From: Nanobdellota archaeon
GTDB taxonomy: Archaea > Aenigmatarchaeota > Aenigmatarchaeia > Aenigmatarchaeales > Aenigmatarchaeaceae
Assembly (NCBI GenBank): GCA_018901655.1
Contig: JAHIEG010000019.1
Location: 1-47,909, forward strand
Length of the DNA stretch: 47,909 nt
Direction: 5' to 3'
Shown here: piece by piece, positions 1-47,909 of the stretch
How positions within the stretch are numbered: position 1 is the stretch's first letter
Layout of the letters: each line of letters starts with the position of its first letter
The notes under the pieces: generated by a model
Databases searched by the model: none
What the model was told of the DNA's origin: nothing
What the model saw: the letters and a program-made list of their open reading frames with translations, nothing else
Position numbers and translations under genes: made by a program

Positions 1-147
1 ATCTAATTGTCCACCAATCTGATCGTCTGTTGAATCACTAACTGTTCCAAATAAATCTACTGACCATGCATAAGCAAGACCAATTATAGCTACTGTTATA
101 ACTACAATCAACACCGTTGCCAGCACAGCTGATATTCCTTTTTTCAT
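1..147 (-). CDS. Type IV pilin/archaellin-like protein, N-terminal part (runs off the window edge)
   Basis: Reverse-strand translation MKKGISAVLATVLIVVITVAIIGLAYAWSVDLFGTVSDSTDDQIGGQLD: short basic leader plus hydrophobic helix typical of class III signal peptides. Confidence 0.7.
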   Translation of the reverse strand, partial: MKKGISAVLATVLIVVITVAIIGLAYAWSVDLFGTVSDSTDDQIGGQLD

Positions 148-208
148 TTAAATCACTAAGAACTAATTAGAAAGACGGTTATATAAAATTACCTAGATAA
201 TTATTATT

Positions 209-625
209 ATGAGAAAACCTAAATTTTTATATCATGGAAGTGCAAAGGAATTAATTGGAAATAAATTAATACCGAAAAAAGCAAAAGATTTAGGAAAGAA
301 ATCAGAAAATTTACATACAGCTGTATATGCAACAAAGAAAAAACAAATAGCAATTGCAATGGCCATAATAAGTTGTAGAGGTGTTTACAAATCTAGTTTA
401 TCTTTTAACAAATCATCTAAGAGTAAAACATATGGTACTATACATATAGGATGGCCAAAACAAGAATACATCTATCTATATACGTTATCTTCTAAAACTT
501 TCAAACCAACTGATAAACGGGGACTTCAGTGGATTTCAGAAAAAGCAGTTAAGCCAGAAAAAATAGATAAATTATTAGTAAAAGACTATATTAAATTAGT
601 AAAAAAAGTAAACAAAAAAGAATAA
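209..625 (+). CDS. Small protein with possible ADP-ribosyltransferase-like fold (LYHGS...VYAT motifs)
   Basis: ORF 138 aa; N-terminal FLYHGS, AVYAT and C-terminal QWIS motifs. Confidence 0.5.
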   Translation: MRKPKFLYHGSAKELIGNKLIPKKAKDLGKKSENLHTAVYATKKKQIAIAMAIISCRGVYKSSLSFNKSSKSKTYGTIHIGWPKQEYIYLYTLSSKTFKPTDKRGLQWISEKAVKPEKIDKLLVKDYIKLVKKVNKKE

Positions 626-662
626 AAAATCAATGGATTTCAAATAAGGTTTTAGATCAAAA

Positions 663-2300
663 TTACGTCATACCCGGCATTCCCATTCCACCCATTCCTG
701 GAGGCATACCCTGTGGCATTTGTGGTTGCTTTGAAGAACCACCTGCAATTATATCATCAATTCTTAAAATCATTTCTGCTACTTCTCCAGCTGATTTAAT
801 TGCTTGTGTTTTGATTTTCAAAGGTTCAATTACACCTTTTTCTAACATGTCTACTATTTTTCCAGTATAAACATCAATACCATAAGTTGATTTTCCTTCA
901 TCATGTGCTGATCGTAATTGAACTAACATATCAATTGGATCTAATCCAGCATTTTCTGCAAGTGTTCGTGGAATAATTTCCATTGCTTCTGCAAATGCAA
1001 CTATTGCTAATTGTTCTCTTCCAGAATAACTTTGTGCAAATTTCAAAAGACCTTTTGAAACAGCTTCTTCTGGACTACCTCCTCCTGCAACTATTTTCCC
1101 AATTTCTAATGCAGATGAGATTCCTCTTATTGCATCTTGCATTGCTCTTTCTACTTCTTCAACAACATGTTCTGTCCCACCTCTTATTAGAATTGAAACA
1201 GCTTTTGGATCTTTACATTCTCTAATAAATATCATTTCTTCGCCAGCAACTTTTTTCTCTTCAACTAATCCAGCAAATCCTAAATCACTTTCAGATAAAT
1301 CATTTAAACTCATAGCAATTTTTCCACCTGTTGCTCTTGCTAATTTCTCCATATCAGATTTCTTTACTCTTCGTAAAACCATAATTCCTTTTTTTGCTAA
1401 ATAATGTTGTGCCATGTCATCAATTCCTTTTTGACAAAATAAAACAGTACAATTACTGTTAGCAACTTTTTCAACCATTCCTTTCAAAATCTTATCTTCT
1501 TGGTCTAAGAAACTTTGTAATTGTTCTGGACTTGTTATTTGAATTCTTGCTTCAGTTTCAGTTTTATCCATTTCTAATGGAATATCAATTAATGCAATTT
1601 TTGCGTCTTTAACAGATTTTGGCATGCCTGGGTGGACAACTTCTTTGTCAATTATTAAGCCCATGATTAATTCTGTATCTTCAATTGATCCACCTTGTTT
1701 CTTTTCGATTTTAATATTTTCTGGGTCATAATCAGATACAGTTGTTATTGCTTCAACTGAGATATTTGCTAAATGGTCTGAAGCTTTTTCAGAACTTTTT
1801 CCAGTCATTGCGGTTATAGCAATTTTTGTTAAATTTTCTTTATCTCCTACATTAATATCTATTGAAATATCATTTAAAATTTCTAATGCTTTTATTTTTG
1901 CGTATTTGTATCCTTTTGTTATTACAGTAGAATGTATATTTTGATCTAGCAAACCTTCAGCTTTTTTTAATAATTCACCTGCTATTATTGCTGCTGTAGT
2001 TGTTCCATCTCCAACTTCTTCATCTTGAGTTTTTGCTACTTCGACTAACATTTTAGCTGCTGGATGTTCAATTTGCATTTCTTCAAGAATTGTAACTCCA
2101 TCATTAGTTATTATAATATCACCCATAGAATCTACAATCATCTTATCCATACCTTTTGGACCAAGGGTTGTTCTTACTGCATCTGCTACTGCTTTAGCTG
2201 CTGCTATGTTAGCATATTGTGCACCCCTATTCATTGATTTGAATGCACCTTCTGGTAAGACATAAATTGGTTGATTTGAATTTTGATTCATTGTAGCCAC
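663..2300 (-). CDS. thsA: Thermosome subunit (group II chaperonin)
   Basis: [28 protein letters not shown] and [13 protein letters not shown] motifs, GGM-rich C-terminus. Confidence 0.98.
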
Positions 2301-2346
2301 CTAATAAAGATTAGTATCAAATGAAACCTTTTAAGCTTAACTATTT

Positions 2347-2841
2347 ATGAAAGTTCAATTAAGTATTAGCATGAAAAAATCAATAAGAAAAGGATTTGGT
2401 TTTGGACTAACATCAGGAATAATAACAACTCTTGGAATAATTGTCGGTCTAGCTTATGGTACTAATTCTAAAATCGCGGTTCTTGGAGGCATTCTTGTTA
2501 TAGCTATAGCTGATGCTTTGTCAGACTCGTTAGGTATTCATATTTCAGAAGAATCAAATGGGATAGCTAAAAAAGAGATATGGGAATCTACAATTTCTAC
2601 GTTTGTAACAAAATTTATAGTTGCATTATCATTTGTTGTTCCAGTATTTTTATTATCTTTAGTCGGTGCAGTTATTGTAAGTATTATCTGGGGCCTTTCT
2701 TTGATAGTAGGTTTTAGTTTTTATATTTCTAAGAAAAATCAAATTAAATCATACAAATCAGTTTTAGAACATTTAACAATTGCAATACTTGTTATAATTA
2801 TAACTTATTATCTTGGAACTTGGGTTTCAACATTTGGTTAA
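2347..2841 (+). CDS. VIT1/CCC1-like membrane protein
   Basis: KGFGFGLTSGIITTLGIIVGLAYGT...IADALSDSLGIHISEES, multiple TM helices. Confidence 0.7.
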   Translation: MKVQLSISMKKSIRKGFGFGLTSGIITTLGIIVGLAYGTNSKIAVLGGILVIAIADALSDSLGIHISEESNGIAKKEIWESTISTFVTKFIVALSFVVPVFLLSLVGAVIVSIIWGLSLIVGFSFYISKKNQIKSYKSVLEHLTIAILVIIITYYLGTWVSTFG

Positions 2842-3219
2842 TTATTTTAGAAGTTCTTTTGCTTTTATTAAATCATCAACTTTGAAAGCAACGTGTGCTG
2901 TTCCTTGATCTCGATCCATTAAAAAAACAGATTCAATATTAATATTTAGATTAGACATTGCTCTAGCAACTTTAGCTATTTCACCTGGCTTATCTAATAA
3001 ATGTACTAGAACAATTTCATGTTCTCTAAACTCAAGTCCAGCATCTTTTAGAGCATCTCTTGTTACTTCTTCATCATCTGTAACAATTTTAATTACTCCA
3101 CCACTTTCTTTAGTATCTGTAGCTATTGCTTTGATATTTACTCTTGATTGTGCTAGTACATCTGTAACTGTAGCTAGACATCCAATTTTATTTGCAACCG
3201 AAATTTCGAATTGTCTCAT
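2842..3219 (-). CDS. ACT domain protein
   Basis: Two ACT-like repeats (ISVANKIGCLATVTDVLAQSRVNIKAIATD; VLVHLLDKPGEIAKVARAMSNLNINIESVF). Confidence 0.85.
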   Translation of the reverse strand: MRQFEISVANKIGCLATVTDVLAQSRVNIKAIATDTKESGGVIKIVTDDEEVTRDALKDAGLEFREHEIVLVHLLDKPGEIAKVARAMSNLNINIESVFLMDRDQGTAHVAFKVDDLIKAKELLK

Positions 3220-3279
3220 ACTAATAGTATGGTTAGTAAGACATTTAAATTATGCTAGTCTTACTTAATAGTAACCAAT

Positions 3280-3330
3280 GGGCTCGTAACTCAGCCCGAT
3301 TACCCTTCTTTTTGAGTTCTGGAATAAGTA
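3280..3330 (+). other. tRNA 5'-half-like sequence (remnant or split-tRNA candidate)
   Basis: GGGCTCGTAACTCAGCCCGATTA resembles an acceptor plus D-arm start; a TATA-like ATTTAAATT lies about 33 nt upstream; no matching 3' half (CGAGCCC) recognised nearby. Confidence 0.2.
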
Positions 3331-3356
3331 AATATAATTAACTATCTAATGTAAGT

Positions 3357-4139
3357 ATGCAAGTCGGTTTTGATAATTGTAAGAGATATTACAGTTCTAA
3401 AGACAAGAAGAAAGATATTGTTATTCCAATAGAAATGACAGAAGATTTAGCTGAAGATATTGGAATTCATATTGGTGACGGGAGCATGTATCTAAATAAA
3501 AATGGTGGATATGCTATTAGTTGTTTTGGAGATGCGGTTGAAGATAAAGAACATTATTTAAAAAGAATAATGCCATTAAAACAGAAATTATTTAATTTGC
3601 CAATAAAGATTAGCGGAAGAAAAGATGTATTTGGATTTACCATTTGCTCAAAAGCACTGTACCGCTTTTATCTTTCTTTTGGAATCCCAACAGGATCAAA
3701 GGCAAAATCAATTTGTGTACCAGATATAATTAAGAAATCTTACAAAAATATAAAATTTGCTTTCCTCAGAGGACTTGCAGATACTGATTTTTCATTAATG
3801 TTTAAAGCAAAGAGTGCTAAACATGAAAGGCATTACTATCCTACGATTTCAGCTTCTTTCGCAAGCAAGAAATTAGTTAAAGATATAATAGAGATTTTAG
3901 ATGAAATGAATTTTAAAACAGCATTTACAGAATCTTCTGGAAAAAGACTCGGTAAAATCCATAAGTGTTATAGATTAGATATTAATGGTCGGGAAAATTT
4001 AGAGAGATGGATGGGATTAATAGGTTTTAATAATCCAAAGCATTATACTAAATATTTAATCTGGAAAAAGTTTGGTTTTTGTAAACCTAAAACAACATTA
4101 GAACAAAGAAGACGATTTCTAGAAAATCAATATATTTAA
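3357..4139 (+). CDS. Free-standing LAGLIDADG-type homing endonuclease-like protein
   Basis: Two LAGLIDADG-like helices: LAEDIGIHIGDGSMY and FLRGLADTDFSLMF. Confidence 0.75.
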   Translation: MQVGFDNCKRYYSSKDKKKDIVIPIEMTEDLAEDIGIHIGDGSMYLNKNGGYAISCFGDAVEDKEHYLKRIMPLKQKLFNLPIKISGRKDVFGFTICSKALYRFYLSFGIPTGSKAKSICVPDIIKKSYKNIKFAFLRGLADTDFSLMFKAKSAKHERHYYPTISASFASKKLVKDIIEILDEMNFKTAFTESSGKRLGKIHKCYRLDINGRENLERWMGLIGFNNPKHYTKYLIWKKFGFCKPKTTLEQRRRFLENQYI

Positions 4140-4165
4140 AAGATGTTATACTATTCTATATCTAT

Positions 4166-4282
4166 GGGCGGGTGGCGCAGCCTGGTTAGTCGTGCCTGTC
4201 TTATAAAGAGGCGTTAGTCTCTTTTGCGGCAAACCTTCGTAAAAGCAGGAGGTCGGGAGTTCAAATCTCCCTCCGCCCACCA
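4166..4282 (+). tRNA. Intron-containing tRNA, probably tRNA-Ile(UAU), encoded CCA
   Basis: Acceptor GGGCGGG/TCCGCCC, T-arm GGGAG-TTCAAAT-CTCCC, anticodon stem CCTGT/GCAGG with loop CTTATA+A interrupted by about 36 nt; ACCA end. Confidence 0.75.
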
Positions 4283-4284
4283 TT

Positions 4285-4536
4285 GTGATTACCATGATTC
4301 ATAAACACATAAAAAAACATGTAATAAAGCATAAGAAAAAATATACTAGATTTATTCTGTATTTCTTAATACTGTTAACATTTGGAGTTATAGAAGATGT
4401 TACTGCAGTATATTTAACAACTGGCGAAGATATGATGGAAGTCATTGGTGTAGCTGTGCTACTTTCATTTATCTTTACAGTAATAGGTGAAGGAATAGAA
4501 TTAATTTATGAGCGAGGAAAAAAGTTTAAGAAATAA
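4285..4536 (+). CDS. Small membrane protein
   Basis: 83 aa ORF with two predicted TM segments directly after the tRNA. Confidence 0.6.
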   Translation: MITMIHKHIKKHVIKHKKKYTRFILYFLILLTFGVIEDVTAVYLTTGEDMMEVIGVAVLLSFIFTVIGEGIELIYERGKKFKK

Positions 4537-4846
4537 TTTTCTTTTCTCTTACTAGTCTACAAATAATGCACATTTCTTCAGAACCAGTGCTATGTTCAAT
4601 TTCTCCTGATGCCATTCTTCCAGCTAAAGTTTTGATTGCTTTTTTTATTTCAACATCATTTAATAGAGCATTTGTTTTAGATCCCCTTCTTGCTCTTGTA
4701 TATTGTGAAACAGCTGCTTGGGAAACTCCTAATTTTAATGCAGTTTTTCCTTGGGTTAATTCATATTTTTCCATTAATTCCATTGCTAATAATGCTCTTA
4801 TTGCTGGAAGGGTATTTTGAGAAACCATTTCACAATGTGTTTTCAT
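4526..4846 (-). CDS. XRE-like HTH transcriptional regulator with C-terminal Cys pair
   Basis: LTQGKTALKLGVSQAAVSQYTRARRG HTH; CIIC at C-terminus. Confidence 0.75.
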   Translation of the reverse strand: MKTHCEMVSQNTLPAIRALLAMELMEKYELTQGKTALKLGVSQAAVSQYTRARRGSKTNALLNDVEIKKAIKTLAGRMASGEIEHSTGSEEMCIICRLVREKKIIS

Positions 4847-4932
4847 ATAACACTGTTATATTTAAAAGAATATAAACCTTAGTTATTTACTGATAGTATT
4901 AATTTATATACTTTTCGGTAGTAATAATTAAT

Positions 4933-5370
4933 ATGACACCACCAATACCAATCAATGATTTTAATGAAAGAAAACCAGATGAATATTATGAAAGGGTAAA
5001 TAAGGCTTTAAGCGTATATACATTTTTAAAGAATAATACTTCCATGGCTTATTCAGACGATGAGTTAGGGTTTTTAATTTGTCGAGGATTCCCAGATGAT
5101 CATGAAGAACTTTTAATGACATATAATAGTGAATTGAAGGAGATGGAAAAAACAGAAGCAAAAGAAGCCATGATGACATATTCTAAAATATATTTAGAAG
5201 CTTTTAATGGATTCAATTCATTAAAAGATGAGAAACGTAATATTCCAGACGAATATCCAGAAATAGTCAATGTAGATGAAATTTCTATTGCGATAAAGAA
5301 TTTGGATGGTAGACAATATTTTACACTTCGTAGTAATTTAAGTAATTTAAGCAATTTAAATAACTTATAA
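4933..5370 (+). CDS. Hypothetical protein
   Basis: 145 aa ORF; TATA-like element upstream; ends in SNLSNLSNLNNL repeat. Confidence 0.55.
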   Translation: MTPPIPINDFNERKPDEYYERVNKALSVYTFLKNNTSMAYSDDELGFLICRGFPDDHEELLMTYNSELKEMEKTEAKEAMMTYSKIYLEAFNGFNSLKDEKRNIPDEYPEIVNVDEISIAIKNLDGRQYFTLRSNLSNLSNLNNL

Positions 5371-5393
5371 ATGTAAAGAAATAATTTATTTCT

Positions 5394-6197
5394 ATGAAAC
5401 CAGACTGTATTTTAATCAGAGTAGGAGAACAGGCTCTAAAATCAGATCAAGTCCTTACAATATTTGAAAAACTTTTAATACGAAATATGAAAGCTGCTTT
5501 GAAAGATATTGATTATAAATTAGTAAGAGAAAGAAATCGATTTTTTATATTTAGTAAAGATAATAAAAAAGTAGTAGAAAGATTAAAAATGGTTTTTGGA
5601 ATAACTTCTTTATCACCATGTTATGTAACTAATGCTAATATTGAAGACATACAAGAACTTTCTAAAAAAATTTTTAAACCTAAAGGAACATTTGCTATTC
5701 GAGCTAGAAGAGCAGGTTCACATAAATTTACATCTCAGGATATTGCACAAAAAGTGGGCTATATTATAAATGCACCAGCTAATCTTAGTAATCCTGATTC
5801 AGAATTGTTTATCGAGTGTAGACAAAATAAAGCTTATGTTTTTACTGAAAAAATTTTAGGAATAGGTGGTTTACCTTTAGGAAGCGCTGGTAAAATATTT
5901 AGTTATCTTGAAAATAAACAAGATCTTATAGCAGCATGGCTATTAGCTAGAAGAGGATGTCAAATAACAGTTCTCGGTTCAAATAAAACACTTTTTAAGA
6001 AATTAGAAAAGTGGCATATTGGAATTAAATTAGAAGTAGAAAGTCATATGCCTAAGGATTTTGAAGAAACAGGAATCGGAATGGGGGAACAAACTTATCA
6101 GGAATTAAAAGGTGTACCAGATTTATTGATTTTAAGACCACTGGTAGGTTTCAAAGAAGATAAGATTAATGACATTTTAACCCAAATTGGTGGGTAA
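5394..6197 (+). CDS. ThiI-like THUMP protein with degenerate/truncated PP-loop domain
   Basis: ILIRVGEQALKS N-terminus, THUMP region, GIGGLPLGSAGKIFSYLENKQDLIAAWLLARRGCQ aligns with the ThiI PP-loop entry but lacks SGGxDS. Confidence 0.75.
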   Translation: MKPDCILIRVGEQALKSDQVLTIFEKLLIRNMKAALKDIDYKLVRERNRFFIFSKDNKKVVERLKMVFGITSLSPCYVTNANIEDIQELSKKIFKPKGTFAIRARRAGSHKFTSQDIAQKVGYIINAPANLSNPDSELFIECRQNKAYVFTEKILGIGGLPLGSAGKIFSYLENKQDLIAAWLLARRGCQITVLGSNKTLFKKLEKWHIGIKLEVESHMPKDFEETGIGMGEQTYQELKGVPDLLILRPLVGFKEDKINDILTQIGG

Positions 6198-6353
6198 GTA
6201 GACATGTGGTGTTATAACTACCTCATAGTAAAGCTTTAAATATCTTTGTATACCACTATAGTACAGGTAAAGAAGTCTATTACATATCAGTAATAAAGCT
6301 TAAATAACCTAAAAAGACCATATAGATTATAATAATACGGTGGTGATTAAAAA

Positions 6354-7151
6354 ATGGTAGCAACACAAAAAGCAATGGATGCATTGAAGCAGATAGGATT
6401 GAACCTTTATGAGAGAAAATTATGGGTATCATTACTATCAAGAGGAACATCAACTGCGGGTGAGTTATCTAGTTTAGCAAAAGTACCACATTCTAGAACA
6501 TATGATGTTTTAGAAACATTATCTGAAAAAGGATTTGTAATAGTTCAAAATGCTAAACCATTAAAATATGTTGCTATTGATCCATCAGAAGCATTTGAAA
6601 GAGCTAAGAAAAAGATAAGAACCGATGCAGATGGTATGGCTGATAGAATTTCAGAATTCCAAAAATCTCCAGTAATTAAAGAATTAAGTAAGATTTTTAA
6701 AGATGGTATGTCACTTGTTGAACCTGGTGAAATGATTGGATCTTTAAAAGGTCGACATGCAATGCACGGTCAATTAGAAACAATGTTTAAAAACGCAAAA
6801 TTAGATGTTTCAATTATGACAACTTCTTCAGGATTAAATGAGTTACATAGTAATCATGCAGATATTTTAAGAAAAGCTGCAGCAAGAGGAGTAAATATCA
6901 GAATAGCAGCATCACATTCTAAAGATTCAGCAAAAGCACATGAAGAATTAAGTAAATTTGCTGAAATTAAAAATGTTGGAAAAGCAGGAATAGGAAGATT
7001 TGCAATAGTAGATGGAAACCATGTTGTATTTTCATTAACAGATGATAAGAAAACACATCCAACACAAGATCTTTCATTTTGGGCGCAATCTTCACATGCA
7101 GCAAAAGAGACACTTGGTCCAATGTTTGATGCAATGTGGAAAGGATTATGA
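6354..7151 (+). CDS. TrmB family transcriptional regulator
   Basis: GLNLYERKLWVSLLSRGTSTAGELSSLAKVPHSRTYDVLETLSEKGFV winged helix. Confidence 0.85.
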   Translation: MVATQKAMDALKQIGLNLYERKLWVSLLSRGTSTAGELSSLAKVPHSRTYDVLETLSEKGFVIVQNAKPLKYVAIDPSEAFERAKKKIRTDADGMADRISEFQKSPVIKELSKIFKDGMSLVEPGEMIGSLKGRHAMHGQLETMFKNAKLDVSIMTTSSGLNELHSNHADILRKAAARGVNIRIAASHSKDSAKAHEELSKFAEIKNVGKAGIGRFAIVDGNHVVFSLTDDKKTHPTQDLSFWAQSSHAAKETLGPMFDAMWKGL

Positions 7152-7162
7152 GTTGAAATTAT

Positions 7163-7393
7163 ATGAAAGATAGTACCAAAAATATAGGATTGGTAGCAGC
7201 ATCTATTTGTGCTATACCTATAACATATTTTGCTTCAGATTATATGATAGAAACAGCTGTTACAGGTGGACCAGGATTTTATTACACAGTGGGAAGTATT
7301 ATTGGAGCTGAACTAATTGGTGCTGGTATTGGAATAAAAAATTTATTTGGAAATGTTAAAGAACACTTATATCAAAATACGATAAATGTATAA
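7163..7393 (+). CDS. Small membrane protein
   Basis: 76 aa ORF with two hydrophobic segments, close behind the TrmB gene. Confidence 0.5.
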   Translation: MKDSTKNIGLVAASICAIPITYFASDYMIETAVTGGPGFYYTVGSIIGAELIGAGIGIKNLFGNVKEHLYQNTINV

Positions 7394-7425
7394 TCTTTTT
7401 ATCTTATACTTTCTAATTTATTTTT

Positions 7426-8025
7426 ATGCTAGATAGCATTATCACTTGGACACTTGATATAATATTTTCATTTGGTTATCTTGGAATATTTGCATTAATG
7501 TTTTTAGAAGGGATAATAGTTATAATTCCAAGTGAAGCACTTTTACTTTTTGCAGGCTATCTTGTTTATATTGAAAAATTTAATTTTTTAGCTGTTGTTC
7601 TATATTCAACTCTTGGAAGTATGGGAGTAGCAATGCTATATTATTGGCTTGCACTCAAAGGAAGAAGAATAATTGAAAAACATGGTAAGAAACTTTTTAT
7701 AAAAAAACAAGATGTTATTAAATCTGAAAAATGGTTTAAAAAACATGGAGAGATAACGGTTTTTCTTTTAAGATTTGTTCCTGGTTTTAGATCGGTGATA
7801 TCAATTCCAGCAGGATTAGCAAAAATGGAAATTAAAAAATTTATAACTTATACATTTTTAGGTTCTCTTATATGGAATAGTGTTCTTTGTTATGTTGGTT
7901 TATCATTAGGAGAAAGTTGGACAGCATTTTTTGAATTGTTAAATCAATATGAAATTTATATAATAACAATAGTAGGTTTATTGATTTTATTTTATTTTTG
8001 GAAAACTAAGAATAAGTCGCATTAA
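7426..8025 (+). CDS. DedA/SNARE-associated family membrane protein
   Basis: FLEGIIVIIPSEALLLFAGYLV...FLLRFVPGFRSVISIPAGLAKM. Confidence 0.9.
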   Translation: MLDSIITWTLDIIFSFGYLGIFALMFLEGIIVIIPSEALLLFAGYLVYIEKFNFLAVVLYSTLGSMGVAMLYYWLALKGRRIIEKHGKKLFIKKQDVIKSEKWFKKHGEITVFLLRFVPGFRSVISIPAGLAKMEIKKFITYTFLGSLIWNSVLCYVGLSLGESWTAFFELLNQYEIYIITIVGLLILFYFWKTKNKSH

Positions 8026-8041
8026 TTAAAATTATAAAATA

Positions 8042-9247
8042 TTATTTTTTCTCTTTAATTTCTTCTAGAATTTGTTCAATAAAGTCTTCTGGTTTGACAT
8101 TGAATTTAACTTTTCCATTTCTTCCTCTAATAGCCAAGGTTTCTTTTTCTTCTTCCTTATCACCGCAAGTTATAATATAAGGTATTTTTTGTAATTCTGC
8201 GTCCATTACTTTAGATGACATGGTGTTTGATTCATAATCTTCGTCAACACGAATTCCGAATTTTTTCAATCCTTCTGAAATCTTTTTAGAATATTCTATG
8301 TTTCTATCTGTAAATGAAAGTATCCTAACTTGAACTGGTGCTAACCATGTTGGAAAGTCACCATTATAGTGTTCAATTAAAATACCAAAAAATCTTTCTA
8401 ATGCTCCATATATTACTCGATGTATCATAATTGGTTGATGTTCAGTATTATCTTCACCAGCATATTTTAAATTAAATCTTTCTGGTAAATTAAAATCTAA
8501 TTGTATTGTTCCACATTGCCATGTTTTACCTGTAGAATCTTTAATGTGAAAATCAATTTTTGGTCCATAAAATGCGCCATCGCCTTCATTTAATTCATAT
8601 TTCATTTTTTTCTCTTCTAAAACTTTTTTTAATATTCCTTCAGCCATTTCCCATATTTCATTTGAACCAACTGCTTTTTCGGGCTTTGTGCTTAATTCAA
8701 TTTTAACATCTTTAAAACCAAATACTTTATACATTGATAGTGTGAGATCTATTATTCTAATTATTTCAGATTCAACTTGGTTTTCAGTACAAAATATATG
8801 AGCATCATCTTGTGTTATTTTTACAACTCTAAATAATCCTGTTAGGTTTCCAGATAATTCATTTCGGTAAACAGTTCCCATTTCTCCCATTCTAATTGGT
8901 AAATCGCGATAGCTTTTTTTACTTGATTTATAGATAAACATATGGCCAGGACAATTCATTGGTTTAATAGCATATTCTTCATCTTCTTTTTTTGTAATAA
9001 ACATATTTTCTTTAAAATAGTCCCAATGCCCAGATATTTGCCACGTATTTGATTTATAAATATTTGGGGTGTTTACAAAAACATAGCCTGCTTTCTTATG
9101 TTCTTCTTCCCAGAAATCTCGAAGAATATTTAATATTATTGTTCCTTTTGGATGGAATAAAGGTAGACCTGGTCCAGCATCCTCATTAATGCTAAACAGA
9201 TCTAATTGCTTACCTATTTTTCTATGATCTACTTCAGTCATATCCAT
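8042..9247 (-). CDS. thrS: Threonyl-tRNA synthetase, catalytic and anticodon-binding domains only
   Basis: Class II motifs (KPMNCPGHMFIYKS, YRNELSGNLTGLFRVVKITQDDAHIF, PIMIHRVIYGALERFFGILIEHYNGDFPTWLAPVQV); start trimmed to M19 of the supplied ORF because the longer ORF overlaps the tRNA-Gln gene. Confidence 0.95.
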   Translation of the reverse strand: MDMTEVDHRKIGKQLDLFSINEDAGPGLPLFHPKGTIILNILRDFWEEEHKKAGYVFVNTPNIYKSNTWQISGHWDYFKENMFITKKEDEEYAIKPMNCPGHMFIYKSSKKSYRDLPIRMGEMGTVYRNELSGNLTGLFRVVKITQDDAHIFCTENQVESEIIRIIDLTLSMYKVFGFKDVKIELSTKPEKAVGSNEIWEMAEGILKKVLEEKKMKYELNEGDGAFYGPKIDFHIKDSTGKTWQCGTIQLDFNLPERFNLKYAGEDNTEHQPIMIHRVIYGALERFFGILIEHYNGDFPTWLAPVQVRILSFTDRNIEYSKKISEGLKKFGIRVDEDYESNTMSSKVMDAELQKIPYIITCGDKEEEKETLAIRGRNGKVKFNVKPEDFIEQILEEIKEKK

Positions 9248-9293
9248 CACGTATATATTACTTAAATATTGTAACAATATAAATATTAAGTAT

Positions 9294-9404
9294 AGCCCCA
9301 TAGTACAGAGGCCAAGTATGATCGGCTTTGGTATCTTGTACCAAAGCTCTGATATAAGATGAAGAGACCGATTGACCGAGGTTCGAATCCTCGTGGGGCT
9401 ACCA
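9294..9404 (+). tRNA. Intron-containing tRNA-Gln(UUG), encoded CCA
   Basis: AGCCCCA/TGGGGCT acceptor, ATCGG/CCGAT anticodon stem with CTTTGG loop start, CGAGG-TTCGAAT-CCTCG T-arm, AGAGGCCAA D-loop, ACCA. Confidence 0.85.
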
Positions 9405-9450
9405 TTTATATTTAAATACTTTAAAACAATAGAAAGAGTACGGTGAATAC

Positions 9451-9873
9451 ATGGGCGAATTTAGTGGACGAAAAATGAAACAACAGCGGAAGAAGAAGAA
9501 ACAAGCTAAGACTGCATATAAAGTTAGAACTATGAATCTTATAGTAAAGAGAGATCCACTTGGTGGAGCACCTCAAGCTAAAGGTATTGTTCTAAAAAAA
9601 GTTGGTATTACACAAAAACAGCCTCATTCAGGAATTATCAAAGCTGTTAGAGTACAACTTTTAAAAAATGGAAAAGAAGTTACAGCATTTGTTCCAAGAG
9701 ATGGAGCAATTAAATTTGTTAACGAACACGATGAAGTTATGATTGAAGGCATGGGTGGTTCACAAAGAGGACCAGTAGGTTCTATGCCAGGTATTAAGTG
9801 GAGAGTTGTTAAGGTAAATAATTTACCACTTGAAGGATTAAGAACGGGTAAGACAAAGAAGGCGATAAGATGA
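9451..9873 (+). CDS. rps12: Ribosomal protein uS12
   Basis: DPLGGAPQAKGIVLKKVGITQKQPHSGIIKAVRVQL. Confidence 0.97.
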   Translation: MGEFSGRKMKQQRKKKKQAKTAYKVRTMNLIVKRDPLGGAPQAKGIVLKKVGITQKQPHSGIIKAVRVQLLKNGKEVTAFVPRDGAIKFVNEHDEVMIEGMGGSQRGPVGSMPGIKWRVVKVNNLPLEGLRTGKTKKAIR

Positions 9874-10460
9874 AATTATTTGATAGATGGGATACAAGCG
9901 AAATAAAGGTTGAAGAACCAGGTTTAATAGATTATATTAATTTAAGACCAATTCTAGTTCCAAAAACATTTGGACGAAATACTCAAAAACAATTTAAAAA
10001 AACAGATATGCATATTGTTGAAAGATTAATTAATCGCCTTTATGTTCCTGGACATAAAAGAAAAAAACATTTTATTTCAAGTGGACACAATGCAGGAAAA
10101 ACAATGACAATATTTATTTTAGTTAAAGATTGTTTTGGAATAATTGAAAAGAAGACAGAGAAAAACCCAGTTGAAGTTTTAGTAAAAGCAATTGAAAATA
10201 CTGCAATGAGAGAAGAAGTAACATCATTTCAAGTTGGTGGAATCATGGTAAGAAAAGCTGTAATAACTTCACCACAAAGAAGAATTGATATGGTTCTACG
10301 TGAATTTGTTCAAGGTTCTTATCAAAAAGCAATTAAGGGTAAAAGCACAATGGCAGAATGTTTAGCAACTGAAATAATGGCAGCCTATAATAGTTCTTCA
10401 GATTCTTATGCATTTAGAGAGAAAGAAAGAATGGAAAAAGAATCAATGGGCGCTAGATAA
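9870..10460 (+). CDS. rps7: Ribosomal protein uS7
   Basis: NPVEVLVKAIENTAMREEVTSFQVGGIMVRKAV...RRIDMVLREFVQGS. Confidence 0.96.
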   Translation: MKLFDRWDTSEIKVEEPGLIDYINLRPILVPKTFGRNTQKQFKKTDMHIVERLINRLYVPGHKRKKHFISSGHNAGKTMTIFILVKDCFGIIEKKTEKNPVEVLVKAIENTAMREEVTSFQVGGIMVRKAVITSPQRRIDMVLREFVQGSYQKAIKGKSTMAECLATEIMAAYNSSSDSYAFREKERMEKESMGAR

Positions 10461-10545
10461 AATTTGAAATTCAGAGTCTACACTTATAACTCTTAAGTAG
10501 TTAATAACCGATAGATTTAAATAGCTTCCTATACCATTATTTAAT

Positions 10546-11646
10546 ATGAGCAAAGAACAACACAACCCTAATAATATTTATGCCCCATTAGATGATGACG
10601 ATATTGTTAATCCATTTCATGGATCAAGCTACAATAAAGACCCTCCTTATAAAACATTTGATATTCCTAAATCTATTATAAAGACAAGCCCACCTAAAAA
10701 ACCATATAATACTGATGAAGGCATTCAAAAATCATTAGTTTCTTTAGAAGAATTTCATAAACTTATAAATGAAAGACATGCGGCAGGATATGAACGTCAT
10801 GAACCTTTAGACGATTTCACTGTATTAGATGGAGAATATTGGTTAGATACATGTGGAAATGTCTGGCAACGTAGTAAAGGAGATAATTATGTAATGCCTT
10901 CAACAATAGCACCATTAAATATAGAATGTAATCGTTGTAAAGATACGTGGACTATTGAAAATGTTGCTGATGTTGTTAAATGGGAAGATGATCAGGTAAT
11001 TACAATAAGTGATTTTATTGGAAAACCATTAATGGATTTGGTAAAAAATTATCAGAATCGTACTGATGCTCTATATAGAATAAATAGAGATAGATTAATT
11101 AGAAATGATACTCATATAGACACGAGCTTAAAATATCCTGATACTGAAGACGAATGGGAAAAGACAATTGTAAAAAATAAAAACGGATGGCTCGGAGCTG
11201 AAGATGGTATAACACCTAAATATGTTATTCAAGAAGGTGACGAATCGTACATGGATATTTGGAAATTTTATCATAAATCGTGTAATGAAACACGTCTTGA
11301 AGAAGAATTTGGTCAAAAATTTGAAGAAACATTTAAAGAAGCCGGCTTTAAAGACATTAAGTTGAATGCTATAAAAAATAAATATTGTCCAGATGAAGCA
11401 TGTGGTCATTGCGCACCATGGTTTGAAGTTGATACAGAATATGGGTCTATGACAATTGGATGGAGAAAGAGAGTCATAAGTATAGATTGGGTTGATTCAG
11501 ATATGAAATCTAAAATTGATGCATCAGGAGATATTTTCAAAGACGAAGATGTAACAAAGTGTTCTGCGGGTATTCATGCATGGGGCTGGGATAAAGCTAA
11601 AGATTATCTTTCGCGTATTCATACTGAATTAGTTAATAATGAATAA
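10546..11646 (+). CDS. Hypothetical protein with Cys motifs
   Basis: 366 aa ORF; CNRC and CPDEACGHC motifs. Confidence 0.6.
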   Translation: MSKEQHNPNNIYAPLDDDDIVNPFHGSSYNKDPPYKTFDIPKSIIKTSPPKKPYNTDEGIQKSLVSLEEFHKLINERHAAGYERHEPLDDFTVLDGEYWLDTCGNVWQRSKGDNYVMPSTIAPLNIECNRCKDTWTIENVADVVKWEDDQVITISDFIGKPLMDLVKNYQNRTDALYRINRDRLIRNDTHIDTSLKYPDTEDEWEKTIVKNKNGWLGAEDGITPKYVIQEGDESYMDIWKFYHKSCNETRLEEEFGQKFEETFKEAGFKDIKLNAIKNKYCPDEACGHCAPWFEVDTEYGSMTIGWRKRVISIDWVDSDMKSKIDASGDIFKDEDVTKCSAGIHAWGWDKAKDYLSRIHTELVNNE

Positions 11647-11745
11647 TTAAATAATTAAGTCCACCAGTAAATTTTTTTTCTAAATGCTTTACCAAAATTA
11701 AGATTTATTTAAGCTGTTTTTACAATATATTTAGTAGGTGAAATA

Positions 11746-12228
11746 GTGATTAATAACAAATTGCGAGAAAAACTTTTACAGATGGAAGAACTGGACCAAA
11801 GTATACGTAAGTGTGGTAAATATTCTTCGAATGTAGATAAGAACAATTTTTTAGAACTAAAAAAGATATTGAAAAAGTACGGTTGGCCTACTTATAATCT
11901 TGTTGGTAAAAAAGCTTCAAACGCTGCATGGTTAATTGCACAGCATTCTGATTATGATATAATATTTCAAGAAAAATGTTTAAAACTTATGAAAAAAGCA
12001 GTTAATGAAAATCAGGCAGATAAGAGATTGCTTGTATATTTGATTGATCGTGTACTTGTTAATAATAAGAAAAAACAGCTCTATGGTACACAATTTTATA
12101 CTAATAGAAAGGGGCAATTTGTGCCAAGACCAATAAAAGATATAAAAAATTTAGATAAGAGAAGAAAGGGTATGAATCTTGAGTCGTTTTTAAAATATAA
12201 AAAGATTATGAATAAGGTTCACCACTAA
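11746..12228 (+). CDS. DUF6624-like protein
   Basis: GTG start; YGWPTYNLVGKKASNAAWLIAQHSDYDIIFQ, LYGTQF, DKRRKGMNLESFLKYK pattern. Confidence 0.6.
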   Translation: MINNKLREKLLQMEELDQSIRKCGKYSSNVDKNNFLELKKILKKYGWPTYNLVGKKASNAAWLIAQHSDYDIIFQEKCLKLMKKAVNENQADKRLLVYLIDRVLVNNKKKQLYGTQFYTNRKGQFVPRPIKDIKNLDKRRKGMNLESFLKYKKIMNKVHH

Positions 12229-12283
12229 AGCTTTTGTAAAAATAAGATAAAGCTTAAATATTATTGTTTCTAAGTCTATCAGC

Positions 12284-14470
12284 ATGGCAAAAGAAGAACG
12301 TTCAGACAAAATACAGAAATTAATGAATAATCCTACTAATATTAGAAATATTGGAATTCTTTCTCACATCCATCATGGTAAAACTTGTTTAACAGATAAC
12401 TTAGCAGCAGCAGCTGGAATGATGGCAGAGCAATTAGTTGGAGAAAGAATGCTTACTTGGATTGATGATCAAGAAAGAGAAAGACTGATGACAATTTATG
12501 GAGCTACTGTTACAATGGCTCATGAATATGAAGGTCAATCATATTTGATTAATTTAATGGATACTCCAGGTCATGTAGATTTTGGTGCAGATGTAACTCA
12601 AGCACTAAGAGCTGTAGATGGTGGAGTTGTTATGGTTTGTGCAGTTGAAGGAATAATGCCTCAAACTGAGACGGTTTTAAAACAAGCTTTACAAGAAAGA
12701 GTAAAACCAATTTTATTTATTAATAAAGTTGATCGAGCAATTAAGGAATTAAAACTTACTCCACAGCAACTTCAAGAGAGGTTAACAAAAATTGTTATTA
12801 ATGTTAATAAATTTATTCAACGTCACGTTGAAGAAGAATTTAAAAATGATTGGATTCCAAAAGTAGAAGATGGTTCAGTAGCTTTTGGTTCAGCTCTTAG
12901 AAAATGGGCAATTTCAATTCCATATATGAAAAAGTCAGGAGTTACGTTTAAACAAATAATTGATTTGTGTGCAGCAGACAAAGATGAAGAGTTAGTAAAA
13001 TTAGCACCAATGAATATTGTAGTAATGGATGCAGTAATCACACATTTACCATCTCCAACAACAGCACAGAGATATAGAGTAGACAGATTGTGGACAGGTG
13101 ATATTAATTCAGAAATGGGTAAAGCACTTATGGATTGTGATCCAAATGGTAAATTAGGAGTTTGTGTTACAAAAATTGTTTATGATCCTCACGCAGGAAT
13201 GATTTCAACTGGAAGAGTTTTTTCTGGAAAATTAAAAAGAGGACAAGATGTTCATTTAGTAAATGCAGATAAAAATTATAAACTTCAACAAGTAACAACT
13301 TTTATTGCAGACAAAAGAATTACAATTGATGAAGTTCTTGCAGGAAACGTCGTTGGAATGGTTGGTTTAACAGATGCACTTGCAGGAGAAACATTATGTG
13401 ATCCTGATAATATTATCGAACCATTTGAAGCAATCAAACACGTTTTTGAACCAGTTGTTACAAAATCAATGGAACCTAAAAATCCACAAGACTTACCAAA
13501 ATTAATTGATATTTTAAAAATCTTAGGTAAAGAAGACCCAACATTAAAGATTCAAATTAATCAAGAAACCGGAGAAACTTTAGTTTCAGGATTAGGTGAA
13601 TTGCATTTAGATGCAAAGGTTGAAAGAAAGATTAAAGAAAAAGGAGTTGAAATAATTTCATCACCACCAATTGTAGTTTATAGAGAAACAGTAACAAAGT
13701 TAAGTCCAGAAGTAGAAGGTAAATCTCCAAATAAACATAATAAATTTTATTTAACCGTAGAACCGGTATCAGACCAAGTATATAGAGCAATGATTGAAGG
13801 TAAGATACGAGATGGTGTGATTAAAGGAAAAACTTCTGAAACAATTAAGAAATTAGAAGAAGCTGGAATGGATAGAGGTACAGCAAAAGTAGTTTCATTA
13901 ATTTATAATCATTGTATATTTATTGACAACACAAGTGGTGTACAATATCTAAATGAGACAATTGAATTAGTAAAAGAAGCTTTCAAAGATGTTACAAATA
14001 AAGGACCTTTAGCAAATGAACCATGTTCAGCAATGATAGTTACACTTAATGATGCAGCACTTCATGAAGATGCAGCACACAGAGGACCAGCACAAATTGT
14101 TCCAGCAGTAAGACACGCAATGAAGCAAGCAATGTTAAAGGCAGGTGCAACTTTATTAGAACCAAAACAAATTTTAAGAATTGATTCTCCACAAGATTAT
14201 ATTGGAAATGTTACATCTGAATTAAGTAATAGAAGAGGAGAAGTAACAGATATTGAACAAGAAGAATTTTCAGCAGTTATTATAGTTAAATTACCTGTAG
14301 CAGAAATGTTTGGATTTGAAGGAGCATTAAAATCAGCAACAGCAGGAAAGGGATTTCAATCAATGACCGATGTTACATTTGAAAGAGTTCCATTAGATAT
14401 TAGAAATAAAGTAGTTCAACAGATTAGAAAAAGAAAAGGACTATCTGAAGAATTGCCTCAAGCTGAGTAG
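12284..14470 (+). CDS. fusA: Translation elongation factor EF-2
   Basis: RNIGILSHIHHGKTCLTDNL, DTPGHVDFGADVTQALRAVDG, 728 aa. Confidence 0.98.
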   Translation: MAKEERSDKIQKLMNNPTNIRNIGILSHIHHGKTCLTDNLAAAAGMMAEQLVGERMLTWIDDQERERLMTIYGATVTMAHEYEGQSYLINLMDTPGHVDFGADVTQALRAVDGGVVMVCAVEGIMPQTETVLKQALQERVKPILFINKVDRAIKELKLTPQQLQERLTKIVINVNKFIQRHVEEEFKNDWIPKVEDGSVAFGSALRKWAISIPYMKKSGVTFKQIIDLCAADKDEELVKLAPMNIVVMDAVITHLPSPTTAQRYRVDRLWTGDINSEMGKALMDCDPNGKLGVCVTKIVYDPHAGMISTGRVFSGKLKRGQDVHLVNADKNYKLQQVTTFIADKRITIDEVLAGNVVGMVGLTDALAGETLCDPDNIIEPFEAIKHVFEPVVTKSMEPKNPQDLPKLIDILKILGKEDPTLKIQINQETGETLVSGLGELHLDAKVERKIKEKGVEIISSPPIVVYRETVTKLSPEVEGKSPNKHNKFYLTVEPVSDQVYRAMIEGKIRDGVIKGKTSETIKKLEEAGMDRGTAKVVSLIYNHCIFIDNTSGVQYLNETIELVKEAFKDVTNKGPLANEPCSAMIVTLNDAALHEDAAHRGPAQIVPAVRHAMKQAMLKAGATLLEPKQILRIDSPQDYIGNVTSELSNRRGEVTDIEQEEFSAVIIVKLPVAEMFGFEGALKSATAGKGFQSMTDVTFERVPLDIRNKVVQQIRKRKGLSEELPQAE

Positions 14471-14490
14471 GTTTTTTATATTTCTAGGCA

Positions 14491-14502
14491 AAGATTTAAA
14501 TA
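14491..14502 (+). promoter_or_regulatory. Putative TATA box of the EF-1alpha gene
   Basis: aagatttaaata about 75 nt upstream of the start codon. Confidence 0.5.
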
Positions 14503-14519
14503 GGTTTATTCTCAACAAC

Positions 14520-14550
14520 TAACAATAAGGATATATCATCTTTATCGTTA
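14520..14550 (+). promoter_or_regulatory. Predicted hairpin in the EF-1alpha mRNA leader
   Basis: TAACAATAAGGAT-ATATC-ATCTTTATCGTTA: 12 of 13 positions pair (one G-U). Confidence 0.5.
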
Positions 14551-14572
14551 GATAATTTGGAGGTAGAATATA

Positions 14573-15865
14573 ATGGCACAGAAACCACATATGAATTTAG
14601 TAACAGTAGGACACGTAGACCACGGAAAATCTACATTAGTAGGTAGACTATTATGGGATACGAAAAACATTTCACCAGAGGAAATGAGAAAGATTCAAGA
14701 AAAAGCTAAGGAACTTAAGAAAGAAACTTTCGAGTTCGCTTTTGTTATGGATAAGTTAAAAGAAGAAAGAGCAAGAGGAGTAACAATAGACATTATGCAT
14801 CAAAGATTTGATACAAACAAATATTACTTCACTGTTATCGATGCACCAGGACACAGAGATTTTGTTAAAAACATGATCACAGGAGCATCACAAGCAGATG
14901 CAGCAATTGTTGTTGTATCAGCAAAAGACGGAATCCAGGAACAAACAAGAGAACACGTATTTTTAATTAAGGTACTTGGAGTAAAGCAAATAATCGTTGC
15001 TATAAACAAAATGGATGCAATAGAGTACGGAGAAGCAAAATTCAAAGAAGTTAAAGAAAGTATTGAAAAGCTTTTGAAAACAGTTGGATATGATATAAGT
15101 AAAGTACAATTTATCCCAACATCAGGTTTCAAGGGCGACAATATGGCACAGAAGGAAAATACAGATACAAAGAAAGACAATATGCCATGGTACAGTGGAC
15201 AAACTTTGCTTCAATCTTTGGATAATTTAGTATTACCAGAGCAACCAGTTGACAAACCATTAAGAGTACCAATACAAGACGTATATACAATTACAGGTAT
15301 TGGAACAGTTCCAGTTGGAAGAGTAGAGACAGGAATATTAAAGGTTGGACAACAGGTAAGATTTGAGCCAGCAGGAGTTCAAGGTGAATTAAAAACAATT
15401 GAAATGCATCATGAACAAGTGTCTGAAGCAAGACCAGGCGACAACATTGGATTTTCAGTAAGAGGAGTAGGTAAGAACGATATTCGAAGAGGAGATGTTC
15501 TTGGTACACCACAAAGTCCACCAACAGTTGCTAAGGAATTCACTGCTCAGATAATCGTATTGCAACATCCAAATGTAATTACTAAAGGATATACACCAGT
15601 TTTCCATATCCATACATCACAAACAGCATGTAAGATTGTGGAAATTTTGAAAAAAATTGATCCAAAAACAGGAGCAGTATTGCAAGAAAACCCTGACTTC
15701 ATTAAAGCAGGAGATGCGGCAATAATTAAGTGTGTACCAAATAAACCTTTGGTAATTGAAAGTAGCAAAGACTTTCCTGAACTTTCGAGATTCGCAATTA
15801 GAGACATGGGAATGACTGTGGCAGCTGGTATTTGTTTAGAAGTAATACCTGTTGACAAGAAATAG
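14573..15865 (+). CDS. tuf: Translation elongation factor EF-1alpha
   Basis: [47 protein letters not shown]. Confidence 0.98.
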
Positions 15866-15983
15866 TTTTGTTCCACCCCTGTTTTTCTTTTATTTTTTTA
15901 AGCTAGTGTAAGCTATTTAATCGAACCCCCCTGAGTCCACAGGAAATTAGTAATTTTATAAGACAGTTCTACTAATCTATTTT

Positions 15984-16457
15984 ATGAGAAAGATTATGTT
16001 AATAGCAATAGTAATGATTTCTATAGTGTTAGTTAGTGGGTGTACTGGTGGTTCTGAAACAAATAATCAAGACAGTACACAAACATCAATTACAGAGAAA
16101 ATTATTGGAAATCGGGTAGAACTTTTAGAATATTCAGATATAGAACCTATAAATGCAGAGTGGATTCCTAACGAAACAAACAATACCAGAGAAACACTTA
16201 CATTTACATTTAATGTTAATGCAAACCAATCATTTGTAGAACAAACGTGTTTCTTATATCTTCGTGCTATGAAATCAAGACAATATGGTTTTGCTCAGTT
16301 AGGTGCTGGTGATATATTTAAAATTAATTCTAATGGAGAATATATCGCATATGCTAATGGTGTAAGCAAAAATTACTGTACTTATTACTATTCATTATAT
16401 TGTAATAGTGTAAAAATAATAGAATTTGCAAAAGCTGGCGGAACATGTAAAGATTAA
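15984..16457 (+). CDS. Predicted lipoprotein
   Basis: Signal peptide with lipobox VSGCTGG. Confidence 0.65.
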   Translation: MRKIMLIAIVMISIVLVSGCTGGSETNNQDSTQTSITEKIIGNRVELLEYSDIEPINAEWIPNETNNTRETLTFTFNVNANQSFVEQTCFLYLRAMKSRQYGFAQLGAGDIFKINSNGEYIAYANGVSKNYCTYYYSLYCNSVKIIEFAKAGGTCKD

Positions 16458-16466
16458 TTAATCTCA

Positions 16467-16532
16467 TTTAAGTCCACCTCACACTTTAGTCACATTCCCC
16501 TGAGTCCACCATACTAATTGGTAGTGTTCCCA
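16467..16532 (+). repeat. Intergenic AGTCCACC repeat cluster
   Basis: tttaagtccacctc ... cccctgagtccacc ... aattggtagtgttcccac; related copies at about 11657, 15927 and 17548-17591. Confidence 0.4.
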
Positions 16533-16579
16533 CAAAATTAATTTCTTGATTTATAAGAACCAATAACAAATTAAATTTA

Positions 16580-17467
16580 ATGTTGTGGGTAATATTAGCA
16601 ATAATTTCAGCAGCTATCTGGAGTATTGTAGCTATCATTGATAAATATATTATAACAAAACATATCAAAGAACCAATAGTCCCAGTTATGATTATTGGTC
16701 TAATTGCTATTATTGCAAGTATACTTATCTATATATTTAATGGATATTCTACACTCTCAACTATCAACATATTTTTAGCAATTATTACTGGTGCTTTATT
16801 TGTACCACAAATATTATTTTATTTCAAGGCTCTGAAAATAGGTGAAGTATCAAGGATAATTCCATTATTTTACATGAGTCCTATTATAGTTTTCATTTTA
16901 GCTGCAATATTTTTAGGAGAAGTATTTACACTTGGAAAATATCTTGGAATGATATTAGTTGTAATTGGTTCTATATTTATTACCATGAAAAAAATGACTA
17001 AATTTTCAATAGGAAAAGAATTTTGGTTAATAATGCTATCAGTAATTTTTTTATCTATAATTACAATATTAACAAAATACCTACTTGGTTTTGCAGACTA
17101 TTGGACGGTTTTTGCATATATAAAAATAGGTAATTTTATTGCAACAATACCAATTGTTTATCTTTATTATGGTACTTTGAGTAGAGCATTAGCAAAATCT
17201 GGGAAAAAGGTTGTTGGTTTGTTATTAACAAATGAAACAATTGCTTTAACAGCTTCGCTAATATTCATAATTGCTCTTTCACTTGGTTCTGCTTCATTGG
17301 TAACTGGTATCTCTGCAGTACAGCCATTTTTTGTATTACTTTATGCAACAATTCTTTCACTGTTTTTACCAAAAATACTCAAAGAAGAAATTTCAAAATC
17401 AGTAATAATACATAAATTATTTGCTATTGTGCTGGTATTCATTGGTGGGTATTTAATAATAATTTAA
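16580..17467 (+). CDS. EamA/DMT-family transporter
   Basis: About ten TM segments; PLFYMSPIIVFILAAIFLGEVFTLGKYLGMILVVIGS motif. Confidence 0.8.
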   Translation: MLWVILAIISAAIWSIVAIIDKYIITKHIKEPIVPVMIIGLIAIIASILIYIFNGYSTLSTINIFLAIITGALFVPQILFYFKALKIGEVSRIIPLFYMSPIIVFILAAIFLGEVFTLGKYLGMILVVIGSIFITMKKMTKFSIGKEFWLIMLSVIFLSIITILTKYLLGFADYWTVFAYIKIGNFIATIPIVYLYYGTLSRALAKSGKKVVGLLLTNETIALTASLIFIIALSLGSASLVTGISAVQPFFVLLYATILSLFLPKILKEEISKSVIIHKLFAIVLVFIGGYLIII

Positions 17468-17644
17468 ACCCATCTCATTTTCGAATATTTACCAAGGCCC
17501 TAAATCGCTTAATTTCTGTGCAATTTAAACCAAATTTAAGACTGGTAACGGGGGAACCACCCAATTGGTAATGTTAACCTTAAGTCTACCAGAATTTTTT
17601 CTAACTATTGCTTATTTAAATACTTTACTTCTATAAACTATTCT

Positions 17645-17965
17645 ATGCAGAGAGCAAGAATAAAATTATCAAGCGCAGATCCAAAGAAGATCGAAGGAGT
17701 CTGTACAGAGTTAAAAGGAATTTCAGATCGGTTCGGAATAACAATGAAAGGACCAATTCCAATGCCAACTAAAAAATTAAAAGTAACTACAATGAAAACT
17801 CCATGCGGTGATGGAACTGGACACGGAAATGCTACTTTTGATAGATGGGAAATGAGAATCCATAAACGGATTATTGATATTGCTGCAGATGAAAGAACAC
17901 TTAGACAGATTATGAGAGTAACTGTACCAGAAGGTGTTCAAATAAGTATTCAGTTACGGGACTGA
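17645..17965 (+). CDS. rps10: Ribosomal protein uS10
   Basis: [47 protein letters not shown]. Confidence 0.95.
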
Positions 17966-18018
17966 TTTCTATACGCTTTAAAGATTAAGTATTTAAATAT
18001 TAGTTCTAAATTTATTAT

Positions 18019-18660
18019 ATGCCCGGTATAATAGTTAAGATAGATGCTAGTGATCAATCACATCTTTATAAAACTAACAAGTTTCTTAGAAAATATCTTG
18101 GGCAAAACTTTGATGTTAAACTAAACAAGCAAGGAGGACATATAGAATTAAACCCTATAAATGGAAATGGCGGGGTAGAAGATATTGAAATTGCTATGGC
18201 AAAATATGTCAAATCATTAGGAACAGGTCATGGTGGTTGCAGATTTAGATATGATATTAATTGTTTGGAAATTTCTGAAAGAGATAAAATATACAAAGAA
18301 GTTCAAAAAGAATTTGATGAAAAAGATCAGAAAAGAATAGAACAATTAACTTACTTAGAGACAAAATTACAAGAAGAAAACGTAAGGCATAAAAATTATG
18401 TTGAAACTATGAATGATGAAAAAAAGGATCTTGGTGGGAAAATACATATTTTAAAACAAGAGATTGATGATTTTGAAAAAATTCAGGAAAATTTAGTTTC
18501 TGATTTGGAACAAATTACTGAATTGAAAACAATGCTTGAAATACAAAATGGTAGTATTGGCAAAGAACTTGAATCTGTAAGAGACGAATATCTGGGCTAT
18601 AAAGAAAGACCAGTTTACAAGATAATTTTTGATAAATTGAAAGAATTGGTAAATAAATAA
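18019..18660 (+). CDS. Hypothetical protein with coiled-coil C-terminal half
   Basis: 213 aa ORF, heptad-like KE-rich C-terminal half. Confidence 0.6.
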   Translation: MPGIIVKIDASDQSHLYKTNKFLRKYLGQNFDVKLNKQGGHIELNPINGNGGVEDIEIAMAKYVKSLGTGHGGCRFRYDINCLEISERDKIYKEVQKEFDEKDQKRIEQLTYLETKLQEENVRHKNYVETMNDEKKDLGGKIHILKQEIDDFEKIQENLVSDLEQITELKTMLEIQNGSIGKELESVRDEYLGYKERPVYKIIFDKLKELVNK

Positions 18661-18694
18661 TATTTTTAAGAATTAAAATCTTATTCTATTCAAT

Positions 18695-18812
18695 GCTCGG
18701 GTCGCTTAGCTTGGTAGAGCGCTAGATTTTTATTAGGCAACTAATAGAAAGGTGATCCTGGAAAGCTAGTTTCCTTCGGGATACGTGCGTTCAAATCGCA
18801 CCCCGAGCGCCA
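18695..18812 (+). tRNA. Intron-containing tRNA, probably tRNA-Lys(UUU), encoded CCA, unusual variable region
   Basis: GCTCGGG/CCCGAGC acceptor, GCTT-GAGC D-stem, CTAG/CTAG anticodon stem, TTTTTA loop start, GTGCG-TTCAAAT-CGCAC T-arm. Confidence 0.7.
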
Positions 18813-18838
18813 TTTAAATTCTTTTATAATAAACACTA

Positions 18839-19475
18839 ATGATGTACGCAAGAGAAAAAGCAATATTAATGGAAAAGACCAGAGAGATGTATAAAAGATT
18901 TGGTATATTCAAAGACCATATAAGTGGCTGGGGAGACCCAGTAGAAGTTTTACAAGCATTTGAAGCATATCATCAAGATGACGGAACAAGAAATTCATCA
19001 ATATACCCACATTGGTTAAAAGATAATAAAACAAGATTGAAGATAACATTTAAAATAAGGTCTCTAAGTGGTACATCTTTACCATATAATGTTCCAGTAT
19101 TATACAGTGTAATTGATTATCAGCAAGAGCCATATTTAGTGGATTTTTTGAAAAGACCAAAAACAAAAACAGCTCAGGATGATTTCAACTGGTTAAATGA
19201 AATTGACGATCCTACTCATCAAGAAATATTAATAAGACTTTGGTCAGAAAATAAATTACAAAACTATACAGAAAAAGAAAAGAAAATTGGCAAATTAAAT
19301 TCCATTTATAGAATTAATAGAAAATATATTAGAAGTAAAAGAACACCATTGGTATGTTAGTGATACTATACCAGAAGATGTTATGATTGCATATCAAGAA
19401 CTTAAGAAACAAAAGAAAGGTGGAAAAATAAACTCTTTTGAAATGGCTTTTGAAGTATGTGAAGCTCTAGAATGA
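18839..19475 (+). pseudogene. Hypothetical protein split by an apparent +1 frameshift
   Basis: Upstream ORF 18839-19360; from about 19302 the +1 frame reads PFIELIENILEVKEHHWYVSDTIPEDVMIAYQELKKQKKGGKINSFEMAFEVCEALE-stop. Confidence 0.5.
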
Positions 19476-19542
19476 GAATTAAAACATTGGAAATAGCTTT
19501 AAATAGCTTCTAAACATACTTATTTTGGAAAGTTCAAGCGTC

Positions 19543-19570
19543 GATTACATTCGTTCCCAAACATGTAATT
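19543..19570 (+). promoter_or_regulatory. Predicted hairpin in the uL3 operon leader
   Basis: GATTACAT ... ATGTAATT inverted repeat downstream of the TATA-like tttaaatagc. Confidence 0.35.
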
Positions 19571-19656
19571 AACTACAATGCATAAAGCATAAATCGTGTT
19601 CTGAGAAAACCAGGGAAACCTATAAAAAGGTTAAAAGTAGCATAATAAGTGATAAT

Positions 19657-20607
19657 ATGCCTAAAGTGAAAAGACCACGAAGAGGGAGTATGGCTTACTG
19701 GCCGAGAAAAAGAGCTAAACGAATTTATCCAAAAATGGTTACATGGTTAAAATCAGATATTCCAGCACCTATTGGGTTTGCAGGATACAAAGCTGGTATG
19801 ACTCATGTTCAACTTGTTGATACAAATACTAATTCTAAAACAAAGGGACAAATTATTGCAACACCAGTTACTGTTCTTGAATGTCCTTCTATTGTTATTC
19901 TTGGTTTTCGTGCTTATTCTAAATTAAAACCAATTGATATTTTTGCTAACAAATTTGATAAAAATCTTTCTAGAAAAATGAGACTTCCTAAAGAACCAAA
20001 AACAATTCTTTCAAAACTTGATGGAAAAATTATTGATTGTGTTCATTTACTTTGTCATACAAAACCAACGTTTAAGAAAAAACCAGAAGTATTTGAAATG
20101 GGTCTTGGTGGTAAAGCAGAAGAGCAACTGGAGTTTGCAAAAGCTAATTTAGGAAAAGAGTTTAAGATTTCTGATATTTTCAAAGCTGGAGATTATATTG
20201 ATGTTAAAGCAGTTACAATTGGAAAAGGATTTCAAGGTGCAGTAAAAAGATTTGGTATTAGTCTTCAAGGAAGAAAAAATGAACAAGCACATAGACATGT
20301 AGGGTGTCATGGACAAAAAGAACCAGGAAAGAGAAGATCAGAAGTTCCACAACCTGGACAAATGGGTTATCATACAAGAACAGAATATTCTAAAAGAATA
20401 TTAAAAGTTGGAACAGGAACTGATATTAATCCAAAAAGTGGATTTTCAAAATATGGTTTAGTAAGAAATGATTATATTTTAATTGAAGGAAGTATTCCGG
20501 GACCTAAGAAAAGATTAGTAAGAATTAGAGGAACAGTGAGAGACAATCAAATAAAATATCCAGTTGAAATAAAATACATTTCATTGGAATCAAAACAAGG
20601 TGTGTAA
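19657..20607 (+). CDS. rpl3: Ribosomal protein uL3
   Basis: RPRRGSMAYWPRKRAKRIYP; HRHVGCHGQKEPGKRRSEVPQPGQMGYHTRTEYSKRI. Confidence 0.97.
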   Translation: MPKVKRPRRGSMAYWPRKRAKRIYPKMVTWLKSDIPAPIGFAGYKAGMTHVQLVDTNTNSKTKGQIIATPVTVLECPSIVILGFRAYSKLKPIDIFANKFDKNLSRKMRLPKEPKTILSKLDGKIIDCVHLLCHTKPTFKKKPEVFEMGLGGKAEEQLEFAKANLGKEFKISDIFKAGDYIDVKAVTIGKGFQGAVKRFGISLQGRKNEQAHRHVGCHGQKEPGKRRSEVPQPGQMGYHTRTEYSKRILKVGTGTDINPKSGFSKYGLVRNDYILIEGSIPGPKKRLVRIRGTVRDNQIKYPVEIKYISLESKQGV

Positions 20608-21399
20608 ATGGCTAAAATATATAATTTACAAGGAAAAGAAAAAGGAAGCATAGAACTTCCAAAAGTATTTAGTTCCGACTACAGACCAGATTTAATTAAG
20701 AGATCATTTTTAGCAATTCAAAGTCATAAGAGGCAACCTTATGGTGCAGATGTAATGGCTGGTAAAAGAACTTCTGCGCATTATCATGGTGTAAGAAAAG
20801 GACCAGCTCATATGATGAATCGTGAAATGTCTAGAATGAAAAGAATACATGGTGGTATGCCAGGTTTAGAATTTACAGCAAGATTTATTGCAGGTGTTGT
20901 AAAAGGTAGAAAAGCACATCCACCAAAGGCATACAAGATATGGGATCAAAAAGTAAATAAAAAAGAAAACGTCATTGCAATTAAATCTGCAATCGCAGCA
21001 ACAGTGTTGTTTGAATTAGTATCGAAGAAACATAAGATTGCTGAAATGGAATTACCAATTATAGTTTCAGACGAAATACAAAGTGTAACAAAATTAAAAG
21101 ATATTGAAAAATTAACTGAAGTATTAAACATAAAATCTGATATTGATAGAGCAAAGATAAAGAAAGTTAGACCTGGTAAAGGAAAGATGAGAGGAAGAAA
21201 ATATAAAAGAAAGAAATCGGTTTTATTTATTGTTTCAGGAAATAAAGGAATTGTTAAAGCAGCTAAAAACTTAACAGGTGTTGACGTTTGTGATGTTTCA
21301 AATATTAATGTTGAACTTTTAGCACCAGGTGCTCATGCAGGAAGATTAACTGTGTTTGATGAAGGTGCAATTAAAAAATTAGGTGAACTATATGGTTAA
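20608..21399 (+). CDS. rpl4: Ribosomal protein uL4
   Basis: IELPKVFSSDYRPDLIKRSFLAIQSHKRQPYGADVMAGKRTSAHYHG. Confidence 0.96.
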   Translation: MAKIYNLQGKEKGSIELPKVFSSDYRPDLIKRSFLAIQSHKRQPYGADVMAGKRTSAHYHGVRKGPAHMMNREMSRMKRIHGGMPGLEFTARFIAGVVKGRKAHPPKAYKIWDQKVNKKENVIAIKSAIAATVLFELVSKKHKIAEMELPIIVSDEIQSVTKLKDIEKLTEVLNIKSDIDRAKIKKVRPGKGKMRGRKYKRKKSVLFIVSGNKGIVKAAKNLTGVDVCDVSNINVELLAPGAHAGRLTVFDEGAIKKLGELYG

Positions 21400-21724
21400 A
21401 AATTCAAGAGCTTATGAAGCAGGAAAAAAAAGAGGAGAGGCAATAGGCACATTGCTTAATAGAGTAAAAAACGAAGAAGACCAAGAAACAATTAAAGAAT
21501 ATGATTATAATACCGGAACACTATTTGCAGAATCAATAGCAGAAGATGCCCACCTAATGTATAATAATAGCACAGCAAAAAATTATTTAATTGGTTTACA
21601 AAAAACATTAATGTCCAAGCAAGGAGGAAAGGATACAAATAAAGAATTTTATAGTGGTTTATTTGGAAAACTTTGTGAAGAAAATGAAGTTCGTGGAATA
21701 ACTATTGGTGATATTCATGGTTAA
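21392..21724 (+). CDS. Unknown small protein between uL4 and uL23
   Basis: ORF overlaps the uL4 stop and the uL23 start; acidic/helical composition. Confidence 0.6.
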   Translation: MVKNSRAYEAGKKRGEAIGTLLNRVKNEEDQETIKEYDYNTGTLFAESIAEDAHLMYNNSTAKNYLIGLQKTLMSKQGGKDTNKEFYSGLFGKLCEENEVRGITIGDIHG

Positions 21725-22004
21725 AGAAAAGAAAACATTTATAGCAGATCCTTGGAAAACAATTAATTATCCTTTGCTTTCAGAAAAAGCAATCGGAAAA
21801 ATCGAAACAGAAAATAAATTAGTATTTATAGTTGATAGAAAATCAACAAAGAAACAAATCAAGTGGGCTGTTGAAAAAGCACTTGAAGTAAAAGTTGATA
21901 GTGTAAAAACAATGATTACACAAAAAGGAAAGAAAAAAGCTTGGGTAAAGTTAACAAAAGATTTTTCAGCGGGTGACATTGCTACAAGATTTGGTATGTT
22001 GTGA
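21717..22004 (+). CDS. rpl23: Ribosomal protein uL23
   Basis: YPLLSEKAIGKIETENKLVFIVDRKSTKKQIKWAVEKALEVKVDSVKT. Confidence 0.95.
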   Translation: MVKEKKTFIADPWKTINYPLLSEKAIGKIETENKLVFIVDRKSTKKQIKWAVEKALEVKVDSVKTMITQKGKKKAWVKLTKDFSAGDIATRFGML

Positions 22005-22008
22005 TATT

Positions 22009-22695
22009 ATGGGAAAGAGAATAATTCAAAGAGCAAGAGGAAAAGGAGGACCAGCTTATGCTAGTCCAGGACATAGATTTGCAGGAAAACCTGTATACAC
22101 ATTTAATACAGCAGAAGTTATTGATATTATTCATGATCCAGCAAGAGACGCACCTCTTGCAAAATTAAGTACAGATAGAGGAGAAAAGTTAATAATTGCT
22201 TCAGATGGTATGAAAGTTGGAGATAAGATAGATATGAAAGGAAATCCAACTGTAGGAAATATAATGTTTTTATCAAAAATTCCAAAGGGTACAGTAATTT
22301 TTGGAATGGAAAATTATCCACACTCTGGACCAAAAATATGTTGTTCACCAGGAACAACTGGAACAGTAGTTGCTCATGATGAAAAGAAGGTTGTAGTTCA
22401 AATGCCTTCAAAGAAATTTAAAAGTTTCCATCCAAATTGTTTAGCAACAGTTGGAAAAGCAGCAGGATGGGGACGAAGAAGTAAAAGAATGTTAAAAGCT
22501 GGTCAGAACTTTTATGCAAAAGGTGCGAGAAATAAATTATGGCCAAGAACATCAGCATCTGCAATGAATCCAGTAGACCACCCATTTGGTGGAAAAACAA
22601 GTCCAGGACAATCAAAGTCAGTATCAAGACACGCACCACCTGGAGCAAAAGTTGGATCAGTTGCATCAAGAAGAACAGGTAAAAGGAAGAGATAG
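22009..22695 (+). CDS. rpl2: Ribosomal protein uL2
   Basis: MGKRIIQRARGKGGPAYASPGHRF; MNPVDHPFGG; start trimmed to the internal ATG. Confidence 0.97.
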   Translation: MGKRIIQRARGKGGPAYASPGHRFAGKPVYTFNTAEVIDIIHDPARDAPLAKLSTDRGEKLIIASDGMKVGDKIDMKGNPTVGNIMFLSKIPKGTVIFGMENYPHSGPKICCSPGTTGTVVAHDEKKVVVQMPSKKFKSFHPNCLATVGKAAGWGRRSKRMLKAGQNFYAKGARNKLWPRTSASAMNPVDHPFGGKTSPGQSKSVSRHAPPGAKVGSVASRRTGKRKR

Positions 22696-22697
22696 TT

Positions 22698-23081
22698 ATG
22701 GCAAAGAAAATTTTTACTTACAAAGGAAAAACAATTGAAGAGCTTCAAGCAATGAGTATGGAAGAATTTATAAAATTAGTTCCAGCAAGACAGAAGAGAA
22801 GTTTAACAAGAGGTATGACAGATAAACAAAAAAGATTCCTTGGAAGATTAAAGAAAACAAATAAACCGATGAAAACAGATTGTAGAAATATTATTATTAT
22901 TCCAGAAATGGTAGGTAAGAAAATTATAATTCATAAAGGAAACGAGTGGGTTCCAATTGAAATAAAAGCAGAGATGATTACTTTTAGATTAGGAGATTTT
23001 GTATTAACAAGAAAAAGAGTACAACATTCATCACCTGGTTTAGGAGCAACAAAGTCATCTAAGTTTACAGCATTGAAGTGA
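22698..23081 (+). CDS. rps19: Ribosomal protein uS19
   Basis: FTYKGKTIEELQAMSMEEFIKLVPARQKRSL; RNIIIIPEMVGKKIIIHKGNEW. Confidence 0.95.
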   Translation: MAKKIFTYKGKTIEELQAMSMEEFIKLVPARQKRSLTRGMTDKQKRFLGRLKKTNKPMKTDCRNIIIIPEMVGKKIIIHKGNEWVPIEIKAEMITFRLGDFVLTRKRVQHSSPGLGATKSSKFTALK

Positions 23082-23085
23082 TAAT

Positions 23086-23508
23086 ATGAGTTACACATTT
23101 CCAATAACAAAAGATATGGTAAAGGCAAAGTCAACTTTGTCAATATCACAGAAACATGCAACTATAGTTTGTAGAGCAATAAATAAAAAAAATTATAAAG
23201 AGGCAACAGAATTTATTAAAAATCTTGCTTCAGAAAAAAAATCATTGGAAGGTAAATATTATACAAAAACTTCAAAGGAGATTTTAATGTTCCTAAAAAC
23301 TTTGGGTTCAAATGCAGAAGCATTAAACAAAGATGCAGATAAAATGAAACTTATGATTTCGGCTCATAAAGGCCCAACATTAATGAGAGGACGAAGAAAA
23401 TGGAGATTTGGAAGACAAATGAAAATTTGTAAAATACAAGCTGTATTGAAAGGTGAAAAAAATGGCACAGGAAAGAGTGTTCGTGAAAAAAGCAATAAAA
23501 ATGCTTGA
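23086..23508 (+). CDS. rpl22: Ribosomal protein uL22
   Basis: ISQKHATIVCRAINKKNYKEATEFIKN; AHKGPTLMRGRRKWRFGRQ. Confidence 0.9.
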   Translation: MSYTFPITKDMVKAKSTLSISQKHATIVCRAINKKNYKEATEFIKNLASEKKSLEGKYYTKTSKEILMFLKTLGSNAEALNKDADKMKLMISAHKGPTLMRGRRKWRFGRQMKICKIQAVLKGEKNGTGKSVREKSNKNA

Positions 23509-24115
23509 AGTAGAAAAATTCCTTGAAGAAGAATTTTCAAGAGCTGGTTATAGCCATAGCGATATTCAAAGAACACCTTTAGCAATTAGAGTTACAATTT
23601 ATGCTCATAAGCCTGGTTTGATAATTGGACGTGGTGGAAAAAATATTGAAAGAGTTACAAATATATTAAAAGATAAATTTGGTTTTGAAAACCCACAAAT
23701 GGATGTTCAAGAAGTTATTGATCCGCATTTGAATGCAGCAATTGTTTCAAAGCAAATTGCAAGCGGAATTGAAAGAGGATTAAATCATAAAAGAGTTGCA
23801 AATATGACAGTAAGAAGAGTAATGGATTCAGGAGCAATTGGAATCGCAATAAGATTATCAGGTAAAATGGGAGGAAACATGAGTAGAACGGAAAAGTTTC
23901 AAGAAGGCTATTTGAAATTTGCAGGAGAAACCGCACAAACATTAGTAAATGAAGCAGATGCAACAGCTCATGTTAAATTGGGAACAATTGGAATTAGAGT
24001 AAAAATACTTACAGAATTACCATCAGATAGATTAACAATGCAGAAACTTATGAGTGGAGAGGAGTTATTACATGTCGATATTGAAGAAAAGACAGTTGAA
24101 AGAACTGAACAATGA
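23462..24115 (+). CDS. rps3: Ribosomal protein uS3
   Basis: KH domain YAHKPGLIIGRGGKNIERVTNILKDKFGFENPQMDVQEV. Confidence 0.96.
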   Translation: MAQERVFVKKAIKMLEVEKFLEEEFSRAGYSHSDIQRTPLAIRVTIYAHKPGLIIGRGGKNIERVTNILKDKFGFENPQMDVQEVIDPHLNAAIVSKQIASGIERGLNHKRVANMTVRRVMDSGAIGIAIRLSGKMGGNMSRTEKFQEGYLKFAGETAQTLVNEADATAHVKLGTIGIRVKILTELPSDRLTMQKLMSGEELLHVDIEEKTVERTEQ

Positions 24116-24272
24116 TGATTTAGTAAAAAGACTTCAGGAATTGAAGTTAGAATTAGCTAAAGAAAGAGCACAAATTGCGATTGGTGGTTCACCTTCAAAT
24201 ACAGGACGTGTGGGACAAACTAGAAGAACCATTGCAAAATTGATTACAGAAAAAAATAAAAGGAGGTTGTAA
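24072..24272 (+). CDS. rpl29: Ribosomal protein uL29
   Basis: LNNDDLVKRLQELKLELAKERAQIAIGGSPSNTGRVGQTRRTIAKLITEKNK. Confidence 0.93.
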   Translation: MSILKKRQLKELNNDDLVKRLQELKLELAKERAQIAIGGSPSNTGRVGQTRRTIAKLITEKNKRRL

Positions 24273-24578
24273 ATGGCTGATATTTGTAATAAATGTGGTT
24301 TGCCAAATGAACTTTGCATATGCGGAACAATTTCAAGGGAAGAAGCAAAGATCAGGGTCTATTTAGACAAAAGGCGATACGGGAAAAAGATGACAATCGT
24401 TGAAGGAATTGAAAAAGAATCAGATCCAGCAAAAATAACAAAAATACTGAAGTCAAAACTTGCCTGTGGTGGAACACTGAAAGGTGGAAGAATTGAACTT
24501 CAAGGCGAACACAGAGAAAAAGTAAAAAAAATATTGATCAAGAATGGATTTGCTGATGAAAAAATTGAGGTTGAGTAA
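24273..24578 (+). CDS. Translation initiation factor aIF1 (SUI1)
   Basis: CNKCGLPNELCICG; RRYGKKMTIVEGI; LACGGTLKGGRIELQGEHREKV. Confidence 0.95.
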   Translation: MADICNKCGLPNELCICGTISREEAKIRVYLDKRRYGKKMTIVEGIEKESDPAKITKILKSKLACGGTLKGGRIELQGEHREKVKKILIKNGFADEKIEVE

Positions 24579-24854
24579 ATGATAACACCAAAAAACCTAA
24601 TAAGACATGAGCTTATTGGTTTACAGGTTGACGTCGTTGAAAGTACAAACAAAGACAACATCGGAATCAGTGGAGTGGTCATAAACGAAACAAAACACAT
24701 GCTTACAATAAAAACAACAAAGGGCTTGAAACGAATTGCAAAAAGATGTACAATATTTGCATTCAAGTTCAGTGGAAAAACAGTCAAAGTCGATGGGAAA
24801 AGAATTGAAAAAAAACCCGAAGACAGAATAAAACTAAAGGTGAAAAAATGGTAA
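24579..24854 (+). CDS. rnp1: RNase P protein component 1 (Rpp29/Pop4)
   Basis: RHELIGLQVDVVESTNKDNIGISGVVINETKHMLTI; conserved position after SUI1. Confidence 0.92.
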   Translation: MITPKNLIRHELIGLQVDVVESTNKDNIGISGVVINETKHMLTIKTTKGLKRIAKRCTIFAFKFSGKTVKVDGKRIEKKPEDRIKLKVKKW

Positions 24855-25171
24855 ACACAATTGTTGAATTAAGAGAAAATGGAGAACATATTCAGTATGA
24901 AATAGATTTAATTCATCTTGAAGAATATAGAAATAAAACTAACAGAGGCTTTGCTGATGCAATGAGTCAGGGAATGATAACTGGTCAGATCAAGGAAGGA
25001 AATTATGAAGATGAGGTAGATAGTTATAATTCAAATATGAAGTTTATTAAAACAGTAAAAGAACACGGTATTAAAATTAAAGGCGATTCGCATGATTACG
25101 AAATCTACCTTAATGTTGATAGTATAATAGAAAGTCAACCAAAAATATTGGGGCCAACAATGCATGGGTGA
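24848..25171 (+). CDS. Unknown small protein between rnp1 and uS17
   Basis: Overlapping start with the rnp1 stop; 107 aa. Confidence 0.6.
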   Translation: MVNTIVELRENGEHIQYEIDLIHLEEYRNKTNRGFADAMSQGMITGQIKEGNYEDEVDSYNSNMKFIKTVKEHGIKIKGDSHDYEIYLNVDSIIESQPKILGPTMHG

Positions 25172-25173
25172 TA

Positions 25174-25500
25174 ATGATGAAAGAAAATATTGGAATCGAA
25201 GCAAAGAAACCAGAAAAAGAATGTAACGATGAAAAATGTCCATGGCATGGAACACTTCCAGTTAGAGGAAGAATTTTTAGTGGAACAGTTACAAGTACAA
25301 AACCATCAAAGACAGCAATTGTCAAATGGAATTATCATTATTTTTTGAAAAAATACGAAAGATACGAAAAAAGAAATACAAGAATTGTTGCATATAATCC
25401 AGAATGCATTAATGCAAAGAAAGGAGACATTGTAAAAATAGCAGAATGTAGACCATTGTCAAAAACAAAATCTTTTATCGTAGTTGAGGTGTTAAAATGA
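25174..25500 (+). CDS. rps17: Ribosomal protein uS17
   Basis: CPWHGTLPVRGRIFSGTVTSTKPSKTAIVKWNYHYFLKKYERYEKRNTRIVAYNPECINAKKGDIVKIAECRPLSKTKSFIVVEV. Confidence 0.96.
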   Translation: MMKENIGIEAKKPEKECNDEKCPWHGTLPVRGRIFSGTVTSTKPSKTAIVKWNYHYFLKKYERYEKRNTRIVAYNPECINAKKGDIVKIAECRPLSKTKSFIVVEVLK

Positions 25501-25895
25501 AACCAATAACATCGACAATTTCAAAAGCACTTCAGGTTGGAAGTAGATTAAAATGTGTAGATAATAGTGGAGCAAAAGAAGCAGAAATTATTGCAGTTAA
25601 AGGTTATCATGGAGTAAAAAATAGAGTTCCTAGATGCGGTGTTGGTAGTTTAGTTATAGTTGCAGTAAAGAAAGGTATTCCAAAAATGAAGCACGAAGTT
25701 CTTCATGCTGTAATTGTAAGACAGAAAAAAGAATATAGAAGACCAAATGGAATGAGAATAAAATTTGAAGACAACGCACTTGTTATAGTAAGTGAAAAAG
25801 GAGAACCAAAAGGAACAAGAATTAAAACACCAATTGCGAAAGAAGCAGTTGAGAGATTTTCAATGATCGGTAAGATCGCAACAACGGTGGTATAA
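25497..25895 (+). CDS. rpl14: Ribosomal protein uL14
   Basis: GSRLKCVDNSGAKEAEIIAVKGY; EYRRPNGMRIKFEDNALVIV. Confidence 0.97.
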   Translation: MKPITSTISKALQVGSRLKCVDNSGAKEAEIIAVKGYHGVKNRVPRCGVGSLVIVAVKKGIPKMKHEVLHAVIVRQKKEYRRPNGMRIKFEDNALVIVSEKGEPKGTRIKTPIAKEAVERFSMIGKIATTVV

Positions 25896-26263
25896 TGAAA
25901 TCAATAAGACCAAGTAAACAAAGAAAAGCTTTGGCACAAGCACCTTTACATAAAAGACAGAAGCTTGTTCATAGTCATTTAGCAAAAAATTTGATAAAAC
26001 AGTATAAGAAAAGAAATTTAGGTTTAAGAAAAGGAGATGAAGTAAAAGTAATGCGGGGAGATTTTAAAGGAAAGACAGGAAAGATTTCAAGTATTAATTT
26101 AAAAACATTAAAAATTTACATTGAAGGAATGAAAAGAAAGAAAGCAACAGGAGACGAAGGTCAAGTTCCATTCCACCCTTCAAACATTATGATTACAAAT
26201 GTAAACATGGATGATAAAATGAGAAAAAAAATAATTCAAAAGGTGAAATCAAATGTGGCTTAA
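25895..26263 (+). CDS. rpl24: Ribosomal protein uL24
   Basis: SKQRKALAQAPLHKRQKLVHSHLAKNL; RKGDEVKVMRGDFKGKTGKI. Confidence 0.96.
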   Translation: MKSIRPSKQRKALAQAPLHKRQKLVHSHLAKNLIKQYKKRNLGLRKGDEVKVMRGDFKGKTGKISSINLKTLKIYIEGMKRKKATGDEGQVPFHPSNIMITNVNMDDKMRKKIIQKVKSNVA

Positions 26264-26906
26264 AAGAATATCAGCACCAAGTTGGTGGCCAATCAAAAGA
26301 AAGACGCATAAATTCATAACAACAGTTAGAGGACCACATGCAGATGCATTGTCTCTACATGTTTTAGTTAGAGATGTTTTAGGATTGGCAGAAACTGGTA
26401 AAGAAGCAAAGACAATAATTACTTCAGGTAATGTTTTAGTAGATGGAAAGAAAAGAAAAGATATTAAATTCGGCGTAGGTTCAATGGATGTTATAGAAAT
26501 TCCTTTAATGAAAAAATCTTGGAGAGCTGTTCCTAGAAAAGGATTGACGTTTATTGAAGCTGATGATAATAAAATTAAATTATGTAGAATTAATGGAAAA
26601 AGAAACATCAAGAAAGGAAAAACACAATACAATCTTCATGATGGAAAAAATATACTTTCAGATAAAAAATACAATACAAAAGATTCATTGTTATTAGAAA
26701 TCCCTTCATTAAAAATAACTGATCATGTTGAATTCAAAGAAGGAAATCTTGCATTTGTTACAAGGGGAAGTCATGATGGTTTAATGTCAAAAATAAAAAC
26801 AATTGATAAGATTAATAAAAGAGTTTGGTTAAATGGAGAAATTGAAGTTCCAATTAAAAATATTATGATGGTTGGTAAAGACAAACCATTAGTAAAGGTT
26901 GAGTAA
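26253..26906 (+). CDS. rps4e: Ribosomal protein eS4
   Basis: MWLKRISAPSWWPIKRKTHKFITTVRGPHADALSLHVLVRDVLGLAET. Confidence 0.96.
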   Translation: MWLKRISAPSWWPIKRKTHKFITTVRGPHADALSLHVLVRDVLGLAETGKEAKTIITSGNVLVDGKKRKDIKFGVGSMDVIEIPLMKKSWRAVPRKGLTFIEADDNKIKLCRINGKRNIKKGKTQYNLHDGKNILSDKKYNTKDSLLLEIPSLKITDHVEFKEGNLAFVTRGSHDGLMSKIKTIDKINKRVWLNGEIEVPIKNIMMVGKDKPLVKVE

Positions 26907-26907
26907 A

Positions 26908-27408
26908 ATGAATAAGATGAGAGAAATCAAAGTTGAAAAAGTAACTATTAACATTGGAACTGGAGAACCAGGAGCAAAATTAGACAAAGCAATAAAATTA
27001 CTTTCACAAATTACAGGAAAGAAACCTGTTTCAACATTTACAAAGGGCAGAACGACATTCGGAAGTCCAAAGGGAAAAATAATTGGTTGTAAAGTAACAT
27101 TACGAAATGAAGATGCAATGAAATTCCTTAAAGATGCACTTAGTGTAATTGAAACAAAATTATCAAAAAAGTGTTTTGATAAACAAGGAAATTTTTCCTT
27201 TGGTGTTAAGGAACACATCGATTTACCCGGTTTAAAGTATAATCCTGACATCGGAATATATGGAATGGATGTTTGCGTAACATTAGAACGAAGAGGATTT
27301 AGAGTTAAGAGAAAGAAAAATCCTGCAAAGATTGGAGCAAATCATTTGATAACAGCTCAGGATGCGAGTGGTTTTGCAGTGAAAGAATTAGGAGTAAGAT
27401 TAGAATGA
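26908..27408 (+). CDS. rpl5: Ribosomal protein uL5
   Basis: MREIKVEKVTINIGTGEPGAKLDKAIKLLSQITGKKPV. Confidence 0.96.
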   Translation: MNKMREIKVEKVTINIGTGEPGAKLDKAIKLLSQITGKKPVSTFTKGRTTFGSPKGKIIGCKVTLRNEDAMKFLKDALSVIETKLSKKCFDKQGNFSFGVKEHIDLPGLKYNPDIGIYGMDVCVTLERRGFRVKRKKNPAKIGANHLITAQDASGFAVKELGVRLE

Positions 27409-27563
27409 AAAGTGTAAAGAAACTGAGAAAATTTGGAAGAGGAACAATTGAATGTAGACAGTGCCATAAACGAAGAGGCGTGATAAGACAATATGGTTTA
27501 TTATATTGTCGAAATTGTTTCAGAGAAGTTGCAAAAAGTCTTGGTTTCAAAAAATTTAGGTGA
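27405..27563 (+). CDS. rps14: Ribosomal protein uS14 (zinc-binding form; absent from the supplied ORF track)
   Basis: Own translation: MKSVKKLRKFGRGTIECRQCHKRRGVIRQYGLLYCRNCFREVAKSLGFKKFR. Confidence 0.95.
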   Translation: MKSVKKLRKFGRGTIECRQCHKRRGVIRQYGLLYCRNCFREVAKSLGFKKFR

Positions 27564-27568
27564 AAATA

Positions 27569-27955
27569 ATGAGACATGATGTACTATCAGATGTATTGTC
27601 TGCAGTAAAGAACGCAGATAATGTTGGTAAAACGGAAACAATAGTTTCAGCTTCAAATATGGTTAAGGAGATTTTGATAATTTTCCAAAAAAATGGTTAT
27701 ATTGGAAACTTTGAAATGATCGAAGACGGAAAGGGGAATCAGTTTAAAATTGAATTGTTTGGTAAGATAAACAATTGTGGTTCAATAAGACCGAGATATT
27801 CAACTAAAGCAGATAATTATGAAAAATGGGAAAGAAGATTTTTGCCAGCAGCAAATGTTGGTTTATTAATCGTATCAACTTCCCAAGGAATAGTGACATA
27901 TCATGAGTCAAAAGAAAAGAAAATAGGAGGAAAGTTGTTAGCCTTCATATATTAA
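27569..27955 (+). CDS. rps8: Ribosomal protein uS8
   Basis: MRHDVLSDVLSAVKNADNVGKTE...GLLIVSTSQGIVTYHESKEKKIGGKLLAFIY. Confidence 0.95.
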   Translation: MRHDVLSDVLSAVKNADNVGKTETIVSASNMVKEILIIFQKNGYIGNFEMIEDGKGNQFKIELFGKINNCGSIRPRYSTKADNYEKWERRFLPAANVGLLIVSTSQGIVTYHESKEKKIGGKLLAFIY

Positions 27956-27964
27956 GTGATTAAA

Positions 27965-28501
27965 ATGGAAAAAATAGTTACAATACCAGATGGAATAAAT
28001 GTTGAAATTGATAACATGAAAGTTACAATTAGTAATGATAAGGGTCAACTTCAGAAAGAATTTATTCATCCAATGTTTGCTGGAAAGATAATTATATCTA
28101 AAGAAGGAAATCAAGTCAAAATAAGTTCAATTAATGAAAAAAGAAAAGTAAAGGCAATGGTTGGAACAATATCAGCACACATGAATAATATGATTAGGGG
28201 TTTGACAGAAGGTTATACTTATACATTAAAAATAGTTTACATGCATTTTCCTTTTACAGTTAAAATAGATGGAAATAATGTAACTATAAACAATTTCCTT
28301 GGAGAAAAAGCATTAAGAAAAGCAAAACTACATGGAGATGTAAAGGTTGAAATCAAGGGCGATGAGATAATTGTAAGTGGAGTAAATAGAGAAGATGTTG
28401 GTCAAACATGTGGAAATATTGAAAGAGCAACAAGAATTACCAAAAGAGATAGAAGAGTATTTCAAGATGGAATATTCATATCAACAAAGGGACGATTATG
28501 A
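27965..28501 (+). CDS. rpl6: Ribosomal protein uL6
   Basis: MVGTISAHMNNMIRGLTEGYTYTLKIVYMHFPFTVKIDGN...NFLGEKALRKAKL. Confidence 0.96.
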   Translation: MEKIVTIPDGINVEIDNMKVTISNDKGQLQKEFIHPMFAGKIIISKEGNQVKISSINEKRKVKAMVGTISAHMNNMIRGLTEGYTYTLKIVYMHFPFTVKIDGNNVTINNFLGEKALRKAKLHGDVKVEIKGDEIIVSGVNREDVGQTCGNIERATRITKRDRRVFQDGIFISTKGRL

Positions 28502-28941
28502 GATTATTAAATTTAAGACGAAAATTAAAAAGAAAGAAGCCAACTTTCCGAAGACAAAATGCTGGGATATTTTTAAGAATTGGAGAGAAGTGGAGAAAGC
28601 CAAGAGGAGTTAGTAGTAAACTTAGAAGACATAAGCATAAGAGAGGAAAACTTCCAAATCCAGGTTATTCGAGTCCGGTGGCAGTAAGATTTTTACACCC
28701 ATGTGGACTTGCAGAAGTTTCAGTTTCGAATATAAACGATTTGGTTGCAATTGATAATAAAATACAATGTGCAAGAATAGCAGCAAAAGTAGGAAATAAG
28801 AAAAGAATTGATATTCAGAAAAAAGCTGAAGAGCTTAAAATTAAAGTGTTAAACGTAAGAAAAATTGAATTAAAGAAAAAAGTAAAGAAAGTTATGAAAG
28901 AAGAAGTGAAAGTAGAAAAGAAAAACGAGGCTGTTAAATAA
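28498..28941 (+). CDS. rpl32e: Ribosomal protein eL32
   Basis: KPTFRRQNAGIFLRIGEKWRKPRGVSSKLRRHKHKRGKLPNPGYSSPVAVRFLHPCG. Confidence 0.94.
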   Translation: MRLLNLRRKLKRKKPTFRRQNAGIFLRIGEKWRKPRGVSSKLRRHKHKRGKLPNPGYSSPVAVRFLHPCGLAEVSVSNINDLVAIDNKIQCARIAAKVGNKKRIDIQKKAEELKIKVLNVRKIELKKKVKKVMKEEVKVEKKNEAVK

Positions 28942-29096
28942 TGTTTATATTTGTAGGAGAAAAAAATTGTCCAAGCTGTGGAGCAAAAGGAAATAAGTGG
29001 AAAAAAGAACCAGAAGTTCTTAATTGTCCTAACTGTAATTCATATTTTAACGAATTTGGTATCGTAATTGAATCAAATAAAGAGGTGTTTTTTTGA
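28941..29096 (+). CDS. 51-aa zinc-ribbon miniprotein between eL32 and eL19 (absent from the supplied ORF track)
   Basis: Own translation: MFIFVGEKNCPSCGAKGNKWKKEPEVLNCPNCNSYFNEFGIVIESNKEVFF; two CPxC knuckles. Confidence 0.7.
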   Translation: MFIFVGEKNCPSCGAKGNKWKKEPEVLNCPNCNSYFNEFGIVIESNKEVFF

Positions 29097-29518
29097 GTAG
29101 CACACAGAAAAAACTTGCAGCAAAAATATTGAAATGTGGGGTTGGACGAGTGTGGATTGATCCTAAAAATGAAAAAGTAGTTCAAGCAATAACACGATCA
29201 GATATTAGAAGTTTCATTAAAGATGATGTAATAAAAAAGATACCGGAAAAGAAAAGAGCAAAAAATACACCAAAGAAACAACAGAATAGAGGAAGTATTA
29301 AAGGTTCAAAGGGTGCTAGAATAGGAAAGAAAAACGAATGGTTCAAAAAAATTAGACCACAGAGAAAAATGATTAAAGAATTACAAGAGAGCAATTCATT
29401 GAAACCGGGGATATATCGAAGTTTATATATGAAAGTTAAAGGTGGAATGTTTAGAAGCAAGGCACATTTACAATTATATTTGAAAGAGAAGGATCTTTTA
29501 ATGAAAGAGGAGAAATAA
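29093..29518 (+). CDS. rpl19e: Ribosomal protein eL19
   Basis: TTG start; KKLAAKILKCGVGRVWIDP; YRSLYMKVKGGMFRSKAHLQLYL. Confidence 0.94.
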   Translation: MSSTQKKLAAKILKCGVGRVWIDPKNEKVVQAITRSDIRSFIKDDVIKKIPEKKRAKNTPKKQQNRGSIKGSKGARIGKKNEWFKKIRPQRKMIKELQESNSLKPGIYRSLYMKVKGGMFRSKAHLQLYLKEKDLLMKEEK

Positions 29519-30001
29519 ATGTTTAGAATACAACATAAAAGAAGAAGAGAAAGAAAAACAAATTTAAGAAAAAGATTAAATTTAGTTAAATCTGGAAAAA
29601 CGAGAATGGTTGTAAGAAAAACCCTTTCATCTACAAAAATACAATTTGTAAATTATAGTAATGAAGGAGATAAAACAGTTGCTTCAGCAATTTCACAAGA
29701 ACTAAAAAAACTTGGTTGGACTCATTCATTAAAATGTTTACCAGCAGCATATTTAACTGGATTACTTGCTGGAAAGAAAGCAAAGGAAAAAGGAGTAACA
29801 AATGCAATACTTGATTTAGGATTACAAACTTCAACAAAAGGTTCAAGAATTTATGCTGCATTAAAAGGAGTAGTTGATTCAGGAGTTAATATTCCTCATT
29901 CAGAAGAAATATTACCATCACAGGAAAGATTGTCAGGAAAACATATTGATGAAAAGGTTGTAAAGAGTTTTGAAGAAATAAAAGCAAAAATAATGGGTTG
30001 A
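29519..30001 (+). CDS. rpl18: Ribosomal protein uL18
   Basis: KRRRERKTNLRKRLNLVKSGKTRMVVRKT; AYLTGLLAGKKAKEKGV. Confidence 0.95.
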   Translation: MFRIQHKRRRERKTNLRKRLNLVKSGKTRMVVRKTLSSTKIQFVNYSNEGDKTVASAISQELKKLGWTHSLKCLPAAYLTGLLAGKKAKEKGVTNAILDLGLQTSTKGSRIYAALKGVVDSGVNIPHSEEILPSQERLSGKHIDEKVVKSFEEIKAKIMG

Positions 30002-30005
30002 TAAA

Positions 30006-30833
30006 ATGGAAAAAAGTAAAACACCAAAAAAGAAAAGAGAAAAAACCAAAGAAGAAATTGTAAAAACTGAGATAGGATTAGAAGAGGAGGTAATAGTAGA
30101 GCAAGAAATAAAAAAAGACGATACTCCTCAAATAAATGTTCCATTTGGTTGGAAACCTAAAACAAATCTTGGTAAGAGTGTGGTAGCTGGTAAGGTAACT
30201 AATATTGATGAGGTTTTTGAAAACGGAATGAAGATTACAGAACATCAAATAGTTGATGTGTTATTGCCTACATTAGAAAATGAAATTATACTTATTGGTG
30301 GTTCTGGAGGAAAGGGTGGTGGATCAAAGAGAATACTTTCAAGACGAACCGTAAGAATGCATAAAAGTGGAAGAAGATTTAGAACATCTGCCATGGTAGC
30401 AGTAGGAAATGGAAATGGTTTTGTTGGAGTTGGAATGGGTTCAGGACCAACGGGAAAACATAGAGATGTAATGAATAAGGCAACAAATAAAGCAAAAATG
30501 AATATTATTCCAATAAGAAGAGGATGTGGTTCATGGGAATGTAAATGTGGCGGAACACACTCAATACCATTTGCAGTTTCGGGTAAATCTGGTTCAGTTC
30601 ATGTTGATCTTATACCAGCACCAAAAGGTATTGGTCTTTGTGTAAGTGGAGATGTAAGAAAATTAATGAGATTAGCAGGAATAAAAGATATTTGGGTTAA
30701 GTCTCGAGGACAAACCGGAACTAGATATAATTCAATTAGAGCATTCGTTGATGCTTTAGGTAAATTAAATAGATTTAGAAGTAGAGAAGATTATGATAAA
30801 GCAACTGGTTTGCGAGTAGGAAGGGTTGAATAA
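30006..30833 (+). CDS. rps5: Ribosomal protein uS5
   Basis: GRRFRTSAMVAVGNGNGFVGVGMGSG...IIPIRRGCGSWECKCGGTHSIPFAVSGKSGSVHV; charged N-terminal extension. Confidence 0.96.
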   Translation: MEKSKTPKKKREKTKEEIVKTEIGLEEEVIVEQEIKKDDTPQINVPFGWKPKTNLGKSVVAGKVTNIDEVFENGMKITEHQIVDVLLPTLENEIILIGGSGGKGGGSKRILSRRTVRMHKSGRRFRTSAMVAVGNGNGFVGVGMGSGPTGKHRDVMNKATNKAKMNIIPIRRGCGSWECKCGGTHSIPFAVSGKSGSVHVDLIPAPKGIGLCVSGDVRKLMRLAGIKDIWVKSRGQTGTRYNSIRAFVDALGKLNRFRSREDYDKATGLRVGRVE

Positions 30834-30834
30834 A

Positions 30835-31263
30835 ATGTATGTAGTAATTCGAATAAGAGGAAGAATGAGTATAACAAAAGAGATAGAAGATACTCTAAAA
30901 ATGTTAAGATTACATAAAAAAATGCATTGTGTTCTTTTGAAAAATGATGATAAAGTTATAAGAGGAATGATTCAGAAGGTAAAGGATTATATTACATGGG
31001 GAGAAATCAGTGATGAAAATCTTAAATTATTAATTCAGAAAAGAGGAAGAAAGGCTGCAAATAAAAGATTGACAGTAGCTGAAGCTGAAGTTATTTACGA
31101 TAAAGTAAAAGCTGAAAAGAAAATGGTTTTAGGAGCTAAACCAGTATTTAGATTATCTCCACCTTCTAAAGGTTTTAAAAAATCAACTAAGCAAAATTAT
31201 CCAAAAGGAGAAATAGGTTATAGAGCAGAAAAAATTAATGAATTGCTTAAGAGGATGATTTAG
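30835..31263 (+). CDS. rpl30: Ribosomal protein uL30
   Basis: YVVIRIRGRMSITKEIEDTLKMLRLHKKMHCVLL. Confidence 0.94.
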   Translation: MYVVIRIRGRMSITKEIEDTLKMLRLHKKMHCVLLKNDDKVIRGMIQKVKDYITWGEISDENLKLLIQKRGRKAANKRLTVAEAEVIYDKVKAEKKMVLGAKPVFRLSPPSKGFKKSTKQNYPKGEIGYRAEKINELLKRMI

Positions 31264-31680
31264 ATGGTTGTAAAAACAAGAAAGAAAATAATCAAATTAA
31301 GAGGTTCTCGTACTTGTGCAGGTGGACATGCAAAGAAAAGAAGAGGAGCAGGAAGTAGAGGTGGAAGAGGAAACGCTGGCCTTGGTAAACATAAAAAATC
31401 TTTAATGGTTAAAGAAATGCCAAAACATTATGGGCGTTATGGTTTTAAACTTCCTCAAAAAGTTAATAGATTAAAAGAAATTAATGCAATAAAATTAAGA
31501 GATATTGATATTTTAGCAAATAAGTTAGGATTAGAACAAGTTGATCTTACAAAATTTGGTTATGATAAGGTTTTATCAGGTGGGATTTTAACAAAACCTA
31601 TTACTGTTAAAGCAAAATTATTTTCTAAAAAAGCAAAACAAATGATTGTGAAATATGGTGGAAGTATAATCGAGGAATAG
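31264..31680 (+). CDS. rpl15: Ribosomal protein uL15
   Basis: KIIKLRGSRTCAGGHAKKRRGAGSRGGRGNAGLGKHKK. Confidence 0.96.
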   Translation: MVVKTRKKIIKLRGSRTCAGGHAKKRRGAGSRGGRGNAGLGKHKKSLMVKEMPKHYGRYGFKLPQKVNRLKEINAIKLRDIDILANKLGLEQVDLTKFGYDKVLSGGILTKPITVKAKLFSKKAKQMIVKYGGSIIEE

Positions 31681-31685
31681 ATATT

Positions 31686-33212
31686 ATGCCAAATTTAAGT
31701 GCGATATTAGGTTCAATCGCAGAGAAGCTACCAGCAGTAGTAAAGCCAGAAATGAGATTGGCTTTTAAGGACAAGGCTAAATGGACCCTAATCATGCTTG
31801 TAATTTATTTTGTTCTAGGTTCAATAAATATTTGGGGAATTGATGCTAGTGCAGTAGCAAGATTTGAATTTTTAGAAATAGTATTTGGTTCAAAGTTTGG
31901 ATCACTAATTACATTAGGTATCGGTCCAATCGTAACAGCATCTATTATATTACAATTATTGGTTGGTTCTAAAATAATTAATTGGGATTTACAAGATCCA
32001 ATTGATAAAGCAAAATTTACAGGTACACAAAAAATACTTGCAATATCATTTTGTTTTATTGAAGCAATTGCATATGTTGCAGCTGGAGCAATACCGCCTC
32101 TAAGTGGATCGTTTGCCGTAGTATCATTCGTAATTTTACAATTAACATTTGGTGGAATTTTAATTATGTTTATGGACGAAGTTGTGTCTAAGTGGGGTAT
32201 AGGTTCAGGTATATCATTATTCATCGCAGCAGGAGTATCTAAAACAGTTTTTGTAAGAACGTTTATGCCTCCAATACAAGAAGCATCTGGAGGAATTATT
32301 TCAATATTTATTGCCTCTTTAGGACAAGGTATGCCTACTGAAGCTTTCTTATCACTTTTACCACTTATAGCAACAATTGTAGTCTTTCTAATCGTAGTCT
32401 TTGCTCAAGATGTTAAAATAGAAATACCTATGGCTTTTGTAATGCCGTTTGGTAAATTTGCATCAAGAAGATGGCCTTTAAAATTCATTTATACTTCAAA
32501 TATTCCAGTAATTTTAGTTGCAGCAGTTCTCGCGAATCTCCAAGTGTTTGGTAGATTATTATTTTCAAGAGGAATAACATGGTTTGGAGCTTATGATCTT
32601 TCAACAGGTTCACCTATATCTGGAATAATGCTTTACGTCACAAATCCAAGTTCAGTTAGTTTAATTGTTTGTACAGTTTTAGGTGGGGTGTTAGCTTTAG
32701 TTTTTGCATTTGCAGCAATTAAATTCTTTAAAAAACATGCATTAAAAATGGCTGCACTTGGTGGTTTAGTTGGATTAGGATTGGGATACTTCCTTGTACT
32801 AACTTATAATTTGCCAGCAATAACTAATATTGAAGTAATTAGATCAATAACTTACATGAGTGTTATGATTATTGGTTCAGTTATATTTTCAATGTTTTGG
32901 GTAATAACATCTGGAATGGATGCTAAATCTGTTGCAGAACAATTTAAAAGTTCATCAATTGCTATTCCAGGATTTAGAAGAGATCCAAGAATAATTGAAC
33001 GTGTATTAAATAGATATATTCCATCTTTAACAATTTTAGGTGGTGCATTTGTAGGATTTTTAGCTGGGTTTGCAGATTTAACATCAGCTCTTGGTACAGG
33101 TACTGGTATTTTACTTACAGTTATGATTGTATTTCAGTTTTATGAACAAATTGCTTCTCAACATATGGAAGATCTACATCCTAGTTTGAGAAAGTTTATG
33201 GGTGGTAGTTAA
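31686..33212 (+). CDS. secY: Preprotein translocase SecY/Sec61alpha
   Basis: Ten TM segments; GIGPIVTASIILQLLVGSKII; KWGIGSGISLFIAAGV. Confidence 0.97.
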   Translation: MPNLSAILGSIAEKLPAVVKPEMRLAFKDKAKWTLIMLVIYFVLGSINIWGIDASAVARFEFLEIVFGSKFGSLITLGIGPIVTASIILQLLVGSKIINWDLQDPIDKAKFTGTQKILAISFCFIEAIAYVAAGAIPPLSGSFAVVSFVILQLTFGGILIMFMDEVVSKWGIGSGISLFIAAGVSKTVFVRTFMPPIQEASGGIISIFIASLGQGMPTEAFLSLLPLIATIVVFLIVVFAQDVKIEIPMAFVMPFGKFASRRWPLKFIYTSNIPVILVAAVLANLQVFGRLLFSRGITWFGAYDLSTGSPISGIMLYVTNPSSVSLIVCTVLGGVLALVFAFAAIKFFKKHALKMAALGGLVGLGLGYFLVLTYNLPAITNIEVIRSITYMSVMIIGSVIFSMFWVITSGMDAKSVAEQFKSSSIAIPGFRRDPRIIERVLNRYIPSLTILGGAFVGFLAGFADLTSALGTGTGILLTVMIVFQFYEQIASQHMEDLHPSLRKFMGGS

Positions 33213-33533
33213 ATGAAAGAATTTTTAAAACCAACTAAGTGGAAAAATATTTTATCATTTTTAATATTTTTAATATTTCCAGCAGAATTTCACGGTTTTT
33301 GTTTAGCATATGTTGGTGCATATTGTCCAGACTGGACTTTTTTTGGCGGGTTTCAGTATTTAATTGAATTTTTTGTTTTAATTGTAAGTGGTATGACGAG
33401 TAAGATGATTTCATTTACATCTTATTTTAATGATGCACTAAATATATTACCTGCAATAATTATGATGTTCTTCGTATCATATATTATTTCAAGTATAATT
33501 ATACATTTATATGAAAGGAGGAAGAAAAAATGA
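33213..33533 (+). CDS. Unknown three-TM protein downstream of secY
   Basis: ATG directly follows the secY stop (TAAATG); hydrophobic, ends YERRKKK; overlaps the adk start. Confidence 0.65.
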   Translation: MKEFLKPTKWKNILSFLIFLIFPAEFHGFCLAYVGAYCPDWTFFGGFQYLIEFFVLIVSGMTSKMISFTSYFNDALNILPAIIMMFFVSYIISSIIIHLYERRKKK

Positions 33534-34213
33534 AATTAATATTTTTAGGCCCACCAAACTCAGGAAAAGGAACTTATGCAAAGAGGATTGCTGAGAGAAC
33601 AAAAACAACATATATTTCTTCAAGTGGATTGTTTAGAGATGCGGCAGACAGAGGGATGGAATTTGGGAAAAAAGCAATGGAATATATAAATTTAGGCAGA
33701 CCAGTTCCAAATGAGATGGCAATTGGTGTATTGATTGAAAGATTAAATCAACCAGACTGCGCAAATGGATTCATATTTGATACTCCTTACAACGCTGATC
33801 AGGCTAAAGAGATAGATAAGAATGAAAAAACAAAGATAGATGTTGCTATTAATGTTACAGTTCCCGAAGAGATTCTTATTAGAAGAGGAGCTTCAAGAGT
33901 TGCTTGTAAAAAGTGTGGGACAACTTATAATTTATTAACAGTACCACCAAAGAAAGAAGGAGTTTGTGATAAATGCGATGGTGAACTTTATCAGAGAGAA
34001 GATGATAAAAAAGAAAAAATAATTATAAGGCTTGAAGAGTATAGAATACGAGCAGGCCCGCTTGAAGAGTATTATAAAAATACAAATAGACTGGAAGAAG
34101 TTAAATGGGACAAAGAACTTATTCCAGAAGGGGGGACTGATGTTCCTATTGAAGATATGATTAAACAAGTAATGGATATATTAGAAAGGCTTAAAAGCTT
34201 TCAAATTAAGTGA
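33530..34213 (+). CDS. adk: Adenylate kinase, long form with zinc-finger lid
   Basis: IFLGPPNSGKGTYAKRIAERT; lid CKKCGTTYNLLTVPPKKEGVCDKCDGELYQREDD. Confidence 0.95.
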   Translation: MKLIFLGPPNSGKGTYAKRIAERTKTTYISSSGLFRDAADRGMEFGKKAMEYINLGRPVPNEMAIGVLIERLNQPDCANGFIFDTPYNADQAKEIDKNEKTKIDVAINVTVPEEILIRRGASRVACKKCGTTYNLLTVPPKKEGVCDKCDGELYQREDDKKEKIIIRLEEYRIRAGPLEEYYKNTNRLEEVKWDKELIPEGGTDVPIEDMIKQVMDILERLKSFQIK

Positions 34214-34692
34214 TGAGTATGGCAATACAAGAAGCATATTACAGTTTCCTAAGTACAATATTTGCTCCACTACTGGCTTTACATCCAGCAATAGGAGAAG
34301 GAATATTAGCAATATCAATTGTTTTTGTAATAACACTGTTTTACAAGTACTTAGTAAAACAAGATGATATGAAAGATATAAGAGATCAAATTAAAGCAAA
34401 GCAAAAAGAAGCAAAGGAAGTTCAAAAAACAAATCCTGAACAAGCACAAAAGATGACTTCAGAGATATTAGCTTTAACAAATAAGCAAATGAAAATGACA
34501 TTTAAACCAATGCTGGTTTCAATGATGTTTGTTATACTATTATTCCCTTGGTTAAAATTAGCTTTTGTTGGCCCAATTGTATATTTACCAGTTGAGATAC
34601 TTGGAAGAGCAAGTTTTGGATGGTTCCTATGGTATATAGTAATATCAATGCCATTTTCAATGGCGTTTAGAAAACTATTAGGTGTTATGTAA
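34210..34692 (+). CDS. EMC3/TMCO1 (DUF106) insertase-like membrane protein
   Basis: Three TM segments, KQKEAKEVQKTNPEQAQKMTSEILALTNKQMKMTFKPMLVSM; conserved position after adk. Confidence 0.88.
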   Translation: MMSMAIQEAYYSFLSTIFAPLLALHPAIGEGILAISIVFVITLFYKYLVKQDDMKDIRDQIKAKQKEAKEVQKTNPEQAQKMTSEILALTNKQMKMTFKPMLVSMMFVILLFPWLKLAFVGPIVYLPVEILGRASFGWFLWYIVISMPFSMAFRKLLGVM

Positions 34693-34940
34693 TGAGAAGA
34701 GCAGATAGGGGTAAGTTGAGAACAAAGAAAAAAACACCTTCAGGTATAACTAAGTGGGTAATGAAAAAGAGAAGAGTTTCACATGCAAAGTGTGGAATTT
34801 GTAAAAATAAATTAAATAGAGCTAGATTAGATAAAGCACAAGTTAGTAAATTAAGTAAAACACAGAGAAGACCTTCTAGACCATATCCAGAATTATGTTC
34901 AAAATGTATGAGAGCTAAATTAAAAGGATTGGTGAAATAA
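34692..34940 (+). CDS. rpl34e: Ribosomal protein eL34
   Basis: CGICKNKLNRARLDKAQVSKLSKTQRRPSRPYPELCSKCMRAKLK. Confidence 0.92.
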   Translation: MRRADRGKLRTKKKTPSGITKWVMKKRRVSHAKCGICKNKLNRARLDKAQVSKLSKTQRRPSRPYPELCSKCMRAKLKGLVK

Positions 34941-34941
34941 A

Positions 34942-35241
34942 ATGGAGAACGATGAATCTGGTAATCATAATATGGGATTAGCAGGTACAAAGGATAGAAT
35001 GACAAGAAGACATATGCTTCAAAAAATTAGTAGCATTGCTGCTTTAGAAGATGAGGGATCAATGCAGAAAATACAGAGTCCTTTAATGTTTACAAATTTT
35101 GAATACCAGGGTGGTAAATATTCTATTGAAAAGGGTGTTCCATATATTTGTACTATAAGTGGAAATAGATATCCAATATCTGATGTAACTATGTCTAAAG
35201 AAGTAATGGATTTTTATAAAGATAATGTAAAAGGTGAATAA
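34942..35241 (+). CDS. Unknown small protein between eL34 and eL14
   Basis: 99 aa ORF tightly packed between ribosomal genes. Confidence 0.6.
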   Translation: MENDESGNHNMGLAGTKDRMTRRHMLQKISSIAALEDEGSMQKIQSPLMFTNFEYQGGKYSIEKGVPYICTISGNRYPISDVTMSKEVMDFYKDNVKGE

Positions 35242-35242
35242 A

Positions 35243-35536
35243 ATGATATATGAAAAAGGAAGAGTTTGCTTAAAAATTGCAGGACGAGAAGCAGGAAATT
35301 ATTGTGTAGTAGTTGAACCTGTAGATGAGTCATTTGTTATAATTACTGGTCCAAAAGAGATTACAAGAGTTAGAAGAAGGAAGTGTAATGTTGAACATAT
35401 TGAACCAAGTGTTCATAAACTAAATATATCTTCAGGTTCAGATGCAGATGTTCAAAAAGCTTGGAACGATTCTGGGCTAGTTGAAAAGTTAAACATTGTT
35501 CTTCCAAGGTTTAAAGTTAAAGCTGGTAAAGCTTAA
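35243..35536 (+). CDS. rpl14e: Ribosomal protein eL14
   Basis: YEKGRVCLKIAGREAGNYCVVVEPVDESFVIITGPKEITRVRRRKCNVEHIEP. Confidence 0.92.
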   Translation: MIYEKGRVCLKIAGREAGNYCVVVEPVDESFVIITGPKEITRVRRRKCNVEHIEPSVHKLNISSGSDADVQKAWNDSGLVEKLNIVLPRFKVKAGKA

Positions 35537-35566
35537 CTTAATAAATTTAGTATTCTAAACTATAAT

Positions 35567-38230
35567 ATGAAAAGACTGGGGCTATTAGTAGTATTTTTTA
35601 TATTAATTTTAGTTAGTCAGGGTTTTACTTACAATGTAACAGCAGAAGGACATTACTGCCACAACTGTACTGATTGTGAAGACGCAATAAATAATAATAC
35701 ACATGTTCTGAATACTACTTATTTGAATATGAGTATTTCAACTGTATCAACTTGTATTAATACTCCTGAAAATTTTACAAACATTACCTTTGATTGTCAG
35801 GGTTATAGCATAGATGGTGATGATGGCGGTGGCGATTCTGGAATATATATTGACGGAAAAAATAATAATACAATTCAGAACTGTATAATAACAGACTTCT
35901 GGTCTAATATTATACTTTACAATTCAACAAATAATAGTATAATCAATAATACAGCGAATTCTGGTGGCGGTGTTAATAACCAGGGGATTTATGATTGGAA
36001 AGGTGGAAACAGTACGTTTATCAATAATACTGCCAATTCGAATGCATTTGGTATATGGATACGTTCTGGTAATAGCACATTAATAAACAATACTGCAAAT
36101 TCAAACAGTGATACTGGGATATATATTCAATATAGTGTTAGTAATATATTTAGTAATGTATTAATTAATAATACTGCAAATTCAAATGCCAAATATGGTA
36201 TCTTTCTCGACGGATCATCTTATAATACACTTTTTGGTAATATTGCAAACGAAAATACAATATATGGAATATATGACTATCTCAATACTTACAATACATT
36301 TACTAATAATACTGCTAATTCAAATTTAGATGCTGGGATAATGGTCATGTCTTCACTTTCTACATTTACTAATAATACTGCTAATTCAAATTCTAATGAC
36401 GGGCTGTATATTTATGATACTACAAATATTTTTTTGAGAAATAATACTTTAATATCAAATAAATATGGTATTAGAATAAAACAATCTGAAAATATAACAG
36501 TGGAAGGAAATGTGATGAATGAAAATACTTTTAATTTATATATTTGGGGCATATCAACATCAGTTTCACAATATAATCATACTATAGATACTACAAATAC
36601 TATAAATGAAAAAACAGTTTATTATTATCACAATGTTACGAACATTACAATTAATAATACACATGATCCTGGGTTTGTTGGTTGTTATGGATGTGAAAAT
36701 TTTACAGTCAGAGACATCACACTTACTGGAAACAGTCCGGGTATCTTATTTGCAGATACTAGTAATTCTAATATAACAAATTGCACAATAGGTTTAAACA
36801 ATATTGGAGTATCATTAACATCATCATCAGATAATAATACAATTAGTAATTCTTTGTTTTATTCAAATAATTATTCATATAACAATTACGGTTTAAACAA
36901 TCGTTTTTTGAATAATAATTTTTATATGACTATTACGAAAGCACCATCATCTGGAACATGGTATTCTTATAATTACACAGATTTTTCATTTATAATTTCA
37001 AATTTATATACAAATACAATAGATGGAAATACAAGTGCTTCATTATATTTAGATGGTGTAGCTGTTAGAACAAATACAACAATTTATGGTGGAAATACTA
37101 CGAATTTTACATATAGTGTAACAGCAGCAGGATCTCATACATATTATTTTTACATAAATGACACCAATACTTCAAATACATATACATCATCGTCACTATC
37201 ATTCGGAATAAAATATTCAAACAATGTTGCAGGCTGTACACTTGCAGCGCATTGTCAATCAGGATATTGTGTACATGGTACGTGTAGAGAAAGCAATCCA
37301 TACTGTGGAGATGGATATTGTGATTATGGAGAAACATCTTTTTCGTGTTCAGCAGATTGTGGAACTGGAGGAGGCGGTGGCGGATTACCAGGTGTTTGTG
37401 GTATAGGAGGATGCTTACCAGGAGAAGGTGCAGGAGGAATTATTATTGAAAAAATGCCAATTGCTATTGTATTTCCAGAAACAGTTATAGGAATAAAAAC
37501 TAAAGGTATAGTTGGAATACCAATTGGCGGAGCAACATTACCATTGATTGAAGGAGGTTCGGGGGGTTCAGGTGAAAGTGGATTTGGAACATCAACAATA
37601 GATCCATCAGCTCCAAATTATCCAATTGCATTTGTGGTACTTGGAAAAGAAGGAGATGTAAATATTTTAGAAACACGAAAAATTGATCCAGTTGAATTTG
37701 GAGAAATAAAATGTTATGATCACACACTTGTTTCATATGAAATTGAGATTGAAGGAGAAGACAAATATTTATGTTTAGATATAACTAGATATGAAATACC
37801 AACAGACGTAATTGACGTCGGTGTTTACAAATTTGAAAATAATAAATGGGATGTAATTGAAAGTAAAAGTTATGATGGAAAATTATGTGGAAGAGTTACT
37901 TCAACACCATACATGATAACTGGGTACCAAACTAGTGATATTGAAAGAAATGCAATGCAGACAATTCAACAAATTGATGACGAAATAGGAGTTTTAGAAT
38001 TAGAAGGAAAAGATACAACAGCGGCACAAGAAAAATTAGATTTAGCAATTGACGCTTATTGGTCTTGTGAATATAGTGAATGTTTACAATTTGCTGGAGA
38101 AGCTCAACGGGAAATTAATGTACAAGGACAGGAGATAACAGAACATGATGTGTATTATATATTTATTTTTGGCGCTTTTGCTATACTCGGAATCTTGTTA
38201 TATATCTTTAGAAAACAGATAAAATTATAG
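35567..38230 (+). CDS. Large surface protein: NosD/parallel beta-helix repeats, Cys-rich module, C-terminal TM anchor
   Basis: Signal peptide; repeated (F/L)xNNTANSN rungs; CGDGYCDYGETSFSCSADC; C-terminal FIFGAFAILGILLYIFRKQIKL. Confidence 0.85.
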   Translation: MKRLGLLVVFFILILVSQGFTYNVTAEGHYCHNCTDCEDAINNNTHVLNTTYLNMSISTVSTCINTPENFTNITFDCQGYSIDGDDGGGDSGIYIDGKNNNTIQNCIITDFWSNIILYNSTNNSIINNTANSGGGVNNQGIYDWKGGNSTFINNTANSNAFGIWIRSGNSTLINNTANSNSDTGIYIQYSVSNIFSNVLINNTANSNAKYGIFLDGSSYNTLFGNIANENTIYGIYDYLNTYNTFTNNTANSNLDAGIMVMSSLSTFTNNTANSNSNDGLYIYDTTNIFLRNNTLISNKYGIRIKQSENITVEGNVMNENTFNLYIWGISTSVSQYNHTIDTTNTINEKTVYYYHNVTNITINNTHDPGFVGCYGCENFTVRDITLTGNSPGILFADTSNSNITNCTIGLNNIGVSLTSSSDNNTISNSLFYSNNYSYNNYGLNNRFLNNNFYMTITKAPSSGTWYSYNYTDFSFIISNLYTNTIDGNTSASLYLDGVAVRTNTTIYGGNTTNFTYSVTAAGSHTYYFYINDTNTSNTYTSSSLSFGIKYSNNVAGCTLAAHCQSGYCVHGTCRESNPYCGDGYCDYGETSFSCSADCGTGGGGGGLPGVCGIGGCLPGEGAGGIIIEKMPIAIVFPETVIGIKTKGIVGIPIGGATLPLIEGGSGGSGESGFGTSTIDPSAPNYPIAFVVLGKEGDVNILETRKIDPVEFGEIKCYDHTLVSYEIEIEGEDKYLCLDITRYEIPTDVIDVGVYKFENNKWDVIESKSYDGKLCGRVTSTPYMITGYQTSDIERNAMQTIQQIDDEIGVLELEGKDTTAAQEKLDLAIDAYWSCEYSECLQFAGEAQREINVQGQEITEHDVYYIFIFGAFAILGILLYIFRKQIKL

Positions 38231-38261
38231 ATTTAAATCCTTTTACTTTCTTAATAAAAAT

Positions 38262-38594
38262 ATGAAAACAAAAGACTTAGAAGATGCAATAGAACTTAAA
38301 AACATATTAAATAGTTCTGAAAAGATGAAATTTATAACAGCTTTATGTGAATCTGAAAAAGCTACTATAACAAATATTCAGAAAAATTACTTTTCAGATG
38401 ATTATAATTTAGTTATTACCACTTGTTTTGAACTGTTTAATAGTAATATAATAAAACAAACCAATAATGCTCATTATTATGGAGATCGAGCTTTTGAAAT
38501 AAAAGATAATTGGAAAGCTGGAGCACGTATGTTAAATGAAATTATTTATGACCTACAGTTTAATAATGAATTATATGTGGAAATCAGAGACTAA
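38262..38594 (+). CDS. Hypothetical protein, possible winged helix
   Basis: 110 aa ORF; SSEKMKFITALCESEKATITNIQKNYFSDDYNLVITTCFELFNSNIIKQ. Confidence 0.55.
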   Translation: MKTKDLEDAIELKNILNSSEKMKFITALCESEKATITNIQKNYFSDDYNLVITTCFELFNSNIIKQTNNAHYYGDRAFEIKDNWKAGARMLNEIIYDLQFNNELYVEIRD

Positions 38595-38622
38595 TTTAAA
38601 CTTTACTTCTTAACTTATAGTT

Positions 38623-39543
38623 ATGCATAAATGGTTGATTAAAGAGAATGAAGCATCTGTTAATGGAAAGTATCCAGGAGCTAGAGAGATGGAAGAACAT
38701 ATTCGTAAAGGTATTATTATTCTTGATAAACCAAGAGGTCCAACTTCTCACATAGTTGATAAGCATATTAAAGATATTACTGGAATTGAAAAACTGTCTC
38801 ATGGAGGAACTCTTGATCCACCAGTGAGTGGCGTTCTTGTTATTCCTCTTTTAGAATCTACTAAACTTATGCCAATCTTATTATCATCTCGAAAAGAGTA
38901 TGTTGGAATTGCTTATCTACATAAACCAGCGAGTGAAGATAAAATACTTGATGCTTGTAATGAGCTTAAAGGGATAATTAAACAAACTCCACCAAAACGT
39001 TCTGCAGTAGCTAGACGTGAAAGAGAAAGAGAAATTTATGACCTAGAAGTTTTGGAGATCAAGGGTCAGTACGTATTAATTAGGGTTGTTTGTGAAGCAG
39101 GGACTTATATTAGACGTCTATGTGAACAGATTGGATGGAAACTAGATATGGGAGCTCACATGGTTGAACTACGAAGGACCAAGTCTAATGGTTTTACTGA
39201 AGACGACTGTGTAAATCTTCAAGACGTGTTTGATGCATTTGTTAGTGATGATGATAATATTATTCGTGAAATTGTTCAACCTCTTGAACTTATTGGAAAT
39301 GGTGCTCATTGTGTAGTTGTAGGTCAAGGTGCTATTCTTAATTTATGTAACGGTAGCCCACTTTATGTTGGTGGAGTTGTACGAGTTACATCTGATATTC
39401 AAATTGGTGATTATGTTCTAATGTATTCGGTTAGTGGTGAAATGATTGGGTTTGGTGTTGCTAAAATGACGAGTGAACAGATGATTTTAGAAAACAAAGG
39501 TGTAGCTGTTAAGACTGATAGGATTATTAAGATTGAACGATAG
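38623..39543 (+). CDS. cbf5: tRNA/rRNA pseudouridine synthase Cbf5/TruB
   Basis: ILDKPRGPTSHIVDKHI; KLSHGGTLDPPVSGVLVIPL; C-terminal PUA domain. Confidence 0.96.
   Translation: MHKWLIKENEASVNGKYPGAREMEEHIRKGIIILDKPRGPTSHIVDKHIKDITGIEKLSHGGTLDPPVSGVLVIPLLESTKLMPILLSSRKEYVGIAYLHKPASEDKILDACNELKGIIKQTPPKRSAVARREREREIYDLEVLEIKGQYVLIRVVCEAGTYIRRLCEQIGWKLDMGAHMVELRRTKSNGFTEDDCVNLQDVFDAFVSDDDNIIREIVQPLELIGNGAHCVVVGQGAILNLCNGSPLYVGGVVRVTSDIQIGDYVLMYSVSGEMIGFGVAKMTSEQMILENKGVAVKTDRIIKIER
39517..39540 (+). repeat. cbf5-3'-end repeat, copy A (native cbf5 terminus)
   Basis: gataggattattaagattgaacga encoding DRIIKIER. Confidence 0.6.
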
Positions 39544-39544
39544 G

Positions 39545-39680
39545 TTATTTTTCTAAATAAGTTATATTTTTTTCTGGGTTAAAGTATAAAGAAAGCTTAT
39601 TTTGTTTTAGAAAATCTATCCCAATTATAGGTGGAACTTGCTGAATTTCTGCTTTTTTCCGTTTCTTTTGACAATGTATA
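39545..39680 (-). pseudogene. Truncated retropepsin-like protein fragment abutting the cbf5 3' end
   Basis: Reverse-frame reading KKRKKAEIQQVPPIIGIDFLKQNKLSLYFNPEKNITYLEK-stop, no adequate start codon. Confidence 0.4.
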
Positions 39681-39808
39681 CCATAAGATTAATTAGAAAT
39701 CAGGAAATAAAAAGATTGAAATTACCCTATACGACAATAACATAACCGACAACCGACGATACGTTTAGTATAAATGTTTGAAATAATAAGTATTTTTGAG
39801 GTATAAAT

Positions 39809-40192
39809 ATGGGAAAGAAAGAACCTACTATAAATGAACAACTTGATGCACTTTTAAGTAAAATGAGGGAATCTAGTAGTTCATCTAATGATGCGTTAGA
39901 ATTTGATTCTAGACAACGAGCATATGTTCCGGGATCAGAGGTTTTAAGCGAATTTGATCCTAGACAAAATAGATATGTAGCAAAAAAAGATGTATTGGAA
40001 TTCGATTCTAGACAAAATAGATATGTTGAAAGGAAGAATGTACTCGAATTTGATTCCTTACAAAATAAATATGTCGGAAAAAAAGACGTATTAGAATTTG
40101 ATAATCGACAACAGTGCTTTGTAGCCAAAGAAGATGTATTGGTTGAATATGACATGAGACAAAAGAAATTTGTTAGAAGAGGAAGTGACTAA
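39809..40192 (+). CDS. Tandem-repeat protein (EFDSRQNRYV... repeats)
   Basis: Six approximately 16-17-aa repeats of LEFDxRQxxYVxxxDV. Confidence 0.7.
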   Translation: MGKKEPTINEQLDALLSKMRESSSSSNDALEFDSRQRAYVPGSEVLSEFDPRQNRYVAKKDVLEFDSRQNRYVERKNVLEFDSLQNKYVGKKDVLEFDNRQQCFVAKEDVLVEYDMRQKKFVRRGSD

Positions 40193-40209
40193 ATTAATGA
40201 GGTGAAATT

Positions 40210-40650
40210 ATGGGAAACGAAGAAATGATTGAAAGATTATTAAAAGGCGGGGAAAAATTACTAAAAGATTTCGAATGTATTGGTTGGGGGCCTGGTCCAT
40301 TTTATGAACACAACCAAGAAGTATTTGCTGCAGAAGATAAAGAAAAGCGTTTCAGAGAGAAATTCAAATCCCCAGATTTCCAAAAGATAGCATCAGATCG
40401 GGCAAATAATATGGAAAGAACAGCTGATTATCAATTTGCTACAAAACAAATTGGATTAGAAGAACATCAAAGAGAAATTGCAGGTGCTAAAAATACCAGA
40501 TATGTGAATTCTCCAGAATGGCTAGAACCACCTTTAGATGTAGCTTCTAATATTGAACATCAGGCAGATTCAGATTATTCGAACAGTAGAATTAATTTTG
40601 AAACATATCAGAGAGAACTAGCAAAATCTAGAAATATAAGACGAATATAA
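40210..40650 (+). CDS. Hypothetical protein with internal duplication
   Basis: NMERTADYQFATKQIGLEEHQREIAGAKNTRYV versus NIEHQADSDYSNSRINFETYQRELAKSRNIRRI. Confidence 0.6.
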   Translation: MGNEEMIERLLKGGEKLLKDFECIGWGPGPFYEHNQEVFAAEDKEKRFREKFKSPDFQKIASDRANNMERTADYQFATKQIGLEEHQREIAGAKNTRYVNSPEWLEPPLDVASNIEHQADSDYSNSRINFETYQRELAKSRNIRRI

Positions 40651-40722
40651 TTCCTTTCTTTTTTTAAATTTTTATTATCTTTCTACCGTTGGTTACAATT
40701 TTAACTAATCCATGTGTATTTA

Positions 40723-40827
40723 TTATCTCACACTCCTCATAGTATCCAGATTAACTATATCTATCACATCGCCAATCTCATTGTGGCATGCTTCTGTTAT
40801 GAATTCATCAAATAGTTTTGGCATCAT
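40723..40827 (-). CDS. 34-aa ORF coupled to the MNT gene, possibly a truncated partner
   Basis: MMPKLFDEFITEACHNEIGDVIDIVNLDTMRSVR; start overlaps the upstream stop codon. Confidence 0.35.
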   Translation of the reverse strand: MMPKLFDEFITEACHNEIGDVIDIVNLDTMRSVR

Positions 40828-41372
40828 AATTCAATTCCTCCTTCAAGCACTATTCCATTGCACAGATTTTCTTTTAGTTCTTTATGCACTCCATTCCACG
40901 ATTCAAAAAATTCAATGTTTATTTTTCTTTGAACTGTCTTTTCAAACTCAGTAAGATTAGCTTTCTTTTCCTTTCTTCCGACTACACCAATGTCTATATC
41001 TGAATTGAAAGCATCTTCACCTTTTGAATAACTTCCAAATAATATTATTGTTGATCCAGCAAATTCTTTGTCTAAAAAATCAGCTAATCCTGTTTCATAT
41101 ATTTGTTTTAAATTATCTACTCTTTTTAGTTGAATAACTTTGTGATTATTTCTGTTAAGTTCGATAGACCATCTTTTTGATTCTTTATCTTGTTTGGTTA
41201 GAATTAAATCTTTCTTTTTCAGCTCAGGGAGTGCTTTCATCACTGCTGGTTGTGATACATTAAGTTCTTTTGATATTTGTCTTTGATTTAATACTGTTCC
41301 TACTTTTATGAATAGTAGTCTTAAAATATCTTGCTGAAGGTTTGTTAACTTTAGTTTATATGTATTAACCAT
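40824..41372 (-). CDS. HTH plus minimal nucleotidyltransferase (MNT) protein
   Basis: N-terminal wHTH; IILFGSYSKGEDAFNSDIDIGVV nucleotidyltransferase motif. Confidence 0.88.
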   Translation of the reverse strand: MVNTYKLKLTNLQQDILRLLFIKVGTVLNQRQISKELNVSQPAVMKALPELKKKDLILTKQDKESKRWSIELNRNNHKVIQLKRVDNLKQIYETGLADFLDKEFAGSTIILFGSYSKGEDAFNSDIDIGVVGRKEKKANLTEFEKTVQRKINIEFFESWNGVHKELKENLCNGIVLEGGIEL

Positions 41373-41486
41373 AGTTTATGTATGTTAACTTTAGTTTATA
41401 AGTATATGTTTATTATTTGTTGAATTCTACTGTAAAGACATTACTGTTAAAATCGATCTGATTTTAAAAATTGAAACATAAATTTT

Positions 41487-41819
41487 TTATTTATATCCAA
41501 ATCGTCTTTCATAATTTTTATGATTAAACCATTCTAAAATAACAGAAACAATTAAAATCTCATTTCTTTTTATTGTATATATTAATCGCCATCCATTTGG
41601 TAAGTCGTATTTCCAGAGATTTTGAGCATTGTATTTTTTGACATAGAGTTTTGGCATTAGTTTTTTAGATATGTGCAAACCTGTAAATGGATCCTTTTCT
41701 AGTTCATTAATTGCTCGATAGATAAAGTCATAAAGTTTTTTGTCTTCATTCTTAGATTGTTTAAGATGTTCAAACGCCTTTTTGATTTTTAAATCTGCAA
41801 ATTTTACAACCGATTTCAT
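41487..41819 (-). CDS. RelE/ParE-superfamily toxin-like protein
   Basis: KKAFEHLKQ...LWKYDLPNGWRLIYTIKRNEILIVSVILEWFNHKNYERRFGY. Confidence 0.7.
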   Translation of the reverse strand: MKSVVKFADLKIKKAFEHLKQSKNEDKKLYDFIYRAINELEKDPFTGLHISKKLMPKLYVKKYNAQNLWKYDLPNGWRLIYTIKRNEILIVSVILEWFNHKNYERRFGYK

Positions 41820-41837
41820 ATTTATCCAATCTCATTA

Positions 41838-42269
41838 TCATTTAATAGTTAATTCTGGTCTAGACATTAATTTTTTTACTCCTTCAGGATCCCATATCCA
41901 AATAATGTGTCCACCCTTGATTACTATTTTTCCACTTTCTTCTAAATAATCTAAGATTACATTAAATGTTTGATACATTACTTCTTTTGGAAGAGCTTGT
42001 AGTAGTTGTCTTTTTGATGGATATTCTTTTGCTTCTCTTATTGTTTTTTCTACCATCAAAACTGTGTCTAGTCTTGGATAATGCAGAATTGCTTTAGCGG
42101 TTCCTTTTTCTACCCTACCGTGACATTTAGAACATAATGTTATGAGATTATCTAAATTATTATTTTTCTCTTTTTTATGATGTATTTCTAAAGCACCAAT
42201 ACTTCCACAAAGTGCACACTGGTTATTATCTCTTTTAAGAACCATTTTTTGTATATTTTTCCAATTCAT
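41838..42269 (-). CDS. HNH endonuclease-like protein
   Basis: CALCGSIGALEIHHKKEKNNNLDNLITLCSKCHGRV. Confidence 0.88.
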   Translation of the reverse strand: MNWKNIQKMVLKRDNNQCALCGSIGALEIHHKKEKNNNLDNLITLCSKCHGRVEKGTAKAILHYPRLDTVLMVEKTIREAKEYPSKRQLLQALPKEVMYQTFNVILDYLEESGKIVIKGGHIIWIWDPEGVKKLMSRPELTIK

Positions 42270-42404
42270 TTTATAGCGCCTATTAAATTATATAATTTAT
42301 ATAAGCTTATCAATAGTATATAAGTTTATCTGTATTATCCATATTATTAATTAGAATTAGTTTAGTATAAACCTTGTTTACCCCTTACTGTTAAACAGAT
42401 AGAA

Positions 42405-42686
42405 TCATTTCTTTCCAATCCTTTTTTCTCTCTTCTTTCTATTACATTTTAAACATAATATTTCACAATTAGCCAGTGTGTTGATTGAAGTTTTACCAAC
42501 TTTATGATGAACAGTATAATATTTTTTTGTTATATCGAACTTCGTAAATTTGGTTTTACAAACTAGACATTTGTGTTTTTGTTTATCAAATGCTTTTGAT
42601 ATAATAGTAGTTGAAAATCCTTTTCTCTTTCTTGCTTCTTTTCCGAATATCTTCTCTACAAATGGTTTAGCTTGTGTTATCATCAT
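42405..42686 (-). CDS. Small HNH endonuclease-like protein
   Basis: CLVCKTKFTKFDITKKYYTVHHKVGKTSINTLANCEILCLKCNRKK. Confidence 0.8.
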   Translation of the reverse strand: MMITQAKPFVEKIFGKEARKRKGFSTTIISKAFDKQKHKCLVCKTKFTKFDITKKYYTVHHKVGKTSINTLANCEILCLKCNRKKREKRIGKK

Positions 42687-42763
42687 TAGTACTAATTAAA
42701 ATTTAATCAATAAAAATATACAACTTAGATGGGTAAATTAAAACCATATGCATATGATATAAC

Positions 42764-43048
42764 TTATAGCACATAGAATTTTTCAATCTTCTCTTTAATT
42801 TCATCTATTTTCTTAAGATTTAACTGCCAAACATGTTCTTTACCATGTGGAAATTTAACTAGTAATCCTTTTCTATAAAGATTTTTAGCAACATCCATTA
42901 TATCTTTCCTTAAATGAGACGGAAACCCTTTTGGAAGATCAGATTCATAAATATGTCTCTTAACACCAGCTCTCATCATAAACATTTTATGTAATAAAGC
43001 AACTTCTAACTCTTCATCTGAAACATCTTTTTTCTTTATATCAACCAT
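42764..43048 (-). CDS. Hypothetical protein, possible wHTH
   Basis: 94 aa ORF; SHLRKDIMDVAKNLYRKGLLVKFPHGKEHVWQLN. Confidence 0.6.
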   Translation of the reverse strand: MVDIKKKDVSDEELEVALLHKMFMMRAGVKRHIYESDLPKGFPSHLRKDIMDVAKNLYRKGLLVKFPHGKEHVWQLNLKKIDEIKEKIEKFYVL

Positions 43049-43154
43049 GCTTATAATTAGTAGAACTTCTATTTATTTGTATTGTATAATAAATATACAA
43101 CTAATACATAATCTTTATATATTAGTAAATCTATAAAATCTATTATAAGATCAT

Positions 43155-43168
43155 GGATTATATAATCC
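43155..43168. promoter_or_regulatory. Perfect palindrome GGATTATATAATCC, putative operator
   Basis: 14-bp perfect dyad just upstream of the wHTH gene start. Confidence 0.45.
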
Positions 43169-43183
43169 AAAATTGTGATAAAT

Positions 43184-43507
43184 ATGAAAGCAGAATCAGT
43201 ATTTTTAGAAACATTTGGCGAAAGCCCATACATAAAGGTATTAGACTTTTTCTTAACTTATCCAAGTTTTGACTATTCAAAAACACAGGTAGCAGATGAG
43301 ATAGGAATATCAAGAATAACAATAGATAAAATATGGAACGACCTTATCAAAAAGGATATAATAGTTAAGAACAGAACAATGGGAAGAGCAGAATTGTATA
43401 AATTAAATGTAGCAAGCCCAAAAGTAAAAATATTAATGAAAATAGGATTGGAGTTAGCTAGTGCCTATTTAAAATCTGATGAAAAATTAATCACTGTTAC
43501 AGCCTAA
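43184..43507 (+). CDS. Winged-helix DNA-binding protein
   Basis: PSFDYSKTQVADEIGISRITIDKIWNDLIKKDIIVKNRTMGRAELYKLN. Confidence 0.75.
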   Translation: MKAESVFLETFGESPYIKVLDFFLTYPSFDYSKTQVADEIGISRITIDKIWNDLIKKDIIVKNRTMGRAELYKLNVASPKVKILMKIGLELASAYLKSDEKLITVTA

Positions 43508-43879
43508 TTAAAATATCATAAAAGTAAATAGGAGATGGCAAAGGGTGGTTGAGAGATATGCAAAAATTTGATTAGAAAGAGTCCTGCTGCATAATTACAG
43601 TTATTCTTGTTAGTGGAGACCTTAATAGCATATCTGCGCAGCGATTAATTATTAAGACTGACTATTATTTAATTGGTTTATATATTTAGAACTCGTGTGT
43701 ATAGCAAGGTCGAGTGGCATTCTGATACCTTTTGGTGTTTGGGTGTCACATTATTATTCTAATTAAAAACTTAGTTACTCTTGGTAGTGCTTTTGTTAAA
43801 TTTAGTTCAACTACTGGTGTTAGAAAGGTTCAGATTAGGGAATATAGTGAAAGGTTGGAAAATAAATATAGTTAATACT

Positions 43880-43903
43880 GATAGGATTTTAAAGGTTGAG
43901 AGG
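43880..43903 (+). repeat. cbf5-3'-end repeat, copy B
   Basis: gataggattttaaaggttgagagg encoding DRILKVER. Confidence 0.55.
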
Positions 43904-43914
43904 TGACTATTAGT

Positions 43915-44184
43915 ATGGTATTAATAGTAGATAAAAAAGAGTTTATTAAAAATATAATTAAAGTAGTGATAAAGTCGATTATTTCTACATTTCTTGTAGT
44001 AGAAATTTTAGAAAGGTTTGCTGGTATTATTATTAATACATATTCACAATTATTGATTATAGTTATATTTACTTTAGCTATATTTTGGTTTAGTTTTATC
44101 GATTGGCTTGATAATAAAATAAATGAACATGATGCGATAAAAGAGGACATTATAAAAATAAAGAAGAAGTTAAAAATGAGGTGA
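43915..44184 (+). CDS. Small two-TM protein upstream of the SIR2-like gene
   Basis: Two hydrophobic helices followed by a charged C-terminal tail; ATG internal to the supplied ORF. Confidence 0.6.
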   Translation: MVLIVDKKEFIKNIIKVVIKSIISTFLVVEILERFAGIIINTYSQLLIIVIFTLAIFWFSFIDWLDNKINEHDAIKEDIIKIKKKLKMR

Positions 44185-44189
44185 AATGA

Positions 44190-44291
44190 ATGAAAGGAAA
44201 CCTGATAAAAACTGGTGCCGAAATTATTGGATTCATTATACTAATATATGTAGCAATAATTTTAATAAAGGCCTTTGCTGGAGCAGCTTAA
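44190..44291 (+). CDS. 33-aa single-TM peptide (absent from the supplied ORF track)
   Basis: Own translation: MKGNLIKTGAEIIGFIILIYVAIILIKAFAGAA. Confidence 0.5.
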   Translation: MKGNLIKTGAEIIGFIILIYVAIILIKAFAGAA

Positions 44292-44329
44292 ATTTAAATA
44301 AAACATATAGTATAAAATGATTGATAAAC

Positions 44330-45316
44330 ATGGTTAAAGCATTTCTAATAGGAGCAGGTGCAACAAGGGCACAATATTTTAGAGAGTCTCATAGAGCACC
44401 ACTGAGTGTTGATTTTTTTGAATTATTAGCAATGCGCAATAGACAATTATTTCGAGATATAGAAAAAGCAATAAGGCCCTACATAAACGAAACATTACAA
44501 GATTCAAATATTGAAGAAGTAATGACACTATCTCAAAAATTTCCTCAATCAACCAATACTTCATTTCAGGAATCATTGTATCAGGCCATATATGAACTAT
44601 TAGCCGAACCCACCGAAAGTAATGAATCCGATATAAATCGATACATTAGAGGGAATATTGGAAGAGGACCAACAAATTTTAAAATATTGTTGAACGATCC
44701 CCGATTGAAAGAAAAAGATTTTTTTATGACATTAAATTATGACCTATACCTTGATAGAGAAGTTCTCACAATTCAAGGAAGCATTGATTATGGTATAGAC
44801 ATTAGGATAATCAATAAAGATGATATGATTAATCGAAATTATGAGATACGGTTTCCACGAGAATCCATTTTTTCAATATATCATTTACATGGCTCGTTAA
44901 ATTGGGAGTTATTAACAAACGGAACTATTCATATTAAAAAAGGACCTGTTCAACCACGTCATACGAGAATAGGATCAAATATATGTTTAATTCCACCAGG
45001 AATAAAAGAATTGACACCAGTTTTACAATCTATTTGGAAAATAGCAGAACAAAGATTACTATTAGCCGATGAGCTAATTATTATAGGATGTAGCTTAAAT
45101 CCTGAAGATAAACAACTTATCGAACTTATAAAAAAGTTTGTTAAAAAGCACGGTGCCAATAGTGTTAAAATAATATACAAATCAGAAAATACAGATTCTA
45201 AGTTACTTGATAATTATTGTGATATCGTTGGTAAGGGATTTAAAAATTATCCTTATGGGTTTGATATAAATGGTCCGGGTGATAAACCGGGAGCAATTGA
45301 ATTCATTTTTAGTTAA
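44330..45316 (+). CDS. SIR2-like domain protein
   Basis: FLIGAGATR, FFMTLNYDLYLDR, IYHLHGSLNWELL, ICLIPPG, LADELIIIGCSLNPEDKQ. Confidence 0.85.
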   Translation: MVKAFLIGAGATRAQYFRESHRAPLSVDFFELLAMRNRQLFRDIEKAIRPYINETLQDSNIEEVMTLSQKFPQSTNTSFQESLYQAIYELLAEPTESNESDINRYIRGNIGRGPTNFKILLNDPRLKEKDFFMTLNYDLYLDREVLTIQGSIDYGIDIRIINKDDMINRNYEIRFPRESIFSIYHLHGSLNWELLTNGTIHIKKGPVQPRHTRIGSNICLIPPGIKELTPVLQSIWKIAEQRLLLADELIIIGCSLNPEDKQLIELIKKFVKKHGANSVKIIYKSENTDSKLLDNYCDIVGKGFKNYPYGFDINGPGDKPGAIEFIFS

Positions 45317-45361
45317 AATTTTAACGGCAGTTCATATTCTTTACAGCGCGCGTGTAAAACT

Positions 45362-45385
45362 GATAAGATTTTAAAGGTTGAAAAG
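45362..45385 (+). repeat. cbf5-3'-end repeat, copy C
   Basis: gataagattttaaaggttgaaaag encoding DKILKVEK, preceded by GTAAAACT (VKT). Confidence 0.55.
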
Positions 45386-45387
45386 GT

Positions 45388-45786
45388 TTAAAATTTAAAT
45401 TTAATTGGTTGTTTCTTTATAACATTCCCAAACATATCTCTTTTCATTACCTTTCTTTTTGTTTTCTTTTTAACTGTCTTCTTTGGTTTCTTTATTAATC
45501 TTGTTTTTCTTACCCCTGTCATCATATTAGTTCCAATATATTTTCGTCTTTTTTTAGTATGTCTAACAGCATGATGGTTTGGACAAAGTAGTTCAATATT
45601 TGATGCTCTATCGTTTGAGCTATTCATGTCTTTATGATGGTTATGTAAATTTACTCTTTGATTACAGCCTCTATATTGACACTTGCTTCCTGCTTTCCTT
45701 TTCACAGCTTTCTTCTTTTTTGCTGATAGGGGTTTTCTTCCTGAAGACCTTAATCCTAATATATTTGTCCTTACCATCATAATCAA
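45388..45786 (-). CDS. HNH endonuclease-like basic protein
   Basis: CQYRGCNQRVNLHNHHKDMNSSNDRASNIELLCPNHHAVRHT. Confidence 0.82.
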   Translation of the reverse strand: MIMMVRTNILGLRSSGRKPLSAKKKKAVKRKAGSKCQYRGCNQRVNLHNHHKDMNSSNDRASNIELLCPNHHAVRHTKKRRKYIGTNMMTGVRKTRLIKKPKKTVKKKTKRKVMKRDMFGNVIKKQPIKFKF

Positions 45787-46001
45787 CTCGTTAATATGAA
45801 ACCAATTATCATTAAAATAATGATTATAATAAGTCCATATAATAGCCCTTTCTTCTCATTCTTGGCTTCTTTCTTCTTTTCTTTTTTACTCATTTTATTA
45901 ATCTTTGCTTGATATTTTCTCATATACCAAATACCAAGAACAAGAGCGATTAATGTTACCCCAACTTCTAAAATTATTTGAACATTTTCTTGTGATACCA
46001 T
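45783..46001 (-). CDS. Small two-TM protein with a KKEKKKEAKNEKK linker
   Basis: 72 aa ORF; overlaps the start of the HNH gene. Confidence 0.6.
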   Translation of the reverse strand: MVSQENVQIILEVGVTLIALVLGIWYMRKYQAKINKMSKKEKKKEAKNEKKGLLYGLIIIIILMIIGFILTS

Positions 46002-46077
46002 AATAATAATTGAATAAGGGGATATAAAAATATACCACAGAGATAGAATTATAAATCATATTTACTAATTGATTTGT

Positions 46078-46809
46078 ATGCCAAACTGTGATAAGTGTAA
46101 AAAGAAAATAGGTTTAACACAATATTCTGTATTAGGCGGTGGATTGTGTAAGACATGTAAAATTAAGGAAGACAAAAAAAGCGGGCGAAAGGCAGAACCA
46201 CTTATAAAATGTAAAACATGTAAAAAGAAAATTGGGGCTATGCGATATTCTATGTATAGTGGTTTATGTCCAGTTTGTTTCGATAAACAAGAACACAAAA
46301 ATAAGGCAGAAGATATTTTCATAAAAAATTGTGGGGAAGACTTTGGAGATGACAATACTCTGTTTCGTAAATGGAATGATGATGAATATGCTATATTTGG
46401 TAGTGGCTCTCTGTTTTCAAAAGAGGAAATAGTTGGTATGATTAATAAACACAAATTAGATATTAATAAAGCGGTAGCAGAACTTAATAAAATTGGTGAA
46501 AAGAGAGCCGAAGAAAATTGTATTGAGCATGAAGCAATAAAAATAAGAAAAAGAGCAGAGAGATTAAGAATAAGACAAGAAGCAGAAAAAAGAGTATTTG
46601 GTAAAACAAACATCAAGAGTAGAACAGCATTTTCTAAAAATGATAAGAGTGCTATTTTTGAGAAATTTCATAATGAGTGTGCCATATGTGGTGCTTCTGA
46701 AGGGCTTCATATTCATCATAAAGATAAGGATCCTTCTAATAGCAATATAAATAATTTGATAGTTCTATGTGGCGTATGCCATAAGAAAGTTCATATGAAG
46801 GTAAGATAG
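46078..46809 (+). CDS. Zinc-ribbon plus HNH endonuclease-like protein
   Basis: CDKCKKKIG and CKTCKKKIG ribbons; CAICGASEGLHIHHKDKDPSNSNINNLIVLCGVCHKKVH. Confidence 0.82.
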   Translation: MPNCDKCKKKIGLTQYSVLGGGLCKTCKIKEDKKSGRKAEPLIKCKTCKKKIGAMRYSMYSGLCPVCFDKQEHKNKAEDIFIKNCGEDFGDDNTLFRKWNDDEYAIFGSGSLFSKEEIVGMINKHKLDINKAVAELNKIGEKRAEENCIEHEAIKIRKRAERLRIRQEAEKRVFGKTNIKSRTAFSKNDKSAIFEKFHNECAICGASEGLHIHHKDKDPSNSNINNLIVLCGVCHKKVHMKVR

Positions 46810-46828
46810 GATTATTAAGGTTGAGAAG
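46805..46828 (+). repeat. cbf5-3'-end repeat, copy D
   Basis: gataggattattaaggttgagaag encoding DRIIKVEK then TAA. Confidence 0.55.
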
Positions 46829-46952
46829 TAACCTATTTTAGTAGTAAATAGTAATAATGACAATAATTTATATATAAAAACTAATTATGTCTATAGGTGA
46901 CCACTAGCATATATTTAAATCCTTTACTATAAGTAAATATAAGTGATATACA

Positions 46953-47537
46953 ATGACAGATAAGAAACAGTTCGATTCTAAAATTGAAGATTTTGTTAAA
47001 ACGGTAAATAGGATTAGTAGTTTATTAAAAGATAATAAATTTCAAATGGAATTTAGACCTAATAGTATTACATTAGGAACAGACATTTCTATGGATGAAG
47101 AGATTAAAAATATAGGCATAGACGATAAAAAATTCAATGAAATCATGAAAGAGATATCATCACTTTCAATATTAATACTCTTTAAAAACGATGATAAGAA
47201 AAAAAAATATATTAGAGAAAATAAATCGGTGGAAGAAAAAATAAAAATAATTAATGAAAGACTATTAACTGAAGATATGAAGAAAGAATTTATCTTTAAT
47301 AAAACATCTAAAAATTATATATTTAATGATATAGATTATGAAATATCAAAAAAAATAATAAGCAAAGACGAAAAAATTGAACCATTTAATATTATTACAA
47401 TTGTTTTTCATAATATTGATGTCATTACCCAAAGCGATAGAGAAAAAAAGATATCATTTAATATTTCAGAAAAGAAACTCGATTATCTTATAAACGAATT
47501 AAGTGTTATAAAAGAAAAATTAAAAAAGAGCGATTAG
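46953..47537 (+). CDS. Hypothetical protein
   Basis: 194 aa ORF. Confidence 0.6.
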   Translation: MTDKKQFDSKIEDFVKTVNRISSLLKDNKFQMEFRPNSITLGTDISMDEEIKNIGIDDKKFNEIMKEISSLSILILFKNDDKKKKYIRENKSVEEKIKIINERLLTEDMKKEFIFNKTSKNYIFNDIDYEISKKIISKDEKIEPFNIITIVFHNIDVITQSDREKKISFNISEKKLDYLINELSVIKEKLKKSD

Positions 47538-47909
47538 ATGTCACCTTATACAGTTGTTACAAAAGACGAAGAAAATCGTAGAATGAAATATACCGAATAC
47601 AGGACTCAGGGGTTCAATAAAGAAAGATTAGAATTTATAGCTAAGGAAGAACGCGAAATTGTAATAAAAACAACCTCATCTATCGACGAAGTAGTACATT
47701 TATTAGATTCAAAGTTTGTTGATGCTCTTAGTGAGACAATGAAATATGTACAATTAGAATTTAAGAACAGTTTAGCATTTAGCGATATTAGCTATATTTC
47801 CACAAGTAATACAGAAAGGTTTCAAAATGATATTATTGATGACACGTTATTATTCGCAACAAAACTTATACATTTACTTGATTTTAATAATATTTGGAAT
47901 AATACCAAA
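47538..47909 (+). CDS. Hypothetical protein, N-terminal part (runs off the window edge)
   Basis: Open frame MSPYTVVTKDEENRRMKYTEYRTQGFNKERLEFIAKEEREIVIK... directly after the preceding stop. Confidence 0.6.
   Translation, partial: MSPYTVVTKDEENRRMKYTEYRTQGFNKERLEFIAKEEREIVIKTTSSIDEVVHLLDSKFVDALSETMKYVQLEFKNSLAFSDISYISTSNTERFQNDIIDDTLLFATKLIHLLDFNNIWNNTK

Follow-up and report, generated by a model that had tools for sequence, protein, structure and literature searches.

In this archaeal genome the gene cbf5 is followed by an island that copies of its own 3' end, all in the same orientation, divide into modules. We lean towards explaining this island as small mobile cassettes stacked one behind another, each with an alternative cbf5 3' end, for which a putative homing endonuclease encoded by the cassettes would be the likeliest motor. 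The window, which is the whole stretch of 47,909 nucleotides analyzed, corresponds to the entire contig C2. It contains four copies of the cbf5 3' end, 24-30 nt long and all on the plus strand, with copy-to-copy spacings of 4363, 1482 and 1443 bp, while none are expected from 100 shuffles. This confirms the same-orientation near-copies, about 4.4, 1.5 and 1.4 kb apart, that had been described in a sequence-only reading of this DNA. As in islands of the integrase type, direct repeats of the target 3' end bound the modules.

The motif is not common genome-wide. Six strong copies were found in the 665-kb genome, four on C2 and two beyond the window end on contig C21, which also carries one degenerate copy (Table 1). 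In a position-weight scan the six strong copies scored 31-38 bits, and the next best match after the degenerate copy reached 17.0 bits, which is background. Each of the five strong displaced copies retains the cbf5 frame and stop codon, which holds for only about 2 of the 77 look-alikes found elsewhere; the decayed copy is the only one outside cbf5 that has no stop in the cbf5 frame. A similar exact pattern, GATARGATTNTNAARRTTGARA, has only 69 matching stretches in a 257-Gb genome collection. These, together with 8 viral stretches, are coding, and the stop is missing in nearly all. Searches of relatives within the order gave single scattered matches only. Orthologues of cbf5 were found in 56 of the 59 genomes searched, and the GTYPK tail of other family members is missing from the cbf5 of this genome. 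No convincing repeats of the gene's own 3' end were detected behind the cbf5 of relatives in 20 loci, among which one (L052) had no cbf5 found and at least two had a misread gene end (an internal stop in L045 and an apparently wrong end in L053).

The last letters of C2 (ACCAAA) are also the first letters of C21, in frame with the ORF starting at 47538. In relatives, cbf5 adjoins ppiC or the rpsM operon, and both lie on C21 from 26.3 kb in this genome. Therefore, C21 is considered to follow C2, and the array comprises six sites plus one decayed site. In G001 and G007, two relatives from one sister genus, ppiC is located directly behind cbf5, while the distance here is about 34.7 kb. This comparison of the region downstream of cbf5 shows that the island is absent from these two relatives and thus specific to this lineage, the genomes used being incomplete MAGs (this one is 84% complete).

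Table 1. Features of the cbf5 array (positions on C2 unless C21 is named) and displaced 3' ends at other genes
Feature	Position	Strand	Remark
cbf5 (TruB/Cbf5 pseudouridine synthase), target gene	38623..39543	+	C-terminus TDRIIKIER, then stop
Site 1, resident cbf5 3' end	39514..39540	+	
Module 1	39544..43876		two plus-strand genes, HTH-nucleotidyltransferase, YoeB-like toxin, two HNH genes, small basic protein, HTH
Module 1, remnants of antisense retropepsin-like gene and ATP-cone gene	39546-39715		
HTH and nucleotidyltransferase (MNT) protein	40824..41372	-	70% identical to G001 gene at C7:58571
YoeB-like toxin	41487..41819	-	
HNH endonuclease (module 1, first)	41838..42269	-	
HNH endonuclease (module 1, second)	42405..42686	-	
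Small basic protein ('FPHG')	42764..43048	-	84% identical to gene in G001 RNase J cassette
HTH protein	43175..43507	+	80% identical to gene in G001 RNase J cassette
Module 1, HerA-like ATPase C-terminal fragment	43766-43875		
Site 2, copy	43877..43906	+	TDRILKVER, then stop
Module 2	43907..45358		membrane protein 43915-44184; SIR2-like protein 44330-45316, Aga_SIR2-like
Site 3, copy	45359..45391	+	TDKILKVEKV, then stop
Module 3	45388..46801		HNH protein 45388-45786 (-); membrane protein 45783-46001 (-); zinc-ribbon HNH protein 46078-46809 (+)
Site 4, copy	46802..46831	+	DRIIKVEK, then stop; stop of upstream HNH gene falls within site 4
Module 4, left part	46829..47909		genes 46953 and 47538
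Module 4, continuation	C21:1-2642		PIN-like, HEPN, MNT
C21 copies	C21:2643 and C21:3179		TDKILKVEMV and VDRIIKVER, each then stop
Decayed seventh copy	C21:12069		position-weight scan, 21.6 bits
elp3 (this genome)			displaced end 572 bp on
RNase J (G001)			two copies, 35 codons
DNA ligase (G001)			displaced end 1152 bp on
HerA (G001)			displaced end 1215 bp on
Lhr (G001)			displaced end 1189 bp on
Zinc-ribbon gene (G001)			displaced end 1091 bp on
LeuRS (G006)			displaced end 1348 bp on
L11 (G006)			displaced end 1149 bp on

The six modules measure about 4.4, 1.5, 1.4, 3.7, 0.5 and 8.9 kb, and their cargo is mostly unlike from one to the next. HNH genes are present in four of them (modules 1, 3, 5 and 6). 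Module 5 is a single HNH gene flanked by two copies, and the stop of the minus-strand HNH gene of module 3 overlaps the stop of site 3.

The earlier suggestion of an integration system specific to cbf5 did not hold, as further conserved genes show this structure too, both in this genome and in two other genera of the family. An unbiased scan for partial, non-paralogous copies of gene ends (at least 20 bits, up to 5 kb away) detected 15 downstream and none upstream: five in this genome, eight in G001 and two in a sample of G006. The common anatomy is a conserved gene, usually convergent cargo and an in-frame displaced 3' end, mostly 0.6-2 kb downstream. In most modules the first cargo gene is convergent, and about 16 bp at most separate its stop from the target stop. 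The copies are divergent in DNA and conserved in protein, and short identical junction cores were observed in HerA (GCATGC) and elp3 (AATACTTCTACA). G001 has no elp3 cassette, and the expected convergent neighbour is found directly behind its elp3.

At two genes, sequence comparison identifies the displaced end as native and the resident end as foreign. The displaced HerA end of G001 matches its congener G007 at 33 of 37 nt, against 26 of 37 for the resident end, and the displaced L11 end of G006 matches the L11 end of this genome, while the resident end does not. The same direction was considered for RNase J and ligase and dropped, since nucleotide counts do not decide there. For elp3 and cbf5, nucleotide comparison favours neither direction.

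According to the explanation that we favour, a cassette would enter cbf5 within roughly the last dozen codons, and the cassette's own copy of the end codons and stop would complete the reading frame, so that the essential gene survives. The old 3' end would be pushed beyond the cargo, where it marks a module boundary, and repeated entry at one point would build the modules. The cut in the target gene would probably be made by a homing endonuclease encoded by the cassette. Homologous repair would then close it, and toxin-antitoxin and defence genes may be hitch-hikers. Besides the HNH genes, the cassettes at ligase, HerA and LeuRS encode LAGLIDADG-like proteins. DG and DE motifs are invariant among four proteins of this kind. 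The protein of the ligase cassette gives a match (1.4e-6) to the LAGLIDADG portion of an intein, although Pfam supports its assignment weakly (E 3.9) and PI-PkoII, the closest solved structure, has an E of 0.11. No strain pair shows gain or loss of a single cbf5 module. No recognised endonuclease was found in cbf5 modules 2 and 4, the Lhr cassette or module A of RNase J.

A close rival of the endonuclease motor, and one that we regard as possible but rather unlikely, is a tyrosine recombinase acting in trans on integrase-less (cis-mobilizable or satellite) cassettes, with gene 3' ends as att sites and accretion at the regenerated att of cbf5. Elements are commonly found stacked at one site where site-specific recombinases are at work, and we are not aware that stacking has been described for endonuclease mORFs. 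The junction cores at HerA and elp3 also fit this rival. Three tyrosine recombinases above the Pfam cut-off are encoded in the genome (C10, C22 and C23), all outside the array. Those on C10 and C22 each begin 60 bp past the 3' end of a tRNA or rnpB gene, which suggests that integration at 3' ends takes place in this genome; the third has no visible connection to cbf5. A short-word search for att sites belonging to the C22 and C23 integrases revealed nothing above background among the matches listed. However, at least eight target genes would need many specificities from three integrases, two of which sit at RNA genes, and integrase elements are rarely as small as 0.17-0.6 kb or reduced to a lone endonuclease gene. 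No cassette encodes a recognised integrase, and no integrase or other recombinase domain (including ccr) was detected among the array proteins scanned with Pfam in this MAG (84% complete), in agreement with the sequence-only reading, which had recognised no integrase in the window. That reading had also proposed integration at a gene 3' end with accretion. The att-like, end-restoring copies that divide this lineage-specific accreted island uphold this part, but tyrosine integration is only one of two live mechanisms, because HNH or LAGLIDADG-like nucleases are frequent in the cassettes. Tandem same-orientation copies of one site are known from the Dehalococcoides ssrA islands, where modules likewise accrete at a single locus between direct repeats of one gene 3' end, in the manner of cis-mobilizable elements, and 15 of 31 islands have no integration module (PMC3146451). 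However, there the target is an RNA gene and some islands carry a serine recombinase, while here several targets are protein-coding and no recombinase was found.

Recombination, homologous or illegitimate, with DNA from related species is improbable; in this reading, fragments that carry a gene 3' end plus a convergent neighbour would enter the resident gene without a dedicated mobile element. The close stops of target and first cargo gene do resemble an ordinary convergent pair, and the divergent yet protein-conserved copies would be expected. However, one-sided homology does not explain an intact, in-frame native end in the same orientation at every event, nor six to seven events stacked in one dozen cbf5 codons, nor the lack of partial copies upstream within 5 kb. 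Chance, or local tandem duplication of the cbf5 end followed by divergence, deserves hardly any credence: the copies are short, but shuffles yield none, the cargo mostly varies between modules and the displaced HerA end is nearer the congener's gene than the resident end is.

Among known systems, the cassettes seem to us most like the endonuclease mORFs of fungal mitochondria. Carboxy-terminal replacement by such mORFs has been described for atp6 in Allomyces, atp6, atp9, cox2 and nad3 in Glomus, atp9 in Rhizopus and cox2 in Mortierella (PMC3630166). There, conserved genes receive an insert of about 1 kb that encodes an endonuclease, a foreign end continues the frame of the resident gene and the native end lies about 1 kb downstream (PMC3630166). 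The cassettes share with them the conserved targets, the size of about 1 kb, at HerA and L11 the foreign resident end and displaced native end, and in many cases a putative endonuclease gene. Unlike the mORFs, the cassettes are found in an archaeal chromosome, their cargo gene is mostly convergent to the target, the putative endonucleases are of HNH type or divergent and LAGLIDADG-like, the cargo includes toxin-antitoxin and defence genes, and arrays are stacked at cbf5 and RNase J. Integrons, including archaeal ones, also consist of arrays of small accessory-gene cassettes between repeated sites. However, no integron integrase was found within the cbf5 array, the cargo is on both strands, and the repeats appear to be coding gene ends, not folded attC sites. 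SCCmec and other SCC elements integrate at the 3' end of rlmH and carry ccr serine recombinases and inverted repeats. Like the cbf5 island, they form composite tandem islands at a protein-coding gene for RNA modification, whose 3' end is the target and whose frame is kept, but no recombinase was found here.

More tentatively, these elements may form an undescribed class of archaeal cassettes that swap the 3' ends of conserved genes (cbf5, RNase J, elp3, ligase, HerA, Lhr, LeuRS and L11), carry a working replacement end with endonuclease, toxin-antitoxin or defence cargo, and can be stacked into integron-like arrays. If so, archaea with small genomes would acquire defence, toxin-antitoxin and selfish nuclease genes while sparing essential genes and without a visible integrase. 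Displaced native ends would be fossils from which insertion order and donors could be read in a single genome, and prokaryotic islands would be linked to the 3'-end-replacing endonuclease elements of fungal mitochondria. It would also be a warning that conserved marker genes of these archaea can have foreign C-termini.

Module 6 holds a set of SNF2, methyltransferase and HATPase genes resembling a defence system. A short inverted repeat adjoining position 45359 was noticed by eye.

The four copies of the cbf5 3' end picked out by the sequence-only reading all stand at their reported positions and are not due to chance. More copies were to be looked for beyond the window end, and they are present: the only other strong matches to the motif in the genome lie on contig C21, together with a decayed one. 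C21 follows the window (contig C2), mainly because of gene order, as ppiC and rpsM, which come after cbf5 in relatives, are found on C21 from 26.3 kb; the two contig ends also share a six-base overlap, in frame, which is weak by itself. Between the cbf5 array and ppiC/rpsM lies RNase J (C21:13197). In G001, a relative from a sister genus, RNase J and cbf5 are on different contigs, and therefore a chromosomal rearrangement probably also occurred; where the island ends on the right is uncertain. Comparison of the region downstream of cbf5 in relatives showed that the island is absent in G001 and in its congener G007.

Outside cbf5, each of the five strong copies encodes, in the cbf5 frame, a close variant of DRI(I/L)KVE(R/K), with a stop at once or one codon later; the same frame and stop were found in 2 of about 77 look-alike matches from public genomes and viral contigs. 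Differences among copies are mostly synonymous or conservative, as would be expected if every copy once formed, or still forms, the end of a functional cbf5. The copy types (ATT-ATT or ATT-TTA) are in mixed order along the array, with no gradient, which would fit ends contributed by separate elements better than a succession of versions within a single lineage.

The arrangement is not specific to cbf5, since other conserved genes show the same anatomy. Downstream of RNase J in G001 there are two further copies of its last 35 codons. In addition, an unbiased scan took the C-terminal 40 residues of each ORF and sought incomplete copies ending in a stop, on the same strand and no more than 5 kb away (at least 20 bits, full-length paralogues excluded). 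In these draft, incomplete genomes the scan, which detects arrays only while gene-end copies stay recognisable, gave 5 downstream and 0 upstream matches in this genome and 8 and 0 in G001, while for a sample of G006, from another genus of the family, two downstream matches and no comparable upstream match were listed. Apart from cbf5, the genes with such end copies include elp3, DNA ligase, HerA, Lhr, a zinc-ribbon gene, LeuRS and L11, along with an AAA ATPase in the C10 element (distances in the table). Some of the weaker matches (C4 of this genome, a pilin-like pair on C14, C1 and C5 of G001) may reflect chance or paralogy. Most modules begin with a convergent cargo gene whose stop falls within about 16 bp of the target stop.

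In G001 HerA, the displaced end shares 33/37 nucleotides with the gene of its congener G007, against 26 of 37 for the resident end. For L11 of G006, the displaced end KHPKEIQKEIDEGKWDDKIKE resembles KHPKEIVQEIEEGVWDEKING of this genome, and the resident EHPCEIQKKIDAGEFDDILKE much less so. At both sites, therefore, the resident end most likely came in with the element, which displaced the native one. The same comparison at ligase, RNase J, elp3 and cbf5 did not clearly favour either end as native. Empty sites are elp3 in G001, which directly adjoins the gene that here lies beyond the cassette, and cbf5 in G001 and G007. The HTH and FPHG genes of module 1 have 80-84% identity to G001 genes lying between the RNase J end copies. 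Related species therefore have related cargo downstream of different targets, although the probable rearrangement noted above could also have moved it. A 210-bp stretch around the left end is 78% identical at the nucleotide level between modules 3 and 5. The HerA-like fragment of module 1 has a full paralogue at C10:37458 and probably remains from a larger element. Module 6 holds a defence-like row (methyltransferase, HNH, helicase and HATPase) that is not assigned to any known system.

A shared anatomy and mobility of these cassettes (cargo plus gene end) is very probable. Given this, the motor would be homing by a cassette-encoded endonuclease, which we consider fairly likely. Judged against open-access literature and general knowledge, mORFs of fungal mitochondria come closest: they are short insertions that carry an endonuclease gene, bring in a foreign 3' end in frame and displace the native one (PMC3630166). 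HNH genes occur in 4/6 cbf5 modules. On modest grounds, the proteins encoded in the cassettes at ligase, HerA and LeuRS resemble divergent LAGLIDADG enzymes: the ligase cassette protein has an intein match (1.4e-6) and DG and DE motifs are common to four such proteins. Pfam gives weak matches or none, and among profiles of solved structures PI-PkoII is the sole match (E 0.11). The leading alternative would be site-specific integration by an enzyme acting in trans, with accretion likened to the Dehalococcoides ssrA islands (PMC3146451). The stacking of modules favours it over homing; homing is favoured by how many targets there are, by cassettes that consist of a nuclease gene alone and by the lack of any linked integrase. 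No integrase domain was found among the array proteins scanned, and the sequence-only reading had recognised none in the window.

Gene-end copies, cbf5 modules and other features in this genome (G000) and relatives
Feature	Location	Remarks
cbf5 end, copies 2-4	window 39514, 43877, 45359, 46802 (+)	
Other strong cbf5 copies	C21:2643, C21:3179	
Decayed cbf5 copy	C21:12069	
Module 1		HTH-nucleotidyltransferase, YoeB-like toxin, two HNH genes, HTH gene, HerA-like ATPase fragment just before copy 2
HerA-like ATPase C-terminal fragment	window 43766-43875	about the last 36 codons; stop abuts cbf5 copy 2
Module 2		membrane protein, SIR2-like protein
Module 3		two HNH genes, membrane protein
Module 4		PIN-like, HEPN and MNT genes, two unknowns
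Module 5		lone HNH gene, 0.54 kb
Module 6		DNA methyltransferase, HNH protein, BrxHI/DrmD-like helicase, HATPase, small genes
Defence-like row	L009:5154-11993	methyltransferase, HNH, BrxHI/DrmD-like SNF2 helicase, HATPase, possible PD-(D/E)XK gene
elp3 (this genome)	572 bp downstream	end copy
DNA ligase	1152 bp downstream	end copy
HerA (G001)	1215 bp downstream	end copy
Lhr	1189 bp downstream	end copy
Zinc-ribbon gene	1091 bp downstream	end copy
LeuRS	1348 bp downstream	end copy
L11 (G006)	1149 bp downstream	end copy
AAA ATPase in putative C10 element	1887 bp downstream	own 3'-end copy
DNA ligase, likely intein	G000:C8:23074-25776	oversized or split frame
SRP54, likely intein	G000:C14:9183-12287	oversized or split frame
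Lhr, likely intein	G001:C4:75631-79962	Pfam intein and LAGLIDADG matches
HerA, likely intein	G006:C23:7031-8680	oversized or split frame
Tyrosine recombinase L208	G000:C22:8080-9282	
Tyrosine recombinase L216	G000:C10:19330-20613	
Small repeat protein	window 39809-40192	
Remnants behind cbf5	window 39546-39715	

Elsewhere in the genome, the recombinase on C22 starts 60 bp past the 3' end of rnpB, which encodes RNase P RNA (RF00373); this suggests rnpB as an integration site. The recombinase on C10 starts 60 bp past a tRNA and is followed by a region (C10:25-39 kb) that encodes AAA and HerA-like ATPases and resembles an integrated element. Within module 1, a small protein is composed of 16-residue repeats (LEFDSRQNRYVxKKDV) and has no Pfam match. 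The remnants just behind cbf5 are the end of a retropepsin-like gene, in antisense, and the start of an ATP-cone gene, the latter 82% identical to C21:25088-25165.
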